Part shown: one piece after another, positions 1 to 64,000 of the stretch
Layout of the letters: each line of letters begins with the position of its first letter
Position numbering within the stretch: position 1 is the stretch's first letter
Assembly (NCBI RefSeq): GCF_946415235.1
Contig: NZ_CAMKRR010000008.1
Coordinates: 1 to 64,000 of the forward strand
DNA: 64,000 nucleotides
Direction: 5' to 3'
DNA from: an uncultured Ruminococcus sp.
GTDB lineage: Bacteria; Bacillota; Clostridia; Oscillospirales; Ruminococcaceae
Made by a program: the position numbers and the translations under genes
The notes under the pieces: generated by a model
Seen by the model: the letters and a program-made list of their open reading frames with translations, nothing else
Told to the model about the DNA's origin: nothing
The model's database searches: none

Positions 1-217
1 TTTCCTTAGCCTCGCTGATAGAGTCCTCATACTGCTGACGGAGCTCCTCAGCCTCTGTTTTCGCCTTTTCGGCGGAATCAAGGTTATCCTGTACGATACG
101 GGTACGCTCGTCCCTGATCTTGTTCAAGGGCTTGAAAAGGAATATCCTCAGGAGCACAAACAGTATCAGGACGTTGGCAACAGCCTCGAAAATGCTCCAG
201 AATTCAAATTTAAGCAT
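1..217 (-). CDS. atpF: ATP synthase F0 subunit b (5' part only)
   Basis: The reverse strand reads from an ATG at 217 as MLKFEFWSIFEAVANVLILFVLL followed by a charged helix (KPLNKIRDERTRIVQDNLDSAEKAK in part), and runs off the window edge after about 72 codons. One N-terminal membrane helix followed by a long charged, Ala-rich helix is the plan of subunit b, the peripheral stalk that holds F1 against the a/c rotor. A GGAGG-type ribosome site precedes the ATG. It lies directly downstream of atpE, as in standard atp operons. The 3' end is outside the window. Confidence 0.93.
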   Translation of the reverse strand, partial: MLKFEFWSIFEAVANVLILFVLLRIFLFKPLNKIRDERTRIVQDNLDSAEKAKTEAEELRQQYEDSISEAKE

Positions 218-246
218 TATATGCCCTCCTTAGGTTTAGTTGCTCA

Positions 247-465
247 TTATGCTTTGCCTATTATCATTATCGCAATAACAAAACCGTAGATAGCGGTAGC
301 CTCTGCGAGAGCACAGCCAAGCAGGAGAGCTGTTCTGATGTCGCCCTTAGCCTCGGGCTGACGGGCGATGGATTCCGTAGCCTTAGCAGTAGCGATACCT
401 ATTCCTATACCTGCGCCTGCACCCGTAAGAACGGCGATAGCGGCGCCAAGTGCGATGAGTCCCAT
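247..465 (-). CDS. atpE: ATP synthase F0 subunit c, second copy in the operon
   Basis: This 72-residue proteolipid is two hydrophobic helices joined by the polar loop ARQPEA. The first helix carries a Gly/Ala packing motif ([15 protein letters not shown]), and the second carries the ion-carrying carboxylate Glu55 in LAEATAIYG. The protein forms the membrane rotor ring. The Gln and Ser ligands seen in known Na+-binding c rings are replaced by Ile (GIGIGI) and Ala (AEAT), so proton coupling is the better guess. The protein is identical to the one encoded just upstream at 488-706, while about eleven synonymous bases differ. It has its own ribosome site (GGAGG, 22-base spacer). Confidence 0.95.
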   Translation of the reverse strand: MGLIALGAAIAVLTGAGAGIGIGIATAKATESIARQPEAKGDIRTALLLGCALAEATAIYGFVIAIMIIGKA

Positions 466-487
466 AATAATATCCTCCCTGTATGTA

Positions 488-706
488 TTATGCTTTGCCG
501 ATTATCATGATAGCAATAACGAAACCGTAGATAGCGGTAGCCTCTGCGAGGGCACAGCCAAGCAGGAGAGCTGTTCTGATGTCGCCCTTAGCCTCGGGCT
601 GACGGGCTATAGATTCCGTAGCCTTGGCAGTAGCGATGCCTATGCCTATACCTGCGCCTGCACCCGTAAGAACGGCGATAGCAGCGCCAAGTGCGATGAG
701 TCCCAT
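488..706 (-). CDS. atpE: ATP synthase F0 subunit c, first copy in the operon
   Basis: It encodes the same 72-residue c subunit as 247-465: two membrane helices, ARQPEA polar loop and carboxylate Glu55. It is the copy nearest atpB and is 25 bases downstream of it. By hand comparison the two genes differ at about eleven third-position sites over 219 bases and at no amino acid. That points to a duplication kept identical by selection or gene conversion rather than to two specialised proteolipids. Both copies are intact and both have Shine-Dalgarno sites, so doubling the dosage of c over the other F0 subunits is the simplest inferred role. Confidence 0.95.
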
Positions 707-731
707 AATTTATACCTCCGTGAAGTTGAGT

Positions 732-1394
732 TTATTCTTCCTCTATGGCTTCCGCCATATAAAGAGAAGTAAGGAATACGAATACATAAGCCTGAAGAAG
801 TCCGTCGAAAATATCGAAGTAAGCGCTTGCGATGACGGGTACGCCTATTGCGGCGATACCTTTTTTTACAAGCTCCATAACGACGAAGGCTCCGAGGACG
901 TTACCGAAAAGTCGCATACAAAGCGACAGCGGTCTTGTCACAAGATCAAGCAGATTTATAGGGTTAAGAAAGCTCTTTAGCCATTTGAGCGGACCCTTTT
1001 CTATTATGAATGACAGCTGGACAAAGATTATAGCTATGCCTGCCAGAGCTGCCGTGACGTTTACGTCCTTTGTGGGCGGAACGAAGCCGAACAGACCTAT
1101 GATATTGGCAAAGGCTATGTAGATTATCAGCGTCTCAAGGAAAGGCAGATACTTCTTTCCCTTGTGTCCGAGTATCCCCGTGAAGAAATTATCCAGCCAG
1201 TCCATTATGCTCTCGAGTATGCACTGAGAGCCCGTAGGCACTTTCTTAAGTCTGTGTGTGAGTATTATGGAAAGGATGACTAAGGCGCCCATTATTATCC
1301 ATGTGACCACACATGATTCGGCAACAGGTATCCCACCGAAAATGGGTATGGTAAAAGCGGTCTTGGCTTCCAGCTCTTCCATAAGATCCTCCAT
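732..1394 (-). CDS. atpB: ATP synthase F0 subunit a
   Basis: This 220-residue polytopic membrane protein is the stator half of the ion channel. The conserved helix with the essential arginine is visible as LSLCMRLFGNVLGAFVV, and a C-terminal helix with a Gln follows (LLQAYVFVFLTSLYMAEA). The start is ambiguous. ATG 1394 is preceded by GAAGGTG, but an in-frame ATG at 1382 (MEELEAKT) has GGAGG five bases before it. The gene is first in the operon, behind a promoter at 1543-1571 and a leader hairpin. No atpI homologue precedes it within the window. Confidence 0.95.
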   Translation of the reverse strand: MEDLMEELEAKTAFTIPIFGGIPVAESCVVTWIIMGALVILSIILTHRLKKVPTGSQCILESIMDWLDNFFTGILGHKGKKYLPFLETLIIYIAFANIIGLFGFVPPTKDVNVTAALAGIAIIFVQLSFIIEKGPLKWLKSFLNPINLLDLVTRPLSLCMRLFGNVLGAFVVMELVKKGIAAIGVPVIASAYFDIFDGLLQAYVFVFLTSLYMAEAIEEE

Positions 1395-1436
1395 TATAGC
1401 ACCTTCTTTCTGTTAGTGTTTTCGCTGAAATAGTAA

Positions 1437-1467
1437 AACGGAGACTGCAATTGCACAAATCTCCGTT
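1437..1467 (-). terminator. Attenuator-like hairpin in the atpB leader
   Basis: On the minus strand AACGGAGA pairs with TCTCCGTT across a 15-base loop and runs straight into TTTT. It sits between the atp promoter and the atpB start. It could be a weak intrinsic terminator that trims atp transcription or simply a leader structure. Only the 8-bp stem and the short T run are seen directly. Confidence 0.4.
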
Positions 1468-1542
1468 GATCGAGTCTTGAAAGGGTACAGATATGCGTCC
1501 GCAGGACTTTTCTCTTCGGGGCATCTGCTGTCCGCTTAATAT

Positions 1543-1571
1543 ATAATATAACAAAAAAGGTCTGATGTCAA
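1543..1571 (-). promoter_or_regulatory. Sigma-A promoter of the atp operon
   Basis: On the minus strand TTGACA (1566-1571) is followed after exactly 17 bases by TATTAT (1543-1548). It directs transcription toward atpB, leaving a leader of about 140 bases. The -35 box lies inside the 3' arm of the terminator-like repeat that ends the upstream polysaccharide operon. Confidence 0.75.
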
Positions 1572-1600
1572 GAGTTTGAGAAAAAAATTAACACATCAGA
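1561..1600 (-). terminator. Likely terminator of the polysaccharide operon, overlapping the atp promoter
   Basis: On the minus strand TCTGATGT and ACATCAGA form an 8-bp stem with a long A/T-rich loop, followed by CC and six T. It lies just after the last gene (1605-1940). The long loop makes it a weak terminator, and its downstream arm contains the TTGACA of the atp promoter. Confidence 0.45.
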
Positions 1601-1604
1601 GTAC

Positions 1605-1940
1605 TTATTTCCCGTCGCCCTCCGAGAGCTTTATGGCGCGGTCAAGGCGTTCTATGGCTCCCGAGTTGAGTTTTTCGGCAAGGCGTATGCGGTCGAGCTC
1701 CTTTTTGAAGGCTGTGAGCTCGTCGGCTATGCGGCGCATGACCTCCGCGGTCTTTACCTGCTGATCCTCAAGGACGCACACTCTTTTTATCAGGTCGTTT
1801 ATATTTGCGGCAAGTAGCTCGTTGGCGTTATTCTGCCTGTCGCCGAATTCGGTCAGCTTTTCTCCCGCCTTCAGGGTACTTATCTTTTCATGTCCGCTGA
1901 ATGTAAGCATTCTGTCTTTTGTCAGCTTCATATCAGACAT
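1605..1940 (-). CDS. Small predicted coiled-coil protein, unknown function
   Basis: This 111-residue hydrophilic protein has no signal peptide or membrane segment. Its centre and C-terminus (NDLIKRVCVLEDQQVKTAEV, then AFKKELDRIRLAEKL) have heptad-like spacing of Leu/Ile/Val and look like one coiled coil. The start was set at ATG 1940, which has AAGGAG eight bases upstream. The GTG at 1949 is poorly placed for that site. It is the last gene of the polysaccharide operon, 25 bases after the rmd-like gene. I do not recognise a family. A scaffold or regulator of the pathway is possible only by context. Confidence 0.6.
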   Translation of the reverse strand: MSDMKLTKDRMLTFSGHEKISTLKAGEKLTEFGDRQNNANELLAANINDLIKRVCVLEDQQVKTAEVMRRIADELTAFKKELDRIRLAEKLNSGAIERLDRAIKLSEGDGK

Positions 1941-1965
1941 TTTGTTCACTCCTTATCTTTGTGGC

Positions 1966-2934
1966 TTAATTGCTGTTTCCCAGTGACAAGCCGTAAGCCA
2001 TGAGCTTCTCTCTCCAGAAGTTCAGGGTATCCTCGATGGTCTGCTCCATGCTTATCTCCGCACGCCAGCCCGTATCCGCAAGGATACGCGAAACATCAGG
2101 CTCTATGAGAGGTATGTCCGAAGCTCTCATACGGTCGGGATCCTGCTTTACCTCTATGGAGCACTTTGCAAAGGACAGGGCTGTATCAAGGATAAACTGT
2201 ATATTTACGGCTTTTCCTCTGCCGATATTGTATACAGTGCCGCTCTTTCCTTTTTCACCGAGAAGCCTGTAGGCTCTCACAACGTCGCGGACGTCGGTGA
2301 AATCGCGCTTGGCGGAGAGATTTCCCACACTGATAACGGGCTCTCTTATACCCTTTTCTATCTCCGCTATCTGCCTGCAGAAGTCGGAGATGACGAATAT
2401 CTCGCTCTGACGGGGGCCCGAGTGGTTGAAGGCGCGTACCATGATGATGTCCATTTTGTAGGCGCGGGCGTATATCTCGCCCAGCATTCCCTGACACGCC
2501 TTTGTTGCGGCGTAGATATTTCCGGGATTGAGCGGTTCGGACTCGGAAAGGGGACAGGCTCCCTCGCGGATATAGCCGTATTCCTCACCCGAGCCTATGA
2601 GGAGCACTCTTGTGTCCTTTTTTTCGGCTTCGCGCAGGGCTTCAAGGACGTTTATGGTTCCAACAACATTTATTTCCGCTGTGAGCTGAGGTCTTTTCCA
2701 TGATACGGAAACGGAGCTCTGAGCGGCAAGATGATAAACGATATCGGGGACAGTTTCGCCGAGTATCTGCGATATCTCGTCCTTTTTCATGATATCCAGC
2801 CTGTGGATATGACATTCTTCCTTTATTTCTTCATTCGGCAGACAAGTTGCGTGGACCTCCCAGCCTGCGGAGCTGAGCTCGCGTATGAGATAGCCTCCCA
2901 CAAAGCCTGCTGCACCAATTATCAATGCTTTCAA
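1966..2934 (-). CDS. rmd: GDP-4-dehydro-6-deoxy-D-mannose reductase-like epimerase/dehydratase
   Basis: This is an extended short-chain dehydrogenase of 322 residues. It has the N-terminal Rossmann motif GAAGFVG, the substrate-side motif VYHLAAQSSV and the catalytic YxxxK pair in NIYAATK. The signatures GSGEEYG, RAFNHSGPRQ and KRDFTDVRDVVRAY are those of RMD-type enzymes, which reduce the Gmd product to GDP-D-rhamnose. Gmd and ManC are in the same operon, so the whole route from mannose-1-phosphate is present. A related product such as GDP-6-deoxy-talose cannot be excluded. The start is TTG with GGAGGG seven bases upstream. Confidence 0.8.
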   Translation of the reverse strand: MKALIIGAAGFVGGYLIRELSSAGWEVHATCLPNEEIKEECHIHRLDIMKKDEISQILGETVPDIVYHLAAQSSVSVSWKRPQLTAEINVVGTINVLEALREAEKKDTRVLLIGSGEEYGYIREGACPLSESEPLNPGNIYAATKACQGMLGEIYARAYKMDIIMVRAFNHSGPRQSEIFVISDFCRQIAEIEKGIREPVISVGNLSAKRDFTDVRDVVRAYRLLGEKGKSGTVYNIGRGKAVNIQFILDTALSFAKCSIEVKQDPDRMRASDIPLIEPDVSRILADTGWRAEISMEQTIEDTLNFWREKLMAYGLSLGNSN

Positions 2935-2956
2935 GTGTCTGCCCTCCGTTTTTGTG

Positions 2957-4078
2957 TTATTTCAGTATATCATAAAGCTCTTTCAGTATATTCTTTTCGT
3001 TGAAGCTGCTCTGTACTCTCTCGGCGGCAGCCTTTCCGTACTTTTCGCGGAGCTCCCTGTTCTCTGCAAGGGTATTTATCGCCTTTGCAAGAGCTTTAGG
3101 GTCCGACGGCGGCACGGTGATGCCTGTTTTTCCGTTGAGACTCACGTAGGGTACTCCCGACCTGAGAGCCGTATTTATGACGGGCTTGCCGTATATCATG
3201 GCTTCAAGCTGCACGATGCCGAAAGCTTCGCTTGTAGCTACGGACGGAAGTACGAATATATCGCAGTCGGCATAAGCCTGCCTCAGCTGTTCGTCGGGAA
3301 GAAATCCGAGAAAATGTACCCTGTCTCCCATATTGCGGGTCGAAACGAAGTGTTTCAGCTTGTCGCCGAGGTCACCCGTGCCTGCAATGAAAAGCTCGCA
3401 GCCCTTTACGCTTTCAAAGGCTTTCAGCAGGACTTCCACGCCCTTGTAATAGACGAGCCTGCCTGTGAAAAAGACCTTTATGCTGCTTTTGTCGGCAGCC
3501 TTTTCCGTAAGAAAGGGAACGCGCTCTACGGAGAGGTAGTCCTCGGGGACTATGCCGTAGGGCAGCACCCTGCATTTGCTCCTGAATTCGGGAAGATAGA
3601 GGGAGTGCTTTACGTGTCCCTCCGTAGCTGTGAGTATAACGTCAGCCCTTTTCAGAAGATAGCGCATGAAGGGTTTGTAGAATATCATCAGCTTCTTCTG
3701 CTTTACGATGTCGCTGTGCCATGAAACTGCCACCTTACCTTTGAAGCCCGACAGCATGAGTGCCGCGTCCGCAAGGGGGAACGGTACATGGATATGGACA
3801 ACATCGGCTTTCTTAGCCATTTTTCTCAGGTAAACGAAGAACGAAAGGGAGATGGGACATTTGAAATACGTGCCGAAGCTTCCTGCACGGGTTATGTCCA
3901 CGCCGCATATCTTCTCGCGGATAGTTCTGCCTCGTCCGTCGCGGCATACAAGCGTTTTTACACTTACACCGTCAAGTCTGCCGAGCTCCTCGGAGTACTG
4001 CCTTATAAGGGTCTCTATGCCGCCGATATGCGGGAAATAAGCCTTGTTCACTTCAAGTATGTTAAGCTTTTTCTTCAT
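2957..4078 (-). CDS. GT4-family glycosyltransferase
   Basis: This GT-B fold retaining glycosyltransferase has about 373 residues. The N-terminal acceptor-side motif is PHIGGIETLIRQYSEEL. The C-terminal nucleotide-sugar half has FFTGRLVYYKGVEVLLKAF and the EX7E region (SEAFGIVQLEAM). The protein is cytosolic or membrane-associated and would add a sugar to the lipid-linked repeat. I moved the start from the longer ORF to ATG 4078, giving MKKKLNILEVN and a four-base ATGA overlap with the upstream glycosyltransferase stop, which implies translational coupling. The sugar specificity is not readable. D-rhamnose or mannose transfer is a guess from the neighbouring GDP-sugar genes. Confidence 0.88.
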   Translation of the reverse strand: MKKKLNILEVNKAYFPHIGGIETLIRQYSEELGRLDGVSVKTLVCRDGRGRTIREKICGVDITRAGSFGTYFKCPISLSFFVYLRKMAKKADVVHIHVPFPLADAALMLSGFKGKVAVSWHSDIVKQKKLMIFYKPFMRYLLKRADVILTATEGHVKHSLYLPEFRSKCRVLPYGIVPEDYLSVERVPFLTEKAADKSSIKVFFTGRLVYYKGVEVLLKAFESVKGCELFIAGTGDLGDKLKHFVSTRNMGDRVHFLGFLPDEQLRQAYADCDIFVLPSVATSEAFGIVQLEAMIYGKPVINTALRSGVPYVSLNGKTGITVPPSDPKALAKAINTLAENRELREKYGKAAAERVQSSFNEKNILKELYDILK

Positions 4079-5223
4079 TTTGCAAGCTCCCTGTATACTT
4101 CCATGAGCATCTCCGCCGAGCGCTTCCATGTGAAGCCCTGTGCGCGCTGAAGTCCCTTTCGGCTCAGCTCTTTGCGGAGCTCCTCACTGCTGTAGAGCCT
4201 GTACATACCCTCGGCTATGCTTTTTGTATCGTAAGCGTCGCATATCACGGCGCAGTCGCCTGTGACCTCGGGGAGAGATGCCTCCCCCGAAGAAAGTACG
4301 GGAACTCCGCAGGCCATAGCCTCGAGCGGAGGCATACCGAAGCCCTCGTAAAGGGACGGGAATACAAATGCAAGTGCGCCGCACATGAGAGGATTCATGT
4401 CCTCGGACGGTACGTATTTCGTGAATATCACGTTCTCTTTCATGCCGAGCTTTTCAACGCGGCTGTATATCCCCTGATCGAGCCAGCCCTTTCCGCCTGC
4501 CAGCACCAGCTTCGGAGAGCTGCTGCCCACCTTTTTAACAAAGGCGGCATATGCCGTGATAAGGCGTTCAAGGTTCTTTCGGGGCTCGATAGTACCCACG
4601 TAGAGGAAGTAATCCCCCTCTATTTCAAGGGACTTCTTTACCTCGGGGATACGCTCGGGGTCATCGCAGGGGTGAAAGCGTTCAAGATCAACTCCGCAGG
4701 GAACTACCCTTATCCTGCTCTCATGCTGCGGAAAGTACTTTATTATCTCTTTTTTTGAGAATTCCGAGTCGGTAACGATAAGGTCTGCGCGCTTCATTGA
4801 GCGTTTCAGACCTATATCGAGCATATATTTCGTTCTGCCCCTTACCGTGTCGGGGAAGGATTTGTACACCATATCATGGACGGTGACTACCTTTTTTCCG
4901 TGTACGAAGGGGGGAACGATGTAGTTGAAAAAATGGGTGATATCGGACTTCCTGCCGAAGAAAAACGAATAGGGAACAGGCAGGAAGGTGCTGACAGCTC
5001 TGTAGACAAAGCCCGAAAATCCCGAAGTATTGAGCTTTATGTGCTTGCCTGCGAATTTCTGCACACGCTTCACGCGCTCCTTGTCACCGCTTGTGAAGAA
5101 GCTGTATTCGTATTTGTTTTCGGGATAAAGCTCTGCAAGGTTCTGCGTCTGACCAAGCTCGCACCAGCCTATACCCGTCATTTTTTCGCTGCATATGGGT
5201 ACAGCGTCGAAGGTTATCTTCAT
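4075..5223 (-). CDS. GT4-family glycosyltransferase
   Basis: This is a 382-residue GT-B enzyme of the GT4 type often called mannosyl/rhamnosyltransferase. It shows VTVHDMVYKSFP and VVPCGVDLERF in the N-terminal half, LYVGTIEPRKNLERLI at the nucleotide-sugar domain, and the EX7E-type stretch SLYEGFGMPPLEAMACG. It is coupled to the next glycosyltransferase by ATGA and follows the 99-aa unknown gene after 9 bases. With the GDP-rhamnose genes alongside, D-rhamnosyl or mannosyl transfer onto an undecaprenyl-linked oligosaccharide is a fair inference but not shown by the sequence. Confidence 0.9.
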   Translation of the reverse strand: MKITFDAVPICSEKMTGIGWCELGQTQNLAELYPENKYEYSFFTSGDKERVKRVQKFAGKHIKLNTSGFSGFVYRAVSTFLPVPYSFFFGRKSDITHFFNYIVPPFVHGKKVVTVHDMVYKSFPDTVRGRTKYMLDIGLKRSMKRADLIVTDSEFSKKEIIKYFPQHESRIRVVPCGVDLERFHPCDDPERIPEVKKSLEIEGDYFLYVGTIEPRKNLERLITAYAAFVKKVGSSSPKLVLAGGKGWLDQGIYSRVEKLGMKENVIFTKYVPSEDMNPLMCGALAFVFPSLYEGFGMPPLEAMACGVPVLSSGEASLPEVTGDCAVICDAYDTKSIAEGMYRLYSSEELRKELSRKGLQRAQGFTWKRSAEMLMEVYRELAK

Positions 5224-5232
5224 ATTTACCTC

Positions 5233-5532
5233 TCAGAGCATGACTTTATTTGCTATTTTCCTTTCAAGCTCAGCAATAAGGATGTCCGTCTGACTTACGG
5301 AAAAGCCATTGGCGGGAATGAACAGCAGCTTCGCCTTCCTCAGCGGCATATGCCTTATCTTGAGAAGCTGTGCGTTTATAGCTGCGTCGGATATCATCAT
5401 TTTGTCGATCTCGGCGATAAGACAGCGATAGGCGTCTATCTTGGCGAGAACGTCCTTTTTGACATAGCCGCCGTTCTCGCTTTTAAGTGTGCCGGGCTCG
5501 GACATAATGGGATCGTCTAACAGGTTGCTCAT
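5233..5532 (-). CDS. Unknown 99-residue protein in the polysaccharide operon
   Basis: The ATG at 5532 lies two bases after the gmd stop, and the product is hydrophilic, with no signal peptide or membrane helix. Residues about 22-40 (YVKKDVLAKIDAYRCLIAEI) recall the short motif at the start of DivIVA-like or related septal proteins. A second helical stretch (QTDILIAELERKIANKV) is compatible with oligomerisation. The resemblance is a visual impression only. The tight packing between gmd and a glycosyltransferase and the length argue for a real gene. No function is assigned. Confidence 0.6.
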   Translation of the reverse strand: MSNLLDDPIMSEPGTLKSENGGYVKKDVLAKIDAYRCLIAEIDKMMISDAAINAQLLKIRHMPLRKAKLLFIPANGFSVSQTDILIAELERKIANKVML

Positions 5533-5534
5533 AC

Positions 5535-6572
5535 TCAGCCTGTGATGCTCTTTATTTTTATCTCCTTCTCAACGAGAGCGAGGTCGTTCTTTACCATGCG
5601 TTCAACCAGCTGTGAGAAGTCGATCTCGCGCTTCCAGCCGAGAGCCTTTTCAGCCTTTGAGGGGTCTCCGAGGAGTATATCAACCTCTGCGGGGCGGAAG
5701 AACTTCTTGTTGACCTTTACAATGGTCTTGCCGTTTGCCTTGTTTATGCCGATCTCGTCAACGCCTGTGCCCTTCCACTCGATGTCGATGCCGACGTGGC
5801 CGAAAGCAGTCTCAACGAATTCGCGGACAGTTCTTGTCTCGTTGGTAGCTATTACATAGTCGTCGGGCTTGTCCTGCTGGAGCATGAGCCACATAGCCTT
5901 GACATAGTCCTTTGAGTGGCCCCAGTCGCGCTTTGAGTCCATATTTCCCAGCTCTACACAGTCCTGTACGCCAAGCTTGATACGTGCGACTGCGTCTGTT
6001 ATCTTACGTGTAACGAACTCTATTCCTCTGCGCTCGGACTCGTGGTTGAAGAGTATTCCCGAGCAGGCGAAGAGGTTGTAGCTTTCGCGGTAGTTCTTTG
6101 TTATCCAGTGGCCGTAGAGCTTTGCAACTCCGTATGGGCTTCTGGGATAGAAGGGAGTAGTCTCCTTCTGAGGTATCTCCTGTACAAGTCCGAACATTTC
6201 CGATGTGGAAGCCTGATAGAAGCGAGCCCCGGGCTTTACGGTGCGGATAGCCTCCAGCATATTCGTAACACCTATAGCGTCGATGTCTGCTGTGCCGAGG
6301 GGAGTATCCCAGCTTGTTGCAACGAATGACTGTGCGGCAAGGTTGTATACCTCGTCAGCCTGTGATATCTTCATTGCGGAAATAAGTGAGATAGGGTCGG
6401 TCATATCCGCGTAGATAAGAGTTACCTTGTCCTTGAGGTGAGCGATGTTGCCGTAATCGGCAGTAGCCTTTCTTCTCCAGATACCGTATACATTGTAGCC
6501 CTTTTCGAGAAGGAGCTCTGCAAGGTATGAGCCGTCCTGACCTGTTATTCCTGTGATAAGTGCGTTCTTCAT
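5535..6572 (-). CDS. gmd: GDP-mannose 4,6-dehydratase
   Basis: This 345-residue NAD(P)-dependent short-chain enzyme converts GDP-mannose to GDP-4-dehydro-6-deoxy-D-mannose. It opens with the cofactor motif GITGQDGSYLAELL. It carries VYNLAAQSFVATSWDTP, the STSEMFG active-site segment and the catalytic YGVAK pair. NHESERRGIEFVTRKI and the KRDWGHSKDYVKAMW substrate loop are also hallmarks of Gmd. The length is normal. An AAGGAG site precedes the ATG. It stands between manC, which makes its substrate, and the rmd-like gene, which uses its product. Confidence 0.97.
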   Translation of the reverse strand: MKNALITGITGQDGSYLAELLLEKGYNVYGIWRRKATADYGNIAHLKDKVTLIYADMTDPISLISAMKISQADEVYNLAAQSFVATSWDTPLGTADIDAIGVTNMLEAIRTVKPGARFYQASTSEMFGLVQEIPQKETTPFYPRSPYGVAKLYGHWITKNYRESYNLFACSGILFNHESERRGIEFVTRKITDAVARIKLGVQDCVELGNMDSKRDWGHSKDYVKAMWLMLQQDKPDDYVIATNETRTVREFVETAFGHVGIDIEWKGTGVDEIGINKANGKTIVKVNKKFFRPAEVDILLGDPSKAEKALGWKREIDFSQLVERMVKNDLALVEKEIKIKSITG

Positions 6573-6609
6573 TAGTTTTTACTCCTTTTTATATCATTTC
6601 GCCTGCATA

Positions 6610-7674
6610 TCAGACGAACTCGTTTCTGTTCTGTTCCTTGAGCTGTGCTATGACCTTTTTGACGTCCTGAGTGTTGTTCTTAGAGCATACAAGGAGCACA
6701 TCGTCGGTATCGACGATGATTATGTCTCTTGTGCCGATAGCGGCGATAAGGCGCTTGCCTCCGCATATGGTGGTGCGCTGTGTATCGACTGTGACAACGT
6801 CGCCGTCGATATAATTCTTGTCGTCGTCGGTCTCGTTTATGCGCTCAACAGCGAGCCAGCTTCCAACATCGTCCCAGCCGAAGCTTCCCGGGATAGTGTA
6901 GATGTGCTTTGCCTTTTCCATAATGCCGAAGTCTATGGACTCGCTCCTGAAAGCTGTGAATTCCTTAACAAGGACTTCGCTGAATTCAGGTGTGCCGAAT
7001 GCCTGTCCTATACGGAGGGCTCCCTCGTAAATATCAGGCATGAAGGTCTTGATATTGAGCATTACGGAGGAAATCTTCCATACGAACATACCACTGTTCC
7101 AGAGGTACTTGCCCGAAGCAAGATATTCCTTTGCGGTAGGGAGGTCGGGCTTCTCAACGAAGCGCTCTACTGAGTATACGTCCTCCTTTGCCTCACCGAA
7201 GTTGATATAGCCGTAGCCTGTTTCGGGATATTCGGGAGTGATGCCTATAGTCACAAGGCGCTTGCCGCTCTCGGCAGCCTTGATAGCCTTTTTCAGCGTG
7301 TTTATGTATATATCCTCGTAGCCGATGAGGTGATCCGAGGGGAGCACCAGCATTACGGCGTCCTCGTACTTCCTGTTTATCACAGCGGCTGCAAATGCGA
7401 TACAGGGGGCTGTGTTCCTTGCACAGGGTTCAAGGAGAACATTCTCCTTCGGTATATCGGGGAGCTGGCCGAATACGAGCTCCTTGTAGGCGGCGTTTGT
7501 GACGATGTAGATGTCCTCGTTCTCGACAAGAGGTCTGAGGCGCTTTACGGTCTTCTGTATCATGGTCTCTCCGTCCTTTGTGAGGGAGAGGAACTGCTTC
7601 GGGTTAGTGTTTCGGCTCTTCGGCCAGAAACGCTCACCGCGGCCGCCTGCCATGATGACTGCTGTTATTTTCAT
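6610..7674 (-). CDS. manC: Mannose-1-phosphate guanylyltransferase
   Basis: This nucleotidyltransferase of 354 residues forms GDP-mannose from mannose-1-phosphate and GTP. The N-terminal pyrophosphorylase signature is IMAGGRGERFWPKSRNTNPKQFL. The sugar-phosphate region contains FVEKPDLPTAKEYL and LWNSGMFVWK, and SFGWDDVGSW follows. It is the short form without the C-terminal isomerase domain of bifunctional ManC/AlgA, so mannose-6-phosphate isomerase must be encoded elsewhere. Its ATG overlaps the sugar-transferase stop by four bases. It supplies Gmd, encoded 37 bases downstream. Confidence 0.95.
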   Translation of the reverse strand: MKITAVIMAGGRGERFWPKSRNTNPKQFLSLTKDGETMIQKTVKRLRPLVENEDIYIVTNAAYKELVFGQLPDIPKENVLLEPCARNTAPCIAFAAAVINRKYEDAVMLVLPSDHLIGYEDIYINTLKKAIKAAESGKRLVTIGITPEYPETGYGYINFGEAKEDVYSVERFVEKPDLPTAKEYLASGKYLWNSGMFVWKISSVMLNIKTFMPDIYEGALRIGQAFGTPEFSEVLVKEFTAFRSESIDFGIMEKAKHIYTIPGSFGWDDVGSWLAVERINETDDDKNYIDGDVVTVDTQRTTICGGKRLIAAIGTRDIIIVDTDDVLLVCSKNNTQDVKKVIAQLKEQNRNEFV

Positions 7675-9056
7675 TTTGCGTTTTCCTTCCTTTCTGTGTT
7701 CTTCGGCATGATGAGTGCTTCTGCTGTTTCTGCATTATTCTTTGGCGGGAAGAACATCGTTTTAAGTGTCATTAGTATTATCTGAAGATCAAGTCGTATT
7801 GAGTAATTCTCGATATACATAAGATCCATTTTCAGCTTGTCGTAGGGAGTGGTGTCGTAAGCTCCCGTTACCTGTGCATAGCCCGTAAGTCCCGCCTTGA
7901 CTTTAAGGCGGAATTCAAATTCGGGCATTTCCTCCTCGTACTCCTTTGTGAGCTCGGGTCTCTCGGGACGCGGGCCTACAACGGACATATCGCCCCTGAG
8001 TATATTGAAGAGCTGCGGGAACTCGTCCACGCGGAATTTCCTGAGCACCTTTCCAACGGGAGTTATCCTGTCGTCCTCTTCCGTTGCGAGACGGGGCTTG
8101 CCGTCCTTTTCCGCGTCAACTATCATGCTGCGGAACTTGTAAACGTAGAATTCTTTGCCGTTGAGGGTAAGTCGCTTCTGCTTGTAGAATACGGGACCGC
8201 GGTCGTAAAGCTTTACTGCCAGCGCCGATATTATCATGAACGGAGCGGCGGGTATGAGGGCTATCACCGAGAACAGTACGTCAAAGGTGCGCTTTACGAG
8301 CTGCTGCTCGAAATCGAGGCCGTAATTGCGGCAGAGCATGAGAGGTGTATCGAACAGACGGATATCGTCTGCGCCTCTTATTATAATATCCGAAACCTTT
8401 GGGGCTATATACGCGCGTTTCGAGTGTGCAAAGCAGAATTTGAGATAGTCGTTTCGCTGCTCTGCGGGGATATCGCAGACTATAGCACCCTCGTATTTCA
8501 TTATGAGTTCCTTTACCTTTTCGGCGGGCTCGTTTATGCTTATGGACTCGCATATCATGTACTTGTCCACGCGCTGGCTCATTTTCAGCACAAGCGACGC
8601 CGCACGGTGGCTTCCGTAGATGATGACCAGCTTTCGGGGCGGGTATATCATGAAGTACAGCTTTCCCGTAAGCAGTGTCCACAGCGCCAGTATGCCCAGA
8701 TCCATGCAGGACATGAGCACTATCGGCATCGCGGGCATGAAGTGTCTGCCGATAAGGCTTATAAGGAAGTACGAGACCGTATTCACGCACAGCATGGATA
8801 TCATCTGTGCATAGAACATATCGGTCTTTTTCAGGTAGCCCAGCTTAAGACCGCCGTAGGCTCTGAAAAACAGCCATACTATCAGGCAGTAGATAGCGAT
8901 GAGCACCCAGTTTCCTCGTCTGTAGTACGGGAGAACTATTTCCGCACTGTAATTCCTGTACCATACAAAGGCAAAAAGCCCTGTTATCATGGCAAGAAGC
9001 AGGACTCCCGATATAAAGGTAACAAATCTTTTATAAAGGTCTTTATTTTTTTTCAT
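7671..9056 (-). CDS. Undecaprenyl-phosphate sugar phosphotransferase (WbaP/WcaJ type)
   Basis: It has 461 residues. The N-terminal third has four hydrophobic helices, and the middle has a Rossmann-like CoA-binding-3 type region (LVIIYGSHRAASLVLKM). The C-terminal catalytic domain of polyprenol phosphosugar transferases has RTFDVLFSVIALIPAAPFMI as its membrane re-entrant helix, KFRSM, and LRKFRVDEFPQLFNILRGDMSVVGPRPE. Such enzymes start a polysaccharide repeat by moving a sugar-1-phosphate onto undecaprenyl phosphate at the inner leaflet. It is the first gene after the perfect promoter at 9146-9174. The sugar may be Glc, Gal or another hexose. Confidence 0.93.
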   Translation of the reverse strand: MKKNKDLYKRFVTFISGVLLLAMITGLFAFVWYRNYSAEIVLPYYRRGNWVLIAIYCLIVWLFFRAYGGLKLGYLKKTDMFYAQMISMLCVNTVSYFLISLIGRHFMPAMPIVLMSCMDLGILALWTLLTGKLYFMIYPPRKLVIIYGSHRAASLVLKMSQRVDKYMICESISINEPAEKVKELIMKYEGAIVCDIPAEQRNDYLKFCFAHSKRAYIAPKVSDIIIRGADDIRLFDTPLMLCRNYGLDFEQQLVKRTFDVLFSVIALIPAAPFMIISALAVKLYDRGPVFYKQKRLTLNGKEFYVYKFRSMIVDAEKDGKPRLATEEDDRITPVGKVLRKFRVDEFPQLFNILRGDMSVVGPRPERPELTKEYEEEMPEFEFRLKVKAGLTGYAQVTGAYDTTPYDKLKMDLMYIENYSIRLDLQIILMTLKTMFFPPKNNAETAEALIMPKNTERKENAK

Positions 9057-9145
9057 GATCCTTTTCCGTTGCCGAGACGGACGATGTCTCCTTCTTGATT
9101 CGTTTTGTTTTTCTTCTATTGTGCCGCAAATAACGACACAAAATA

Positions 9146-9174
9146 ATTATAGCAAATCATCATGGTTATGTCAA
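9146..9174 (-). promoter_or_regulatory. Perfect sigma-A promoter of the polysaccharide operon
   Basis: On the minus strand TTGACA (9169-9174) and TATAAT (9146-9151) are separated by exactly 17 bases. It fires toward the sugar-transferase gene with a leader of about 80 bases. Confidence 0.85.
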
Positions 9175-9186
9175 TATCAATTGACA
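9169..9186. promoter_or_regulatory. Palindrome overlapping the -35 box, candidate operator
   Basis: TGTCAAT-ATCA-ATTGACA is a perfect 7-bp inverted repeat with a 4-base centre. One arm includes the -35 hexamer of the polysaccharide promoter. A dimeric repressor here would block RNA polymerase. No regulator gene for it is adjacent, and no matching -10 box is found for the plus-strand TTGACA. Confidence 0.45.
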
Positions 9187-9233
9187 TATTCGGCAAAAAA
9201 TGGAAAGTGATTATTGCGCTTTGCACAAAAATG

Positions 9234-10253
9234 TCAGCCCTCGGATATGATGCAGTTCGGGTAGTAATGTTCGATTATCTCCCGCCAGCTCTTGCCCTCG
9301 GCAGCCATGGCGTTCGCGCCGTACTGGCTCATGCCTACGCCGTGTCCGAAGCCCTTTGTGGTTATTTCCGCTTCATCTCCGTATATGCTGACCTCGAAGC
9401 TTGCGGAGCGCAGTCCGAGGGCGTCCCTTATCTCGCCGCCCGATGCGGCAGTATCACCGACGGAAGCGGTAAGGACTGTTCCCGCGTCGGAAACGGTCAG
9501 CACCCTGAGCCATTCCTTCATATCACTGCCCAGCTCTGCTTCGGGAAAAGCGGCTTCAAGGGCGGTTTTCAGCTCATCACGGCTGAATTTCACCTTTTCT
9601 CGGAAATGGGGAGCTGTCATGTCCGAACGGCTGTCCACCTCCACAAGATAGTCCACGGGAGCTCCCCATGCGTTCTCGGCGCTCTCCGTGAAGCCTCCCG
9701 ACATGGAGTGGAAAGCGGCGATGATAGGTGCGTTCTCGTAGGTGATTATGCAGGGGAGGACTTCGTCAACGGCAGAGGCTATCTTTGCGTAATTCTCGTC
9801 AAATTTATCTCCGAAGCACTCCCTTGCGCGTTCGGTCGTGAAATAGCCCTGATATTTTGAGGTATCGTTGGAGAAATCCGCACCTTTCAGCTCACCGTTG
9901 GGGGAGCTTCTTTCGCTTATGCGGCGGCGCTCGGCGTAGGTATGGGCTGCCACAGCCTGTGCTTTCAGGGCTTCTATGCCGAAATTCGCAGGCATTTCCG
10001 CGCATACTGCGCCTATGACGTAATCGCGGACGGGTACTTCGAGGACCTTTCCGCTGTAAATGTCGAGTACCTTGTAGGGCTCGGGGTCATAGACTGTAGT
10101 ACTGTCCGTGTCCTCACTGTCGAAAATGTATTCTTCAAGCTTTACGGTGCTGTTCCCGGAGCTGTCTGCTTTTCCCGATATACACGCGGGAACTGCGGGT
10201 ATTACCAGTACCGAAAGAATGAGCAGCAGAGCTGCTGCGGCGTTTTTTCTCAT
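9234..10253 (-). CDS. spoIID: SpoIID/LytB-domain protein (peptidoglycan lytic transglycosylase-like)
   Basis: This 339-residue exported protein has an N-terminal hydrophobic segment (AAAALLLILSVLVIPAVPAC) that serves as a signal or anchor. A short linker and the SpoIID domain follow. Diagnostic pieces are VIGAVCAEMPANFGIEALKAQAVAAHTYA, with the catalytic-type Glu in EMP, then FHSMSGGFTES and the C-terminal GFGHGVGMSQYGANAMA. SpoIID cleaves stem-free glycan strands during engulfment in spore formers. Related proteins also occur in species not known to sporulate. The Cys at the end of the hydrophobic stretch (VPAC) could be a lipobox. It stands alone and is transcribed away from citrate synthase. 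Confidence 0.85.
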   Translation of the reverse strand: MRKNAAAALLLILSVLVIPAVPACISGKADSSGNSTVKLEEYIFDSEDTDSTTVYDPEPYKVLDIYSGKVLEVPVRDYVIGAVCAEMPANFGIEALKAQAVAAHTYAERRRISERSSPNGELKGADFSNDTSKYQGYFTTERARECFGDKFDENYAKIASAVDEVLPCIITYENAPIIAAFHSMSGGFTESAENAWGAPVDYLVEVDSRSDMTAPHFREKVKFSRDELKTALEAAFPEAELGSDMKEWLRVLTVSDAGTVLTASVGDTAASGGEIRDALGLRSASFEVSIYGDEAEITTKGFGHGVGMSQYGANAMAAEGKSWREIIEHYYPNCIISEG

Positions 10254-10314
10254 ACTTATTCTCCTTGTCTGCTGATCTCCGATCTGTGACGGCTCCCTGT
10301 AAATAAGAAAATGT

Positions 10315-10343
10315 TTGACATTAAATAATAAATGGTGTATAAT
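10315..10343 (+). promoter_or_regulatory. Perfect sigma-A promoter of the citrate synthase gene
   Basis: TTGACA (10315-10320), a 17-base spacer and TATAAT (10338-10343) lie 31 bases before the citrate synthase ATG. Confidence 0.88.
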
Positions 10344-10373
10344 TAATAATGAATATGTTTTAGGAGAGTGATC

Positions 10374-11735
10374 ATGATGCCGTCATTTATTTCGGGCGCT
10401 AACATTACAGATTTATGCAGCAGGTTAGCGGATAATACCGCAATAGATCCAAAGCTTTATGAAAAATATCATGTGAAGAGAGGACTCCGCAACAGCGACG
10501 GTACAGGCGTAATGGCGGGTATTACCAATATATGCAACGTCCACGGCTATGTTATGAACGAGGGCGAAAGAGAACCTATCCCCGGACAGCTCATATACAG
10601 AGGCTATAATATAAACGACCTTGTTGAGAATGTTGAAAAGGACGACCGCTTCGGCTATGAGGAAACTGCTTTCCTTCTGCTCTTCGGCCATCTGCCCAAC
10701 GTAAAGGAGCTCAAGACCTTCAGCTCATACATATCCGTCAAGAGAGACCTGCCAAACGGCTTCGTTGAGGATATGATACTCAAGGCTCCGTCAAAGAACA
10801 TCATGAACAAGCTTGCACGTTCGGTGCTGGCTCTGTATTCCTACGACGACGAGTGCGAGAACAAGGGACTTGAAAACGAAATGCGTACCGCGGTGAGCCT
10901 TATCGCCAAAATGCCTGTCATCATGGCGAACGCTTATCAGGTTAAGCGCAGGGTATTCGACAACCAGAGCATGATAATGCATCCCATAAATTATGAGGAA
11001 AACACGGCGCAGTGCATACTTTCGCTGCTCCGCCCCGACAGGAAGTACACCAAGGACGAGGCACAGATGCTTGACCGCCTCCTCATGCTGCAGGCAGAGC
11101 ACGGCGGCGGCAATAACTCAACATTTACCTGCCGTGTACTCACTTCCTCGGGAACAGATCCCTATTCCGCTTATTCCTCGGCTATATGCTCACTGAAGGG
11201 CCCCCGTCACGGCGGCGCTAATCTTCAGGTAATAAATATGCTGGACAACTTCAAGGCGAACATAAAGAACTGGGAGGACGAAGGAGAAGTCGCTGACTAT
11301 ATGCGTAAGACCATACTCAAAGAGACAAACGACCACTCGGGTCTTATCTACGGTATGGGCCACGCTGTATACACTATCTCCGACCCCCGTGCCATGATAC
11401 TCAAAAAGAAAGCCTTCGAGCTTGCAAAGGGCAAGGACATAGAAGCGGAATTCCGCCTCCTCGAGACTATCGAGCGCCTTACTCCCGAGATATTCAGGGA
11501 AATGAAGGGCAGCACAAAGGTAATGTGCGCGAATGTGGATATGTATTCGGGACTCGTATACAGGATGCTGGGTATCCCCGACGAGCTGTTCACTCCGCTG
11601 TTCGCCATTGCGCGTATGGCAGGCTGGGCTGCACACCGTATGGAAGAGATACTCACGGGCGGAAGGATAATCCGTCCCGCTTACAAGGCGATCGCAAAGG
11701 AAAAGGAATACGTAAAGCTCTCCGAGCGCGAATGA
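10374..11735 (+). CDS. Citrate synthase
   Basis: This type-I-like citrate synthase of 453 residues condenses oxaloacetate and acetyl-CoA. Active-site segments are visible in order: AEHGGGNNSTFTCR with a His, CSLKGPRHGGAN, GMGHAVYTISDPRA with the second His, and CANVDMYSG with the catalytic Asp. The listed ORF begins at a GTG. I prefer ATG 10374 because AGGAGA lies six bases before it. It has its own consensus promoter and is followed after 13 bases by a lipoprotein gene. Its likely job in an anaerobe is the oxidative branch to 2-oxoglutarate and glutamate, which is inference. Confidence 0.95.
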   Translation: MMPSFISGANITDLCSRLADNTAIDPKLYEKYHVKRGLRNSDGTGVMAGITNICNVHGYVMNEGEREPIPGQLIYRGYNINDLVENVEKDDRFGYEETAFLLLFGHLPNVKELKTFSSYISVKRDLPNGFVEDMILKAPSKNIMNKLARSVLALYSYDDECENKGLENEMRTAVSLIAKMPVIMANAYQVKRRVFDNQSMIMHPINYEENTAQCILSLLRPDRKYTKDEAQMLDRLLMLQAEHGGGNNSTFTCRVLTSSGTDPYSAYSSAICSLKGPRHGGANLQVINMLDNFKANIKNWEDEGEVADYMRKTILKETNDHSGLIYGMGHAVYTISDPRAMILKKKAFELAKGKDIEAEFRLLETIERLTPEIFREMKGSTKVMCANVDMYSGLVYRMLGIPDELFTPLFAIARMAGWAAHRMEEILTGGRIIRPAYKAIAKEKEYVKLSERE

Positions 11736-11748
11736 GCCGCAAAAGCAT

Positions 11749-13068
11749 ATGAAAATATTTTCAGCTATCATAACAGCCCTCTTTACGGGGGCTGCGCTTA
11801 CGGGCTGTACCTTCGGCGCAAGCATAGATACTCTCATGGCTCCGCCGAAGCTCAGCGTTGAACAGGAACAGATATACTCTGCCCTGACCAATGCGGAAGG
11901 AACAGCAATAAGCCTTAAGTACCCGAAATCGGGAAAATACCTTTCGGCATTCATAATCGAGGATATAGACGGCGACGGCGGCGATGAAGCTCTCGTGTTC
12001 TATGAGAGGAACAACCGTGCTCCCGATGAAAATGCCCTGAGGATAAACGTCCTCGACAAGGAGGGCGACCACTGGCGCTCTGTGGACGACCTTTCGGCAG
12101 TCGGCAGCGAGATAGAAGAGGTCATGATCTCGCGGCTGGGCACCAATGACCGTGTGAATATCATCGTCGGAACAAGTATCATCAACCGCTCGGAGAAGAA
12201 TGTCACCATATACATTTACTCGGAGGGCAGATTACAGGGTACGAAGTTCTCTGTGCCGTATTCATTCATTGATGTAAAGGATCTGGATATGGACAGCGAT
12301 AACGAGCTCCTGAGACTTACAAAGGCTTCAAGCGAAGAGCCCGCCCTTGCAGAGGTGTATAAGCTCGACGAGAACGGTATGTACCACAGGTCAAAGCTTG
12401 AACTGGGAGATAACATAAGCGAGTTCGACATAAGCTACGGAAGTCTCCCCGACGGCAGGCTCGGTCTGTATATCGACGAATCCTCGGGAACGGGCAATAT
12501 CCGTTCCGATGTCATATATATGGAAGGCAGCGCACTTAACAGCGTCACCGTTACTAACGACGATGACATGAATAAAAGCAGACCTGCGGGCTACAGCTCC
12601 TTTGATGTGGATTCCGACGGAAGCCTCGAGATACCGTTCCAGATAACCGCTGCGGGCTATGAGTCGGCAGCCGAGGGCGAAAGGCTCAGCCTTACCGAGT
12701 GGAACAAGCTCGACAGGCTTATGAACCTGAAAAGGCGGTATATCTCCTATTACAGTCTCAATGACGGATATATATTCATTTTCCCCGAAAGATGGGTGGA
12801 CAATGTGACTGTAAGGCGTGATATAGTCAACGACGAGATAGTTTTCTGCAAGTACAAGAACGGGAACATGGGGCGCGAGCTTCTCAGGATAGCCTGCGCG
12901 GACGATGCTCCTTCGCGGGATGACAGGATATCCAACGAGTATATGCTGATGTGCACAAAGGGAGATTCGTCTTACCTTGCCGTGATCCCCGGCGATCCCG
13001 ATCCCGAGGGCGACGGGCTCTGCATAACCGCAGGAGAAGCTGCTGTAGGCTTCAGGACAAGGGACTGA
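11749..13068 (+). CDS. Secreted lipoprotein with Asp-rich (FG-GAP/VCBS-like) repeats
   Basis: It has 439 residues. The N-terminus is a lipoprotein signal (MKIFSAIITALFTGAALTGC) with the acylated Cys at position 20. At least three repeats carry acidic loops of the kind seen in FG-GAP/VCBS beta-propeller blades: IEDIDGDGGDEALVFY, VKDLDMDSDNELLRL and FDVDSDGSLEIPF. An extracellular, Ca2+-stabilised beta-rich fold is therefore likely. It sits between citrate synthase and a two-component system in the same direction. A role as extracytoplasmic partner of that sensor is plausible from position only. I do not recognise a named family. Confidence 0.75.
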   Translation: MKIFSAIITALFTGAALTGCTFGASIDTLMAPPKLSVEQEQIYSALTNAEGTAISLKYPKSGKYLSAFIIEDIDGDGGDEALVFYERNNRAPDENALRINVLDKEGDHWRSVDDLSAVGSEIEEVMISRLGTNDRVNIIVGTSIINRSEKNVTIYIYSEGRLQGTKFSVPYSFIDVKDLDMDSDNELLRLTKASSEEPALAEVYKLDENGMYHRSKLELGDNISEFDISYGSLPDGRLGLYIDESSGTGNIRSDVIYMEGSALNSVTVTNDDDMNKSRPAGYSSFDVDSDGSLEIPFQITAAGYESAAEGERLSLTEWNKLDRLMNLKRRYISYYSLNDGYIFIFPERWVDNVTVRRDIVNDEIVFCKYKNGNMGRELLRIACADDAPSRDDRISNEYMLMCTKGDSSYLAVIPGDPDPEGDGLCITAGEAAVGFRTRD

Positions 13069-13119
13069 TACGCAGCTTGGATATAAGCTGAGAAATATAC
13101 ATAAAGGAGTGATACTCTC

Positions 13120-13821
13120 ATGAAACGTATACTTATATGCGAGGACGAGGATACAATACGCGAATTCGTTGTCATAAACCTCAAGCGCGCAGGCTATGAC
13201 GTAGTCGATGTGAACTGCGGCGAGGACGCCCTCAAGACCTTTGAGGCGGAGCACGGCAAATTCGAGGTAGTCCTGCTGGATATAATGATGCCGGGCATAG
13301 ACGGCTTCACGGTATGCAAGAAGATACGTGAAAAAAGCTCTACCATAGGCATAATAATGCTCACTGCAAGGACTCAGGAAATGGACAAGGTCAGCGGTCT
13401 TATGATAGGCGCCGACGATTATATCACCAAGCCCTTTTCACCGTCCGAGCTCACTGCCCGCGTTGACGCCATATACAGGCGCGTGTGCATGAGCTCCATA
13501 AAGAACGAGAAGCAGTCCGTCATAGAGAGCGGTCCTTTTGTACTCAACCTCAAGAGCCGTACAGTCACAAAGGACGGCGAGCCCATAGAGCTCACACAGG
13601 TAGAGTATCAGATACTCGAGTTCTTCATGAACAATAAAAATACCGCTCTTGACCGTGCAAGCATACTCAACCATATATGGGGCGAGAGCTATTACGGCGA
13701 CGATAAGATAGTTGACGTTAATATAAGGCGCATACGCATGAAGATAGAGGAAGAGCCTTCAAACCCCAAGTATATCATTACCATTTGGGGATACGGCTAT
13801 AAATGGAATGACGTTCAGTAA
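13120..13821 (+). CDS. OmpR/PhoB-family response regulator
   Basis: This 233-residue regulator has a receiver domain at residues 1-120 with the acidic pocket CEDED, phospho-acceptor Asp54 in VVLLDIMMPG, and the Thr and Lys switch residues (MLTAR, ITKPF). A winged-helix DNA-binding domain at the C-terminus is marked by LTQVEYQILEFFMNN, NHIWGESYYGDDKIVDVNIRRIRMKIE and the final WGYGYKW. AAGGAGTG precedes the ATG. It overlaps the sensor kinase start by one base (TAATG), so the two form one unit. The target genes are unknown. Confidence 0.95.
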   Translation: MKRILICEDEDTIREFVVINLKRAGYDVVDVNCGEDALKTFEAEHGKFEVVLLDIMMPGIDGFTVCKKIREKSSTIGIIMLTARTQEMDKVSGLMIGADDYITKPFSPSELTARVDAIYRRVCMSSIKNEKQSVIESGPFVLNLKSRTVTKDGEPIELTQVEYQILEFFMNNKNTALDRASILNHIWGESYYGDDKIVDVNIRRIRMKIEEEPSNPKYIITIWGYGYKWNDVQ

Positions 13822-15224
13822 TGGCTAAAAAGAGTATCACAAGGCGCTGGATAGTCAACAATCTCGGAGTTGTCGTGCTTGCGCTCCTTGTCATAGATAT
13901 GGCGATCATCTATGCGATACAGAATTATTTCTACAACTCTGCAAAGCAGTACCTCGTATCAAAGCTCAATGCCGTAACGAGCGTGCTGAGTATGCATTCT
14001 CAGGACAGCTCGTCAAACTTCTCCGCAGAGATGAGGAAAATGCTCGAGACCTTCAACGAGAAGGACAAGATAGAGCTTATGGCGATAAACTCCAAGGGCA
14101 GGGTAGTCCTTACCTCTTCGGGCTTTTCTCCCGATGCCGACGACCCCATGCCCGACTACGACGAAGCTCTCGAAAAAAGCGAGGGCGACCATGTGTACAG
14201 GCTCAGGGGCGGCGAAAAGATACTTGCCGTATCTGTTCCCATAGGCTCCATGAGCAACGAGTACAGCGCCGTAAGAATGGTCACATCGCTGACAGCCATA
14301 GACGAGACTATCAAGAATTATGCGCTTGCCGCTTCGGTGGTGTGCATAGCCATAATACTTATAATCATAGTAACAGGTCTGTACTTCGCGGGCTCTATCG
14401 TTAAGCCGATACAGCAGATAAGCGGTATCGCCCGTAAATTTGCGCTGGGCGACTTCTCAACACGTATCGACAACGACAGCGACGACGAGATAGGCGACCT
14501 CTGCACGGCTATAAACAATATGGCTGACGAGCTCTCTGCCACAGAGGCTATGAAGAACGAGTTCATATCCTCGGTGTCTCATGAGCTGAGAACTCCCCTT
14601 ACCGCCATAAAGGGCTGGGCGGAAACTCTTATGATAGACGGAGGCGGCAGCCCCGATACCATGAAAAAAGGCGTCGGTGTCATCGTCAACGAGACAGAGC
14701 GACTTTCGCAGATGGTTGAGGAGCTCCTTGACTTCTCACGTATGCAGAACGGTCATTTTACATTGCAGAATGCGAATATGGACGTTCTTGCGGAGCTTGG
14801 CGACGCGGTTCTCATCTACAGCGACAAGGCACGGCGTGAGGAAAAGGAGATAATCTACAGCGAGCCCGAGATGCTCCCCTTTGTGTACGGCGACAAGAAC
14901 CGTATACGTCAGGTGTTCATCAATGTTATCGACAATGCGGTGAAGTACTCCTCGGCAGGGGATACTGTTACCATAATGGCTTATGAAAAGGGCGGAAATG
15001 TCATAATAAGCGTGGCTGATACGGGCTGCGGCATCAAGAAATCCGACCTTGCAAAGGTCAAGACCAAGTTCTACAAGGCAAATCATACCCGCCGAGGCTC
15101 GGGAATAGGTCTTGCCGTTGCAGACGAGATAATCAGTATGCACGGCGGCAGCATGGACATAACCAGTGAGGGCGAAGGCAAGGGTACTACGGTAATAATA
15201 ACCCTCCCTGCGGTAAAGCAGTAG
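13821..15224 (+). CDS. Membrane sensor histidine kinase
   Basis: It has 467 residues. TM1 is near residues 13-33, an extracytoplasmic sensor region lies at about 35-165, and TM2 is near 167-190. A HAMP linker begins at GSIVKPIQQISG. The dimerisation domain contains the phospho-accepting His254 in SVSHELRTPLTAIKG. The ATPase part has an N box (VFINVIDNAVKYS), G1 (VADTGCGIKK) and G2 (GSGIGLAVADEI). The ectodomain is short and lacks Cys. It is coupled by TAATG to its response regulator. The signal is not evident. The upstream lipoprotein could contribute to sensing. Confidence 0.95.
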   Translation: MAKKSITRRWIVNNLGVVVLALLVIDMAIIYAIQNYFYNSAKQYLVSKLNAVTSVLSMHSQDSSSNFSAEMRKMLETFNEKDKIELMAINSKGRVVLTSSGFSPDADDPMPDYDEALEKSEGDHVYRLRGGEKILAVSVPIGSMSNEYSAVRMVTSLTAIDETIKNYALAASVVCIAIILIIIVTGLYFAGSIVKPIQQISGIARKFALGDFSTRIDNDSDDEIGDLCTAINNMADELSATEAMKNEFISSVSHELRTPLTAIKGWAETLMIDGGGSPDTMKKGVGVIVNETERLSQMVEELLDFSRMQNGHFTLQNANMDVLAELGDAVLIYSDKARREEKEIIYSEPEMLPFVYGDKNRIRQVFINVIDNAVKYSSAGDTVTIMAYEKGGNVIISVADTGCGIKKSDLAKVKTKFYKANHTRRGSGIGLAVADEIISMHGGSMDITSEGEGKGTTVIITLPAVKQ

Positions 15225-15259
15225 GACGGATACAATAAATGATTCAATAAGGTGAAAAC

Positions 15260-16252
15260 ATGGGAAAAAGTGATAATACACAGGAAAAATTCAAATCAAA
15301 GATAGGCGGTCAGGCTCTTATCGAGGGCATAATGATGCTGGGACCGAATAAGGGCGCAATGGCGTGCAGGCTCCCCGATGGCACTGTAGACCTGGAAACA
15401 TGGGACGAGAACAACGGAAAGAACGCCCCTTGGTACAGGAAGGTACCGCTGGTAAGAGGCTGTACGGGTTTCGCCATATCCCTTGTCAAGGGCTATAAGT
15501 ACATGATGAAGTCTGCCGAGAAGCAGATGCCCGAGGACGAGGAGGAAGAAAAGGACAAGAAAAAGAATGACGAGCCCGCAGCAGAGGCTGCTGCCGAAAG
15601 CAGTGAAACGGCTGATAAGAAGAAAGAGGGCTCGGGCTACGATATATTCATGTATCTCGGCATACTTTTCGGCGTAGTCATGGCCATAGGACTTTTCGTC
15701 ATGCTCCCGAAATGGATAGTGGGACTCATGCCCTCGGTCAGGGAGCACCGCTTCCTGCGCTCGCTTCTTGAGGGACTGGTAAAGATAACCCTTTTCGTTG
15801 TATATATGTACCTTACGAGCCTTATGAAGGATATACGCAGACAGTTCATGTACCACGGCGCAGAGCACAAGACCATTGCCTGCCATGAGGCAGAGCTCCC
15901 GCTGACTGTTGAGAATATCCGCAAGCAGAGCCGTTTCCACAAGCGCTGCGGTACGAGCTTCATATTCATAGTTCTTATCGTCAGCATATTCGTGATGTGC
16001 TTCGTGCCTTTCACGGTAACGTGGCAGCGCATCGTGGCTTCACTGGTGCTCCTGCCCCTTGTTGTGGGCATCTCCTACGAGTGCATACGCCTTGCGGGAA
16101 ATAACGACAACCTCTTCACACGTATCCTTTCTGCTCCCGGACTTGCAATGCAGCGCATAACCACCCGCGAGCCCGACGACAGTATGATAGAGATAGCTAT
16201 TGCTGCAATGACTCCTTGTATACCAAGTGACAAGGAGGAGGACAAGTGGTAA
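15260..16252 (+). CDS. yqhQ: YqhQ-like DUF1385 membrane protein
   Basis: This 330-residue protein shows the DUF1385 start (KIGGQALIEGIMMLGP) and the PWYRKVPLVRGCTGFAISLVKGYKYM segment. An acidic, Ala-rich spacer follows (about residues 94-125), then hydrophobic helices and the conserved YHGAEHKTIACHEAE and HKRCGTSF motifs. The His and Cys residues resemble metal ligands, but the function of the family is not established. It precedes prmC, a common clostridial arrangement, and its stop overlaps the prmC start. Confidence 0.9.
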   Translation: MGKSDNTQEKFKSKIGGQALIEGIMMLGPNKGAMACRLPDGTVDLETWDENNGKNAPWYRKVPLVRGCTGFAISLVKGYKYMMKSAEKQMPEDEEEEKDKKKNDEPAAEAAAESSETADKKKEGSGYDIFMYLGILFGVVMAIGLFVMLPKWIVGLMPSVREHRFLRSLLEGLVKITLFVVYMYLTSLMKDIRRQFMYHGAEHKTIACHEAELPLTVENIRKQSRFHKRCGTSFIFIVLIVSIFVMCFVPFTVTWQRIVASLVLLPLVVGISYECIRLAGNNDNLFTRILSAPGLAMQRITTREPDDSMIEIAIAAMTPCIPSDKEEDKW

Positions 16253-17097
16253 GCCGAGGCGAGCTTTTTGCTCGGTGCCGCGGGCTCATAGCCCTGCGCG
16301 ATGAGGAGTCCGCGGACTTTGACACCACCTGTATCTTTCAGGATATGCTTGGGGAGAAGTTCCCCATGTTCGCTCCGAAAGAGCCTGTCCCCGATGATAA
16401 GGCGGAGGAGATAATTTCTCTTGCAAAGCGCCGCTCCGAGGGCTACCCCCTGCAGTATCTGCTGGGACAGTGGGAATTCTGGGGCTGCAATTTCAAGGTG
16501 GGCGAGGGCGTTCTCATACCACGTCCCGATACCGAGACCCTTGTGGAGCAGGTGCTTGACATCTGCCGCCGCGAACATCTCACAGCACCTAAGATAGCCG
16601 ATCTTTGCAGCGGCAGCGGCTGTATAGCCGTAGCTCTGAAAAAGGAGCTTCCCGAAGCGGAGGTCTGCGCCGTGGAGCTGTCGGAAAAGGCTCTTTATTA
16701 TCTCAGACAGAACACAGAGCTCAACGGCTGCGGCGATATAAAAATAATAAGCGGCGATGTGCTGAAAAGTGAAACTGCCCGTCAGATAACGGGACTTGAT
16801 ATACTTGTGAGCAATCCCCCTTACCTTACCTCGCAGGATATGAGGGAACTCATGACAGAGGTGAGATACGAGCCCGAATCGGCGCTTTTCGGCGGCGAGG
16901 ACGGTCTCGGCTTCTACAGAGCCCTTACGGAGCTGTGGAAAGCTTCTGTAAAGGACGGCGGATATATCGCCTATGAGTTCGGTCTCGGGCAGCATGACGC
17001 CGTGAAGGATATACTCGAAAGGAACGGCTTCACCGACGTTGAGCTTCGGCGTGACGGCGGGGGAATAATCAGAACAGCCGCCGCTGTAAAAGCATAA
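16246..17097 (+). CDS. prmC: Peptide chain release factor N5-glutamine methyltransferase
   Basis: This class I SAM-dependent methyltransferase of 283 residues modifies the GGQ glutamine of release factors. It has an N-terminal helical domain with YPLQYLLGQWEFWG, and SAM-binding motif I is IADLCSGSGCIAVAL. The catalytic NPPY appears in LVSNPPYLT, preceded by VLIPRPDTETLVE. The start is GTG 16246, inside the end of yqhQ, with AAGGAGG nine to ten bases before it. No release-factor gene adjoins it here. Confidence 0.93.
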   Translation: MVSRGELFARCRGLIALRDEESADFDTTCIFQDMLGEKFPMFAPKEPVPDDKAEEIISLAKRRSEGYPLQYLLGQWEFWGCNFKVGEGVLIPRPDTETLVEQVLDICRREHLTAPKIADLCSGSGCIAVALKKELPEAEVCAVELSEKALYYLRQNTELNGCGDIKIISGDVLKSETARQITGLDILVSNPPYLTSQDMRELMTEVRYEPESALFGGEDGLGFYRALTELWKASVKDGGYIAYEFGLGQHDAVKDILERNGFTDVELRRDGGGIIRTAAAVKA

Positions 17098-17107
17098 GTT
17101 TATGTTT

Positions 17108-17196
17108 GTAGGGGACGGTGACTCCCTATGGTATAGGTAGATGTCCGAAGGACAGAGGGTCGCGGCTCCTGTTGGGAGTCCCCGACGTCCCTTAAC
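17108..17196. repeat. Degenerate long palindromic intergenic element
   Basis: Between prmC and the phosphoesterase gene the sequence begins with GTAGGGGACGG-TGACTCCC and ends with GGGAGTCCCCGACGTCCCTTA, so its outer parts pair imperfectly. An inner small hairpin (GTCC-GAA-GGAC) lies within. The GTAGGG...CCCTTA ends match the short palindrome family found elsewhere in the window, but this copy is longer. Confidence 0.5.
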
Positions 17197-17248
17197 GGGC
17201 GTCGGTAAAGTGTCCCTTTAAATGCAGTCAAAAAAGAAAGGATAAGCC

Positions 17249-17857
17249 ATGAAAATAGCGGTATTTTCAGATATTCACGGAAATATCAAGGCTCTGAAAG
17301 CTGTTCTTGAACAGATAAGGGAAAAGAACGCAGACCTGACAGTGTTTTTAGGAGATATCTTCCAGCGCGGAAATGAAGAATTTGAATGTCTCGAACTGCT
17401 GAAAAACAGCGGTGTGGTCTGCTTAAAGGGAAACTGCGAGCTCTATGCGGAGCACGGAGTGGATGTTGATCCCGATGTGGAGCATCTGAGGAGCTATTAC
17501 GACGGCATAAGAAGCAGGCTCACAGAGGAGCAGATGCAGTTCATAAGGCAGATGCCGCTTTTCTATGAGACCGAATGTCACGGACACAAACTGCATTTTT
17601 CACACTTCCTGTTTCTTGATATTGAAAAGCCCTATCCGTTTTTACCGCTGTCAAGTCTCAGGGACGGCTCCTTCGACAGGGCTTGCGAGGGCGAAAACGT
17701 AACGAAATACGACCTTGCAGTTATCGGTCACTGTCATCAGAATTTCGTAAAAGGGAATGTGGTCTCTGTTTCAGCTTCGGGCTTAGAGGGAGCTTCATGG
17801 CTTCTTATCGAAGTCAATGATGACTCTGTCCGCTTTGAGCATATCGGCATTGCATGA
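17249..17857 (+). CDS. YfcE-like metallophosphoesterase
   Basis: This 202-residue calcineurin-like phosphoesterase carries the ordered metal-binding blocks SDIHGN, LGDIF, LKGNCE and VIGHCHQN. The GNC form of the third block is usual in the YfcE/Metallophos-2 branch, which contains small phosphodiesterases and phosphatases. No signal peptide is present, so it is cytosolic. It lies alone between a palindromic element and recA, with AAAGGA before the ATG. The substrate cannot be inferred. Confidence 0.85.
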   Translation: MKIAVFSDIHGNIKALKAVLEQIREKNADLTVFLGDIFQRGNEEFECLELLKNSGVVCLKGNCELYAEHGVDVDPDVEHLRSYYDGIRSRLTEEQMQFIRQMPLFYETECHGHKLHFSHFLFLDIEKPYPFLPLSSLRDGSFDRACEGENVTKYDLAVIGHCHQNFVKGNVVSVSASGLEGASWLLIEVNDDSVRFEHIGIA

Positions 17858-17932
17858 AAAGACGGCGGAAATAAACGGTTTTTCAGAAAATTTAAAGCTT
17901 TATATATTATAAATAGTACGGAGGAAATACCA

Positions 17933-19117
17933 ATGGCAAAGAAGGAACTTGCAAAAAAGCCTACAGTTGTAAGAGTTACCGCTGTAGAGGACAAGAAGGC
18001 TGCTCTTGACGGCGCTCTCAAGCAGATAGAAAAGAAGTACGGCGCAGGCGCGGTAATGCGCCTCGGACAGACAAAGACCCTTAACGTGGACGCTATCCCC
18101 ACAGGCTCCATGACACTTGATATGGCGCTTGGCATAGGCGGCGTTCCGAGAGGACGTATCGTTGAGATATACGGTCCCGAGAGCTCGGGTAAGACCACAG
18201 TTGCGCTGTCTATTGTCGCTCAGGCACAGAAGGCAGGCGGAGAAGCCGCATTCATCGACGTTGAACACGCTCTCGACCCTGTTTACGCAAAGGCTCTCGG
18301 AGTAAATATCGACAATCTCCTCGTTTCGCAGCCCGACAGCGGCGAACAGGCTCTCGAAATAGCGGAAGCTCTTATCCGTTCGGGCGCTATCGACGTTATA
18401 GTTCTCGACTCTATCGCTGCTATGACCACAAGAGCTGAAATTGACGGCGAAATGGGCGACCTCCATGTAGGTCAGCTGGCAAGACTTATGTCGCAGGCTA
18501 TGAGAAAGCTCACGGCGGCTATATCAAAGTCAAACTGCGTTGCCATATTCATCAATCAGATACGCGAAAAGATAGGCGTTATGTACGGAAATCCCGAGAC
18601 TACCCCCGGAGGCCGCGCTCTCAAATTCTATTCGTCGGTGCGTATAGAAGTAAGAAAGGGCGAGGTGCTCAAGTCGGGCACGGACGTTATAGGCGCCTGC
18701 ACACGCTGCAAGATAGTAAAGAACAAGGTAGCTCCGCCTTTCAAGGAGTGCGAATTCGACCTTATGTACGGCAGCGGAATCTCCCGTACAGGTGAGGTGC
18801 TTGACCTTGCCGTTGATCTTGATATCATAAAGAAGGGCGGCTCGTGGTTCAGCTACAAGGATCAGAAGCTGGGACAGGGACGCGATAACGTCAAGGAGCT
18901 TCTCCAGAACGACGAAAAGCTCATGAAGGAAATAGAGGAGCAGATACTGGCAAGAAAGGACGAGCTGAATTCCGCCGCTCCAAAGAAGAGCAAGCCTGCC
19001 GCCGAGAAGCCTGCGGCTGACGCGGAGAAGCCCGAGGCTGAGGGAGGCGCTTCCGAGGAGGACGTTCTTGCAAGCTTTGACGAGAACTTTGAGGAGTTCA
19101 CTCCCGCTGAGGAATAA
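17933..19117 (+). CDS. recA: Recombinase RecA
   Basis: This 394-residue strand-exchange ATPase has Walker [10 protein letters not shown] at residues 81-89, the catalytic Glu in the VEHALDP block, Walker [10 protein letters not shown], loop L1 [13 protein letters not shown] and loop L2 [26 protein letters not shown]. The C-terminus is a long Ala/Pro/Glu-rich acidic tail (about 50 residues), longer than in E. coli RecA. It is coupled to recX by a TAATG overlap. No LexA-type GAAC-N4-GTTC site was seen in the short upstream region. Confidence 0.98.
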
Positions 19118-19758
19118 TGAAGATAATATCTGTCACACGGTATAAGGGCTCGACCTATGAGGCTGAGCTGGACGACGGGCGGAAGCTCTACCTCCATGCC
19201 GATATCATCACCGATTTCGGCATACGCGCAGGTATGGAGACCGACCGCGATACACTACGGAAAATAGTCTACGCTTCCAACTTCCGCAGAGCCTATCAGC
19301 GGGCGCTTTACCTGCTGGACTACAGAGACTATACCTATTCGGAAATGTTCGGGAAGCTCGTTGAGAACTACAAGAGCGAACCGCTTTGCACGGCGGTAAT
19401 GAAAAGGCTCACCGAGCACGGCTTCATAGACGATGTGCGCTATGCGGAGCGTATGGCGCGGAAGCTTGTGGAAATAAAGCGCTTCGGCTACCGCAGATGC
19501 AGGAGAGAGCTCATGCAGAAGGGCATAAGTCAGTTCATCGCAGAGGATGCTCTTGCGCAATACGGAGAAGCCTTTGAGGAGAACCTCGCAGAGCTCCTGA
19601 AAACGAAACATTCCCGTTATCTTACGGACCGTGAGGACAGAAAATCAATAGAAAAGGTCAAAAGCGCACTTGTGCGGTACGGATATGACTTTACAGAGAT
19701 AAACCGTGCCGTAAAGGAGTATTTTGAATGTGCGGACGGCCTTGAGGAGGAAAACTGA
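19117..19758 (+). CDS. recX: RecA regulator RecX
   Basis: This 213-residue all-helical protein of the RecX family binds RecA filaments. Typical three-helix repeats are seen: ALYLLDYRDYTYSEMFGKL, VMKRLTEHGFIDDVRYAERMARK and KRFGYRRCRRELMQKGIS. Its start overlaps the recA stop by one base, so translation is coupled. The beginning ([30 protein letters not shown]) is the small beta domain common in Gram-positive RecX. It ends one base before rimO. Confidence 0.93.
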   Translation: MKIISVTRYKGSTYEAELDDGRKLYLHADIITDFGIRAGMETDRDTLRKIVYASNFRRAYQRALYLLDYRDYTYSEMFGKLVENYKSEPLCTAVMKRLTEHGFIDDVRYAERMARKLVEIKRFGYRRCRRELMQKGISQFIAEDALAQYGEAFEENLAELLKTKHSRYLTDREDRKSIEKVKSALVRYGYDFTEINRAVKEYFECADGLEEEN

Positions 19759-19759
19759 T

Positions 19760-21091
19760 ATGGCGATCAAGGTGGGCATGGTGTCCCTTGGCTGCTCGAA
19801 AAATCTCGTTGACTCTGAGCGTATGCTGTATAAGCTCAGAAAGCACGGCTACAAGCTGGTCACAGAACCGGGGCTTGCGGACGTTGCGGTAGTCAACACC
19901 TGCGGCTTCATAAAGGCTGCAAAGGAAGAAGCTATTGAAACTATCCTCGAGCTTGGAAAGCTCAAGGAGGAGGGCAGCCTCAAAAAGATTATAATAACAG
20001 GCTGTCTTGTGGAAAGATACAAGGAAGAGGCTGCGGAGCAGTTCCCCGAGGCGGACGCTGTCATAGGCATAGGCGATACGAAGGATATTGTCGATATACT
20101 CGACCATGTCCTTGCCGACGAGCACGTTGTGCGCTTTGCACCGAAGCTCGAAGCTGAGCTCTGCGGCGAAAGAGTGATATCGACTCTGCCCTTCTTTACT
20201 TATCTGAAGATCGCGGAGGGCTGCTCGAACTGCTGCACATACTGCGCTATACCCATGATAAGAGGCAAATTCCGCAGCGTTCCCATGGAAAAGGTAATAG
20301 AGGAAGCGAAATTCCTTGCGGCAAACGGCGTTACCGAGCTGGTCGTCATCGCTCAGGACACAGCGCTCTACGGCAAGGACCTCTACGGCGAACCGAAGCT
20401 TGCGGAGCTCCTCACAGAGCTGTGCAAAATAGACGGTCTGCGCTGGATACGCACTCTCTACTGCTATCCAGAGCGAATAACGGACGAGCTCCTCGATGTT
20501 ATCGCCCGTGAGGACAAGCTCGTTAAGTACCTTGAGATACCTATACAGCACTGTAACGGTGATATACTCAGGCGTATGAACCGCTGGGGCGATACGGAAA
20601 AGCTTGAAGCCCTGTTCAGGCATATACGCGAGAAGGTCCCTGATATAATACTAAGGACAACTCTCATAACAGGCTTCCCCGGAGAGACCGAGGAGCAGTT
20701 TGAGGAGCTTGCGGAGTTCGTGAAGAGAGTCCGCTTTGACAGGCTGGGCTGCTTTGCCTATTCCCGCGAGGAGGGCACGAAGGCGTATGAATTCCCCGAT
20801 CAGATAGACGAGGAAACAGCCGCTCACCGTGCGGATATAATTATGGAGCAGCAGATGCTGATAAGCTGCGAGAATAACGAAAAGCTCATGGGTGCAGAGC
20901 TTGAAGCCGCAGTCGAGGGATTTGACAAGTTCGGCGAGTGCTGGTTCGGCAGAACGCAGCTCGATGCTCCCGATATAGACGGAAAAGTATTCTTTACTTC
21001 CGAAAAGCCCCTTGGTATCGGAGATCATGTTAAAATAAGGATAACCGATACCCTTGATTACGATCTTATAGGAGAGGTGATAGACCAATGA
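19760..21091 (+). CDS. rimO: Ribosomal protein S12 methylthiotransferase
   Basis: This 443-residue radical-SAM enzyme methylthiolates an Asp of ribosomal protein S12. It has an N-terminal UPF0004 domain with three cluster Cys (LGCSKN, NTCGF and TGCL). The radical-SAM domain carries the CX3CX2C motif in CSNCCTYCAIP, and a C-terminal TRAM domain ends with KVKIRITDTLDYDLIGEV-like sequence. I chose ATG 19760 because GAGGAGG precedes it by nine bases. The longer ORF start has no such site. It overlaps pgsA by ATGA. Confidence 0.94.
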   Translation: MAIKVGMVSLGCSKNLVDSERMLYKLRKHGYKLVTEPGLADVAVVNTCGFIKAAKEEAIETILELGKLKEEGSLKKIIITGCLVERYKEEAAEQFPEADAVIGIGDTKDIVDILDHVLADEHVVRFAPKLEAELCGERVISTLPFFTYLKIAEGCSNCCTYCAIPMIRGKFRSVPMEKVIEEAKFLAANGVTELVVIAQDTALYGKDLYGEPKLAELLTELCKIDGLRWIRTLYCYPERITDELLDVIAREDKLVKYLEIPIQHCNGDILRRMNRWGDTEKLEALFRHIREKVPDIILRTTLITGFPGETEEQFEELAEFVKRVRFDRLGCFAYSREEGTKAYEFPDQIDEETAAHRADIIMEQQMLISCENNEKLMGAELEAAVEGFDKFGECWFGRTQLDAPDIDGKVFFTSEKPLGIGDHVKIRITDTLDYDLIGEVIDQ

Positions 21092-21672
21092 ACCTGCCAA
21101 ATAAGCTGACTCTTCTGAGAGTCCTTCTTATTCCGTTTTTTCTTTTGTTCATGTATTTAGACGTACCATTCCATTATGCAATAGCGCTGGTCATATTCGG
21201 AGCTGCTTCTATAACAGACGCTCTTGACGGAAAGATCGCAAGATCGAGAAATCTTGTGACAAATTTCGGAAAATTCCTCGATCCGCTGGCAGATAAGGTG
21301 CTCGTTATCGCTGCACTTGCTGTATTTGTGGAGCTCCCCGAGATAAGGGTGGGCGCTGTTCCCTTCATTATCATAACCGCAAGAGAATTCATGGTCTCGG
21401 GACTGAGGCTTCTTGCCGCAAACAGCGGTATCGTCGTTGCGGCGGGCATATGGGGCAAGCTTAAAACTGCCTTTACCATGATAGCTATCGTAGCGATACT
21501 CTTATGGCTCAGTCTCTGCTTTGATCTCAGTATCGGTTTCCCCGAGACGTTCAGGAATGCTGTGGATAATGTGCTTATCCCCGTACTTATCTGGATAGCA
21601 GTCGTTCTTACAGTCATTTCGGGAGTTGTTTACCTTAAAGGCTACTGGAACCTTATCGACTCGGATAAGTAA
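21088..21672 (+). CDS. pgsA: CDP-diacylglycerol-glycerol-3-phosphate 3-phosphatidyltransferase
   Basis: This 194-residue integral membrane enzyme makes phosphatidylglycerol phosphate. The CDP-alcohol phosphotransferase motif DG(X2)AR(X8)G(X3)D(X3)D is present as DALDGKIARSRNLVTNFGKFLDPLADK. The flanking sequences MNLPNKLTLLRVLLIPFF and TAREFMVSGLRLLA are typical of PgsA. About five membrane helices can be seen. ATGA overlap with rimO places it at the end of the recA-recX-rimO-pgsA unit. Confidence 0.95.
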   Translation: MNLPNKLTLLRVLLIPFFLLFMYLDVPFHYAIALVIFGAASITDALDGKIARSRNLVTNFGKFLDPLADKVLVIAALAVFVELPEIRVGAVPFIIITAREFMVSGLRLLAANSGIVVAAGIWGKLKTAFTMIAIVAILLWLSLCFDLSIGFPETFRNAVDNVLIPVLIWIAVVLTVISGVVYLKGYWNLIDSDK

Positions 21673-21700
21673 TATCATGTCTCTTTGAAAGGAGAATAAA

Positions 21701-22087
21701 ATGAAACACTGTGCAGGTCAGGTAAAATACCTGGCAGCAATAAAGGAATTATCGGAAAAAGAGGATACTGTCCGCTGCGTTGGTATTGCCCGTCATCTTG
21801 GGGTATCAAGGCCCAGCGTCAGCAAAATGCTCAGGTGCCTTGCAAACTGCGGACTGGTCTATGAGGACTTCTGCAACAGCGTGGTGCTCACTCCCGAGGG
21901 AGAGGAGACCGTGGAAAGGCTTTTTTCTTCATTTGACGAGGTATATGCTTTCTTCCGCAGGTTTTTGAAGCTCCCGCATGAGGAAGCCCACGAGCAGGCA
22001 ATAAAGTTCATCACGGAGTTCCCGCAGGATACCTGCGAGCGCGTAAAAGTGCTCATAAGGCGTACTCTTAAGAAAAAAGGAGCATAA
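21701..22087 (+). CDS. DtxR/MntR-like metal-responsive regulator
   Basis: It is a small protein of 128 residues. A winged helix at residues 8-70 has VRCVGIARHLGVSRPSVSKMLRCLANCGLV as the DNA-reading part, followed by LTPEGEETVERLF. The C-terminal helical part (LPHEEAHEQAIKFITEF) has His/Glu residues where MntR/DtxR proteins bind metal and dimerise. The short length without an SH3-like tail fits MntR more than DtxR. A MarR-like regulator is the alternative. AAAGGAG precedes the ATG. No transporter lies adjacent to suggest the metal. Confidence 0.68.
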   Translation: MKHCAGQVKYLAAIKELSEKEDTVRCVGIARHLGVSRPSVSKMLRCLANCGLVYEDFCNSVVLTPEGEETVERLFSSFDEVYAFFRRFLKLPHEEAHEQAIKFITEFPQDTCERVKVLIRRTLKKKGA

Positions 22088-22092
22088 AGACG

Positions 22093-22117
22093 AGCCCCGA
22101 GGCGATGCCTCGGGGCT
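22093..22117. terminator. Strong GC hairpin between convergent genes
   Basis: AGCCCCGAGGC and GCCTCGGGGCT form a perfect 11-bp stem with a 3-base loop between the regulator gene (plus) and htpG (minus). The plus side lacks a T tract and the minus side continues as CGTCTTTAT, so termination is likely but not classical. Confidence 0.55.
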
Positions 22118-22126
22118 TGATGTATC

Positions 22127-22153
22127 TGTAGGGGCGCACATTGTGCGCCCGTA
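22127..22153 (+). repeat. Short palindrome family copy (GGGCGCAC arm)
   Basis: TGTAGGGGCGCAC-ATT-GTGCGCCCG follows the shared pattern TGTAGGGGCG...CGCCCG with its own inner stem bases. Confidence 0.8.
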
Positions 22154-22173
22154 ATCATATTTCACAGCATTTA

Positions 22174-24075
22174 TCACATAAGCTCGCAGATGAGGTTGGA
22201 GAACTCAACGGGGTTCTCAATGCTCATGCCCTCGATAAGAAGAGCCTGATCGTAGAGGAGCTGTGCGTACTTGCCCAGCTTTTCCTTGTCGCCGCTCTCG
22301 CTTAGAGCTTTCAGCTTGCCGAATATAGCATGATCGGCATTGAGCTCAAGTACTCTCTGTGCGTGTACCTTCTGGTCTGTAGGCATTGAATTGAGCACCT
22401 TTTCCATTTCAAGGGATATCTCGCCCTCGCTGGTAAGGCATACGGGGTGGGACTTAAGTCTCTGTGAGATAGCTACCTTTGTTACCTTGCCGTTGAGAGC
22501 TTCCTGAAGCTCCTTGAGAAGGTCGGCGCTTTCCTCTTCCTTAGCCTTGATCTCTTCCTTCTTTTCGGGGGAATCGAGTCCCAGGTCGTCTGCGGATACA
22601 GACTTGAATTCCTTCTCCTTGTACTTCATCAGCGACTTTACCGCAAACTCGTCGATATTATCCGTGAGGTAAAGTATCTCGAAGCCGTTGTCCTTTACAA
22701 GCTCTGTCTGCGGGAGCTGCTCGATACGTGCTGCGCTCTCGCCTGTAGCGTAGTAGATGTACTTCTGATCCTCGCGCATACCTGTTACGTACTCGTCAAG
22801 AGTTACCAGCTTCTGCCCGTTTGAGGATGTGAACAGGAGAAGATCCTGAAGCTTTTCCTTGTTCATGCCAAAGTCGCTGTAGATACCGTATTTGAGCTGC
22901 AAGCCGAAGGCTTTCCAGAACTCCTCATACTTCTCACGCTCGTTCTTGAGCATTTTTTTCAGCTCGTTGCTGATGGTCTTTTCTATGCTCTTTGCAATGG
23001 CTTTGAGCTGTCTGTCGTGCTGGAGCATCTCACGGGAGATATTCAGCGACAGATCCTCGCTGTCAACAAGTCCCTTTACGAAGCTGAAATAATCGGGGAG
23101 AAGGTCCGCACACTTGTCCATGATGAGAACGCCGTTTGAGTAGAGCTGCAGGCCCTTTTCGTACTCCTTTGAGTAATAGTCAAACGGAGCCTTCGACGGG
23201 ATATACAGCAGGGCGTTGTATGCGGGCATTTCGTTGCTTATATGCGAATATTTCAGAGGAGCGTTGTAATCATAGAACTTCTCTGTGTAGAAGTGCTTGT
23301 AGTCCTCCTCCTTGAGCTCGTTCTTGTTCTTCTTCCAGAGAGGTGTCATGCTGTTGAGTGTCTCTACCTCGATGTAGTCCTCGTACTCAACAGGGAAATT
23401 CTTCTCCTTTTCCTCCTCGGTCTGCTCCTTTGGACGGCTGTGGGATACTTCCATTTTGATAGGGAAGCGGATATAGTCGGAATACTTGCTGATAAGTGAC
23501 TTTATCCTGTACTGGTCGAGGAACTCGCCGTAGTTCTCGTCCTCGGTATCGTCAAGCATTTCGAGGATTATCTCGGTGCCTGTGTTCTTTTTGTCGGCTT
23601 CGGTGATAGTATAGCCGTCAACGCCCTCGGACTCCCACTGATAAGCCTTGTCGCTGCCGTAAGCCTTGGATATTACCGTGACCTTCTTTGCAACCATGAA
23701 TGCTGAGTAGAAGCCTACGCCGAACTGTCCGATTATCTGGTTGTCTTCTTCGAGCTTGTTCTCGTTCTTGAACTTGAATGAACCGCTGTTTGCAATAGTA
23801 CCGAGGTTGTTTTCGAGCTCTTCCTCGGTCATGCCGATACCGTTATCGGTGATCTTGAGGGTACGGCTGTCCTTATCGGCGGATATCCATATTGCGAAGT
23901 CGTCTTTATTAAGACCGACCTTGTCGTCGGTGAGAGATTTGAAATAAAGCTTATCTATAGCGTCGCTTGCATTGGAGATAAGCTCACGGAGAAAGATCTC
24001 CTTATGAGTATAGATCGAGTGGATCATCATATCAAGCAGTCTTTTGGACTCTGCTTTGAACTGTTTGGTTTCCAT
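22174..24075 (-). CDS. htpG: Molecular chaperone HtpG (Hsp90)
   Basis: The start was set at ATG 24075 ([43 protein letters not shown]), giving 633 residues. The upstream Met codons overlap the ribosome site GGAG. The N-terminal GHKL ATPase has the Asp in ITDNGIGMT and the [14 protein letters not shown] lid glycines. The middle domain has the catalytic-loop region [14 protein letters not shown]. The C-terminal dimerisation domain is present, so the length is normal. It is a cytosolic ATP-driven folding chaperone. A perfect CIRCE element between promoter and gene predicts HrcA control. Confidence 0.97.
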
Positions 24076-24097
24076 AAAAAACATCTCCATAGTGAAA

Positions 24098-24124
24098 TTA
24101 GCACTCTATCTCTTAGAGTGCTAA
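24098..24124. promoter_or_regulatory. CIRCE element (HrcA operator) of htpG
   Basis: TTAGCACTC and GAGTGCTAA are perfect 9-base inverted repeats separated by 9 bases (TATCTCTTA), identical to the CIRCE consensus. It lies just downstream of the htpG promoter and within its leader, where HrcA would repress at normal temperature. Confidence 0.95.
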
Positions 24125-24128
24125 AACA

Positions 24129-24158
24129 AGTATATAACTTTTACGGGGTCAAAGTCAA
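24129..24158 (-). promoter_or_regulatory. Sigma-A promoter of htpG
   Basis: On the minus strand TTGACT (24153-24158) and TATACT (24129-24134) are 18 bases apart. The CIRCE element begins five bases downstream of the -10 box, covering the expected transcription start. Confidence 0.7.
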
Positions 24159-24211
24159 GGGAAAGAAGAAATGTTTACAATTTGTTCATATTTAGCTTTC
24201 CATAATTCGTC

Positions 24212-24241
24212 TTGACAAAACCCTGTACTTTGGTATATAAT
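24212..24241 (+). promoter_or_regulatory. Sigma-A promoter of the T-box/cysS unit
   Basis: TTGACA (24212-24217) and TATAAT (24236-24241) are 18 bases apart. Transcription from about 24248 would run through the T-box leader. Confidence 0.8.
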
Positions 24242-24324
24242 TATTTTTAGAGCTTAGAGCTCATATTATACAATTAAATTCTAAGATCTTAGTTCTGAGG
24301 TCTTAGTTCTTAATAAAAGGCGTA

Positions 24325-24538
24325 GCAGTCAGAGTAGCTTTTCTGCGGACTTTCAGAGAGTGTGCGGCAGGTGCGAGCACACAGTCGGGTCAAGTGAAGT
24401 GCGGCTGTCAGCTTCGGCAGTGAAGCGGTATGTGTGTAGCTGCCGGCGTTTCGTCCGCGTTAAGGATATGATGAGTTAAAACGGAGTGGAAACGTGCATC
24501 TGCGCCTCCGAGGTATTGCCTCGGGGGCGTTTGTTATT
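24325..24538 (+). promoter_or_regulatory. T-box riboswitch, cysteine specifier
   Basis: Stem I is recognisable. The base pair arms are GCAGTC and GGCTGT, and the AGTA motif of the specifier bulge is at 24332-24336. The conserved AGAGAG is followed by TGTGC...GCACA enclosing the AGGTGCGA apical loop. The 3' side of the specifier loop is GAAG-TGC-G, giving TGC, a cysteine codon, at 24400-24402. The T-box sequence is GGAGTGGAAACGTGC (24483-24497). A competing terminator follows at 24503-24529, an 11-bp stem CGCCTCCGAGG/CCTCGGGGGCG, then TTTGTTATT. Uncharged tRNA-Cys would favour readthrough into the 125-aa gene and cysS. Confidence 0.88.
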
Positions 24539-24552
24539 GTAAGGAGGCTCAT

Positions 24553-24930
24553 ATGAATATAATAAAGTATCCCTCGGACGAGGCAGTAAACGAAGCTGTA
24601 AAGAACGACAGCAGGTTCCTTGCGGCTGTAAGCCTTGACGGAAGCATGGCTTATGTGGGCGCGGCTGACGACGCGGGAGACCATATCGCTCTCCTTGAAA
24701 GCTTCGGCGAGGAGAGCCCCTCGGGCTTTTTCAGGCTCAGCTTCGACAGCCTTACTGCCGACTGGACATTCTCATGTCCGCGGAGCTATAATGGTATCAC
24801 CGAGGAAAAGGAGCGCATGGGAGCTTACTACCGCGACGGACTGCGGATACTGCCAGAGTTCCTTGTGATGTTCGGCTATTTCTCTAAGCTGAAAATAAAG
24901 AACCCGCCCCCTGAGATATGGGAATTTTAA
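24553..24930 (+). CDS. Unknown 125-residue protein, first gene behind the Cys T-box
   Basis: This soluble acidic protein begins MNIIKYPSDEAVNEAVKNDSRFLAAVSLDGSMAYVGAADDAGDHIALLE and ends with the Pro-rich KIKNPPPEIWEF. It has no signal peptide or membrane helix and only one Cys. AAGGAGG lies seven bases before the ATG, directly after the T-box terminator. It is therefore read only when tRNA-Cys is undercharged, together with cysS 86 bases downstream. I do not recognise a family. A role linked to cysteine supply or CysRS is inferred from regulation alone. Confidence 0.75.
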   Translation: MNIIKYPSDEAVNEAVKNDSRFLAAVSLDGSMAYVGAADDAGDHIALLESFGEESPSGFFRLSFDSLTADWTFSCPRSYNGITEEKERMGAYYRDGLRILPEFLVMFGYFSKLKIKNPPPEIWEF

Positions 24931-24961
24931 TGCGTAATTATTGCATGAACGATAATTAATA

Positions 24962-24990
24962 TGTATGGGCGCACAATGTGCGCCCATACA
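24962..24990. repeat. Short palindrome family copy (perfect 13-bp arms)
   Basis: TGTATGGGCGCAC-AAT-GTGCGCCCATACA is a perfect 13-bp inverted repeat in the gap before cysS. It belongs to the TGTAGGGGCG family with a T in place of one G and a compensating A on the other arm. Confidence 0.8.
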
Positions 24991-25016
24991 AAATAAAATA
25001 TTTCGGAGGAATAAAA

Positions 25017-26438
25017 ATGCAGTTATATAATTCACTGTCACATAAGAAAGAGGAATTCGTGCCCCATACCGAGGGGAAAGTAAATATGTACACCTGCGGT
25101 CCTACTGTGTACCACTTTGCTCACATAGGAAACCTCAGAAGCTACATCATGGAGGATATCCTCGAAAAGTACCTGCGCTTCACGGGCTATGACGTGAACC
25201 GCGTTATGAATATCACCGATGTGGGACATCTTACCAGCGACGGCGATACAGGCGACGACAAGATGCTCAAGGGGGCAAAGCGCGAGCACAAAACGGTCAT
25301 GGAGATAGCTAAGTTCTATACGGACGCTTTCTTTGAGGACTGCAAAAAGCTCAATATCAGAAAGCCCGATACAGTTGTTCCCGCAACGACCTATATCGAC
25401 GAGTTCATCCGCGTTATCAGCACCCTTATGGACAAGGGCTACGCTTATGAGGCGGGCGGCAACATCTACTTCGATACCTCAAAGCTCGAAAAGTACTATG
25501 TTTTTAACGATTTCAACGAGGAGGACCTTGCAGTAGGCGTCCGTGAGGGCGTTGAGGCTGACGAGAACAAGCGCAACAAGGCCGACTTCGTACTCTGGTT
25601 CACAAAGTCAAAATTCGACGATCAGGAGCTTAAATGGGACAGCCCGTGGGGCGTCGGCTACCCCGGATGGCATATCGAGTGCTCATGCATAAGCATGAAG
25701 AACAACGGCGAGTACCTTGACATACACTGCGGCGGTATCGACAACGCCTTCCCTCACCATACCAACGAGATAGCACAGTCCGAAGCTTACCTCGGACATA
25801 AGTGGTGCAATTACTGGTTTCATGTGCTCCACCTCAACACAAACAGCGGCAAGATGAGCAAAAGCAAGGGTGAGTTCCTGACGGTATCCCTCCTTGAAGA
25901 AAAGGGCTACAAGCCTGTGGTATACCGCTTCTTCTGCTTGCAGTCACATTACAGGAAGTCGCTGGTATTCTCATGGGAGAACCTCGACAATGCTGTAGTT
26001 GCTTACAATAAGCTTGTGGAGAAGATAGCTCCTCTCACAAAGGAGAAGGTTGGCGATATCGACAAGGCTGAATACGACCGCCTTATGGGCGCTTTCAATG
26101 ACGCTCTCGGCAACGATATAAACACAGCTATGGGCATAACCGTTATTTATGACGTTCTGAAATCAAAGGCAAATGCGGCTACAAAGCTTGCCCTCATAAA
26201 CGAGTTCGACAAGGTAATGGGACTTGACCTTATCGCAAATGCCAAGGAAGCAGCAAATCCTGTGGGGGACAGCGTCCTCGACGTCCCGAATGAAGTTATG
26301 GAGCTTGTTGAACAGCGCAAGGCTGCACGTAAGGATAAGAATTTCGCACTTGCAGACGAGCTCCGCGACAAGATAGCGGCTCTCGGCTATGAGGTCAAGG
26401 AAACGAGACAGGGCACGGAGATAAATAAAATTCAGTAA
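25017..26438 (+). CDS. cysS: Cysteinyl-tRNA synthetase
   Basis: This 473-residue class I synthetase charges tRNA-Cys. The HIGH-type signature is HIGN in YHFAHIGNLRSY. Zinc ligands are in CGPTVY, HIECSCI and GGIDNAFPHHTNE, and the second signature is KMSKSKG. The C-terminal DALR-like helical domain ends in RDKIAALGYEVKETRQGTEI. I set the start at ATG 25017, which has CGGAGGA eight bases upstream. The longer ORF begins inside a palindromic repeat. The gene is under the Cys T-box at 24325-24538. Confidence 0.97.
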   Translation: MQLYNSLSHKKEEFVPHTEGKVNMYTCGPTVYHFAHIGNLRSYIMEDILEKYLRFTGYDVNRVMNITDVGHLTSDGDTGDDKMLKGAKREHKTVMEIAKFYTDAFFEDCKKLNIRKPDTVVPATTYIDEFIRVISTLMDKGYAYEAGGNIYFDTSKLEKYYVFNDFNEEDLAVGVREGVEADENKRNKADFVLWFTKSKFDDQELKWDSPWGVGYPGWHIECSCISMKNNGEYLDIHCGGIDNAFPHHTNEIAQSEAYLGHKWCNYWFHVLHLNTNSGKMSKSKGEFLTVSLLEEKGYKPVVYRFFCLQSHYRKSLVFSWENLDNAVVAYNKLVEKIAPLTKEKVGDIDKAEYDRLMGAFNDALGNDINTAMGITVIYDVLKSKANAATKLALINEFDKVMGLDLIANAKEAANPVGDSVLDVPNEVMELVEQRKAARKDKNFALADELRDKIAALGYEVKETRQGTEINKIQ

Positions 26439-26445
26439 GCGGTGG

Positions 26446-26559
26446 GTAGGGGCGGCGTTCCGCCGCCCGAAATTAAAAATTTATTTTGTAGGGGGCGATG
26501 CCCACATCGCCCCGTTGGTTTTATTGTTATATCGCGGGCGGATAATATCCGCCCCTACA
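26446..26559. repeat. Cluster of three short palindromes
   Basis: Three copies lie between cysS and the MBL gene: GTAGGGGCGGCG-TT-CCGCCGCCCG (26446-26469), TGTAGGGGGCGATG...CATCGCCCCG (26487-26514), and an inverted copy CGGGCGGATAATATCCGCCCCTACA (26535-26559). Each has different inner stem bases that still pair. Nothing else is seen in this gap. Confidence 0.82.
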
Positions 26560-26596
26560 AGTCTCATATCATAAACAAACAGAACGGAGAATCCCG

Positions 26597-27382
26597 ATGG
26601 CACGACTTTATCCCCTTTTCAGCTCCAGCAAGGGCAATTCACACTTTATCGGCAATGAAAAGGGCGGCATACTCATAGACTGCGGCGTCAGCTTCAAGCG
26701 GCTCTCGGACGCCCTTGAACTGAATAATATCCCGCTTAGCGCGGTGCAGGGAGTGTTCATTACCCATGAGCACTCCGATCACGTTGCAGGGCTTGCTATG
26801 CTCACAAAGAAAACGGGTATACCCGTCTACGGACAGAAGCGCACCCTGCAAAGGCTCTGCGACGACAAAAAAATAGCGGTAAACTCTCATGTCATAGACA
26901 TAACGGGAAAGACCATAAGCTGCGGCGGCAGCGAGGTGAGCTGCTTCAATACGCCTCACGACGCCATACAGAGCTGCGGCTACCGCATACATACCTCGGA
27001 CGATAAGTACTGCGCCGTATGCACCGACCTCGGACACGTTACTCCCGAGGTGGACGAAGCTCTTACAGGCTGCCGTATGGTGCTGATAGAGGCTAATTAC
27101 GATGACTATATGCTCAGGACAGGTCCTTATCCGCTGTACCTGAAGGAGCGCATACTCTCTCAGAACGGACACCTTTCAAACGATGACTGCGCGGTACAGG
27201 CAGGGAAGCTCATAGAGCGGGGAACTACACATATACTCCTCGGGCATCTTAGTCAGGACAACAATCACCCGAGAATAGCGGACGAAACAGTTCAGCGCGG
27301 ACTTGAACGCTTCGCAAGGGGCAAAGACTACCTCATGGGAGTTGCTCCCGTTGAAACACAGGGAGGAGCGGTGATCTTCTGA
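26597..27382 (+). CDS. YycJ-like metallo-beta-lactamase-fold hydrolase
   Basis: This 261-residue MBL-fold protein has the metal motif THEHSDH, a second-metal His/Asp set in CTDLGHVTPE and EANYDDYML, and a late His in LGHLSQDNNHP. The start MARLYPLFSSSKGNSHFIG and ILIDCGVSFKRL match YycJ/WalJ proteins, which are related to nucleic-acid-processing MBL enzymes. It has no signal peptide, so it is cytosolic. It is coupled to rlmH by a TGATG overlap. No two-component walKR genes adjoin it here. Confidence 0.85.
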   Translation: MARLYPLFSSSKGNSHFIGNEKGGILIDCGVSFKRLSDALELNNIPLSAVQGVFITHEHSDHVAGLAMLTKKTGIPVYGQKRTLQRLCDDKKIAVNSHVIDITGKTISCGGSEVSCFNTPHDAIQSCGYRIHTSDDKYCAVCTDLGHVTPEVDEALTGCRMVLIEANYDDYMLRTGPYPLYLKERILSQNGHLSNDDCAVQAGKLIERGTTHILLGHLSQDNNHPRIADETVQRGLERFARGKDYLMGVAPVETQGGAVIF

Positions 27383-27855
27383 TGAATATAAATCTTATAG
27401 TTATAGGCAAACTTAAAGAGGACTATCTCCGCAGCGCCTGCGGGGAATACATCAAGAGACTGGGGAGATACTGCACCTTTGAGCTCCATGAGCTGGACGA
27501 GTGCCGCCTTAGCGAGTCTCCCTCGGACAAGGAGATAGCGGCTGCGCTTAAAAAGGAAGCCGAGCAGATAAAGAAGTATGCAAAGGGCATGATAGTCCCC
27601 ATGTGTATCGAGGGTAAGCAGCTTTCAAGCCCCGAGCTTTCGGAGAAGATAACGGGTGCAGGCGTCAGCGGACAGAGTACGGTCACTTTCATTATCGGCA
27701 GCTCGTTCGGACTCGATCCCGAGATAAAGGATATGGGAGCGATAAAGCTCTCCATGTCGAAAATGACTTTCCCTCACCAGCTGGCAAGGGTCATGCTCCT
27801 TGAGCAGATATACCGCGCTTTCCAGATAGCGGAGGGCGGGAAATACCATAAATAG
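27382..27855 (+). CDS. rlmH: 23S rRNA (pseudouridine1915-N3)-methyltransferase
   Basis: This SPOUT-class methyltransferase of 157 residues has the SAM knot sequence FIIGSSFGLDPEIK. The diagnostic C-terminus is MTFPHQLARVMLLEQIYRAFQIAEGGKYHK, which reaches the ribosomal A-site region. The length matches the family. It starts within the stop of the MBL gene. A clear terminator follows at 27859-27883. Confidence 0.96.
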   Translation: MNINLIVIGKLKEDYLRSACGEYIKRLGRYCTFELHELDECRLSESPSDKEIAAALKKEAEQIKKYAKGMIVPMCIEGKQLSSPELSEKITGAGVSGQSTVTFIIGSSFGLDPEIKDMGAIKLSMSKMTFPHQLARVMLLEQIYRAFQIAEGGKYHK

Positions 27856-27858
27856 TTG

Positions 27859-27883
27859 AAAGGGCAGCTCGGCTGCCTTTTTT
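27859..27883 (+). terminator. Intrinsic terminator after rlmH
   Basis: AAAGGGCAGC-TCG-GCTGCCTTTTTT forms a GC-rich stem ending in six T four bases after the rlmH stop. Confidence 0.9.
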
Positions 27884-27941
27884 AGTGGAGAGTTGAAAAT
27901 GCCTGTTTTGGCTTTGTATCGGAGAACGGGCAGTATTCTAC

Positions 27942-27970
27942 TTGACAGCATAAATGGCTTGTGATATAAT
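27942..27970 (+). promoter_or_regulatory. Perfect sigma-A promoter of the ABC-dependent glycan locus
   Basis: TTGACA (27942-27947), 17 bases and TATAAT (27965-27970) lie 72 bases before the exporter permease gene. The leader holds a two-tier hairpin (27994-28026). Confidence 0.88.
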
Positions 27971-27993
27971 TAAAAGATACTATGGAATTTTAT

Positions 27994-28026
27994 GCGCTTT
28001 TGACGGTAAAGACCGTCTGTAAGCGC
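27994..28026 (+). promoter_or_regulatory. Two-tier hairpin in the leader of the glycan locus
   Basis: GCGCTT pairs with AAGCGC, and inside it GACGGT pairs with ACCGTC around AAAG. The structure ends four to five bases before the AGGAG ribosome site, with no T tract, so it may tune translation or mRNA stability rather than terminate. Confidence 0.5.
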
Positions 28027-28041
28027 TTTAAGGAGAATTAA

Positions 28042-28809
28042 ATGAGTACGATAAAAGAGCTGTACGCATACAGACAAATGATAATCAGCCTTGTGAAAAA
28101 GGACCTGCGCGGACGCTACAAGGGCTCGGTGCTGGGCTTCATGTGGACCTTCATCAATCCTCTTTTTCAGCTGATAGTCTACACTATAGTTTTCGAGCAT
28201 ATACTTGATGCCACTGTGGATAAGTATTACCTTTACCTGTTTGTTGCGCTGATACCGTGGATATTCTTCTCCTCTGCCATAACAACGGGAGCAGCTTCCG
28301 TTCTGGCACAGAAGGAACTTGTTAAGAAGATATACTTCCCGAGAATGGTAATACCCATATCCTATGTGACCAGCTGCTTTGTGAATATGCTGCTGAGCTT
28401 CATAGTGGTATTTGCGGTCATAATCGTAACGGGAACAGGCTTCAACTTCCTTGCACTGCTTACGCTTCCTGTAATTATGATAGTGGAATATATCTTTGCG
28501 CTGGGAATGTCCCTGCTGACCTCGGCTGTCACCGTTTATTTCAGGGACCTCGAGCATATCCTCAGTATTGTGGCTATGGCGTGGATGTACATGACTCCTA
28601 TCGTGTATACAGTGCCTCCGCAGTATGAAAAGTATTTCAGGCTCAACCCCATGACACATATAATCGAATGCTACAGGACAGTGCTCTACAATAAGCAGGT
28701 ACCCGACCTATCCACTCTTCTGCTGGCGGCAGGACTGGGAGTATTCTTCCTTATATTCGGCGCAATGGTATTCAACAAGCTTCAAAGGCATTTTGCGGAG
28801 GAACTCTGA
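28042..28809 (+). CDS. ABC-2 polysaccharide/teichoic-acid exporter permease (Wzm/TagG-like)
   Basis: This 255-residue membrane protein has six hydrophobic helices. The entry motif is VKKDLRGRYKGSVLGFMWTFINPLFQLIVYTIVF, typical of ABC-2 permeases for O-antigens and wall teichoic acids. VYFRDLEHILSIVAMAWMYMTPIVY and the periplasm-side NPMTHIIECYRTVLY are also characteristic. It pairs with the ATPase gene that overlaps it by one base. Together they flip a finished lipid-linked glycan outward. It is the first gene of a 13-kb run. Confidence 0.93.
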   Translation: MSTIKELYAYRQMIISLVKKDLRGRYKGSVLGFMWTFINPLFQLIVYTIVFEHILDATVDKYYLYLFVALIPWIFFSSAITTGAASVLAQKELVKKIYFPRMVIPISYVTSCFVNMLLSFIVVFAVIIVTGTGFNFLALLTLPVIMIVEYIFALGMSLLTSAVTVYFRDLEHILSIVAMAWMYMTPIVYTVPPQYEKYFRLNPMTHIIECYRTVLYNKQVPDLSTLLLAAGLGVFFLIFGAMVFNKLQRHFAEEL

Positions 28810-30062
28810 TGGCAGGAAATGAAATTGCAATAGAAGTAAAAGACGTGACCAAGAGCTTCAAGGTATACCTTGACAAGGGTTCACAGCTCAAGGAAAGGCT
28901 CCTTTCCTTCAAAAGAAACAGATATGAGGAGCGCAGGGTGCTCAGGGGCATCAGCTTTAAGGTGAATAAGGGCGAGGCTATCGGTCTTATAGGCAGGAAC
29001 GGCTGCGGAAAGAGCACAACTCTAAAGCTCCTCACGAGGATAATGTATCCCGATTCGGGAACGATTAAGCTGAACGGAAGAGTTTCCAGCCTTATCGAGC
29101 TCGGTGCGGGCTTCCACCCCGATATGAGCGGCAGGGAGAACATCTACACCAATGCTTCCATATTCGGACTTACAAAAAAGGAAATAGACGCGAGACTTAA
29201 CGATATAATCGAGTTCTCCGAGCTGGAGCGGTACATTGATAATCCTGTCCGCACCTATTCCTCGGGTATGTATATGCGTCTGGCTTTCTCCGTAGCCATA
29301 AACGTGGACGCGGATATACTCCTCATTGACGAGATACTTGCAGTGGGCGACGCAAACTTTCAGGCGAAATGCTTCGCAAAGCTCAAGGAGATAAAAAAAC
29401 AGGGAACTACCATAGTCATCGTTTCCCACGCTCTCAGTCAGATAGAGCAGATATGCGACCGCTCCATATGGATATATGACGGTCTTATCCGCTCAGAGGG
29501 CGCCCCTAAGGACGTTGACCTTGAATATCTTGACTTTATGAGCCTTGAAATGCAGAAGACCATGAATACTGGCAATTCAATGGGCGAGTGCGAGACGGAA
29601 CGACACGGCAACGGCAATGCTCGTATCGAAAAGGTCTCATCATTCAGCTCTGAGGGCGAGGAACAGACAGTTTTCCGCACAGGAGAGAGCATAGTTTTCA
29701 AAATCGACTACAGCGTCAGGGAAAAGGTGGAGGACGCGGTATTCGGTCTCGGAGTGTTCAACAGCAATGGCGTATCCTGCTACGGCACCAACACGAGGAT
29801 AGACCGCTTCGGCATATATGATATCTCAAAGGACGGTACGACGGAGATAGTTCTGGAGAACGTGCCGCTGCTGCCCGATGTCTATACCCTTGATTTCACC
29901 ATAGAGTGCGGCGACGGCATACCCGTCGATTACTGCCGTCATATATACAAGATAGAGATTCTGTCGAGTGTGGGCGACGTCGGAGTGGCAAGGATAAAAC
30001 ACAGCTTTCTGCTTGACGATAATGTGGATAATAAAGCAAAAGCGACCGAAAGGATAAAATGA
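28809..30062 (+). CDS. ABC exporter ATPase with C-terminal glycan-binding domain (Wzt/TagH-like)
   Basis: It has 417 residues. The N-terminal ABC domain has Walker A GRNGCGKST at about 62-70, the loop GAGFHPDMSGRENIY, signature YSSGMYMRLAFS and Walker B ILLIDEILAVGD. From about residue 265 a beta-rich domain follows (IVFKIDYSVREKVEDAVFGLGVFNSNGVSCYGTNT), the Wzt C-terminal fold that reads the end of the polysaccharide in carrier-selective exporters. It overlaps the permease gene and sits next to the coiled-coil gene. Confidence 0.92.
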   Translation: MAGNEIAIEVKDVTKSFKVYLDKGSQLKERLLSFKRNRYEERRVLRGISFKVNKGEAIGLIGRNGCGKSTTLKLLTRIMYPDSGTIKLNGRVSSLIELGAGFHPDMSGRENIYTNASIFGLTKKEIDARLNDIIEFSELERYIDNPVRTYSSGMYMRLAFSVAINVDADILLIDEILAVGDANFQAKCFAKLKEIKKQGTTIVIVSHALSQIEQICDRSIWIYDGLIRSEGAPKDVDLEYLDFMSLEMQKTMNTGNSMGECETERHGNGNARIEKVSSFSSEGEEQTVFRTGESIVFKIDYSVREKVEDAVFGLGVFNSNGVSCYGTNTRIDRFGIYDISKDGTTEIVLENVPLLPDVYTLDFTIECGDGIPVDYCRHIYKIEILSSVGDVGVARIKHSFLLDDNVDNKAKATERIK

Positions 30063-30515
30063 ATGGACAATAGCATCAATATAGAACAGATAATGGCTGA
30101 TATCAAGAAGGAGATAAGGGAAAAGGGCCTTACACCGGATATGCTCAGTTTTGAGGACATCCCCTACAAAAAGACAGCTCAGGGCGGCTCGCCTGCGGAG
30201 GCTCTCGACTATGTGACCGCTCATTACTATGTGCAGCCAAATAAGGAGTTCAAGGGCAATCGCGTAAAGACATTCTTCAAAAGGGCTGTACGCAGGATCA
30301 TGAGGTTCTATGTGGAACCCATAGTCATGGAGCAGAATGACTTCAACGCAAATACTGCCACGATAATAAAGGCGATATCCGAGGACAAGTCAAAGGATAT
30401 GTGCAGCAGAGTGGATACCCTCGAAATAGTGAACAAGGAGCTCATGAAGCGCCTTGACAGGCTGGAGCGTGAAAACCAAGAGCTCCGCAGCATTATCGCA
30501 AAGGGGCAGTCGTAA
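30063..30515 (+). CDS. Unknown 150-residue coiled-coil protein between exporter and glycosyltransferases
   Basis: The N-terminal segment (NIEQIMADIKKEIREKGLTPDMLSFEDI) is acidic and helical. The middle is basic and amphipathic (FKGNRVKTFFKRAVRRIMRFYVEPIV), which could bind membrane. The end is a coiled coil (RVDTLEIVNKELMKRLDRLERENQELRSII). No membrane span or signal peptide is present. It abuts the Wzt stop and overlaps the next glycosyltransferase by TAATG. I know no named family. By analogy with coiled coils that set chain length in other ABC-dependent systems (WbdD), a scaffold role is a hypothesis. Confidence 0.75.
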   Translation: MDNSINIEQIMADIKKEIREKGLTPDMLSFEDIPYKKTAQGGSPAEALDYVTAHYYVQPNKEFKGNRVKTFFKRAVRRIMRFYVEPIVMEQNDFNANTATIIKAISEDKSKDMCSRVDTLEIVNKELMKRLDRLERENQELRSIIAKGQS

Positions 30516-31600
30516 TGCGCGTAGTACAGCTCCTTCCCACTCTCTCCTTCGGCGACGCCATAGGCAATGATACCATCGCCCTCAGGGACGTTATAAAGGA
30601 GATGGGCTATGCCACGGAAATATACGCCGAGAATATCGACAAAAGGCTCCCCGAGGACATAGCAAGGAAAACGGATAAGCTCCGCGACCTGAAAAAAGAC
30701 GATGTTCTCATATATCACAAGTCCACGGGCACAGACCTCACTTTTAAGATAGAAGGGTACAAGTGCCGCAGGATAATGGTATACCACAATATAACGCCTT
30801 CCGAGTTTTTCCGCTCCTACAGCATACCCGCAACACAGCTCACAGAGCTGGGCTACAAGGGCGTAGACTTTCTGCGGGATAAGGTGGACTACGTTATGGC
30901 GGACTCGTCATTCAATAAGAATGAGCTTCTTAAGAGAGGATATACCTGTCCCATAGATGTCCGCCCCATACTCATAAAGTTTGAGGACTACAGGCAGACG
31001 CCCGACGAAGCTGCGGTAAAAAAATACCGCGACGGCAAAAAAAACCTTGTCTTTGTGGGACGTATAGCTCCGAACAAGAAGCAGGAAAATATCATAAGAG
31101 CATTTTACTGCTACAAGAAGCTCAACCCCGAGTCAAGGCTCATACTTGTGGGTTCTTCAAGGGGCATGGAGAACTATCACGAGCGCCTTGTGAAGTACGC
31201 AAAGGCTCTCGGCATAGGGGACGACGTAATCTTCCCGGGACATATAAAATTCAGCGAGATACTGGCTTATTATCATGTTGCGGACGCATTTGTCTGCATG
31301 AGCGAGCATGAGGGGTTCTGCGTACCTCTTGTGGAAGCCATGTTTTTCGATATACCAATAATAGCATACGATACCAGTGCTATATCCGACACCCTCGGCG
31401 GCAGCGGAGTGCTCCTTGACGATAACTCCCCCGAATTTGCGGCGGCGGTAATTGACAGGGTGCTCACAGACGAAAAGCTCCGCGAAAGCATTATCGCAGG
31501 ACAGCGCAGACGCCTTGAGGACTTTTCCTACGAGCGCGTGAGAGCTGTGTTTGAAAAGGAGCTCAGAGGCTTCATAGAGGGCAGAAAAGACAGCATATAA
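30515..31600 (+). CDS. GT4-family glycosyltransferase
   Basis: This 361-residue GT-B enzyme begins MRVVQLLPTLSFGDAIGNDTIALRDVI. It has the C-terminal donor domain LVFVGRIAPNKKQENIIRAF and the EX7E motif EHEGFCVPLVEAM. It has no membrane helix. It is translationally coupled to the coiled-coil protein by TAATG and followed by another GT4 gene after 11 bases. Its sugar and linkage are unknown. It most likely builds the exported glycan on the cytosolic face of the membrane. Confidence 0.88.
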   Translation: MRVVQLLPTLSFGDAIGNDTIALRDVIKEMGYATEIYAENIDKRLPEDIARKTDKLRDLKKDDVLIYHKSTGTDLTFKIEGYKCRRIMVYHNITPSEFFRSYSIPATQLTELGYKGVDFLRDKVDYVMADSSFNKNELLKRGYTCPIDVRPILIKFEDYRQTPDEAAVKKYRDGKKNLVFVGRIAPNKKQENIIRAFYCYKKLNPESRLILVGSSRGMENYHERLVKYAKALGIGDDVIFPGHIKFSEILAYYHVADAFVCMSEHEGFCVPLVEAMFFDIPIIAYDTSAISDTLGGSGVLLDDNSPEFAAAVIDRVLTDEKLRESIIAGQRRRLEDFSYERVRAVFEKELRGFIEGRKDSI

Positions 31601-31611
31601 AGGATCAGGAA

Positions 31612-32811
31612 ATGAAAAAGATAGGATTTGTTATCCCATGGTACAGTGAAAAGATACCCGGCGGAGCGGAAATGGAGCTCCGCGGGCTTACGACTCATCT
31701 TCACGAAGCAGGGATAGAGATAGAGATGCTCAGCACTTGTGTAAAGGAGTTCTCCGCAGACTGGAACGAGAACTATTTCAGCGAGGGCACGGACACTGTA
31801 CACGGCTTCACCATAAGGCGCTTCAAGGTGAGAAAGCGCAATACAAAGGCTTTTGACGCGGTAAACGCAAAGCTTATGAAAAATCTGCCCGTTTCTCCCG
31901 ACGAGCAGCGCATATACACTGAGGAAATGGTGAACAGCCCCGACCTGTGCGAGTATATAAGGACCCACAGCGATGAGTACAGCCTTTTTGTGTTCATACC
32001 CTATATGTTCGGAACTACCTTTCACGGCTTGCAGGTATGCCCCGAAAAATCGGTGCTCATACCATGCTTTCACGACGAGCCCTATGTGTATATGGACATA
32101 TTCAAGCCCGTTTTCGAGAACATAGGCGGCATCATCTACCATGCACAGCCCGAGTACGAGCTCGCTAACCGCGTTTTTGACATGAGCCGCGTAAAGCAGG
32201 GCTGTCTCGGGGAGGGAGTATACACCGAGCTCACAAGCAATGCCGCTGATTTCAGGAGCAAATTCGGCATAGACAGTCCCTTTGTGATATACGCGGGACG
32301 AAAGGACGAGGGAAAGAACGTCCACACCCTTGTGAAGTATTTCTCGGAATACGTAAAGCGCCGTGACAGCGATCTTAAGCTCATACTCATCGGCGGCGGC
32401 AATATAGAACTCCCTGCCGACCTTGTAAGGCAGAAGAGGATAATCGACCTCGGCTTCATAGACCTGCAGGACAAGTACAACGCTCAGGCGGCGGCGGAAT
32501 TCCTCTGCCAGCCCTCAAGGAACGAGAGCTTTTCCCTTGTTATCATGGAAAGCTGGCTCTGCGGCAGACCTGTCCTTGTAAACAGCGGCTGCGCTGTAAC
32601 GAAGAATTTCGCTTCCGAGTCAAACGGCGGCTTGTACTTTGAAGACTATTTCGAGTTTGAGGGCTGTACGGACTGGTTCCTGAACAATAAGGAAAAAGCA
32701 GCACAGATGGGCGATAACGGCAGGAACTATGTCCGCAGCAATTTTGCATGGGATGTTATAGTCGATAAATATATGAAGTTTTTCAGAGAAGTAAGCGGTG
32801 ATAAGGAATAA
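31612..32811 (+). CDS. GT4-family glycosyltransferase, paralogue of the next gene
   Basis: This 399-residue GT-B enzyme has an acceptor-side start PWYSEKIPGGAEMELRGLTTHL and donor-side VIYAGRKDEGKNVHTLVKYF. The region QPSRNESFSLVIMESWLCGRPVLVNSGCAVTKN has the spaced Glu residues. The C-terminus (SNGGLYFEDYFEFEGCTDWF...WDVIVDKYMKFF) closely parallels that of the next gene, so the two probably arose by duplication. TAATG overlap couples them. The linkage formed is unknown. Confidence 0.86.
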   Translation: MKKIGFVIPWYSEKIPGGAEMELRGLTTHLHEAGIEIEMLSTCVKEFSADWNENYFSEGTDTVHGFTIRRFKVRKRNTKAFDAVNAKLMKNLPVSPDEQRIYTEEMVNSPDLCEYIRTHSDEYSLFVFIPYMFGTTFHGLQVCPEKSVLIPCFHDEPYVYMDIFKPVFENIGGIIYHAQPEYELANRVFDMSRVKQGCLGEGVYTELTSNAADFRSKFGIDSPFVIYAGRKDEGKNVHTLVKYFSEYVKRRDSDLKLILIGGGNIELPADLVRQKRIIDLGFIDLQDKYNAQAAAEFLCQPSRNESFSLVIMESWLCGRPVLVNSGCAVTKNFASESNGGLYFEDYFEFEGCTDWFLNNKEKAAQMGDNGRNYVRSNFAWDVIVDKYMKFFREVSGDKE

Positions 32812-33980
32812 TGAAAAGGATAGCTCTTGTCAATCAGAGGTACGGACTTGAGGTGAACGGCGGCTCGGAGTACTACACGCGGCTCATCGCGGAAAGGCTC
32901 ACGGACAGCTATGAGGTCGATGTGATAACCACAAAGGCTCTTGAATATACAACATGGGAAGACTACTACGAAAAAGACGAGGAAATGATAAACGGAGTAA
33001 GAGTGCTCCGTTTTCCTGTTGCAAAGAAACGCGCAAAGCACTTCGGCAGGTATAATAAAAAGTATCTCCGCGCGAAAAAATATAATACAGAAACGGAAAA
33101 GGTATGGTTCGAGAAGCAGGGGCCCTACTGTCCCGCGGCTGTAGACTATATCCGCGAAAACAAGGACCGATACGACGTATTTATCTTCGTTACCTACCTT
33201 TATTACCTTACGGTGACGGGACTTCCCGAGGTGGCTGACAAGGCGGTGCTGATACCTACAGCTCACGAAGAACCCTATATCCATTTCAAGACCTTTGAGA
33301 AGCTTTTCACGCTCCCGAGAGCTTATATCTTTCTTACCGACGAGGAAAAAGCATTGGTGCAGGGACTTTTTCGCTGTGAGGACATTCCCTGCCGAGTAAT
33401 GGGTACGGGAGTTGAGATACCCTGCAAGCCCGATGCGGCGGCTTTCAGAAAGAAGTTCGGCATTGACGGAGACTATGTGATATATGTGGGACGTATCGAC
33501 GAGGGAAAGAACTGCCCTGCCATGTTCAGATACTTCCTTGAATACAAGAAGCGCCGCCCCGAAAGCGGCCTTAAGCTGGTCCTCATGGGAAAGCAGGTCT
33601 GCGATATCCCCAAGGACAAGGATATAATAAGCCTCGGCTTTGTCAGCGAGGAGGACAAATTCAGCGGCATTTCAGGTGCGAAATGCCTGTGGCTGCCCTC
33701 AAATTTCGAGAGCCTTTCCATATCCGTCCTCGAAGCTATGACACTTTCCGTACCCGTTATTGTCAACGGCGTGTGCGAGGTGCTGAAGGGCCACTGCATA
33801 AAGAGCAACGGCGGACTGTACTACACGCGCTATTTCGAGTTTGAAGGCATACTGGACTATATCTTCTCCCACGAAAGGGAGTACGGGATAATGTGCAGCA
33901 ACGCAAAGGAGTACATCGAAAAGAACTACCGCTGGGACGTTATCATGAACGGCTTTAAGGAGGTCATCGACAGCATATGA
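32811..33980 (+). CDS. GT4-family glycosyltransferase, paralogue of the previous gene
   Basis: It has 389 residues. MKRIALVNQRYGLEVNGGSEYYTRLIAERL is the N-terminal acceptor half, and VIYVGRIDEGKNCPAMFRYFLEY is the donor half. The EX7E-like site is in NFESLSISVLEAMTLSVPVIV. The ending SNGGLYYTRYFEFEGILDYIF...WDVIMNGFKEVI mirrors the upstream enzyme. It overlaps its neighbour on each side (TAATG and ATGA), placing it in one tightly coupled operon. The specificity is unknown. Confidence 0.86.
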   Translation: MKRIALVNQRYGLEVNGGSEYYTRLIAERLTDSYEVDVITTKALEYTTWEDYYEKDEEMINGVRVLRFPVAKKRAKHFGRYNKKYLRAKKYNTETEKVWFEKQGPYCPAAVDYIRENKDRYDVFIFVTYLYYLTVTGLPEVADKAVLIPTAHEEPYIHFKTFEKLFTLPRAYIFLTDEEKALVQGLFRCEDIPCRVMGTGVEIPCKPDAAAFRKKFGIDGDYVIYVGRIDEGKNCPAMFRYFLEYKKRRPESGLKLVLMGKQVCDIPKDKDIISLGFVSEEDKFSGISGAKCLWLPSNFESLSISVLEAMTLSVPVIVNGVCEVLKGHCIKSNGGLYYTRYFEFEGILDYIFSHEREYGIMCSNAKEYIEKNYRWDVIMNGFKEVIDSI

Positions 33981-35722
33981 GTCAGGAAAAGAAGAAGCGC
34001 AGACTGCCTGCCTTTGAGCCGCAGTACATTGTTACGCTGATACTGGCGGCAGTTGTTGCATTCCTCAACTGCGGCATTATCAAGGAGTGCTACAGCCCTT
34101 TCGTTTTCAACGACGAAATGGGCTACTGGATGCACGCGGCGGAGTTCGCAGGTCTTGACTGGAGCGGCGTGTCGGAAACCGTTGGGTGGTATTCCTATGG
34201 CTACAGCCTGCTGCTCGCACCGCTTATAAGGATATTTTCGGATGCGGTAACGCTTTACCGTGCGGCGCTGGTGCTCAACGTAGTCATGGTCGTCGCCTGC
34301 TATTTCATGTTCGTTTACATAATCAGGAAGCTTTTCCCGAAGCTTGAGGTGCTGCCTGCAAGCGCGGCTGCGGCGGCAGGTATACTCTATACCTCCTATC
34401 AGTTCAACTCGGGCATTGCTTGGTCGGAGACCGCTCTTCTCATGGCTGTCACCATAGTCGTACTGCTCATGGCAAGGGCGCTTGAAAAGCCGACCTGCCT
34501 TAATATGGGCTGCCTCGGACTGTTCACCGCTTATATGTACATGGTCCATAACAGGACCGTCGGCATAGTCGCTTCCGTGGTATTTGTTATACTGATTGCT
34601 GTTGTCTGCAAAAAGCTCACGCTAAAAAACTTCGGTTTATTTGCAGCTGTACTTGCAGCCGGCTTCATTGCTGACAGGCTCATAAAAGCGCATCTGGAAA
34701 AGGTTTTCTGGAGCAACGGTGCGGAAGGCAACGACGCTGACAGTGTGCTGGGAAAGCTCAAAGGAGCACTTACCTCGGGTGAGGAGCTGCGAAAGCTCAT
34801 AGGAGTAATGTCGGGACAGCTCTTTGCAATCACGGCAAGTACTTTCTGCCTTGTTCTGTTCGCCCTTGTCATTATGGCAAGAAGGGGCGCTGTTGGACTT
34901 TATAAAGCAAAAAAAGCCGTAAAGGGCGGAAAAAAGCTTTCGGAAGCTGCTGACAGCAGATATCTGGTGTTCCTGTTTATTTTCTGCGCCTTTGTTTCAA
35001 CTTACCTCATAAGCAGCATATTCATGCTCGGCTTCGAGCGCATAGACCATATCATCTATACGCGGTATTTCGATATCCTGTCGGGAATACTCATAATGAT
35101 CGGCATATGCTTCCTTTTTGAGGCGGAAAAGAGCGATATTATCGCGGCAATGTTCGTACCGCTCATAATGAGGGTATGTGTCGGCAAAGCAAACTACATG
35201 ATGACCATACTCAGCGACCCTACCTTCAATAAGGTATGTGCTCCGCCGCTTTGTCAGCTTTTCGAGAACAACGGCATAAACTTCCATGCGTACTTCAACT
35301 ATGCGGTGTCATGGTTCTTTGCGTTTATGATCGTATCATGCCTTTTCAAGTGGAAAAAGCTGAGCATATACTTCTGCTCGGCAGTATGTGCGGTGATTTT
35401 CAGCATGAATACTCCGAGTGCAAGGGAAGCTATATACGTATTCCAGCGTAATTATGAGGGGGACAGGGCCCTCTGTGACAGAGTCAGGGAGCTGCCCGAA
35501 AAAACAATATATGTTACGTCGGACGCAGGCAATTTCATAGCATTTTTGCAGTATGAAATGAAGGACGTCCGTGTGGAGCTTGCGGACACGGCTGAGGATA
35601 TCGACGGCGAGGGATATCTGTTTGCACGGAGCGAGGATGCGGAAAGATTTGAAGGCTGTCAGAAAGTGGATAATTCGGACAGGCTTGATGTTTATCTGAT
35701 AAAACAGAAAAATAGCCGTTAG
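33977..35722 (+). CDS. Polytopic membrane protein, GT-C-like
   Basis: This 581-residue protein has about ten to twelve hydrophobic helices. The first extracytoplasmic loop (YSPFVFNDEMGYWMHAAEF) holds an Asp-Glu pair in the place where GT-C glycosyltransferases keep their catalytic carboxylate. The C-terminal 90 residues form a small soluble domain. GT-C enzymes use polyprenyl-phosphate sugars outside the membrane, and a DPM1/GtrB-like synthase lies in this locus. The stop codon lies in the motif AGCCGTTAG, a short repeat seen at other gene ends here. The function is inferred. Confidence 0.7.
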   Translation: MSQEKKKRRLPAFEPQYIVTLILAAVVAFLNCGIIKECYSPFVFNDEMGYWMHAAEFAGLDWSGVSETVGWYSYGYSLLLAPLIRIFSDAVTLYRAALVLNVVMVVACYFMFVYIIRKLFPKLEVLPASAAAAAGILYTSYQFNSGIAWSETALLMAVTIVVLLMARALEKPTCLNMGCLGLFTAYMYMVHNRTVGIVASVVFVILIAVVCKKLTLKNFGLFAAVLAAGFIADRLIKAHLEKVFWSNGAEGNDADSVLGKLKGALTSGEELRKLIGVMSGQLFAITASTFCLVLFALVIMARRGAVGLYKAKKAVKGGKKLSEAADSRYLVFLFIFCAFVSTYLISSIFMLGFERIDHIIYTRYFDILSGILIMIGICFLFEAEKSDIIAAMFVPLIMRVCVGKANYMMTILSDPTFNKVCAPPLCQLFENNGINFHAYFNYAVSWFFAFMIVSCLFKWKKLSIYFCSAVCAVIFSMNTPSAREAIYVFQRNYEGDRALCDRVRELPEKTIYVTSDAGNFIAFLQYEMKDVRVELADTAEDIDGEGYLFARSEDAERFEGCQKVDNSDRLDVYLIKQKNSR

Positions 35723-35762
35723 TTATTGTAATAAAAACAATCAGGGGGGAGTGAGAAAAGGG

Positions 35763-38288
35763 ATGTTATTGCCGGCGTTTTGCTTTGCGGGAGTTTTATT
35801 TGCTCTCTTTGGTTCTGTTATATGGCTGAGAGGAAAGAATGTTATCGAAGCTGCTGTTATCGGCATAGTATTTTGGTTTTTTACGCATATTTTTGCGAGT
35901 ATGGTACTTTTTGCCGTTGACGAGTATAATATTATCCGTGCTGCATTCGGAGCAATGGTCATCAGCGCGTCAGCAATGGCTGCCGCACTGTATGTACAAA
36001 GGAGAGCAGTATCACGGGAAAAGAAGCTTTTTGGCGTCAGCTTTTCCTTGAACGAGATGCTGATCCCGATAATAATAAGCATCCTTGCACTCCCTTTTGT
36101 CCTGCAAAAAAACGAATTCTTCGGTATGGGACAGGATCAGGGCGTCTACCAGATACAGGCTGTTTATTTTATAAACGGAGACACCAAAAGACAGAAGGAT
36201 ATGTCGGAGTATTATGAGCTGGAGACCGATCACGAGCGTGATTTCTATGAAGAAGCTATGCGTTCGGTAAATATCGGTTATGATATCCCGCCTGAAGACT
36301 ATCCCGAAACGTCTTATGATAAGAATGTCGGGAAGGTTTCGGGAATATTTCACGGTATACCTGCATACACGGCTTTACTTGCATTGTGCGGAAAGCTTTT
36401 CGGTCTTTCACATATGCAGGATTTTGAGACCGTATTATTCATATGCCTTATCTTTCTTGTTTACTTCATATGCGGGCATCTTAAACTGAAAAAGTCAGCT
36501 TCGGTGTGTGCTTGTGCTGTTACGGCATTTTCGCCCATAGTTATATGGTCGGCAAAGTCTGCGCTCACAGAAATGATGCTTGCCATGATACCTGCGGTGT
36601 TCCTTTATTTTATTACCGATGATGATGCGCCTGCAAACAAGGGGTTATCGGTTATACCTGTATTTGTGTTTGGCTGCTTCCATGTTTCGTTCTATACTGT
36701 GCTGCCGATGTTCATACTGATATACGGAGGGATGTATGTATTTACGCGGGAAAAGCGATATGCGGTATTTATGCCTGTTATAACAGCTTTTTATGCTGTG
36801 AGCTTCCTGATTATGAGGCATATACAGCCCGTTTATGTATTGAAGAACTATGATCCTCTATATGTCGGCGGTATCAGTATCTATAATGTCAGCACACTGG
36901 TGCTTGCGGTCTCGGCTGCGGCATTGATCGCTGTGACGGGTTTTGCTGTGTTCATAGGCAAACGAACGAAAGGTGATTTCAGCAAAGAAGTTTTTTTGAG
37001 AAAGATCTCGGATTCGGGCAAATTCCTGCTTTTGCTCAGGATAATGCTGATGATCCCCTGTATATCCATAGTTGGTGTATTCATTATAAATACCGATTTT
37101 AAGCAGGCAGCCTATTCATCACTGTTCGGATTTGTAATAAACGCAGGAACTGCATTTTTTATACTTGGTTTTCTTGTTTCCGTAAAGAATGTGAAGTATT
37201 TTGCGGAAAGCACTTCCCGTCTGGTGTTATTCATAATGTTTTTTTACTGTGTGCTGATCTACTCGGCATTTTTACGCAGGGATATGCCGTATTATTACTA
37301 CTATGCAAGGTATATCACGCCGTATGTATCTGTAGCAGTGATCTATGCTGCGGCGGCGCTCGATAAACACGGCATCAGGCTTACTGTGCCGGCAGCTGCG
37401 GTCAGCCTTCTGTGTGTGGCGGGCTTTGATAAGAACCTCATGCTGAATAAGGATGATACCCTTGTCGAATGGAGCATTATCGAGGACCTTGCAGATAACA
37501 TAAGTGAGAAGGACTGCGTGGTAATATCCGATGATTATTCAAAGAGACTGTGGCTGGTACTCAGAAATATGACAGGTGCCGGATTATATCCCATGGATAA
37601 TGATGACAGCGGTCAGCTTGACAGGCTCGCGGCACGTTATGGGTGTGTTGACGTACTGACAAGGGAAAAACTGAATGACGGATTTTCACCTGTCTATATG
37701 AACAAAAATCATATAAGCAATGATGAATTCACAGATATGGGGAAGCTCCTGCCGTTACCAAAGAGCTTTTTTAAAGAGACCGAAGATGTGAGACTTTATT
37801 CCTATGATAAAAACCGGTATCTTTATACAGCGGTAAAGGATCATGGGAAAATGGACGGTGTAACAGAGACGGTCGGTGATCTCTGCTGGACAAACGAAGA
37901 AACTGCCGGTATAAGGTGCAGTCTGCCGGCAGATGATTATGAGCTCACTGTTGAATTAGGCTGTGAGATACCTTTGGACAGGATAAAAAGCGGAAAGAAC
38001 GAGATAAAGGTGTTGCTTAACGGTAATGAGATCGGAAAAAGTACCATAACTCCCGAAAACAACGGCAAAGCACTGCATTTCAGCGTAAACAGCCATTTCA
38101 TGAATGACGGAGAAAATGAGCTGTGCATCAGCGGCAGCTTATGGCAGGCAGGGCTCATGGATATATCCGATACATCAAAGCTGCCTCTTCATTTTGACGG
38201 ATACGGAAGATTCTACCTTAATCCCATATATTCCGAAAAGATCGGCATACCTATAAGAAGTGTCCGTTTTACTCCTGTTTCACGATGA
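35763..38288 (+). CDS. Large polytopic membrane protein, GT-C-like, atypical base composition
   Basis: It has about 841 residues from ATG 35763. The listed GTG at 35751 would lie inside the GGGGGGAG ribosome site. A dozen or so membrane helices fill the first 600 residues. The first large loop has MGQDQGVYQIQAVYF, with a possible catalytic Asp. The C-terminal 150 residues look like a beta-sandwich (YELTVELGCEIPLDRI...KVLLNGNEIGKSTI). Three 60-base lines counted by hand held 23, 25 and 18 G+C, against 29 and 31 in two neighbouring genes, so it is A/T-richer and may be a later arrival. The sugar is unknown. Confidence 0.7.
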   Translation: MLLPAFCFAGVLFALFGSVIWLRGKNVIEAAVIGIVFWFFTHIFASMVLFAVDEYNIIRAAFGAMVISASAMAAALYVQRRAVSREKKLFGVSFSLNEMLIPIIISILALPFVLQKNEFFGMGQDQGVYQIQAVYFINGDTKRQKDMSEYYELETDHERDFYEEAMRSVNIGYDIPPEDYPETSYDKNVGKVSGIFHGIPAYTALLALCGKLFGLSHMQDFETVLFICLIFLVYFICGHLKLKKSASVCACAVTAFSPIVIWSAKSALTEMMLAMIPAVFLYFITDDDAPANKGLSVIPVFVFGCFHVSFYTVLPMFILIYGGMYVFTREKRYAVFMPVITAFYAVSFLIMRHIQPVYVLKNYDPLYVGGISIYNVSTLVLAVSAAALIAVTGFAVFIGKRTKGDFSKEVFLRKISDSGKFLLLLRIMLMIPCISIVGVFIINTDFKQAAYSSLFGFVINAGTAFFILGFLVSVKNVKYFAESTSRLVLFIMFFYCVLIYSAFLRRDMPYYYYYARYITPYVSVAVIYAAAALDKHGIRLTVPAAAVSLLCVAGFDKNLMLNKDDTLVEWSIIEDLADNISEKDCVVISDDYSKRLWLVLRNMTGAGLYPMDNDDSGQLDRLAARYGCVDVLTREKLNDGFSPVYMNKNHISNDEFTDMGKLLPLPKSFFKETEDVRLYSYDKNRYLYTAVKDHGKMDGVTETVGDLCWTNEETAGIRCSLPADDYELTVELGCEIPLDRIKSGKNEIKVLLNGNEIGKSTITPENNGKALHFSVNSHFMNDGENELCISGSLWQAGLMDISDTSKLPLHFDGYGRFYLNPIYSEKIGIPIRSVRFTPVSR

Positions 38289-38301
38289 AAGGAAGAATAA
38301 T

Positions 38302-39273
38302 ATGAAGCTTATCATACAGATACCCTGCTATAACGAGGAGGAGACGCTCGAACTTGCGTATAACGACCTTCCGAGGCATATAGACGGTGTCGATACCATA
38401 GAATATCTCATAATAAACGACGGAAGCAAAGACGGGACAGTCAAGCGTGCAAGAGAGCTCGGATTTCATCATATCGTCTCCTTCAAGCAGAACAAGGGAC
38501 TTGCAAAGGGCTTTATGGCAGGAATAGACGCCTGTCTGCACCTCGGAGCTGATATCATTGTCAATACCGACGCGGACAATCAGTACTGCGGCGCGGATAT
38601 CGAGAAGATAGTCCGTCCTATACTCGAAGAAAAGGCGGATATCGTCATAGGCGAGCGCCCTATTGATGAAACAGAGCATTTTTCATGGAAAAAGAAGAAG
38701 TTCCAGCACCTCGGAAGCTGGGTGGTACGAGTTGCTTCGGGAACGGATATACCCGATGCGCCCAGCGGCTTCAGAGCCTATTCGCGGGATGCGGCGCTGA
38801 GACTGAATGTGGTGAACGAGTATACATACACTCTTGAGACTATAATACAGGCAGGAAACAATAAAACTGCCATGATGTCTGTTCCCATAAGGACTAATCC
38901 CGAAACAAGACCCTCGCGTTTGTTTTCAAGTATGTGGCGCTATATGAAGCGCTCCTCCGCTGTGATAACCCGCTCTTTCGTGATGTACAAGCCGCTTAAA
39001 TTCTTCACGGCTATCGGCTTTGTACTTCTTCTGCTGGGAGCTGTTCTCGGTATAAGGTTCCTTATACTCATGGCTATGGGCGACGGAAACGGACATATAC
39101 AGTCCCTTATCCTTACGGCTATACTGGCGATGATGGGATTTCAGACCATTACCATAGGGCTTCTCGGCGACACTATCTCGGCTAACAGAAAGCTCCTTGA
39201 GGATGTGCAGTACAGAGTGAGAAAAATGGAATGCGGCAAGAGCGATGAGGAAAAAAAGCATGAAGAAAATTAA
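38302..39273 (+). CDS. GT2 polyprenyl-phosphate sugar synthase (DPM1/GtrB-like)
   Basis: It has 323 residues from ATG 38302, which has AAAGGA upstream. The longer ORF start is inside the previous gene. The GT-A domain has IPCYNEEETLELAYNDL, the nucleotide Asp in LIINDGSKDGT, the metal site NTDADNQY, and PSGFRAYSRDAALRL. Two C-terminal membrane helices follow (about 230-290). These enzymes put a hexose on undecaprenyl phosphate, and GT-C enzymes then use it outside. The two GT-C-like proteins just upstream would be the natural partners. Confidence 0.88.
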   Translation: MKLIIQIPCYNEEETLELAYNDLPRHIDGVDTIEYLIINDGSKDGTVKRARELGFHHIVSFKQNKGLAKGFMAGIDACLHLGADIIVNTDADNQYCGADIEKIVRPILEEKADIVIGERPIDETEHFSWKKKKFQHLGSWVVRVASGTDIPDAPSGFRAYSRDAALRLNVVNEYTYTLETIIQAGNNKTAMMSVPIRTNPETRPSRLFSSMWRYMKRSSAVITRSFVMYKPLKFFTAIGFVLLLLGAVLGIRFLILMAMGDGNGHIQSLILTAILAMMGFQTITIGLLGDTISANRKLLEDVQYRVRKMECGKSDEEKKHEEN

Positions 39274-40348
39274 GCTCCTTTACGTCACAAGGAAGTATCC
39301 TCCCGCTGTGGGAGGAATGGAGAATTTCAGCTATAACCTCTACAGCGGCTTTGACGCGGAAAAGGTCGAAAAGGATATAATCGCCCTTGGAAAGCCGCAG
39401 AAAAACCTTGTATGGTTCCTGCCGTATGCCTTGATAAAAACACTGATAAAGGCGCGGAAATACGATATCGTTTTTATCGGGGACGCACTCCTCAGCAGTA
39501 TCGGCTTTTTCACAAAGCTCCTTTACCCGAAGAAAAAGACAGTCGTTAACGTATTCGGACTCGATATAACATTCAGGAACAGGCTCTATCAGCTGTATCT
39601 GAAGCTCTTTTACAACAGGTTCGACAAGTATATCGCTATCAGCAGCGAGACCGAAAAGGCTTTCAAAAAAAGGGGCGGCAAGCGTTCCTGCGTTATAAGC
39701 TGCGGAGTCGATACCGAACAGTTCAGCGGTGAATGTGCGGACTATGAGGAAATATGCCGCAGAAACGGCATAGGCAAGGACGATATCGTTCTTGTGACGG
39801 TGGGCAGACTTGTAAAGCGCAAGGGCGCTGAATGGTTCGTCAGCAATGTAATGCCGCTGCTCAGGGACGAAAAGGTGAAATATCTCATCATCGGAGACGG
39901 CGAGGAACGCGGGAATATTGCGGAGAGCATAAAGGAACACGGTCTCGGCGATAAAGTGAAAATGCTTGGAAGAGTTGACAATGCCGAGCTTAATGCGGTA
40001 TATACCCACGCAGATGCATTCATAATGCCGAATATCCATGTAGACGGCGATATGGAGGGCTTCGGGCTGGTTGCGGTCGAGGCGGGACTTGCGGGACTTG
40101 CAGTGTTTGCCTCGGGCATTGAGGGTATACGTGACGCAGTCATTGACGGAAAAAACGGCTGGGCAATGGAAAGCGGAAATGCGGCGCAGTACGCAGAGCG
40201 CATAAAGGATCTCTGCGCGAACCGTGAGGACTACCGCAGAAAGGCGGCTGAGTACAGCATATACACACGGGAAAACTACTCTTGGAGCTCGGTATGCGAA
40301 AAATACGTGTGCCTTTTTGAGAAAATGCTTGGGAAAGATAAAAAATGA
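39260..40348 (+). CDS. GT4-family glycosyltransferase
   Basis: It has about 362 residues. I prefer ATG 39260 (MKKIKLLYVTRKYPPAVGGMENFSYNLY), 11 bases after GAGG and overlapping the previous stop by 14 bases. The donor domain shows LVTVGRLVKRKGAEWFVSNV, then LGRVDNAELNAVYTHADAFIMPN and the EX7E region MEGFGLVAVEAGLAG. It overlaps the next membrane protein by ATGA. It belongs to the same glycan assembly run. The sugar is not deducible. Confidence 0.88.
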   Translation: MKKIKLLYVTRKYPPAVGGMENFSYNLYSGFDAEKVEKDIIALGKPQKNLVWFLPYALIKTLIKARKYDIVFIGDALLSSIGFFTKLLYPKKKTVVNVFGLDITFRNRLYQLYLKLFYNRFDKYIAISSETEKAFKKRGGKRSCVISCGVDTEQFSGECADYEEICRRNGIGKDDIVLVTVGRLVKRKGAEWFVSNVMPLLRDEKVKYLIIGDGEERGNIAESIKEHGLGDKVKMLGRVDNAELNAVYTHADAFIMPNIHVDGDMEGFGLVAVEAGLAGLAVFASGIEGIRDAVIDGKNGWAMESGNAAQYAERIKDLCANREDYRRKAAEYSIYTRENYSWSSVCEKYVCLFEKMLGKDKK

Positions 40349-41283
40349 AGCCTAAAAAAGTAATAAAGATCATCGGCAATATCATAATGGCAGCCGCCCT
40401 TGCCTTTGTGATAAAGAAGCTTCTGGACATGGATATAAAGCTTTCCGACCTGAGGGACGGCAGAGTTATGCTGTCAATGGGGATATGCTTTGTGATCCAG
40501 ACGGTAATAATAATATTTTCATGTTACCCGTGGCTCGTATTCACGAGAGTACTTTCGGGCAGGAGCATACCCTTTTCGGCGGCAATGCCCGTATATACGC
40601 GGTCCAATCTGTATAAGTACCTCCCCGGAAATGTATTCCAGTACGTGGGACGGAACAAGCTTGCGGCTGATATGGACATAAGCCATGTGGATGTTGCCTG
40701 CGCCACGGTCATGGATATATTCTTCTGTGTGCTGTGGACTGCCGTTATATCAGCTTTGCTTCTCGGTGGAAGGATAGCTGAGCTTTTTCACAGGTACGGC
40801 AGGGGACTTATCATAGCGGCAATAGTCGGCGCGGCTGTTATCGCTGCGGCGGCAGTCCTGTGCAGACTGAAGTTCCGCGAGAGGTTCATAAGCTGCATCT
40901 CCCGCTATTCAAAAGCCTTTGAAAAGGAGAAGCGTCCCATGCTTCTCAGGGGAGCTTTCTATTATTTCTTGCAGAACGCAGTATCGGCGGCGATGTACTT
41001 CGTCTGCCTTACGCTTATAATACCGCAGGCAGGGGCAAAGGAACCTGTCGTGCTCACGGGAGCTTTCATGTTTGCGTGGATAATCGGCTTTGTTACTCCG
41101 GGAGCTCCGGGGGGTATCGGTATACGCGAGGGCGTAATGATATTCGTATGCGGCGGGAGCTGTTCCGACAGGATAGTACTGTTTGTGCTGGTGATGCGGT
41201 TAGCTTCGGTATTTGCGGATATTGCGGCATTTATCATTGGCAGGATATACGCCAAAGCTAAGCCGACAGCCGTTAGCCTGTAG
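40345..41283 (+). CDS. Flippase-like membrane protein (LPG synthase TM / UPF0104 type)
   Basis: This 312-residue protein has about eight hydrophobic helices. YTRSNLYKYLPGNVFQYVGRNKLA and the GFVTPGAPGGIGIREGVMIF segment are the conserved blocks of the lysylphosphatidylglycerol-synthase membrane-domain family. The soluble aminoacyl-transferase half is absent, so it is more likely a lipid or glycolipid transporter. The last residues, TAVSL, come from the repeat GCCGTTAGCCTGTAGGG, and the stop TAG is part of an adjacent palindrome copy. The original C-terminus may have been replaced. Confidence 0.8.
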   Translation: MKPKKVIKIIGNIIMAAALAFVIKKLLDMDIKLSDLRDGRVMLSMGICFVIQTVIIIFSCYPWLVFTRVLSGRSIPFSAAMPVYTRSNLYKYLPGNVFQYVGRNKLAADMDISHVDVACATVMDIFFCVLWTAVISALLLGGRIAELFHRYGRGLIIAAIVGAAVIAAAAVLCRLKFRERFISCISRYSKAFEKEKRPMLLRGAFYYFLQNAVSAAMYFVCLTLIIPQAGAKEPVVLTGAFMFAWIIGFVTPGAPGGIGIREGVMIFVCGGSCSDRIVLFVLVMRLASVFADIAAFIIGRIYAKAKPTAVSL

Positions 41284-41306
41284 GGAACGCCGTCCTCGGC
41301 GCTCCA
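41279..41306 (+). repeat. Short palindrome family copy overlapping a stop codon
   Basis: TGTAGGGAACGCCG-TCCT-CGGCGCTCCA is a variant of the family. Its TAG is the stop codon of the flippase-like gene. Confidence 0.65.
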
Positions 41307-41336
41307 CAGTGAGTAGTAAGCAGTGAGTAGATAGTA

Positions 41337-41360
41337 GTAGGGGCGGCGTTCAGCCGCCCG
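41337..41360 (+). repeat. Short palindrome family copy
   Basis: GTAGGGGCGGC-GTTCA-GCCGCCCG is preceded by the low-complexity stretch GTGAGTAG...GTGAGTAGATAGTAG. Confidence 0.8.
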
Positions 41361-41380
41361 TGAAATATACCCGAAAGCAA

Positions 41381-41405
41381 AAAAGCAGCCCAGTGGGCTG
41401 CTTTT
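41381..41405. terminator. Bidirectional terminator between the glycan locus and metH
   Basis: AAAAGCAGCCC-AGT-GGGCTGCTTTT is a perfect 11-bp stem with A tract and T tract on opposite sides, so it can end transcripts from both directions. Confidence 0.9.
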
Positions 41406-41433
41406 CTCTTCGAGCGGATATTTTTAACAATTT

Positions 41434-41463
41434 GCGGGACGTCGAAGACGCCGTCCCTTACAA
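41434..41463 (-). repeat. Short palindrome family copy, inverted
   Basis: Read on the minus strand it is TGTAAGGGACGGCGTC-TTC-GACGTCCCGC, a GGGACG-arm variant. It is followed by tandem TAATTCC repeats (AATTCCTAATTCCTAATTCC) up to the metH stop. Confidence 0.65.
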
Positions 41464-41489
41464 AATAATTCCTAATTCCTAATTCCGAA

Positions 41490-43865
41490 TTAAGCATTAT
41501 AAACTTTTGAGGCTATATCCACGGTCTGCTTTGCGTCCTTGGCGTAGAAATCAGCGTGTATCTGCTCCGCATAGGAAGCAGTAAGAACAGCTCCGCCCAC
41601 CACGGTCCTGCACTCGGGGTACTTCTCGTTGAGCTGCTTTATAGTCTCTGCCATAGCGCCGAGAGTAGTGGTCATGAGGGCGGAAAGTCCCACAAGGCTG
41701 ACCTTGTTCTCTATAGCCGCATTTACGATAGTTTCGGGCGGTACGTCCTTGCCGAGGTCTATGACCGTGAAGCCGTAGCTGTCAAGGAGCACCTTTACGA
41801 TATTCTTGCCGATATCGTGTATATCTCCGTGTACCGTGGCAAGCACTACCTTGCCCTTGGATACGCTCTCGCTGTTTGCTGCGGAGAGCTTGGTCTTTAT
41901 GACCTCAAAGCAAGCCTGAGCGGCTTCTGCGGTGAGTATGAGCTGCGGCAGGAATATCTTTCCCTTTTCAAATTTAGCTCCTGCGTTGTCAAGTGCGGGG
42001 ATAAGGTAGCTGTTGATTATCTCCATGGGATCCACAGTGTTCATGAGCTCCTCGGCAGCTTTCACGGCTTGGTTTTTCAGGCCGTTCTCCACCGAGTACA
42101 TTATATCGGGAGCTCCCTTGTCCTGTGCGGGGGCAGGAGCCTTAGGCGCATTGTCGTCCTGTGCGTATATACTAATGAAATCCGCGGAATTGCGGTCTAT
42201 TCCCGCAAGCAGGCGGTAAGCTCTTACAGCTCCGATTATGCCCTCGATATTGGGATTGATGATAGGGAGAGTAAGACCGCTGTGGAGCGCCATTGTAAGG
42301 AATGTACGTGTTATGAGCTCGCGGTTGGGCAGTCCGAAGGAGATATTCGATACACCGAGAACGGTGTTGAGTCCCAGCTCGGTCTTTACCCTGTGGAGAG
42401 CGTTGAGAGTTTCCATAACTCCGTCCTGTTCTGCTGAAGCCGTAAGGGTAAGGCAGTCTATGAATACGTCCTCTTTGGGTATGCCGTACTCCATAGCGCG
42501 GCGGAGTATCTTTTCCGCGATGGCAAAGCGTCCGTCGGCAGTTTTGGGTATGCCGCCCTTGTCGAGAGCAAGTCCCACCACGGAAGCTCCGTACTTTTTA
42601 ACAAGGGGGAGTATGGCTTCGAGGGAGTCGTCCTCGCCGTTTACGGAGTTTACTATGGGCTTGCCGTTGTATACGCGGAGACCTGCCTCCAAAACCTCGG
42701 GAATAGTGGAATCAAGCTGCAAGGGCGTATCACAGACGCTCTGTATTGCCTTTACCGCCGTCACCATCATTTCCTTTTCGTCGATACCCGGGAGACCTAC
42801 GTTTACGTCCAGTATCTCCGCACCTGCGTAAATCTGCTCAACTGCCTGACCGAGGATATAGTCCACATCATGAGCAAGGAGAGCTTCCTTGAAGCGCTTT
42901 TTGCCCGTAGGATTGATACGTTCACCGATAACACGGGGCTGATTTATGGTCACGCAGTTCACGGCTGAACAGGCGATGCTTGCGCGGACTATCTTTCTCG
43001 TCTGCCTTTCCGTGCCCGAAAGAGCTTCTATCATAGCGGAAATATGCTCGGGAGTAGTTCCGCAGCAGCCGCCGAATACGGTAACGCCTGCGTTTGCAAG
43101 CTTTACCGCGCTTTCTGCGAAGTCCTGAGGGTCTACGTTGTACTCGTTGGTAACAGGGTCGGGAAGTCCTGCATTGGGCTTTGCAATGACGGGAAGCGTC
43201 GTAAGAGCGCATATCCTGTCGAGAACGGGGAAGAGCTCCTCGGGACCGAGGGAGCAGTTGACTCCTATGGCGTCAGCGCCGAGACCTTCCAGCACAGCTA
43301 CCATACATTCGGGAGATACGCCCGTGAAGGTACGCATATTCTCCTCAAAGGTCATAGTCACGAGAACAGGCTTGTCGGAGTTCTCCTTTGCGGCGAGAAC
43401 AGCGGCTTTTACCTCGTAAAGATCGGTCATTGTCTCGATAACTATAAGGTCCGCGTCCTTTCCTGCCAGAACGAGCTCCCGATAAACGTCATAAGCGTCC
43501 TCGAATTTAAGAGTTCCCGCAGGTTCGAGGAGCTGTCCTATAGGGCCGAGATCGAGAGCCACAAGAGCCTTTCCTGCCGCAGCTTTTCGGGCGTTGGCAA
43601 CGCCTGCTGAGACCACTTCCTCCACTGTATGGCCGCTTTTCGCCAGCTTGAAGCGGTTAGCGCCGAAGGTATTGGCATAGATTATATCCGCACCGCTTTC
43701 AACGTAAAGGCGGTGTATCTTCATTATAGCCTCGGGATCGGTTATGTTCAGCAGCTCGGGAACGTGCTCCGTCTTTATGCCGTGAGCCTGAAGCATGGTG
43801 CCCATGCCGCCGTCGAGGAACACGAAGCTGTTGTTTTCAAGCAGGGAATAGAAGTTTTGGGACAT
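41490..43865 (-). CDS. metH: Cobalamin-dependent methionine synthase, short form
   Basis: It has 791 residues. The N-terminal homocysteine-binding barrel has zinc Cys in GVNCS and GGCCGTTPEH. The pterin-binding (methyl-THF) domain starts near VIGERINPTGKKRFKEAL. A helical cap follows, then the B12-binding domain with the lower-ligand His in GDIHDIGKN. The roughly 340-residue C-terminal reactivation domain of E. coli MetH is absent, as in many Firmicutes, so reductive reactivation must use a separate protein. It is 18 bases downstream of pheA and shares its promoter. Confidence 0.96.
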   Translation of the reverse strand: MSQNFYSLLENNSFVFLDGGMGTMLQAHGIKTEHVPELLNITDPEAIMKIHRLYVESGADIIYANTFGANRFKLAKSGHTVEEVVSAGVANARKAAAGKALVALDLGPIGQLLEPAGTLKFEDAYDVYRELVLAGKDADLIVIETMTDLYEVKAAVLAAKENSDKPVLVTMTFEENMRTFTGVSPECMVAVLEGLGADAIGVNCSLGPEELFPVLDRICALTTLPVIAKPNAGLPDPVTNEYNVDPQDFAESAVKLANAGVTVFGGCCGTTPEHISAMIEALSGTERQTRKIVRASIACSAVNCVTINQPRVIGERINPTGKKRFKEALLAHDVDYILGQAVEQIYAGAEILDVNVGLPGIDEKEMMVTAVKAIQSVCDTPLQLDSTIPEVLEAGLRVYNGKPIVNSVNGEDDSLEAILPLVKKYGASVVGLALDKGGIPKTADGRFAIAEKILRRAMEYGIPKEDVFIDCLTLTASAEQDGVMETLNALHRVKTELGLNTVLGVSNISFGLPNRELITRTFLTMALHSGLTLPIINPNIEGIIGAVRAYRLLAGIDRNSADFISIYAQDDNAPKAPAPAQDKGAPDIMYSVENGLKNQAVKAAEELMNTVDPMEIINSYLIPALDNAGAKFEKGKIFLPQLILTAEAAQACFEVIKTKLSAANSESVSKGKVVLATVHGDIHDIGKNIVKVLLDSYGFTVIDLGKDVPPETIVNAAIENKVSLVGLSALMTTTLGAMAETIKQLNEKYPECRTVVGGAVLTASYAEQIHADFYAKDAKQTVDIASKVYNA

Positions 43866-43883
43866 ATTTATCTCCTTTGTTCC

Positions 43884-44999
43884 TTATTGTGATCTGAATG
43901 TGCCGATACATCTGAAATTGCTGAGGTTTTCCTCAAGATCGCGGAGAACGGCTTTAACGCTTGGGTCTGAGAGCTTTCCGCTGAAATCGAGGAAGAACAT
44001 TACGTCGAAGCTTCCGTCGCGTATGGGACGGTTCTCGATCCTGAGAAGGTTCATGCCGTTTACAAAGAATTTTGTCAGCAGACGGTAAAGACTACCTTCC
44101 TTATGGGGGATAGTGAGCATTACGGAGACTGCGTCAGACTCCTCCGCTACCTGTAAGTCTTTGGAAATTATTATGAACTGAGTGCGGTTTATGGTGCAGT
44201 CCGCGATATCTCTTGCAAGAATTTCAAGTCCAAGCTTTTCGGCGCATGATGTGGAGCATATAGCTGCAATGGGCTCGCTGCTGCCGAGCACCTTTTCCGC
44301 AGCTGTGGCGGTGTTGCTGTACTCGTGCTTTTTCAGCCTTGTTCTGCTGAGGAACACCTCGCACTGTGAGAGCGCCTGCCTGTGAGAGTAAACGCAGGTG
44401 ATGTCCTCTATTTTAGTGCCTTTTTTTGCTGCGAGGCAGTGATCTATCTCAAGAGTTACCATTTTCACGATATAGAAAGGGTATTTTGCCATGAGGTCGT
44501 AGGTGCTGTCCACAGAGCCTGCGGTGGAATTCTGAACGGGAAGAACGCCGTAGTCCACTTCCCCTGCCTGTACAGCCTTGAAAACGTCCTCAAACGAGGG
44601 ATAAAATGTGAAATCCCTCTTGCCGAACACCTTTATGGCGGCAGCTTCGGAATTTGCGCCCGATGTGCCCTGACAGCCTATCTTCTTCGCGCCCTCAAAA
44701 TCGGGAGCGGTATAGCTGTAATCGTGAGAATCGGTAAGTATGGTGCGGTTCTGTAATATCTTGCTTATGTCCATTATGTTGGTGAAAAGGGCGGTAGTGC
44801 CGTTTTCAAGCTTTTCGTTTGCCGTCAGCTTTTTGATACGGTCGATGATCTCCTGTTCACGTCCGCCCTGAAAGACGGGCATTTTATGCTCCTTTTTGTA
44901 GTCTGCTACCTCTCCGCAAAGCTCCATACGCTTCATAAAAAGGGAGAGGATCTCGCTGTCGATCTCATCTATACCGTCGCGAAGCTGTTTAAGATCCAT
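43884..44999 (-). CDS. pheA: Bifunctional chorismate mutase/prephenate dehydratase (P-protein)
   Basis: This 371-residue enzyme makes phenylpyruvate from chorismate. The AroQ mutase at residues 1-90 is LRDGIDEIDSEILSLFMKRMELCGEVADYK. The prephenate dehydratase domain begins at KIGCQGTSGANSEAAA. The ACT regulatory domain for Phe feedback has HKEGSLYRLLTKFFVNGMNLLRIENRP. The dehydratase motif normally read as TRF appears here as NRTQF, with Gln in the Arg position, which deserves a check. It is the first gene after the promoter at 45113-45141, with metH behind. Confidence 0.93.
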   Translation of the reverse strand: MDLKQLRDGIDEIDSEILSLFMKRMELCGEVADYKKEHKMPVFQGGREQEIIDRIKKLTANEKLENGTTALFTNIMDISKILQNRTILTDSHDYSYTAPDFEGAKKIGCQGTSGANSEAAAIKVFGKRDFTFYPSFEDVFKAVQAGEVDYGVLPVQNSTAGSVDSTYDLMAKYPFYIVKMVTLEIDHCLAAKKGTKIEDITCVYSHRQALSQCEVFLSRTRLKKHEYSNTATAAEKVLGSSEPIAAICSTSCAEKLGLEILARDIADCTINRTQFIIISKDLQVAEESDAVSVMLTIPHKEGSLYRLLTKFFVNGMNLLRIENRPIRDGSFDVMFFLDFSGKLSDPSVKAVLRDLEENLSNFRCIGTFRSQ

Positions 45000-45026
45000 A
45001 AAAAATACCTCCGATATTAGCCGTTG

Positions 45027-45070
45027 GCTTTCAGACCTTAGCCGTCAGCTCTCAAAGGCTGAAAGCTGAC
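45027..45070 (-). promoter_or_regulatory. Overlapping inverted repeats in the pheA leader
   Basis: GCTTTCAG/CTGAAAGC (45027-45034 with 45059-45066) and GTCAGCT/AGCTGAC (45044-45050 with 45064-45070) share bases, so the two stems exclude each other. They lie between the pheA promoter and its ribosome site. They also contain copies of the AGCCGTTAG-type filler repeat, so regulation is uncertain. Confidence 0.35.
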
Positions 45071-45112
45071 AGATAAAGGATGATGCCAAAGGCTCATTGA
45101 TATACATCACAT

Positions 45113-45141
45113 ATTATAGCATTTTTTTTTGTAGAAATCAA
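45113..45141 (-). promoter_or_regulatory. Sigma-A promoter of pheA-metH
   Basis: On the minus strand TTGATT (45136-45141) and TATAAT (45113-45118) are 17 bases apart. It is divergent from the ruvC promoter 20 bases away. Confidence 0.78.
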
Positions 45142-45160
45142 TAAAAAAGGGATAAATATA

Positions 45161-45190
45161 TTGCAAAGGGTACTTGTTTTATGTTATAAT
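45161..45190 (+). promoter_or_regulatory. Sigma-A promoter of the ruv operon
   Basis: TTGCAA (45161-45166) and TATAAT (45185-45190) are 18 bases apart, 65 bases before the TTG start of ruvC. Confidence 0.65.
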
Positions 45191-45254
45191 AATACAGTAT
45201 ATAGTGAGTAACTATATTCACATGAAGATAAAATCAAAAAACAGGTAAAAAACA

Positions 45255-45746
45255 TTGAAAAAAGTCAGAATACTGGGCATTGACCCGGGCTATGCCATAG
45301 TCGGATTCGGAGTCCTCGATTACGATGGCATAAGGTTCACGCCCATAGAGTACGGAGCTGTGCTGACAGACGCGGGAACGCCCTTCCCCGAGCGTTTAAG
45401 GGCTATACATGAGGATATAGAGTACATATTCGACAAATTCTCACCCGAATGTATGGCAATAGAGAGGCTTTACTTCACCACAAACCAGAAAACTGCCATA
45501 GATGTGGCGCAGGCAAGGGGAATAACCGTGCTTTCTGCCGCAAAAAGGGATATCCCCGTTTCGGAGTATACTCCCTTGCAGGTAAAACAGTCTGTGGTCG
45601 GCTACGGAAAGGCTGAAAAGAAGCAGGTAATGGAAATGACGAGACAGCTTCTCGGCCTTGCACAGATACCGAAGCCCGACGATGCCGCCGATGCGCTTGC
45701 CATAGCCATATGTCACGGGCACAGCACAAGATTTGATTTCAGATAA
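45255..45746 (+). CDS. ruvC: Holliday junction endonuclease RuvC
   Basis: This 163-residue RNase-H-fold resolvase has catalytic acids Asp10 (LGIDPGYA), Glu70 (MAIERLYF) and the C-terminal Asp cluster in PKPDDAADALAIAICHG. It cuts symmetric strands in Holliday junctions delivered by RuvAB. The only plausible start is TTG 45255, with a weak AGGT site upstream, so translation is probably modest. ruvA follows after 13 bases. Confidence 0.96.
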   Translation: MKKVRILGIDPGYAIVGFGVLDYDGIRFTPIEYGAVLTDAGTPFPERLRAIHEDIEYIFDKFSPECMAIERLYFTTNQKTAIDVAQARGITVLSAAKRDIPVSEYTPLQVKQSVVGYGKAEKKQVMEMTRQLLGLAQIPKPDDAADALAIAICHGHSTRFDFR

Positions 45747-45759
45747 AGGACAAGGAAAA

Positions 45760-46383
45760 ATGATATACAGTGTAAAAGGAACACTTACGGTCAAGGAGCT
45801 TGGCTTCGCGGTCATTGAATGCGGCGGAGTGGGCTACGGCTGCCGTACCTCATACAATACGGTCTCTCAGCTGGGGGATATCGGCAGCGAGGCGAAGCTG
45901 TACACATACCTCTATGTCAGGGAGGATGTGGTGGAGCTGTTCGGCTTTGCCACATTGCAGGAGCTGAGCTGCTTCAAGCTGCTCATATCCGTATCGGGCG
46001 TAGGACCGAAGGCGGCTACGGCTATACTTTCCGACGTCACACCCGAGAAGTTCGCTCTCCTCGTGGCTTCGGGAGACAGCAAGGCGTTCACAAAGACAAA
46101 GGGAATAGGTGCAAAGACGGCTCAGAGGCTCGTCCTTGAGCTGAAGGACAAGATATCGTCGGAGTCCATAAGCGGAAGCATAAGCAGCGATGCCGCAGCC
46201 TTTGCGAGTATTGCTTCGGGCGAGACTTCCTCCGCGGTATCGGAGGCTCTCGAAGCCCTTATGGTCCTCGGATATACACAGGGAGAAACAGCTCCCATAC
46301 TCGGGAAGCTCGATCCCTCACTCAGCACTCAGGAGCTTATAAAAGAAACACTCAGACTAATGGCGGCAAAAAATATGCGCTGA
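45760..46383 (+). CDS. ruvA: Holliday junction-binding protein RuvA
   Basis: It has 207 residues from ATG 45760 (MIYSVKGTLTVKELGFAVIECGGVGYGC), which has an AAGG-type site and matches the usual RuvA beginning. The longer ORF adds nine residues without support. The OB-fold domain is followed by two helix-hairpin-helix motifs (LLISVSGVGPKAA and KTKGIGAKTAQRLVLELKDK). The C-terminal RuvB-binding helix domain is EALEALMVLGYTQGE. The tetramer clamps the four-way junction. Confidence 0.96.
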   Translation: MIYSVKGTLTVKELGFAVIECGGVGYGCRTSYNTVSQLGDIGSEAKLYTYLYVREDVVELFGFATLQELSCFKLLISVSGVGPKAATAILSDVTPEKFALLVASGDSKAFTKTKGIGAKTAQRLVLELKDKISSESISGSISSDAAAFASIASGETSSAVSEALEALMVLGYTQGETAPILGKLDPSLSTQELIKETLRLMAAKNMR

Positions 46384-46411
46384 AAATATACTATCAAGGA
46401 AGGTTACTGTT

Positions 46412-47146
46412 ATGATGAATCTTGACGAATTGCTGAAAGCGGCAATAAAAGACCCCTCACAGCGTTCACTGTTCTTACAGACGCTGATAAAGAGCGACGT
46501 TTACGTTATATGCAAGAACCCTGTCAAGCAGGAGCGCGACCGCGCCGAAGGCGGCGTACAGCTCGAACTGATAACCACCCAGAACCCCGACGGTGAGGTA
46601 TTCATACCGTTTTTCACAAGCTACCGTGCGCTCCAGCAGTTTGCAAAGAGATATGTTGACTGCTATAAGATAAACTGCCTGAGACTTTTCGACCTTATAC
46701 AGTCGGTATCGGCAGTACTCAATCCCAATTCCTACGGCAAGGAGTTCTCGTCGCAGGAGATAAAGAGCATACTCATGATAGCCCGCAATCTCAAGATCAA
46801 GGCTATCTCATACAACGAAGCGGATATCATAAGCTACCGCGCGGTAGAGCACTCAGTCAGCCATATCACGAGAGCTGCGAGCAAGTTCCTTTCAAAGCAG
46901 CCCAATGTTGACAGAGCCTTCATCATGGAGATGATAAAGGGCTGTGAAAAGCCGCAGATACTCCTTGTGCTGGATATGATGGGAAGTACGAGAAAGCTCT
47001 TCGTGCCGCTCTCAAAGTATCTGTCAAAGATAGTCAAGGCAAACGAGCATCTGTGCTTTATAAGCTATGAACAGGATATGGGCAAGAAGGCTGCGGCGAC
47101 CGTAGAGCCCTTCTATGTCCGCAAAAAGAGATTTTTCGAGAAATAA
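46412..47146 (+). CDS. SseB-family protein inside the ruv operon
   Basis: This 244-residue soluble protein matches the SseB N-terminal domain: LFLQTLIKSDVYVICKNP, then DGEVFIPFFTSYRALQQFA. The C-terminal half contains FLSKQPNVDRAFIMEMIKGCEKPQILLVLDM, resembling the SseB C-terminal domain. SseB proteins have no settled biochemical role. It sits between ruvA (28 bases) and ruvB (15 bases), splitting the usual ruvAB pair, with AAGGAAGG before the ATG. A repair role is not implied by sequence. Confidence 0.82.
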   Translation: MMNLDELLKAAIKDPSQRSLFLQTLIKSDVYVICKNPVKQERDRAEGGVQLELITTQNPDGEVFIPFFTSYRALQQFAKRYVDCYKINCLRLFDLIQSVSAVLNPNSYGKEFSSQEIKSILMIARNLKIKAISYNEADIISYRAVEHSVSHITRAASKFLSKQPNVDRAFIMEMIKGCEKPQILLVLDMMGSTRKLFVPLSKYLSKIVKANEHLCFISYEQDMGKKAAATVEPFYVRKKRFFEK

Positions 47147-47161
47147 TTCAGAGGTGTTTAT

Positions 47162-48220
47162 TTGATACAGACAGAGGATATGGAGTTCGCTCCGAGGATA
47201 ATCTCTCCCGAGAATACCACCGAGGACAGCGACGGGGAGCTCAGTCTCCGGCCGCAGACCCTCCATGAGTATATCGGACAGGAAAAGGTGAAGGAAAACC
47301 TCGCCATATACATTGAGGCGGCAAAGCGCAGAAGCGAGCCTCTCGACCATGTGCTGCTGTACGGCCCTCCGGGTCTCGGAAAGACTACCCTTTCGTCGAT
47401 AATAGCTCATGAGCTGGGAGTTAATCTCCGCGTTACCACAGGTCCTGCCATTGAAAAGCCCGGCGACCTCGTATCGCTGCTGACCAGTCTTTCCGACAAT
47501 GATGTGCTTTTCATTGACGAGATTCACAGGCTTTCCCGTGCGGTTGAGGAGATACTCTACCCCGCACTTGAGGACAGAGTAATAGATATCATCATAGGCA
47601 AAGGTCCTTCTGCACGTTCTATACGCATGGACCTGAAGCCGTTCACGCTCATAGGCGCTACCACGAGAGCAGGACAGCTTTCCGCTCCGCTCCGTGACCG
47701 CTTCGGCGTTATACAGCGCCTTGAGCTATATACAAAAGAACAGCTCACGGACATCGTGAGAAGAAGCTCAATGATACTCGGTATCCCCTGCACCTCCGAC
47801 GGAGCTGCGGAGATAGCGGGCAGAGCCCGCGGTACGCCGCGTATAGCCAACCGCCTGCTGAAAAGAGTCCGCGACTTTGCCGATGTTATGGGCAACGGTC
47901 AGATAACGCAGGAGATAGCTTCCATAGCCCTCAGCCGTCTTGATATCGACGCACTCGGACTTGACGGACTTGACAGACGTATGCTCGAAATGATAATAAA
48001 GGGCTACGGCGGCGGACCTGTGGGACTGGAAACTCTTGCTTCCGCCATAAATGAGGAGAGCGTTACCCTTGAGGATATATGCGAGCCCTTCCTTATGCAG
48101 CTTGGATTTCTCGGAAGGACTCCCCGCGGAAGAGTCGCGACGCGCCTTGCCTACGAGCATCTCGGCATAGCGCCGCCCGAGCAGACTGCGGCCGCCGATG
48201 AAGGACAGATGAGCTTCTGA
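47162..48220 (+). CDS. ruvB: Holliday junction branch-migration ATPase RuvB
   Basis: This 352-residue AAA+ motor has Walker [10 protein letters not shown], Walker [10 protein letters not shown], sensor 1 IGATTRAG, an arginine finger in PLRDRFGV, and the winged helix ending [21 protein letters not shown]. The start is TTG 47162 with GAGGTG five bases upstream. An in-frame ATG (MEFAPRII) is six codons later but lacks a site. It completes the ruvC-ruvA-ruvB set. Confidence 0.97.
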
Positions 48221-48251
48221 CGATGCTCCCCGAAAGGGAGAGAGGTAGAAA

Positions 48252-48779
48252 ATGCTGATAAAAGGTTCAAGGAGATATAATCTCAGACATAACAGCGAGA
48301 GAGCCGAGCAGCCCGAATTCGGCAAGATGATAAACGGACAGGCAAAAGGCCGCGTATCTGCGCTTAGATACGGTATATGCCCCATGAGCTTCAACGGCTG
48401 CGAGGTCATAGCGGTACACAATGCCCTTGTGTATCTCGGGAAGCCTCAGCCGCTTAAGGATATCGCCTTCTATATGGAGCGCTTCCGCGTGCTTTTGGGA
48501 TTTTTCGGCTGCAACGCCTTCAGGCTCGGAAAAGCCCTTGAACACTTCGGGGCAGGATATACCCGCATAAGAAGCGTCGATGACGCAAAGGCATTTATCA
48601 TAACTTTCTGGACGAGACGCCCTTTCCTTTCCATGATTCACACTGTATTCTGCGTGAGGGAGGCAGGCGTTATAAAGGTCTACAACCGCTACAACAACGT
48701 GTGTACTGCGGAGATATGCCGCAGCGCTGACGAGATAGCGGGTAAACGCTGCATAATAGCGATATACAGGATAAGTTGA
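48252..48779 (+). CDS. Putative papain-fold (C39-like) protein
   Basis: It has 175 residues. A Cys within YGICPMSFNGCEVIAVHNALVYLGK, a His in RRPFLSMIHTVFCVR and an Asn in KVYNRYNN follow the Cys-His-Asn order and spacing of papain-like C39-type peptidases and their inactive relatives. There is no signal peptide, so it is cytosolic or exported by another route. A small CTCCC-CGAAA-GGGAG hairpin lies just before its AGAGGT ribosome site. It ends the ruv run. Peptidase activity is inferred from residue order only. Confidence 0.55.
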   Translation: MLIKGSRRYNLRHNSERAEQPEFGKMINGQAKGRVSALRYGICPMSFNGCEVIAVHNALVYLGKPQPLKDIAFYMERFRVLLGFFGCNAFRLGKALEHFGAGYTRIRSVDDAKAFIITFWTRRPFLSMIHTVFCVREAGVIKVYNRYNNVCTAEICRSADEIAGKRCIIAIYRIS

Positions 48780-48818
48780 GAGCGGAGAGTTGAAAGTGGA
48801 TGAACATTATTCCCCTCC

Positions 48819-48895
48819 CTTCCTTCCTTCCTTCGTTGTTATGCACAAATTGCAATGAATGCTTTTGTTAAAAATGAACGAAGGAAGGAAGGAAG
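48819..48895. repeat. TTCC-repeat inverted repeat
   Basis: Four CTTC units ending in CGTT (48819-48837) are matched by their exact 19-base complement (48877-48895) across a 39-base loop. It lies 40 bases downstream of the C39-like gene. A transcript would form a long purine-pyrimidine stem. Confidence 0.75.
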
Positions 48896-49232
48896 AGAGT
48901 TTTATGCGTCAAATCAAATTCCCTTTTATGAAGTGTGCTGCTCGGATAAATTCAATTCGTAATTCATAATTGTAATGCGTAATTAATTGTGTCGGCTTAC
49001 GCTGACGGATTATAGAATTATTATGATCCTGTTCGCTGTAGGGGCGGATATCATCCGCCCGCAAAAAACAAATATCAATTATGACACGGGCGGCGGAACG
49101 CCGCCCCTACAATGGGCTATCGGCTAATGGCTAACAGCTCAAATCAAAAATTTGCAAAGCAAAATTTTGATTTATGTGAGCAGCTCATAACTCTCAATTC
49201 TCAACTCTCAACTGAAACTAAGGAGATTTTCA
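48896..49232. repeat. Mosaic intergenic region of filler repeats before glmM
   Basis: This gene-free stretch holds AATTCGTAATTCATAATTG-type A/T repeats. It also has two palindrome family copies (TGTAGGGGCGGATATCATCCGCCCG at 49037-49061, and inverted CACGGGCGGCGGAACGCCGCCCCTACA at 49085-49111). GGCTAATGGCTAACAGC and a 15-bp stem with one mismatch (AAATCAAAAATTTGC / GCAAAATTTTGATTT, 49141-49173) follow. CTCAATTCTCAACTCTCAAC repeats run up to the glmM ribosome site. No gene or clear promoter was recognised. Confidence 0.7.
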
Positions 49233-50591
49233 ATGGCAAAATTGTTCGGTACTGACGGTCCGAGAGGTATTGCGGTGACCGACCTTACCTGCGAGCTGGC
49301 AATGCAGACGGGAAGAGCTGCTGCCACAGTGCTTGCGAAAAAGGGCGGAAAAACGAAAATACTCATCGGCAAGGATACAAGGCGCTCCTCGGACGCCCTT
49401 GAAGCTGCGGTGTGTGCAGGTATATGCTCAGTCGGTGCGGACGCAGAGCTTTTAGGGATAGTTCCCACTCCTGCGGTGACGCATCTGATAAGCACTCATG
49501 AAGCCGACGGCGGCATTATGATATCGGGAAGCCATAACAGTGCCGAATTCAGCGGACTTAAAATATTCTGCGGCAGAGGCCACAAGGTCATGGAGGAAGC
49601 CGAGGACGAGATAGAAAGGCTCGTGCTTTATGCTCCCGGGGAGATGAAGCCCTGTTCCAACGAGAATATGGGACGCATCATACACTCCGAGAAAACGGCT
49701 GTGCATGAGTACATAGAGCACGTAAAGGAAGCTGTCGGCATAAGCCTCAGCGGATTCAGGGTCGCCGTGGACTGCGCCAACGGCTGCGCGGCATATACGG
49801 CGAAAAAGCTGTTTACCGCCCTCGGAGCTCAGACTGTGGTATTGTTTGACAAGCCCGACGGCAACAACATAAACAAGGACTGCGGAAGTACACATATCAA
49901 CCGTCTTATAGAACGTGTGCTGAAAAACAGATGTGACTGCGGACTTGCCTTTGACGGCGACGCGGACCGCTGCATAGCAGTTGACGAGAAGGGCAATATG
50001 ATAGACGGAGACAGGCAGCTCGCCATATTTGCCCGCAGCATGAAGGAGCAGGGTATCCTTGACAAGGATACTGCCGTAATAACCGCAATGAGCAGTCTCG
50101 GACTGCGGAAATATGCGGCTGAAAATGATATCAGGCTCGTCAGCTCGGGCGCGGGAGCACGGTATGTGCTTGAGCGTATGCTGGAGGGCGGCTATAAGCT
50201 GGGCGGTGAGCCCAACGGACATATCATTTTCCTGGGCGACAGCGGAACGGGTGACGGACAGCTTGCAGGCGCAAGGCTCATGGGTATCATGAAGCGCAGC
50301 GGACTTAAACTCAGCGAGCTCACGGAGGATATCCCCGCTTATCCGCAGGTCAAGCTCAATGTCAAGATTTCGCCGAAGTTCAAGGAGCTCTGGAAAAACG
50401 AGAAGAGCATAACGGAGCTTATCGAGAGCTTTGAAAAGGAGCTCGGTGAGGACGGCAGGATAATGGTGCGCGAAAGCGGAAAAGAACCAATAATACGCAT
50501 AATGGCCGAGGGCAATGACTTCGGCAGGATAAACGATATGGCTGTTGATATAGCGCAGCATATAAAGGAAAAATGTGCGGCAGACGAATGA
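49233..50591 (+). CDS. glmM: Phosphoglucosamine mutase-like phosphohexomutase
   Basis: This 452-residue alpha-D-phosphohexomutase has four domains. The start KLFGTDGPRGIAVTDLTCELAMQTGRAA is GlmM-like. The phosphoserine loop is MISGSHN (Ser100), the metal loop is FDGDADR and the phosphate-binding loop is RESGKEPIIRIMAEG. GlmM usually reads GTDGIRG, SASHN and SGTEP, so three key loops deviate here. It would make glucosamine-1-phosphate for UDP-GlcNAc, but a second mutase specificity is possible. AAGGAG precedes the ATG. Confidence 0.8.
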   Translation: MAKLFGTDGPRGIAVTDLTCELAMQTGRAAATVLAKKGGKTKILIGKDTRRSSDALEAAVCAGICSVGADAELLGIVPTPAVTHLISTHEADGGIMISGSHNSAEFSGLKIFCGRGHKVMEEAEDEIERLVLYAPGEMKPCSNENMGRIIHSEKTAVHEYIEHVKEAVGISLSGFRVAVDCANGCAAYTAKKLFTALGAQTVVLFDKPDGNNINKDCGSTHINRLIERVLKNRCDCGLAFDGDADRCIAVDEKGNMIDGDRQLAIFARSMKEQGILDKDTAVITAMSSLGLRKYAAENDIRLVSSGAGARYVLERMLEGGYKLGGEPNGHIIFLGDSGTGDGQLAGARLMGIMKRSGLKLSELTEDIPAYPQVKLNVKISPKFKELWKNEKSITELIESFEKELGEDGRIMVRESGKEPIIRIMAEGNDFGRINDMAVDIAQHIKEKCAADE

Positions 50592-50620
50592 GTGCCGATA
50601 AAATATAAGGAGCATTTATT

Positions 50621-51484
50621 TTGAGAACAGCAAACAACTGGAAGGATTACAGGATAATAGATACGTCTGACGGAGAAAAACTGGAAACATGGGGCAATAT
50701 CAGTCTTGTGCGCCCCGATCCGCAGATAATATGGAAGACCGAGCGCACAGACCCTCTGTGGAAGAATGCGGACGGTCACTATCACCGTTCAAATCAGGGC
50801 GGCGGCAAATGGGAGTTCCGCAAAAGGCTCCCCGAGTCATGGAATATCAGCTACGGCGATCTTACCTTCAATATCCGTCCCACAGGTTTCAAGCATACGG
50901 GGCTTTTCCCAGAGCAGGCTGTCAACTGGGACTTCATGGCGGATAAGATACGCAGTGCAGGCAGGGAAATAAATGTACTGAACCTGTTTGCCTACACGGG
51001 CGGAGCAACTCTTGCCTGTGCGGCGGCAGGTGCTTCTGTGTGTCATGTTGACGCCTCAAAGGGCATGGTGCAGTGGGCGAGAGACAACGCGGCGGCTTCG
51101 GGACTTTCCGATAAGCCCATACGCTGGATAGTGGACGACTGCGAGAAATTCATCGCCCGTGAGATACGCCGCGGACGAAAGTACGACGCCGTGATAATGG
51201 ATCCTCCAAGCTACGGCAGAGGTCCGGGGGGCGAGGTATGGAAGCTTGAGAACTGCGTTTACGACCTTGTGAAGCTCTGCTCGGGAGTTCTCTCCGACGA
51301 TCCGCTGTTCTTCCTGATAAACAGCTATACCACGGGACTTTCTCCCTCGGTAATGGGATATATACTGGGGACTGTCCTCACGGATAAATTCGGCGGCAAT
51401 GTGAGCTTTGACGAGATAGGGCTCCCCGTAAAGTCAACGGGAATGACGCTTCCATGCGGTTCTACCGCCATCTGGCAGAAATAG
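50621..51484 (+). CDS. RlmI-like class I SAM methyltransferase
   Basis: It has 287 residues. SAM motif I is VLNLFAYTGGATLACAAAGA, the acidic residue follows in CHVDASKGMVQWARDN, and the catalytic-type motif is VIMDPPSYGRGPGGEVW. The fold and motifs match COG1092 RNA methyltransferases, but the N-terminal PUA domain of RlmI is missing, so RNA base C5 methylation is inferred and the target unknown. The start is TTG 50621 with AAGGAG eight bases upstream. The stop runs into TAGCCCTTAGCCGTTAGCC repeats. Confidence 0.85.
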   Translation: MRTANNWKDYRIIDTSDGEKLETWGNISLVRPDPQIIWKTERTDPLWKNADGHYHRSNQGGGKWEFRKRLPESWNISYGDLTFNIRPTGFKHTGLFPEQAVNWDFMADKIRSAGREINVLNLFAYTGGATLACAAAGASVCHVDASKGMVQWARDNAAASGLSDKPIRWIVDDCEKFIAREIRRGRKYDAVIMDPPSYGRGPGGEVWKLENCVYDLVKLCSGVLSDDPLFFLINSYTTGLSPSVMGYILGTVLTDKFGGNVSFDEIGLPVKSTGMTLPCGSTAIWQK

Positions 51485-51507
51485 CCCTTAGCCGTTAGCC
51501 TTTAGCT

Positions 51508-51570
51508 TGTAGGGGCGGCGTTCCTCCGCCCGTGAAATGAAAACTTGTAGGGACGACCATTGGTCGTCCG
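51508..51570 (+). repeat. Two adjacent short palindromes
   Basis: TGTAGGGGCGGCGTTCCTCCGCCCG (51508-51534, imperfect inner stem) and TGTAGGGACGACC-ATT-GGTCGTCCG (51546-51570). They are preceded by TTAGCCGTTAGCCTTTAGC filler and lie between the methyltransferase gene and the gene remnant. Confidence 0.8.
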
Positions 51571-51596
51571 TAAATAACAATAAATAAGGATAGAAT

Positions 51597-51709
51597 ATGA
51601 AAAAAACACTGACAGCAATACTGAGTATACGCTCATGGTCAGTGCAAGATCACAGGAGGAAGCGCTGAAGATATGCTCAACAGTGACTTTTGCTGAAGAA
51701 CAGGGATAA
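51597..51709 (+). pseudogene. Remnant of a small secreted-protein gene
   Basis: AAGGA precedes an ATG that starts MKKTLTAILS, a typical signal-peptide beginning, which after about ten codons leaves frame. Another frame then reads [26 protein letters not shown] and stops at 51709, three bases before ecfA1. The acidic SQEEALKI...TFAEEQG ending looks like the true C-terminus of a secreted protein whose middle has been deleted. The two parts are in different frames, so no full product can be made. The parent family is not identified. Confidence 0.55.
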
Positions 51710-51711
51710 AT

Positions 51712-52572
51712 ATGGAAAATATAATCGAAATAAAAGGTCTGCACTTTTCTTATGAGTCCGACGACGAGGAAAAGAAGCCCGTCGAGGTACTCAAAGGCAT
51801 AGACCTTGACATAAAGCAGGGTGAGTTCGTAGCGGTGCTGGGGCACAACGGCTGCGGAAAATCCACCCTTGCAAAGCACCTGAACGCTATACTGCTCCCG
51901 ACAGAGGGAACGGTAACGGTGGACGGCATAGACACAAAGGACGATGGAAAGCTCTTCGAGCTCCGTCAGAGAGCGGGAATGGTATTCCAGAACCCCGATA
52001 ATCAGATAGTTTCGTCTATAGTCGAGGAGGACGTGGCATTTGCCCTCGAAAACCTCGGTGTGCCCTATGAGGAGATGCGCAGGCGTGTTGACGAGAGCCT
52101 CAAAGCCGTGGGAATGTACGAGTACAGGCTGCACTCGCCAAGTCAGCTCTCGGGCGGACAGAAGCAGCGTGTGGCTATTGCAGGCATAATCGCCATGCAG
52201 CCCAAGTGTATCATACTCGACGAGCCTACTGCGATGCTCGACCCGCAGGGACGAAAGGAAGTTCTTGCCACCATACACCGCATGAACCGCGAGCAGGGCA
52301 TAACCATAGTGCTTATCACACACTATATGGACGAGGCTGCGGACTGTGACCGCGTTGTGGTCATGGACAAGGGAATGGTAGTCCTCGACGATGCTCCCGA
52401 GAAGGTATTCTCACAGGTGGAAAAGCTGAAAGCCATAGGGCTTGACGTCCCGCAGGTGACAGAGCTGGCATGGGAGCTGAGAAAGGCAGGCTGCGACATA
52501 TCTCCCGAGATAATCTCTGAGGAGGAATGTGCTGCGGCAATAGAAAAGCTGTTCGCAGACCGACAGGTCTGA
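51712..52572 (+). CDS. ecfA1: ECF transporter ATPase EcfA1
   Basis: This 286-residue ABC ATPase of the energy-coupling module powers vitamin and metal uptake with interchangeable S components. It has Walker [11 protein letters not shown] loop [20 protein letters not shown], signature [13 protein letters not shown] and Walker [14 protein letters not shown]. The long C-terminal tail ends in [16 protein letters not shown]. It is followed by ecfA2 after 28 bases. No S-component gene is in the cluster, which suggests a shared (group II) module. Confidence 0.95.
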
Positions 52573-52600
52573 CGATGCAGATAAGTAAAGGAGAATAGAA

Positions 52601-53464
52601 TTGGCTATCCTTGAAACACAGGAACTTACATACACATACAGCATAGGAACGCCTTTTGAAAAAACTGCTGTAGACCATGTGAGCCTTAAGATAGATGAGG
52701 GCGAAATGATAGGCGTTATGGGACATACAGGCTCTGGAAAGTCCACGCTCATACAGCACTTCAACGGACTTCTGAAGCCTACGTCGGGAAAGGTGCTCCT
52801 TGACGGAAAGGATATATGGGAGGATAAGGACAAAATACGTGACGTCCGCTTCAAGGTGGGACTTGTTTTCCAGTATCCCGAATACCAGATATTCGAGGAG
52901 ACGGTTTTCAAGGACATCGCCTTCGGCCCGAAGAATATGGGCCTCGATGAAGCCGAGATAAAGCGCCGCGTCCTTGAAACAGCCCATGATATCGGACTTT
53001 CCGAGGAGCTGCTCGAACGCTCCCCCTTTGAGCTCTCGGGCGGTCAGAAGCGCCGCGTTGCCATTGCGGGCGTTATGGCTATGGAGCCGAGAGTGCTCAT
53101 ACTCGACGAGCCCACCGCAGGTCTTGATCCTGCGGGCAGAGACAAGATACTCGAACACATCAGGCGCTATCATGAGCGCACAAAGAATACCATACTCATC
53201 GTTTCGCACAGTATGGAGGATATAGCATCATTTGCGGACAAGATACTTGTAATGAGCAGGGCGAAGCTCTTCTGCTGCGACGAAACGGTAAATGTTTTCG
53301 CAAGAGCCGATGAGATATCGGAGATAGGTCTTGACGTACCGCAGATCACAAAGGTCTTCGGAGAGCTCAGGCGCAGAGGCCTCGATTTCGGCAAGGAAGT
53401 ATTCACGGTGGGATACGCGCGCGATCTTCTGCTGAAACACCTGAACGAAAGGAAGGTGCTCTGA
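52601..53464 (+). CDS. ecfA2: ECF transporter ATPase EcfA2
   Basis: This 287-residue partner ATPase has Walker A GHTGSGKST, Q loop VFQYPEYQIFEETVFKDIAFGP, signature LSGGQKRRVAIAG and Walker B VLILDEPTAGLDP. The YSIGTPFEKTAVDHVSL start is characteristic of EcfA2. The start is TTG 52601 with AAAGGAG seven bases upstream. The stop abuts the ecfT ATG directly, so the two are likely translated together. It forms the heterodimer with EcfA1. Confidence 0.95.
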   Translation: MAILETQELTYTYSIGTPFEKTAVDHVSLKIDEGEMIGVMGHTGSGKSTLIQHFNGLLKPTSGKVLLDGKDIWEDKDKIRDVRFKVGLVFQYPEYQIFEETVFKDIAFGPKNMGLDEAEIKRRVLETAHDIGLSEELLERSPFELSGGQKRRVAIAGVMAMEPRVLILDEPTAGLDPAGRDKILEHIRRYHERTKNTILIVSHSMEDIASFADKILVMSRAKLFCCDETVNVFARADEISEIGLDVPQITKVFGELRRRGLDFGKEVFTVGYARDLLLKHLNERKVL

Positions 53465-54268
53465 ATGCTGAGAGATATCACCATCGGACAGTTCTTCCCC
53501 GGGAACAGTATCATACACAGGCTCGACCCGAGATTCAAGATAGTTATCACGCTTATTTACATAGTTATGCTGTTTTCGGGCGGCAATTACGTGTGCCTTA
53601 TTGTGGGAGCCGTATACACCTTCGGCGCTATACTGCTTTCCCGCATACCCGTTAAGATGTTCTGGAAGAGCGTAAAGCCGCTTCTCCCGTTCCTTGTGAT
53701 CACGGCGGTCCTCAATCTTCTGCTCATGAGCAGCGGAGAGGTGCTGTGGAAGTGGAAATTCCTCAGGATAACCGAGGACGGACTTAACACCAGCGTATTC
53801 ATGGTCATAAGGATAGTACTCCTCATTATGGGAACATCTCTCCTGACATACACAACTTCACCTATAACCCTTACGGACGCTATAGAGCGGCTGCTCTCGC
53901 CGCTGAAGAAAATAAAGTTTCCCGTGCATGAGCTTGCGATGATGATGTCCATAGCACTCAGATTCATACCTACGCTCATTGAGGAGACCGACAAGATAAT
54001 GTCCGCACAGAAAGCCCGCGGAGCTGAAATAGATACAGGAAGCTTCGCAGTGAGAGCAAAGAACCTCATATCCATACTTGTCCCGCTGTTCATATCCGCA
54101 TTCAGACGTGCGGACGAGCTGGCAACAGCTATGGAGTGCCGCTGCTATCACGGCGGAGAGGGAAGAACAAGACTGAGACAGCTCAAGTCCGCTCCGAGAG
54201 ACTATATAGCTCTTGCCGTGACGGTACTTTTCCTTGTGGGAGTTATCGTACTTGGCAGGATCATCTGA
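53465..54268 (+). CDS. ecfT: ECF transporter transmembrane protein EcfT
   Basis: This 267-residue membrane scaffold links S components to the two ATPases. It begins MLRDITIGQFFPGNSIIHRLDPRFKI and has about five to six helices. The coupling-helix Ala-Arg-Gly motifs are seen in AQKARGAEID and as a Cys-bearing variant in AMECRCYHGG. In most Firmicutes truA follows directly. Here a yfhO-like gene lies in between. Confidence 0.95.
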   Translation: MLRDITIGQFFPGNSIIHRLDPRFKIVITLIYIVMLFSGGNYVCLIVGAVYTFGAILLSRIPVKMFWKSVKPLLPFLVITAVLNLLLMSSGEVLWKWKFLRITEDGLNTSVFMVIRIVLLIMGTSLLTYTTSPITLTDAIERLLSPLKKIKFPVHELAMMMSIALRFIPTLIEETDKIMSAQKARGAEIDTGSFAVRAKNLISILVPLFISAFRRADELATAMECRCYHGGEGRTRLRQLKSAPRDYIALAVTVLFLVGVIVLGRII

Positions 54269-54290
54269 GCGGATCACAGAGAGGAAAACA

Positions 54291-57167
54291 ATGAACAAAG
54301 AAGAAAGACGGGCCGCTGCGCGACTTAAGCTGGAGCGGTTCAGAAAAGGCAAATTTTACCGTATAATGTACGAAAAGGGTGTGCTGTACTTTATACTTTC
54401 GTTTCTTATCCCGTTTTCCGTAATGCTTTACGCATTCGGTATGTTCGGGGTACACCCCTTTGGAAACAGACAGATACTCGTAGTCGATCTGTGGCATCAG
54501 TACTACCCCTTTTTCAGGGTAGTCCACGAGAAGCTGGTAAGCGGCGGCTCGTTCCTGTATTCATGGGAAAACGGACTGGGCACCAACTTCCTGTCGCTGA
54601 TATCCTACTATGCGGCAAGTCCGCTGAACTGGCTGTCGGTATTCTTCGGAAACGGCGGAGAAAGGGACGCGCTCACATTCATACTTGCGGCAAAGATAGG
54701 CTTTGCGGGAGCGTTTTTCAGCACCTTCCTGAGATATACCTACAGGCGCAGGGATTTCTCCTTATGTATGTTCTCCGTGGCATATGCCCTTTGCAGCTAT
54801 ACTCTTGGGTATTACTGGAACGTAATGTGGTTCGATACAGTGGCGCTGTTCCCGCTGGCAATGCTCGGCATAGTGATGCTGTGCCGCGAGGGCAGGTGGA
54901 AGGTATTCACCTTTTCACTGGCGCTTTCGCTGATCGCCAATTATTATATCGGCTATTTCACCTGCTTATTCTCCATACTTATGTTTGCGGCGGCAGGCAT
55001 AATCGAATGCAGGGGCATAAAGGACTGGTTCAGAAAGCTTCTGCTGATGATACGTTCATCGGCGCTCGGAATAGGTCTGGGAGCTTTCATGCTGCTTCCT
55101 GCATATTTCGGTCTGAAACTGACCTACAGCGTAAACAACACCATGCCGAAGGAAATATCCTTCTATGAGGACTGGAAGAAGATATTCGGAAATCTGCTCT
55201 CGTATAACGAGCCCACGAAGGTGGACGGACTTCCCAACTTTGCCTGCGGAATGCTGGCGGTGATGCTCTTCGGAGTGTTCATCTTCGCATTCGGCATAAA
55301 GATAAGGGAAAAGATAGCCGCTGTGATAATGCTTGGCGTCATAGCCGTGAGCTGTAATATGAACATCCTCAATTACATATGGCACGGCTTCCATTTCACC
55401 AATCAGATACCCTACCGTTTCGCGTTCATATTCAGCTTTGTGCTTGCTGCGGCAGCGTTCAGAGCCTATGACGTCATACTGAAACGGGGCGTAAAGATAT
55501 ATCATCTTGTACTCATGCTCATTGCGCCTTCGGCTGTCTTTGTGCTGTATAAAATATCTCAGGGCGTTGACTATAAATTCGAGGGCGCCATAAAGAGCTC
55601 GGCTATCATTGCGGGAGCGTTCTGGCTGATATTCGTGGCGGCGAAGATGTTCCCGTTCAAAAGCCAGAGGATAAGGAACATCATGATGACCTTTGTGCTT
55701 GCGGCGGCAATGTTCAGCGAGTTCATAAGCAATGCACAGATAGGCGTCCAGACAGTGGATACCACAAGCTACAGCGATTATCCTGCCACCTATGACGAGG
55801 TCGAGGCTCTTCTCGGCTACGAGAGGAAAAATGACAAGTCGCCGTTCTACAGGACGGAAATGACACAGACATATACTCTCAATGACAGTGCGCTGTACGG
55901 CTACTACGGACTTTCACAGTTCTCATCGGCGGCAAACGTATCTGTGACCACATTGTGCAAGAGACTGGGGCTTTACGCCTCAGAGGCGGGAAACCGTTAC
56001 TACTACAGAACATCAACGCCTGTTGTGAATTCCATTTTCGGCATAAAATACCTTGTCAAAAAGGGCGGAGTGCTCAATTCCGAGGACTGGGTGTTCGAGG
56101 ACATTCACACCTCGGGAAGCTCAACGCTTTACAAAAACCGCTATCCGCTGTCTCTCGGCTTTATGGTTAGCGATGAAGTGCTCAATATGGAGGACAGCAA
56201 TTCGGCAAATCCCTTTGAGTATCAGAACAGCCTTGTCCGCTGCCTTACAGGCATGGACGGTGAGTTCTTCGTGCCGCAGCCCGTGGCTCTTGCAGAGTAC
56301 GACGGCCTTGACGTATCCAAGAACGGCTACGGCAACTATACCTTCCAGAACAATACGGAGGAGGCAACGGGAAGCGTCACATATACCTACGATTGCATCG
56401 ACGGCAGCTATATCTACGGCTACGCCAACGGTTCGGGCGGTACCTGCGACCACCTTGAGATAAAGTGCGGCGAGGATACCATCGACTCGGGAAAGCTCAT
56501 CGAAAGCTACCCTATTGTATTCCCCATGGGCAACGGACAGGCAGGAGACGAATCCACTGTAAAAATAACCTCCAGTGAGAAGCACAAGTCGGGAAACTTC
56601 AAGCTCATGGTATATTCTGTTAAAAAGGAACGCTTTGAGGAGTTCTACAGCGAGCTTGCCGACGAGCAGCTTGATATAACCGAATTCAGCGACCGAAAGA
56701 TAAAAGGCAGGGTCAATGCAAAGAAGGACGGAGTGCTCTATCTGTCGATACCCTACGAAAAGGGCTGGAAAGTGTATATCGACGGCGAAAGAGCCGAGAC
56801 CTTCAAGGTATTGCAGGCAATGCTCGGCGTAAAGGTGGACAGCGGTGAGCATAATATCAGGATAGAGTATACTCCCGAGGGCTTTGCTCTTGGGGTTACA
56901 ATAACATTTCTCAGCGCGGCGCTTGTGATATTTTTCGTACTTGCCGAAAGAAAGCGCAGACTGCTGAGAAGAGAGCAGGCGGCAGCATTGCAGCGTGAAG
57001 CTGCGGATGATGACGCGGCTTCGACCTACAGGCAGGGAGCTGCCATATACGACCAGTTCGGTATCCCGAGACCCGAGGACCATATCGGCAGAGTCGAGGA
57101 CTCTGAGATAGTTCTTTACGACGGCAGGGATACGGCTGAAAAGGGGGCGGGAGATGCGGAACCTTAA
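54291..57167 (+). CDS. yfhO: YfhO-family membrane protein
   Basis: It has 958 residues from ATG 54291, which has AGAGG upstream. An N-terminal charged tail precedes about a dozen membrane helices. The first outside loop has the family motif QILVVDLWHQYYPFFRVVHEKL and then SWENGLGTNFLSLISYYAASPLN. The large extracytoplasmic C-terminal part ends with a beta domain (YLSIPYEKGWKVYIDGERAETFKVLQAMLGVKVDSGEHNIRIEY), one last helix and an acidic cytosolic tail. YfhO proteins are GT-C-like and have been linked to glycosylation of teichoic acids in other Firmicutes. It overlaps truA by 14 bases. Confidence 0.9.
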   Translation: MNKEERRAAARLKLERFRKGKFYRIMYEKGVLYFILSFLIPFSVMLYAFGMFGVHPFGNRQILVVDLWHQYYPFFRVVHEKLVSGGSFLYSWENGLGTNFLSLISYYAASPLNWLSVFFGNGGERDALTFILAAKIGFAGAFFSTFLRYTYRRRDFSLCMFSVAYALCSYTLGYYWNVMWFDTVALFPLAMLGIVMLCREGRWKVFTFSLALSLIANYYIGYFTCLFSILMFAAAGIIECRGIKDWFRKLLLMIRSSALGIGLGAFMLLPAYFGLKLTYSVNNTMPKEISFYEDWKKIFGNLLSYNEPTKVDGLPNFACGMLAVMLFGVFIFAFGIKIREKIAAVIMLGVIAVSCNMNILNYIWHGFHFTNQIPYRFAFIFSFVLAAAAFRAYDVILKRGVKIYHLVLMLIAPSAVFVLYKISQGVDYKFEGAIKSSAIIAGAFWLIFVAAKMFPFKSQRIRNIMMTFVLAAAMFSEFISNAQIGVQTVDTTSYSDYPATYDEVEALLGYERKNDKSPFYRTEMTQTYTLNDSALYGYYGLSQFSSAANVSVTTLCKRLGLYASEAGNRYYYRTSTPVVNSIFGIKYLVKKGGVLNSEDWVFEDIHTSGSSTLYKNRYPLSLGFMVSDEVLNMEDSNSANPFEYQNSLVRCLTGMDGEFFVPQPVALAEYDGLDVSKNGYGNYTFQNNTEEATGSVTYTYDCIDGSYIYGYANGSGGTCDHLEIKCGEDTIDSGKLIESYPIVFPMGNGQAGDESTVKITSSEKHKSGNFKLMVYSVKKERFEEFYSELADEQLDITEFSDRKIKGRVNAKKDGVLYLSIPYEKGWKVYIDGERAETFKVLQAMLGVKVDSGEHNIRIEYTPEGFALGVTITFLSAALVIFFVLAERKRRLLRREQAAALQREAADDDAASTYRQGAAIYDQFGIPRPEDHIGRVEDSEIVLYDGRDTAEKGAGDAEP

Positions 57168-57915
57168 AGTAACAGCAGCCTACAGAGGCACAAGGTATCA
57201 CGGCTTTCAGCGTCAGAGCAATGCCCTGACGGTGCAGGAGGTGCTTGAGAGCAAGCTCTCGAAGGTGCTCAACGAGCCTGTGACGGTGATCGGCTGTTCA
57301 AGGACAGACACGGGAGTACACGCGAATATGTTCTGTTTCAATGTTAAGACCGAGAGCAAAATAAACTGTCTCGGCTTTTGCAGGGGCGTGAATGGGGAGC
57401 TCCCCGATGATATATCCATTCTCAGCTGCGAGGATGCTCCCCTTGATTTTCATGCAAGATATGACTGCAAGGGAAAGGAGTATATCTATAAAATGCACTG
57501 CAGCGAGTCGAAAAACCCCTTTGCGGCAGATCTTATGCTGCATTACAGGAGAAAATTCGACATTGAGGCTGCGCGGAAAGCAGCAGGTTATCTGGTGGGA
57601 ACTCACGATTTTTCGTCGTTTTGTGCTGACTGTACAAATGTTTCAACCACAGTAAGGACTATTTATTCTTTCAAAATAGAAAATAGTGGAGATTCTGTGA
57701 TAATGCTTGTAAAAGGCAACGGTTTTTTGTATAATATGATTAGGATAATCGCAGGCACTCTTATGGACGTAAGCGAAAAAAGGATAGCTCCCGACGATAT
57801 ACCTGATATACTTGCCGCAAAGGACCGCCTCAGGGCGGGCAGAACGGCTATGGCTCACGGACTGTACCTGAACCGCGTGTTCTACAGCGAGGAAGAGCTT
57901 ATGAAAGAGACATAG
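57154..57915 (+). CDS. truA: tRNA pseudouridine(38-40) synthase
   Basis: This 253-residue synthase modifies the anticodon arm. It has a start LKVTAAYRGTRYHGFQRQ and the catalytic Asp in GCSRTDTGVHA. RYDCKGKEYIYKM and the late FLYNMIRIIAGTLMDV complete the TruA signature. The ATG lies within the end of yfhO after a purine-rich GGGGGCGGGAG stretch, so it depends on translation of that gene. The length is normal. Confidence 0.96.
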   Translation: MRNLKVTAAYRGTRYHGFQRQSNALTVQEVLESKLSKVLNEPVTVIGCSRTDTGVHANMFCFNVKTESKINCLGFCRGVNGELPDDISILSCEDAPLDFHARYDCKGKEYIYKMHCSESKNPFAADLMLHYRRKFDIEAARKAAGYLVGTHDFSSFCADCTNVSTTVRTIYSFKIENSGDSVIMLVKGNGFLYNMIRIIAGTLMDVSEKRIAPDDIPDILAAKDRLRAGRTAMAHGLYLNRVFYSEEELMKET

Positions 57916-57943
57916 GATCAAGAACAAAAAAGGAGGTGCCAGC

Positions 57944-59116
57944 TTGCCGAAGGTTTACGACGCCGAAGATATCGTCGATCAGAAAAATCGGATGAAGCGG
58001 CGAAAGCGACAGCGGCAGTTTATTTGCATACTGCTGGCAGCAATTATCGGAGTAGGTCTTTATTTTACTCGCGATAAGTGGTATAATAAATTAAGGGGCA
58101 TAGGAGAACAGTACAGGACTATCGTCAACTCGGGTCAGCTGGCAGAGGGAAACTTCCCTATAGAGGTCAGCGGCGGCGCGGATTATCAGCTTTGCCTTTC
58201 GGGCAAAAGGATGATACTGCTCAGCGATACGTACACCTATTACTATGATACTGACGGCGGACTTTTAAAGAGGCGTCAGCATACATATACGAATACGGTG
58301 CTGCGTACCTCGGGAGGACGTTCCCTGCTTTATGAACAGGGCGGAAATGATCTCAGCGTTGAAAACGAGGATCAGGTCTTCTATACCAAGACTTTCGCAA
58401 AAAACCAGATCTTCTTTGCAAGACTCAGCGAAGAAGGATATACAGCAGTAGTAACTACTTCTGAAAATTACAGCTGTGAACTGGTCGTATATGACAAAAG
58501 GGGTGAGGTCATATACACAAGACAGTGTATCGAAATGGTCAGCGACCTTAGCTTCATTGACGGAAGCAAGGGCTGTGTGCTGAGTTATATCTCAGCGGAG
58601 AACGGCCAGCTCGTTACCAAAGTTCAGAAGATCAGCTTCAGTGAAAAAGACGAACAATGGACATCCCCCGGATTGAACACTTTCGGTCTCAGCGTCTGCG
58701 GCTACGAAAACGGGGCATTCGTACTCGGAATGGACGCCTGCGGATATGTTGACGGCAGCGGTCAGATAAGCTCGTATTACTCATATGACGGCGAATTCGT
58801 CAGCGGCGCAAGTGAGAACGGAAATTCAGCAGTAATAGTTAACAACGAAGACAGAAGAAAATATGTTATGGCTCTTTTCAGCGGCGCTGACGCCGAGGCT
58901 CTTGTTATAGAGCTTGAGGAGCCTTCCATCGATGTAACCATATATGAAGATCTTGCGTACGTAATGTGCCAGGGAAAGATAATGGCTTATGATTTCAGCG
59001 GCGGGCTTCGTTCCGTTGCGGGCGTAAGCGATTCATACACAGGCTTTGTACGCAGTGATGATCATATTTTCCTGAAGGGATATAATAAAATAGATCGTAT
59101 AGATTATGAGAGCTGA
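57944..59116 (+). CDS. DUF5711-like single-pass membrane protein
   Basis: It has 390 residues. A basic N-terminus (KNRMKRRKRQRQ) precedes one membrane helix (FICILLAAIIGVGLYF), and a large extracytoplasmic part follows with repeated beta-blade patterns (LSGKRMILLSDTYTYYYDTDGG, SLLYEQGGNDLSVEN, AYVMCQGKIMAYDFSGG). This suggests a beta-propeller, as in clostridial DUF5711 proteins. The start is TTG 57944 with a near-perfect AAAGGAGGTG five bases upstream. It precedes a CvpA-like membrane protein. The function is unknown. A sensor or envelope scaffold role is a guess. Confidence 0.75.
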   Translation: MPKVYDAEDIVDQKNRMKRRKRQRQFICILLAAIIGVGLYFTRDKWYNKLRGIGEQYRTIVNSGQLAEGNFPIEVSGGADYQLCLSGKRMILLSDTYTYYYDTDGGLLKRRQHTYTNTVLRTSGGRSLLYEQGGNDLSVENEDQVFYTKTFAKNQIFFARLSEEGYTAVVTTSENYSCELVVYDKRGEVIYTRQCIEMVSDLSFIDGSKGCVLSYISAENGQLVTKVQKISFSEKDEQWTSPGLNTFGLSVCGYENGAFVLGMDACGYVDGSGQISSYYSYDGEFVSGASENGNSAVIVNNEDRRKYVMALFSGADAEALVIELEEPSIDVTIYEDLAYVMCQGKIMAYDFSGGLRSVAGVSDSYTGFVRSDDHIFLKGYNKIDRIDYES

Positions 59117-59144
59117 TTCTGATCAATGATCAATTAATTACCCG

Positions 59145-59190
59145 AAAGGAGGCAGCGCCTGCGGTATTCCGCAACGGCGCGAAACATATG
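59145..59190 (+). promoter_or_regulatory. Shine-Dalgarno separated from its start codon by a hairpin
   Basis: A full AAAGGAGG (59145-59152) lies 35 bases before ATG 59188, too far for normal initiation. The interval holds GCGCCTGCGG-TATT-CCGCAACGGCGC (59155-59180), two 5-bp stems with a 2-base bulge. Folding it leaves CA plus GAAACAT, nine bases, between the site and the ATG. No in-frame ATG, GTG or TTG lies closer. Confidence 0.6.
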
Positions 59191-60084
59191 GGAGAACAGT
59201 TTTGGTGGTTCTACGACGTCATCGTAGCTGCAGTGGTCCTTATATGTGTATTTTTTACTCTCAGAAAGGGGCTCCTCAGAGCCTCGGCATCCATAGTCGG
59301 TTATATTTTTGCCGTTTTCCTGAGCTTTATGCTGTGCACATCTATTGCGGGAAAGGTAGCCGACAACACATTGTACGGAAGCAATGTGAAAAAGCTCAAT
59401 TTTACTCTGACGGAAAACGATTATGCGGCAGAGCTCTGCTCGCAGATCAACAGCATGGGATATTATATAACCGTTAACCGTGACAAGATTGAGAAGATCT
59501 ATGTCAAGGAAGAGGACGTCGACCATGGAATATACCAATATATCCGGCATATGAACAGCAAGAACCTTGATGACGAGGATACGTTCCTTGTAAAGCTGCA
59601 TGACTGCTATGCAGTATCCGCAAGCAATTTCATATCCAGGAAGCTCAGTCCGTATGCGGCGGAATATGCTGCCGAGCAGATTAGAAAGGATCCGCAGAAA
59701 TTCTGGCAGTTCCTTAAGCTTATGGACGATCAGGACTCAAAGCGTCCCGCTGCCGAATTCCTTGTAAAGAATTATATACAGCAGCCCTACACCACGCTGG
59801 TAAGACTTATAATATACATCATATCATTTGTACTGCTTCTGCTGATATTACTTGCCGTATCTGTCAGCGTTAGCAGGAACGACCATACGGAAAACGGCTT
59901 TATGACGGTATCACTGAGAATAATAGTCGGTATCGGAAAGGCCGCGGCTATAGTGCTTGCAATTGCCGTTATTATAAGACTAAACGTCATAACAGGCAAT
60001 GACAAGATGCTGTTCTTTAACCATGAGGCTATTGACAGGACATATGTCTTTAAATATTTCTATAACTTTATCAAGACATGGTAA
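59188..60084 (+). CDS. CvpA-family membrane protein
   Basis: It has 298 residues. The first helix VIVAAVVLICVFFTLRKGLLRASASIVGYIFAVFLSFML contains the CvpA-like K-G-x-x-R turn. An extracytoplasmic or peripheral stretch of about 120 residues follows (EEDVDHGIYQYIRHMNSKN and FISRKLSPYAAEYAAEQI), then two helices near residues 205-270. CvpA relatives are tied to envelope processes without a defined reaction. The best ribosome site is separated from the ATG by a hairpin (see 59145-59190). Confidence 0.75.
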   Translation: MGEQFWWFYDVIVAAVVLICVFFTLRKGLLRASASIVGYIFAVFLSFMLCTSIAGKVADNTLYGSNVKKLNFTLTENDYAAELCSQINSMGYYITVNRDKIEKIYVKEEDVDHGIYQYIRHMNSKNLDDEDTFLVKLHDCYAVSASNFISRKLSPYAAEYAAEQIRKDPQKFWQFLKLMDDQDSKRPAAEFLVKNYIQQPYTTLVRLIIYIISFVLLLLILLAVSVSVSRNDHTENGFMTVSLRIIVGIGKAAAIVLAIAVIIRLNVITGNDKMLFFNHEAIDRTYVFKYFYNFIKTW

Positions 60085-60155
60085 AGCATAAATATATCGC
60101 CTGTCCCGTATCCGGGGAATGAGCGGTAATAATTAACTACAGGAGGAACTGCCTG

Positions 60156-62504
60156 ATGATAATGTGCAGTAAATGCAAAAAAAGACCTGCGGTGGTGTTC
60201 ATCACCTCTGTTCAGGGCAGCGAAAAGAAAAATGAGGGACTCTGCCTTTCATGTGCGAGGGCGCAGAATATCCCGCAGATAAAGGAATATATGGATAAGC
60301 TCGGCATCACCGACGAGGAGCTCGACCAGCTCTCGGATCAGATGCTCGGAATGCTCGACGGAGACAGCTTTGAAATGGGCGGCTCGGGCGTGCTTCCCGA
60401 TTTTATCACAAATATGTTCGGCGGCAGTGACTCAGAAAACGACGGCGGCGAGAAGGGCGGATTTGATCCGAGAAGCCTTTTCGGCGGCAAGAAATCAGAA
60501 GATGACAGTTTTTCGGACAACAAGGACAGAAAGAGCAGTCCCTTCGGACGCAGCAAGGATAAAAAGCAGAAAGAGCCCAAGTTCCTCGGAAGCTACTGCA
60601 CCAACCTTTCACAGAAGGCTGCCGACGGAAAGCTCGACCGTATCATCGGAAGAGATATGGAGATAGACCGGGTTATACAGATACTTTCAAGACGTACAAA
60701 GAACAATCCCTGCCTTATCGGTGAACCGGGCGTAGGCAAGACGGCTATCGCAGAGGGAATAGCTCTGCGTATAAACGAGGGAAATGTTCCCTTCAACCTT
60801 GCAGATAAGAAGCTCTATCTTCTCGACCTTACAGCTCTCGTTGCGGGTACTCAGTTCCGCGGACAGTTCGAGAGCCGTGTAAAAGGACTTGTTGACGAGG
60901 TAAAGCGCGAGGGCAATATCATACTCTTCATCGACGAGGTGCATAACCTTGTGGGCGCAGGAGACTCCGAGGGCTCAATGAACGCTGCAAATATCCTTAA
61001 GCCCGCCCTTTCGAGAGGCGAGGTACAGGTAATAGGCGCGACTACCTTCGGCGAGTACAGAAAGTACATCGAAAAGGACTCTGCCCTTGAAAGACGTTTC
61101 CAGCCCGTTACCGTAAACGAGCCCACTATCGAGGATACAGTCAGTGTCCTTGTGGGTATAAAGCAGTACTACGAGGATTTCCACAGGGTACACATATCCG
61201 ATTACCTTGTAAGAGTCTGCGCTGTGCTCTCCGAGAGATACATCACAGACCGTTTCCTGCCCGATAAAGCCATAGATCTCCTTGATGAGAGCTGTGCATA
61301 CGCTTCCATACGTTCACCCGAGATAGGTGATTACGAGAAGCTTAAAAAGGAAATAAAGGTAATGGAGGAGATGGAAGCCTCCATCTCCGAACAGGAAGAA
61401 ATAGACTACAAGGCTCTTGCAGAGGTCAAGGGCAAGCTCATACACCTTCGCGAGGACGAGGAGGAGCTGAAGAAAAAGGCAGAGAATGTCAATGTTGAGG
61501 AGTCCGACATTACCAAGGTCGTAGAGCGCTGGACAGGTATCCCCGCAAGCAAGATAGCGGAGAACGAATTCCTCAAGATCGCAAGGCTGGACGAAGCCCT
61601 GAAAAAGAGGGTAGTGGGTCAGGAGGAGGCTGTAAGCGTCCTTACAAAGGCTATAAAGCGCACAAGAGTACAGCTCAGCAAGCGCCGCAGACCTGCTTCA
61701 TTCATATTCGTAGGACCTACGGGTGTCGGCAAGACGGAGCTCGTAAAGGTACTTGCGGAGGAGCTCTTTGATTCTCCCGATCCGCTTATCAGACTTGATA
61801 TGACGGAGTATATGGAAAAGCACTCGGTAGCGCGAATGATAGGTTCGCCTCCCGGCTATGTCGGCTATGACGAGGCGGGACAGCTTACGGAAAAGGTACG
61901 CCGCAAGCCTTATTCGGTAATACTTTTCGACGAGATCGAAAAGGCTCACCCTGACGTAATGAATATACTCATGCAGATACTTGACGAGGGCAAGGTGGAC
62001 GACGCTCACGGAAGAACGGTAAACTTTGCGAACACTATCATATGCATGACCTCCAACGCAGGCTCGACTGACAAGAGCATAGGTGTTGGCTTCAACCGTA
62101 CAGAGAACGAGATAACACGCGAAAAGGCAATGAAGGGTCTGAGGGATTTCCTCCGTCCCGAGTTCATCAGCCGTATCGACGAGATAGTTGTATTCAGAGA
62201 CCTCAACAAGGAGAACTATGCCGATATCGCAGCTCTTACTCTCGACGAGATGAAAGAGCCTCTTGCGGAAAAGAACATATCCCTTGAGTATACAAGGGAA
62301 GCTCTTGAGCTTATTGCGGAAAAGGCTTTCGGCAAGTCCTACGGCGCAAGAGATATCCGCCGCGTTATCCGTCAGGAGATAGAAGACAGCATCGCCGATA
62401 TCATTATTGAAAAGGCATCGAGCATAAATAAAATAGTTATATCTGTCAGGGACGGCGCTTTTGCCGTTGAGGGCAGAAAGGAGAATACAGAAAATGAAGC
62501 TTAA
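60156..62504 (+). CDS. clpE: ClpE-type AAA+ unfoldase
   Basis: It has 782 residues. The N-terminus is a zinc finger (MCSKCKK with Cys4 and Cys7, then LCLSC with Cys30 and Cys33) and a Gly/Ser/Asp-rich linker in place of the double Clp-N repeat, as in ClpE rather than ClpC. The first AAA module has GEPGVGKTA and FIDEVHNL. A mid-domain coiled coil ([19 protein letters not shown]) and [11 protein letters not shown] follow. The second module has [10 protein letters not shown] and [12 protein letters not shown]. The IGVGF loop fits ClpP docking. AGGAGG precedes the ATG by nine bases. No CtsR gene or CIRCE is nearby. Confidence 0.9.
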
Positions 62505-63219
62505 GTTTTCAGCAGTACTGCTTGCAGCGGTCATTGCATCATCTATGACAGGATGTCTTTCCGATAATTCATCTTCCAAAACAGAGAAAGAAAAGACCAC
62601 TGCGGCTACAGCTGCCGGCGAAAATACAGCAAATGACGAAAACAGCGGCAACAACACAGCCACGGTCAGCGGCGAAATTACAGAGAGCATGGAGCTCATG
62701 AGGCTCAAGTTCGCAGATGTTCCCGAGATAGAAAGCGGCCCTGTGATAAAAATAGCTGACGTTACCGCAAGACCGGGAGAAATAGCTGCCGTTACGGTAT
62801 CGGTATCGGGAACCGAGGACAAGTGGAACAACTGCGGTATCCATATAACCTTCCCAGACGTTCTCGTTTGTCAGCTCGAAGACGAGGAGACAAGGGATGC
62901 AAAGTACGAGCCGGGTGCGGCAATAAAGAAGAATTCGGGCTTTGTTGCTATGGAATGGCAGGATAACCTTGACGAGGAGCTAATAAGAAATCATAACCGT
63001 TCACTGTTCTTTACGGCCTTATTCTGGGATACAACAGGTACTGACGGCGATATAGCCACATTTTACTTCAAGATCCCCGACGATGCAAAGCCGGGAACAG
63101 TATACGACCTCGGCTACTTCTTCATGGATACGGATATGTTCAGGAATGCTGACGATGATCTCTCCTATGAGAAGTACACGTTCGAGCATTTACAGGGCGG
63201 AAGCATTACAGTAAGATGA
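62494..63219 (+). CDS. Lipoprotein with a single cohesin-like domain
   Basis: It has 241 residues from ATG 62494, with GAAAGGAG upstream, overlapping the clpE stop by 11 bases. The lipoprotein signal ends at Cys21 (AVIASSMTGC), and a Ser/Thr/Asn-rich linker spans about residues 22-75. The rest resembles ruminococcal cohesins: VIKIADVTARPGEIAAVTVSVSG, then WNNCGIHITFPD, later GDIATFYFKIPDDAKPGTVYDLGYFFMDTDMF and the closing HLQGGSITVR. Cohesins bind dockerins of cellulosomal enzymes. A lipid-anchored single cohesin would hold a dockerin protein at the membrane. The call rests on pattern recognition, not a search. Confidence 0.62.
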   Translation: MKLKFSAVLLAAVIASSMTGCLSDNSSSKTEKEKTTAATAAGENTANDENSGNNTATVSGEITESMELMRLKFADVPEIESGPVIKIADVTARPGEIAAVTVSVSGTEDKWNNCGIHITFPDVLVCQLEDEETRDAKYEPGAAIKKNSGFVAMEWQDNLDEELIRNHNRSLFFTALFWDTTGTDGDIATFYFKIPDDAKPGTVYDLGYFFMDTDMFRNADDDLSYEKYTFEHLQGGSITVR

Positions 63220-63225
63220 TCATAC

Positions 63226-63260
63226 GGAGCTGCGGCGCATGAGTGCGGCAGCTCCATTTT
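63226..63260 (+). terminator. Terminator after the cohesin-like lipoprotein gene
   Basis: GGAGCTGC and GCAGCTCC form an 8-bp stem with a 14-base loop, followed by ATTTT. It lies seven bases after the stop codon. Confidence 0.7.
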
Positions 63261-63281
63261 ACGCATGAAAGGACGATAACA

Positions 63282-64000
63282 ATGAATAAAAAGGAAACAG
63301 CTGAAATAAAAAAGAACTTCTCCGATAAGAGCGGCTTTTTCATTATGGAGAGAGTACTCACAGCCTTTATCGACGCGGAAAAGAACCTGCGCTACCACAA
63401 TGTGAGCTCATGCCTTACCATGCCTGCCGAGGAGCATGACGTATACGACGAGACACTGAAAAAGGTTCTCAATACCAATGTGGGCAAGGCTTTTGTGGAG
63501 TATGAGTTCCCAAATGAAGCCTACGATGAGGGACAGCCGCAGAATATACTCTATACTCTCCTAACCTCAGAGCTTAAGGACGATATCGCCTGCGAGGAGT
63601 TCCTCAACCATATCGCAAACAATATAGCATATACAGGTCCTTTTGCGGTGATAACCTCTTACTGTACATACACTATCCGCAAAAAGGACAAGAACGACGA
63701 GTTTGCAGAGGGAGAGGACGAGATATACCGCTATCTCCTTACGGCCATATGCCCTGTGAACACCAGCAAGGACGGATTTATCTTTGACAGCGTTGGCAAC
63801 GAGATAACAAAGAAGGTAAATACCGAGCTCATCATAAGCAAGGCTCCCTCAGACGGCTTCCTTTACCCTGTTTTCAGCAACAGGAGCTCCGATATAAACC
63901 ATGTTATGTACTACACGAAGAATGTGAAATCTCCAAATGTTTCGGTAGTTGAGAATGTGCTGGGCTGCAGTTTCGTTATGTCGGCAGAGAGCGAAAAGAA
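63282..64000 (+). CDS. DUF4317-like protein (3' end outside window)
   Basis: The reading frame opens at ATG 63282 with AAAGGA upstream and stays open to the window edge (about 239 codons). It begins MNKKETAEIKKNFSDKSGFFIMERVLTAFIDAEKN and includes CEEFLNHIANNIAYTGPFAVITSYCTYTI and YRYLLTAICPVNTSKDGF, which match the clostridial DUF4317 family. No signal peptide or membrane helix is seen in this part. The function is unknown. It is absent from the ORF track, presumably because the frame has no stop inside the window. Confidence 0.8.
   Translation, partial: MNKKETAEIKKNFSDKSGFFIMERVLTAFIDAEKNLRYHNVSSCLTMPAEEHDVYDETLKKVLNTNVGKAFVEYEFPNEAYDEGQPQNILYTLLTSELKDDIACEEFLNHIANNIAYTGPFAVITSYCTYTIRKKDKNDEFAEGEDEIYRYLLTAICPVNTSKDGFIFDSVGNEITKKVNTELIISKAPSDGFLYPVFSNRSSDINHVMYYTKNVKSPNVSVVENVLGCSFVMSAESEK

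Follow-up and report, generated by a model that had tools for sequence, protein, structure and literature searches.

The start codon of a chromosomal cvpA-like gene in an uncultured Ruminococcus sp., a bacterium, is probably served by a split ("accommodated") ribosome-binding site, a reading to which we give a probability of about 85% from the comparison of sequences. The gene lies in a 64,000-nt stretch of DNA (the window), and its ATG is separated from a strong Shine-Dalgarno sequence (SD) by 35 nt that include a 26-nt hairpin (Table 1). In the proposed mechanism the 30S subunit would pair with AAAGGAGG and the hairpin, starting 2 nt past the SD, would remain folded and looped out; the 35-nt gap would then act like one of about 9 nt, and ATG 59188 would get to the P site. 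We infer that initiation would take place at this ATG with the hairpin folded. Judged from the relatives, the arrangement is kept across much of the genus, with some losses; a cellular gene here keeps a gap of about 34 nt by means of a hairpin absorbing it.

Table 1. Features of the cvpA-like start region and its neighbours, in positions of the window
Feature	Position	Strand	Basis or remark
truA	57154-57915	+	
DUF5711 protein gene, upstream, co-directional	57944-59116	+	
SD AAAGGAGG	59145-59152	+	sequence; genome's own 16S 3' end; kept in relatives
5' linker CA, 2 nt	59153-59154	+	relatives 2.0 +/- 1.1 nt
Hairpin, 26 nt	59155-59180	+	predicted fold, -17.8 kcal/mol; covariation in relatives
Hairpin outer stem	59155-59159 / 59176-59180	+	predicted fold, covariation
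Hairpin inner stem	59160-59164 / 59169-59173	+	predicted fold, covariation
Hairpin loop; 2-nt bulge	59165-59168; 59174-59175	+	predicted fold
3' linker GAAACAT, 7 nt, unpaired	59181-59187	+	A-rich in relatives, 7.6 +/- 1.4 nt
ATG start codon	59188-59190	+	protein homology starts exactly there
cvpA-like gene, 298 aa	59188-60084	+	Pfam Colicin_V PF02674, residues 10-59
Clp-family ATPase gene, downstream of cvpA-like	60156-62504	+	

The SD begins 28 nt after the stop of the DUF5711 gene. Together with the G before it, it reads GAAAGGAGG, the complement of CCUCCUUUC at the 3' end of 16S rRNA; since this end is GGATCACCTCCTTTCCC in the same genome, GAAAGGAGG is able to pair along its full length. 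The form AAAGGAGG/AAGGGAGG is kept in most Ruminococcus relatives. The in-frame codons from the SD to the ATG are gcg cct gcg gta ttc cgc aac ggc gcg aaa cat, and neither ATG, GTG or TTG nor CTG, ATT, ATC or ATA was found in frame between the two elements of the window. Homology to other proteins (MG.QFWWFYDVI) opens at ATG 59188, also in other genera that have an ordinary SD there. The coordinates and the codon check agree with the initial annotation, which had described a full SD 35 bases from the ATG with no closer in-frame start, and the fold of 59155-59180 leaves 2+7 nt, as expected from its claim that 26 bases are removed to give a 9-base spacing. The start codon of a bacterial gene ordinarily lies about 5-10 nt from the SD.

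The 35-nt spacer of the window was predicted to fold as ..((((((((((....)))))..)))))....... at -17.8 kcal/mol (z = -3.7), and 1 of 200 shuffles folded as well. In the context from -95 to +45 the predicted probability of the outer five pairs was about 1.0. A lone hairpin could be due to chance, but its recurrence in about 45 relatives could not; the observation in the window was confirmed as correct and lies far above chance.

Homologues were found in 57 of the 59 same-genus genomes searched, or near that number, among them strains of R. flavefaciens, and weak matches were present in other genera of the family. Most same-genus loci have a strong SD, then a hairpin, then the ATG with the protein start MG.QFWWFYDVI; in about 45 Ruminococcus relatives the strong SD stands 29-46 nt from this same conserved ATG. 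The isolate R. flavefaciens 007c (L084) is among the carriers of the hairpin. A set of 43 distinct spacers was picked by the SD motif and a gap of 22-50 nt, with folding ignored. All 43 folded better than their own shuffles (mean z -3.8), with a mean energy of -11.8 kcal/mol as against -4.3 kcal/mol for the shuffles, and the effective spacing left outside the hairpin was 9.6 +/- 1.7 nt as compared with 11.3 +/- 7.6 nt in shuffles. In a wider set of 45 loci, for which the presence of a hairpin formed part of the selection, the effective spacing was 9.7 +/- 1.8 nt, hairpin length followed gap length with r = 0.90, and a spread as small as that observed occurred in 0 of 10,000 permutations. Hairpin length thus tracks gap length and the effective spacing stays constant. 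For the loci L182 and L183 the minimum-energy fold gives a short 3' linker, and an alternative register found by eye (GUA-U-GGCAGU...ACUGUC-UG-UAC) gives 2+7 and 2+9. Ordinary spacing is most often 7-8 nt in the 1.26 Mb of Ruminococcus DNA surveyed, and hairpin-less relatives with a recognisable GGAGG carry it 6-10 nt (mean 7.7) from the same ATG. The effective spacing of 9.7 nt is about 2 nt above this ordinary 7.7, a difference for which the helix, by its width, may be responsible.

If an unusual codon near the SD, or a short leader frame running through the hairpin, were the site where translation started, the cvpA ATG could be reached by reinitiation. Such a start might use the out-of-frame CTG 6 nt past the SD, the sole near-start codon close to the SD of the window, and loci L004, L013 and L082 do possess an in-frame ATG or TTG 12-13 nt past the SD. 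However, no start-like codon is common in position or frame among the relatives, many of them have none 3-13 nt past the SD, and protein conservation opens at the ATG. Moreover, an in-frame stop separates SD from ATG in 15 of the 43 relatives that bear the hairpin; this excludes an upstream in-frame start in those relatives, and we regard the reinitiation route as highly improbable. In L013 and L082, both of the R. flavefaciens type, the codon is an in-frame TTG in the hairpin loop, 13 nt past the SD, and is a possible alternative start there.

The initial annotation had named loss of pairing in relatives as grounds for rejecting structure-assisted initiation; this was examined and the pairing held. 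In an alignment of 42 spacers (MAFFT), the outer five pairs were standard in 90% of cells vs 70% in shuffles, and when the partners were slid by 1-3 columns pairing was seen in only 15-56%. Cells changed on both sides numbered 63 vs 23 in shuffles, and the covariation score was 0.73 vs 0.35, a value as high being found in 0 of 500 shuffles. Pairs 1-6, numbered inward from the outermost pair of each hairpin, each show GC, CG, AT and TA; this tally uses pairs derived from the folds, by which complementarity is given by construction and the variety of types is not. When the folds were left aside and each 5' arm was compared with all 42 spacers, the 3' region of its own spacer ranked first as a partner in 24 cases and among the top two in 29. 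The shuffles leave the relatedness among the spacers in place, but relatedness as the explanation of the covariation is disfavoured by the slid control together with the variety of pair types. The comparison strongly supports structure-assisted initiation as the probable function of the hairpin.

In a tree of 88 proteins (FastTree), a branch with support 96 set apart the 25 rows of other genera, none of which has the hairpin. Of the rows within the genus, 45 carry the hairpin and 18 lack it, a distribution that needs 8 changes, at least 5 of them forced by starred branches. The simplest reading is gain within the genus and several losses, the number and direction of which hinge on a quick tree. 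Having been lost several times, the hairpin is not indispensable. Relatives without it mostly have an ordinary SD. In L052, for example, the hairpin is missing and the SD is 6 nt from the ATG, and the upstream DNA is nearly identical to that of the hairpin-bearing L182 and L183. Five hairpin-less rows (L017, L085, L086, L180 and L199) have no obvious SD by the patterns used. One of these, L180 (G011:C123), appears on inspection by eye to retain a hairpin (TGACGC/GTGTCA) beside a degenerate SD and could be a natural intermediate in loss. Because of this apparent hairpin and the rows without an obvious SD, the labels of presence and absence are approximate.

A split ribosome-binding site is recognised by an SD too distant from the start, by a hairpin wholly between the two that leaves a functional spacing, and by conservation of the structure in relatives. 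Here the SD is 35 nt away (29-46 nt in relatives, against the normal peak of 7-8 nt), the hairpin lies wholly within this gap and leaves a functional spacing, and the structure is conserved. A looped-out hairpin would explain the constant spacing, the tracking of lengths, the free choice of stem letters, the position of SD and ATG outside the stem, and the ordinary SD found after loss. The part of the initial annotation that proposed structure-assisted initiation was thus borne out by compensatory change, length covariation and the normal SD after loss, and the part that proposed a translational switch was not, as loops and stems are unconserved, the hairpins range from -6 to -18 kcal/mol, and they are predicted to be folded by default in most species.

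Such a switch would have the hairpin respond to temperature, protein, small RNA or ligand, the folded form being ON and the unfolded form OFF. The geometry permits this, as melting of the stem would bring back the 35-nt gap, and stems at the weak end (-6 to -8 kcal/mol) could respond to conditions. However, the letters of loop, bulge and stem proved unconserved among the hairpins of the relatives, and hence offer no common recognition site; for most loci the hairpin was predicted to be folded at 37 C, with a median P of 0.93 in longer-context folds, the window hairpin, at -17.8 kcal/mol, is very stable, and losses of the hairpin accompany ordinary SDs. A regulated switch is therefore considered quite unlikely. 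Counting against the split-site reading, in single-sequence folds with longer context the outer stem fell below 50% in 5 of 46 loci and the ATG stayed free of pairing only about 43% of the time. In the longer fold CCC and GGG also pair so as to enclose the whole site, an interaction recognisable by eye in none but the closest relatives. An RNA thermometer or SD-sequestering switch was rejected, since neither the SD nor the start is inside the stem, as was a riboswitch or protein-binding leader, as there is no conserved loop and Rfam gave no hit at gathering score in the window. We infer that the split site is probably constitutive, setting the level of the CvpA-like protein with no switch. Control in the folded-ON sense, by which the start would be usable only while the hairpin is folded and melting by heat, a helicase or a small RNA would turn the CvpA-like protein off, appears unlikely; if true, anything opening the stem would turn off a CvpA-like membrane protein.

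Hairpins often have roles in stabilising RNA, in RNase processing or in forming transcript ends, and the hairpin studied here sits in an intergenic gap of a co-directional gene string. If it acted in one of these ways, its effect on spacing would be incidental. Nevertheless, no terminator-like site was called at 59155-59180, and an incidental hairpin need not track the gap (r = 0.90) nor begin about 2 nt past the SD, which makes such a role very unlikely as the explanation. An intrinsic terminator, with a GC-rich stem and a T run, was rejected, the tail being GAAACAT.

Mobile or repeated palindromic elements exist in many bacterial genomes, and one of them could have landed by chance between SD and ATG. 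In contrast, the hairpin is single-copy in its genome even with up to 3 mismatches allowed, a covariance model finds a convincing score at this place only in the genome, and the stem letters vary between species with the pairing kept; the insertion of such an element is hardly credible. The covariance model recovered cvpA loci almost exclusively. Four other places (L091, L108, L114 and L117) were rejected as they look like chance, the ATG opening no long reading frame in any of them; folds were weak at all of them except L114. The variation of the stem letters caused the model to miss several true cvpA hairpins, and the screen is incomplete for this reason. The architecture proved rare when the window and 1.2 Mb from the relative G035 (1.26 Mb together) were scanned directly: an SD preceded the first start by 22-50 nt in 13 places, and in 5 of these there was also a hairpin with an effective spacing of 6-13 nt, as compared with 0-2 for control motifs. 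Only two looked clean: the cvpA start of the window and G035:C1 at about 1,016,571. The cvpA locus of G035 itself was skipped by the scan due to an in-frame TTG in its loop.

No bacterial chromosomal precedent was found in the open-access literature, where the arrangement is described only for T4 phage genes. In T4 gene 38 an intervening hairpin shortens the SD-AUG distance from 22 to 5 nt (PMC3014915), and in gene 25 a hairpin brings 27 nt to 11 nt (Nivinskas 1999; Malys and Nivinskas 2009, reviewed in PMC3014915). Destabilising the intervening structure of these genes lowered initiation, and gene 25 has reporter and DMS data (PMC3014915); the mechanism therefore works in bacteria. As in gene 25, a distant SD would be brought near by a hairpin at an intercistronic junction, and the arrangement is limited to a clade of relatives and absent from more distant ones. 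Unlike gene 25, the cvpA site is on a bacterial chromosome, has a longer gap (35 nt, 29-46 nt in relatives), and shows strong turnover of stem sequence and several losses. Gene 38 shares the hairpin between SD and AUG but is a phage gene, with a shorter gap and a shorter effective spacing. RNA thermometers and SD-sequestering hairpins, such as those of phage homing endonuclease mRNAs, also have a hairpin in the translation initiation region, but in these the SD or AUG is buried within the stem and the effect is repression (PMC3014915), whereas at the cvpA site both elements are outside the stem and the stem would be expected to help. The approximately 45 natural variants and the several losses form a ready panel for studying the way in which the 30S subunit makes room for a helix next to the SD duplex. 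Prediction of start sites from linear SD distance misses such sites.

The second clean place of the scan, on the minus strand of G035:C1 (L158, G035:C1:1000001-1020000, about 16571), has AAAGGAG, a 28-nt gap and a perfect 6-bp stem that leaves 8 nt effective spacing. It precedes a gene for a 399-aa ATPase-like protein and directly follows a sequence resembling, by eye, domain V of a group II intron. In the window, the DNA of the first cvpA-like codons (CAATTCTGGTGGTTTTATGATGTTATC, within 59188-59225) is strikingly conserved in divergent relatives, which protein constraint alone could explain. The Clp-family ATPase encoded at 60156-62504 opens with a CxxC...CxxC motif (MCSKCKKRP...) that by eye looks like an McsA-like zinc finger and not the usual Clp N-domain.
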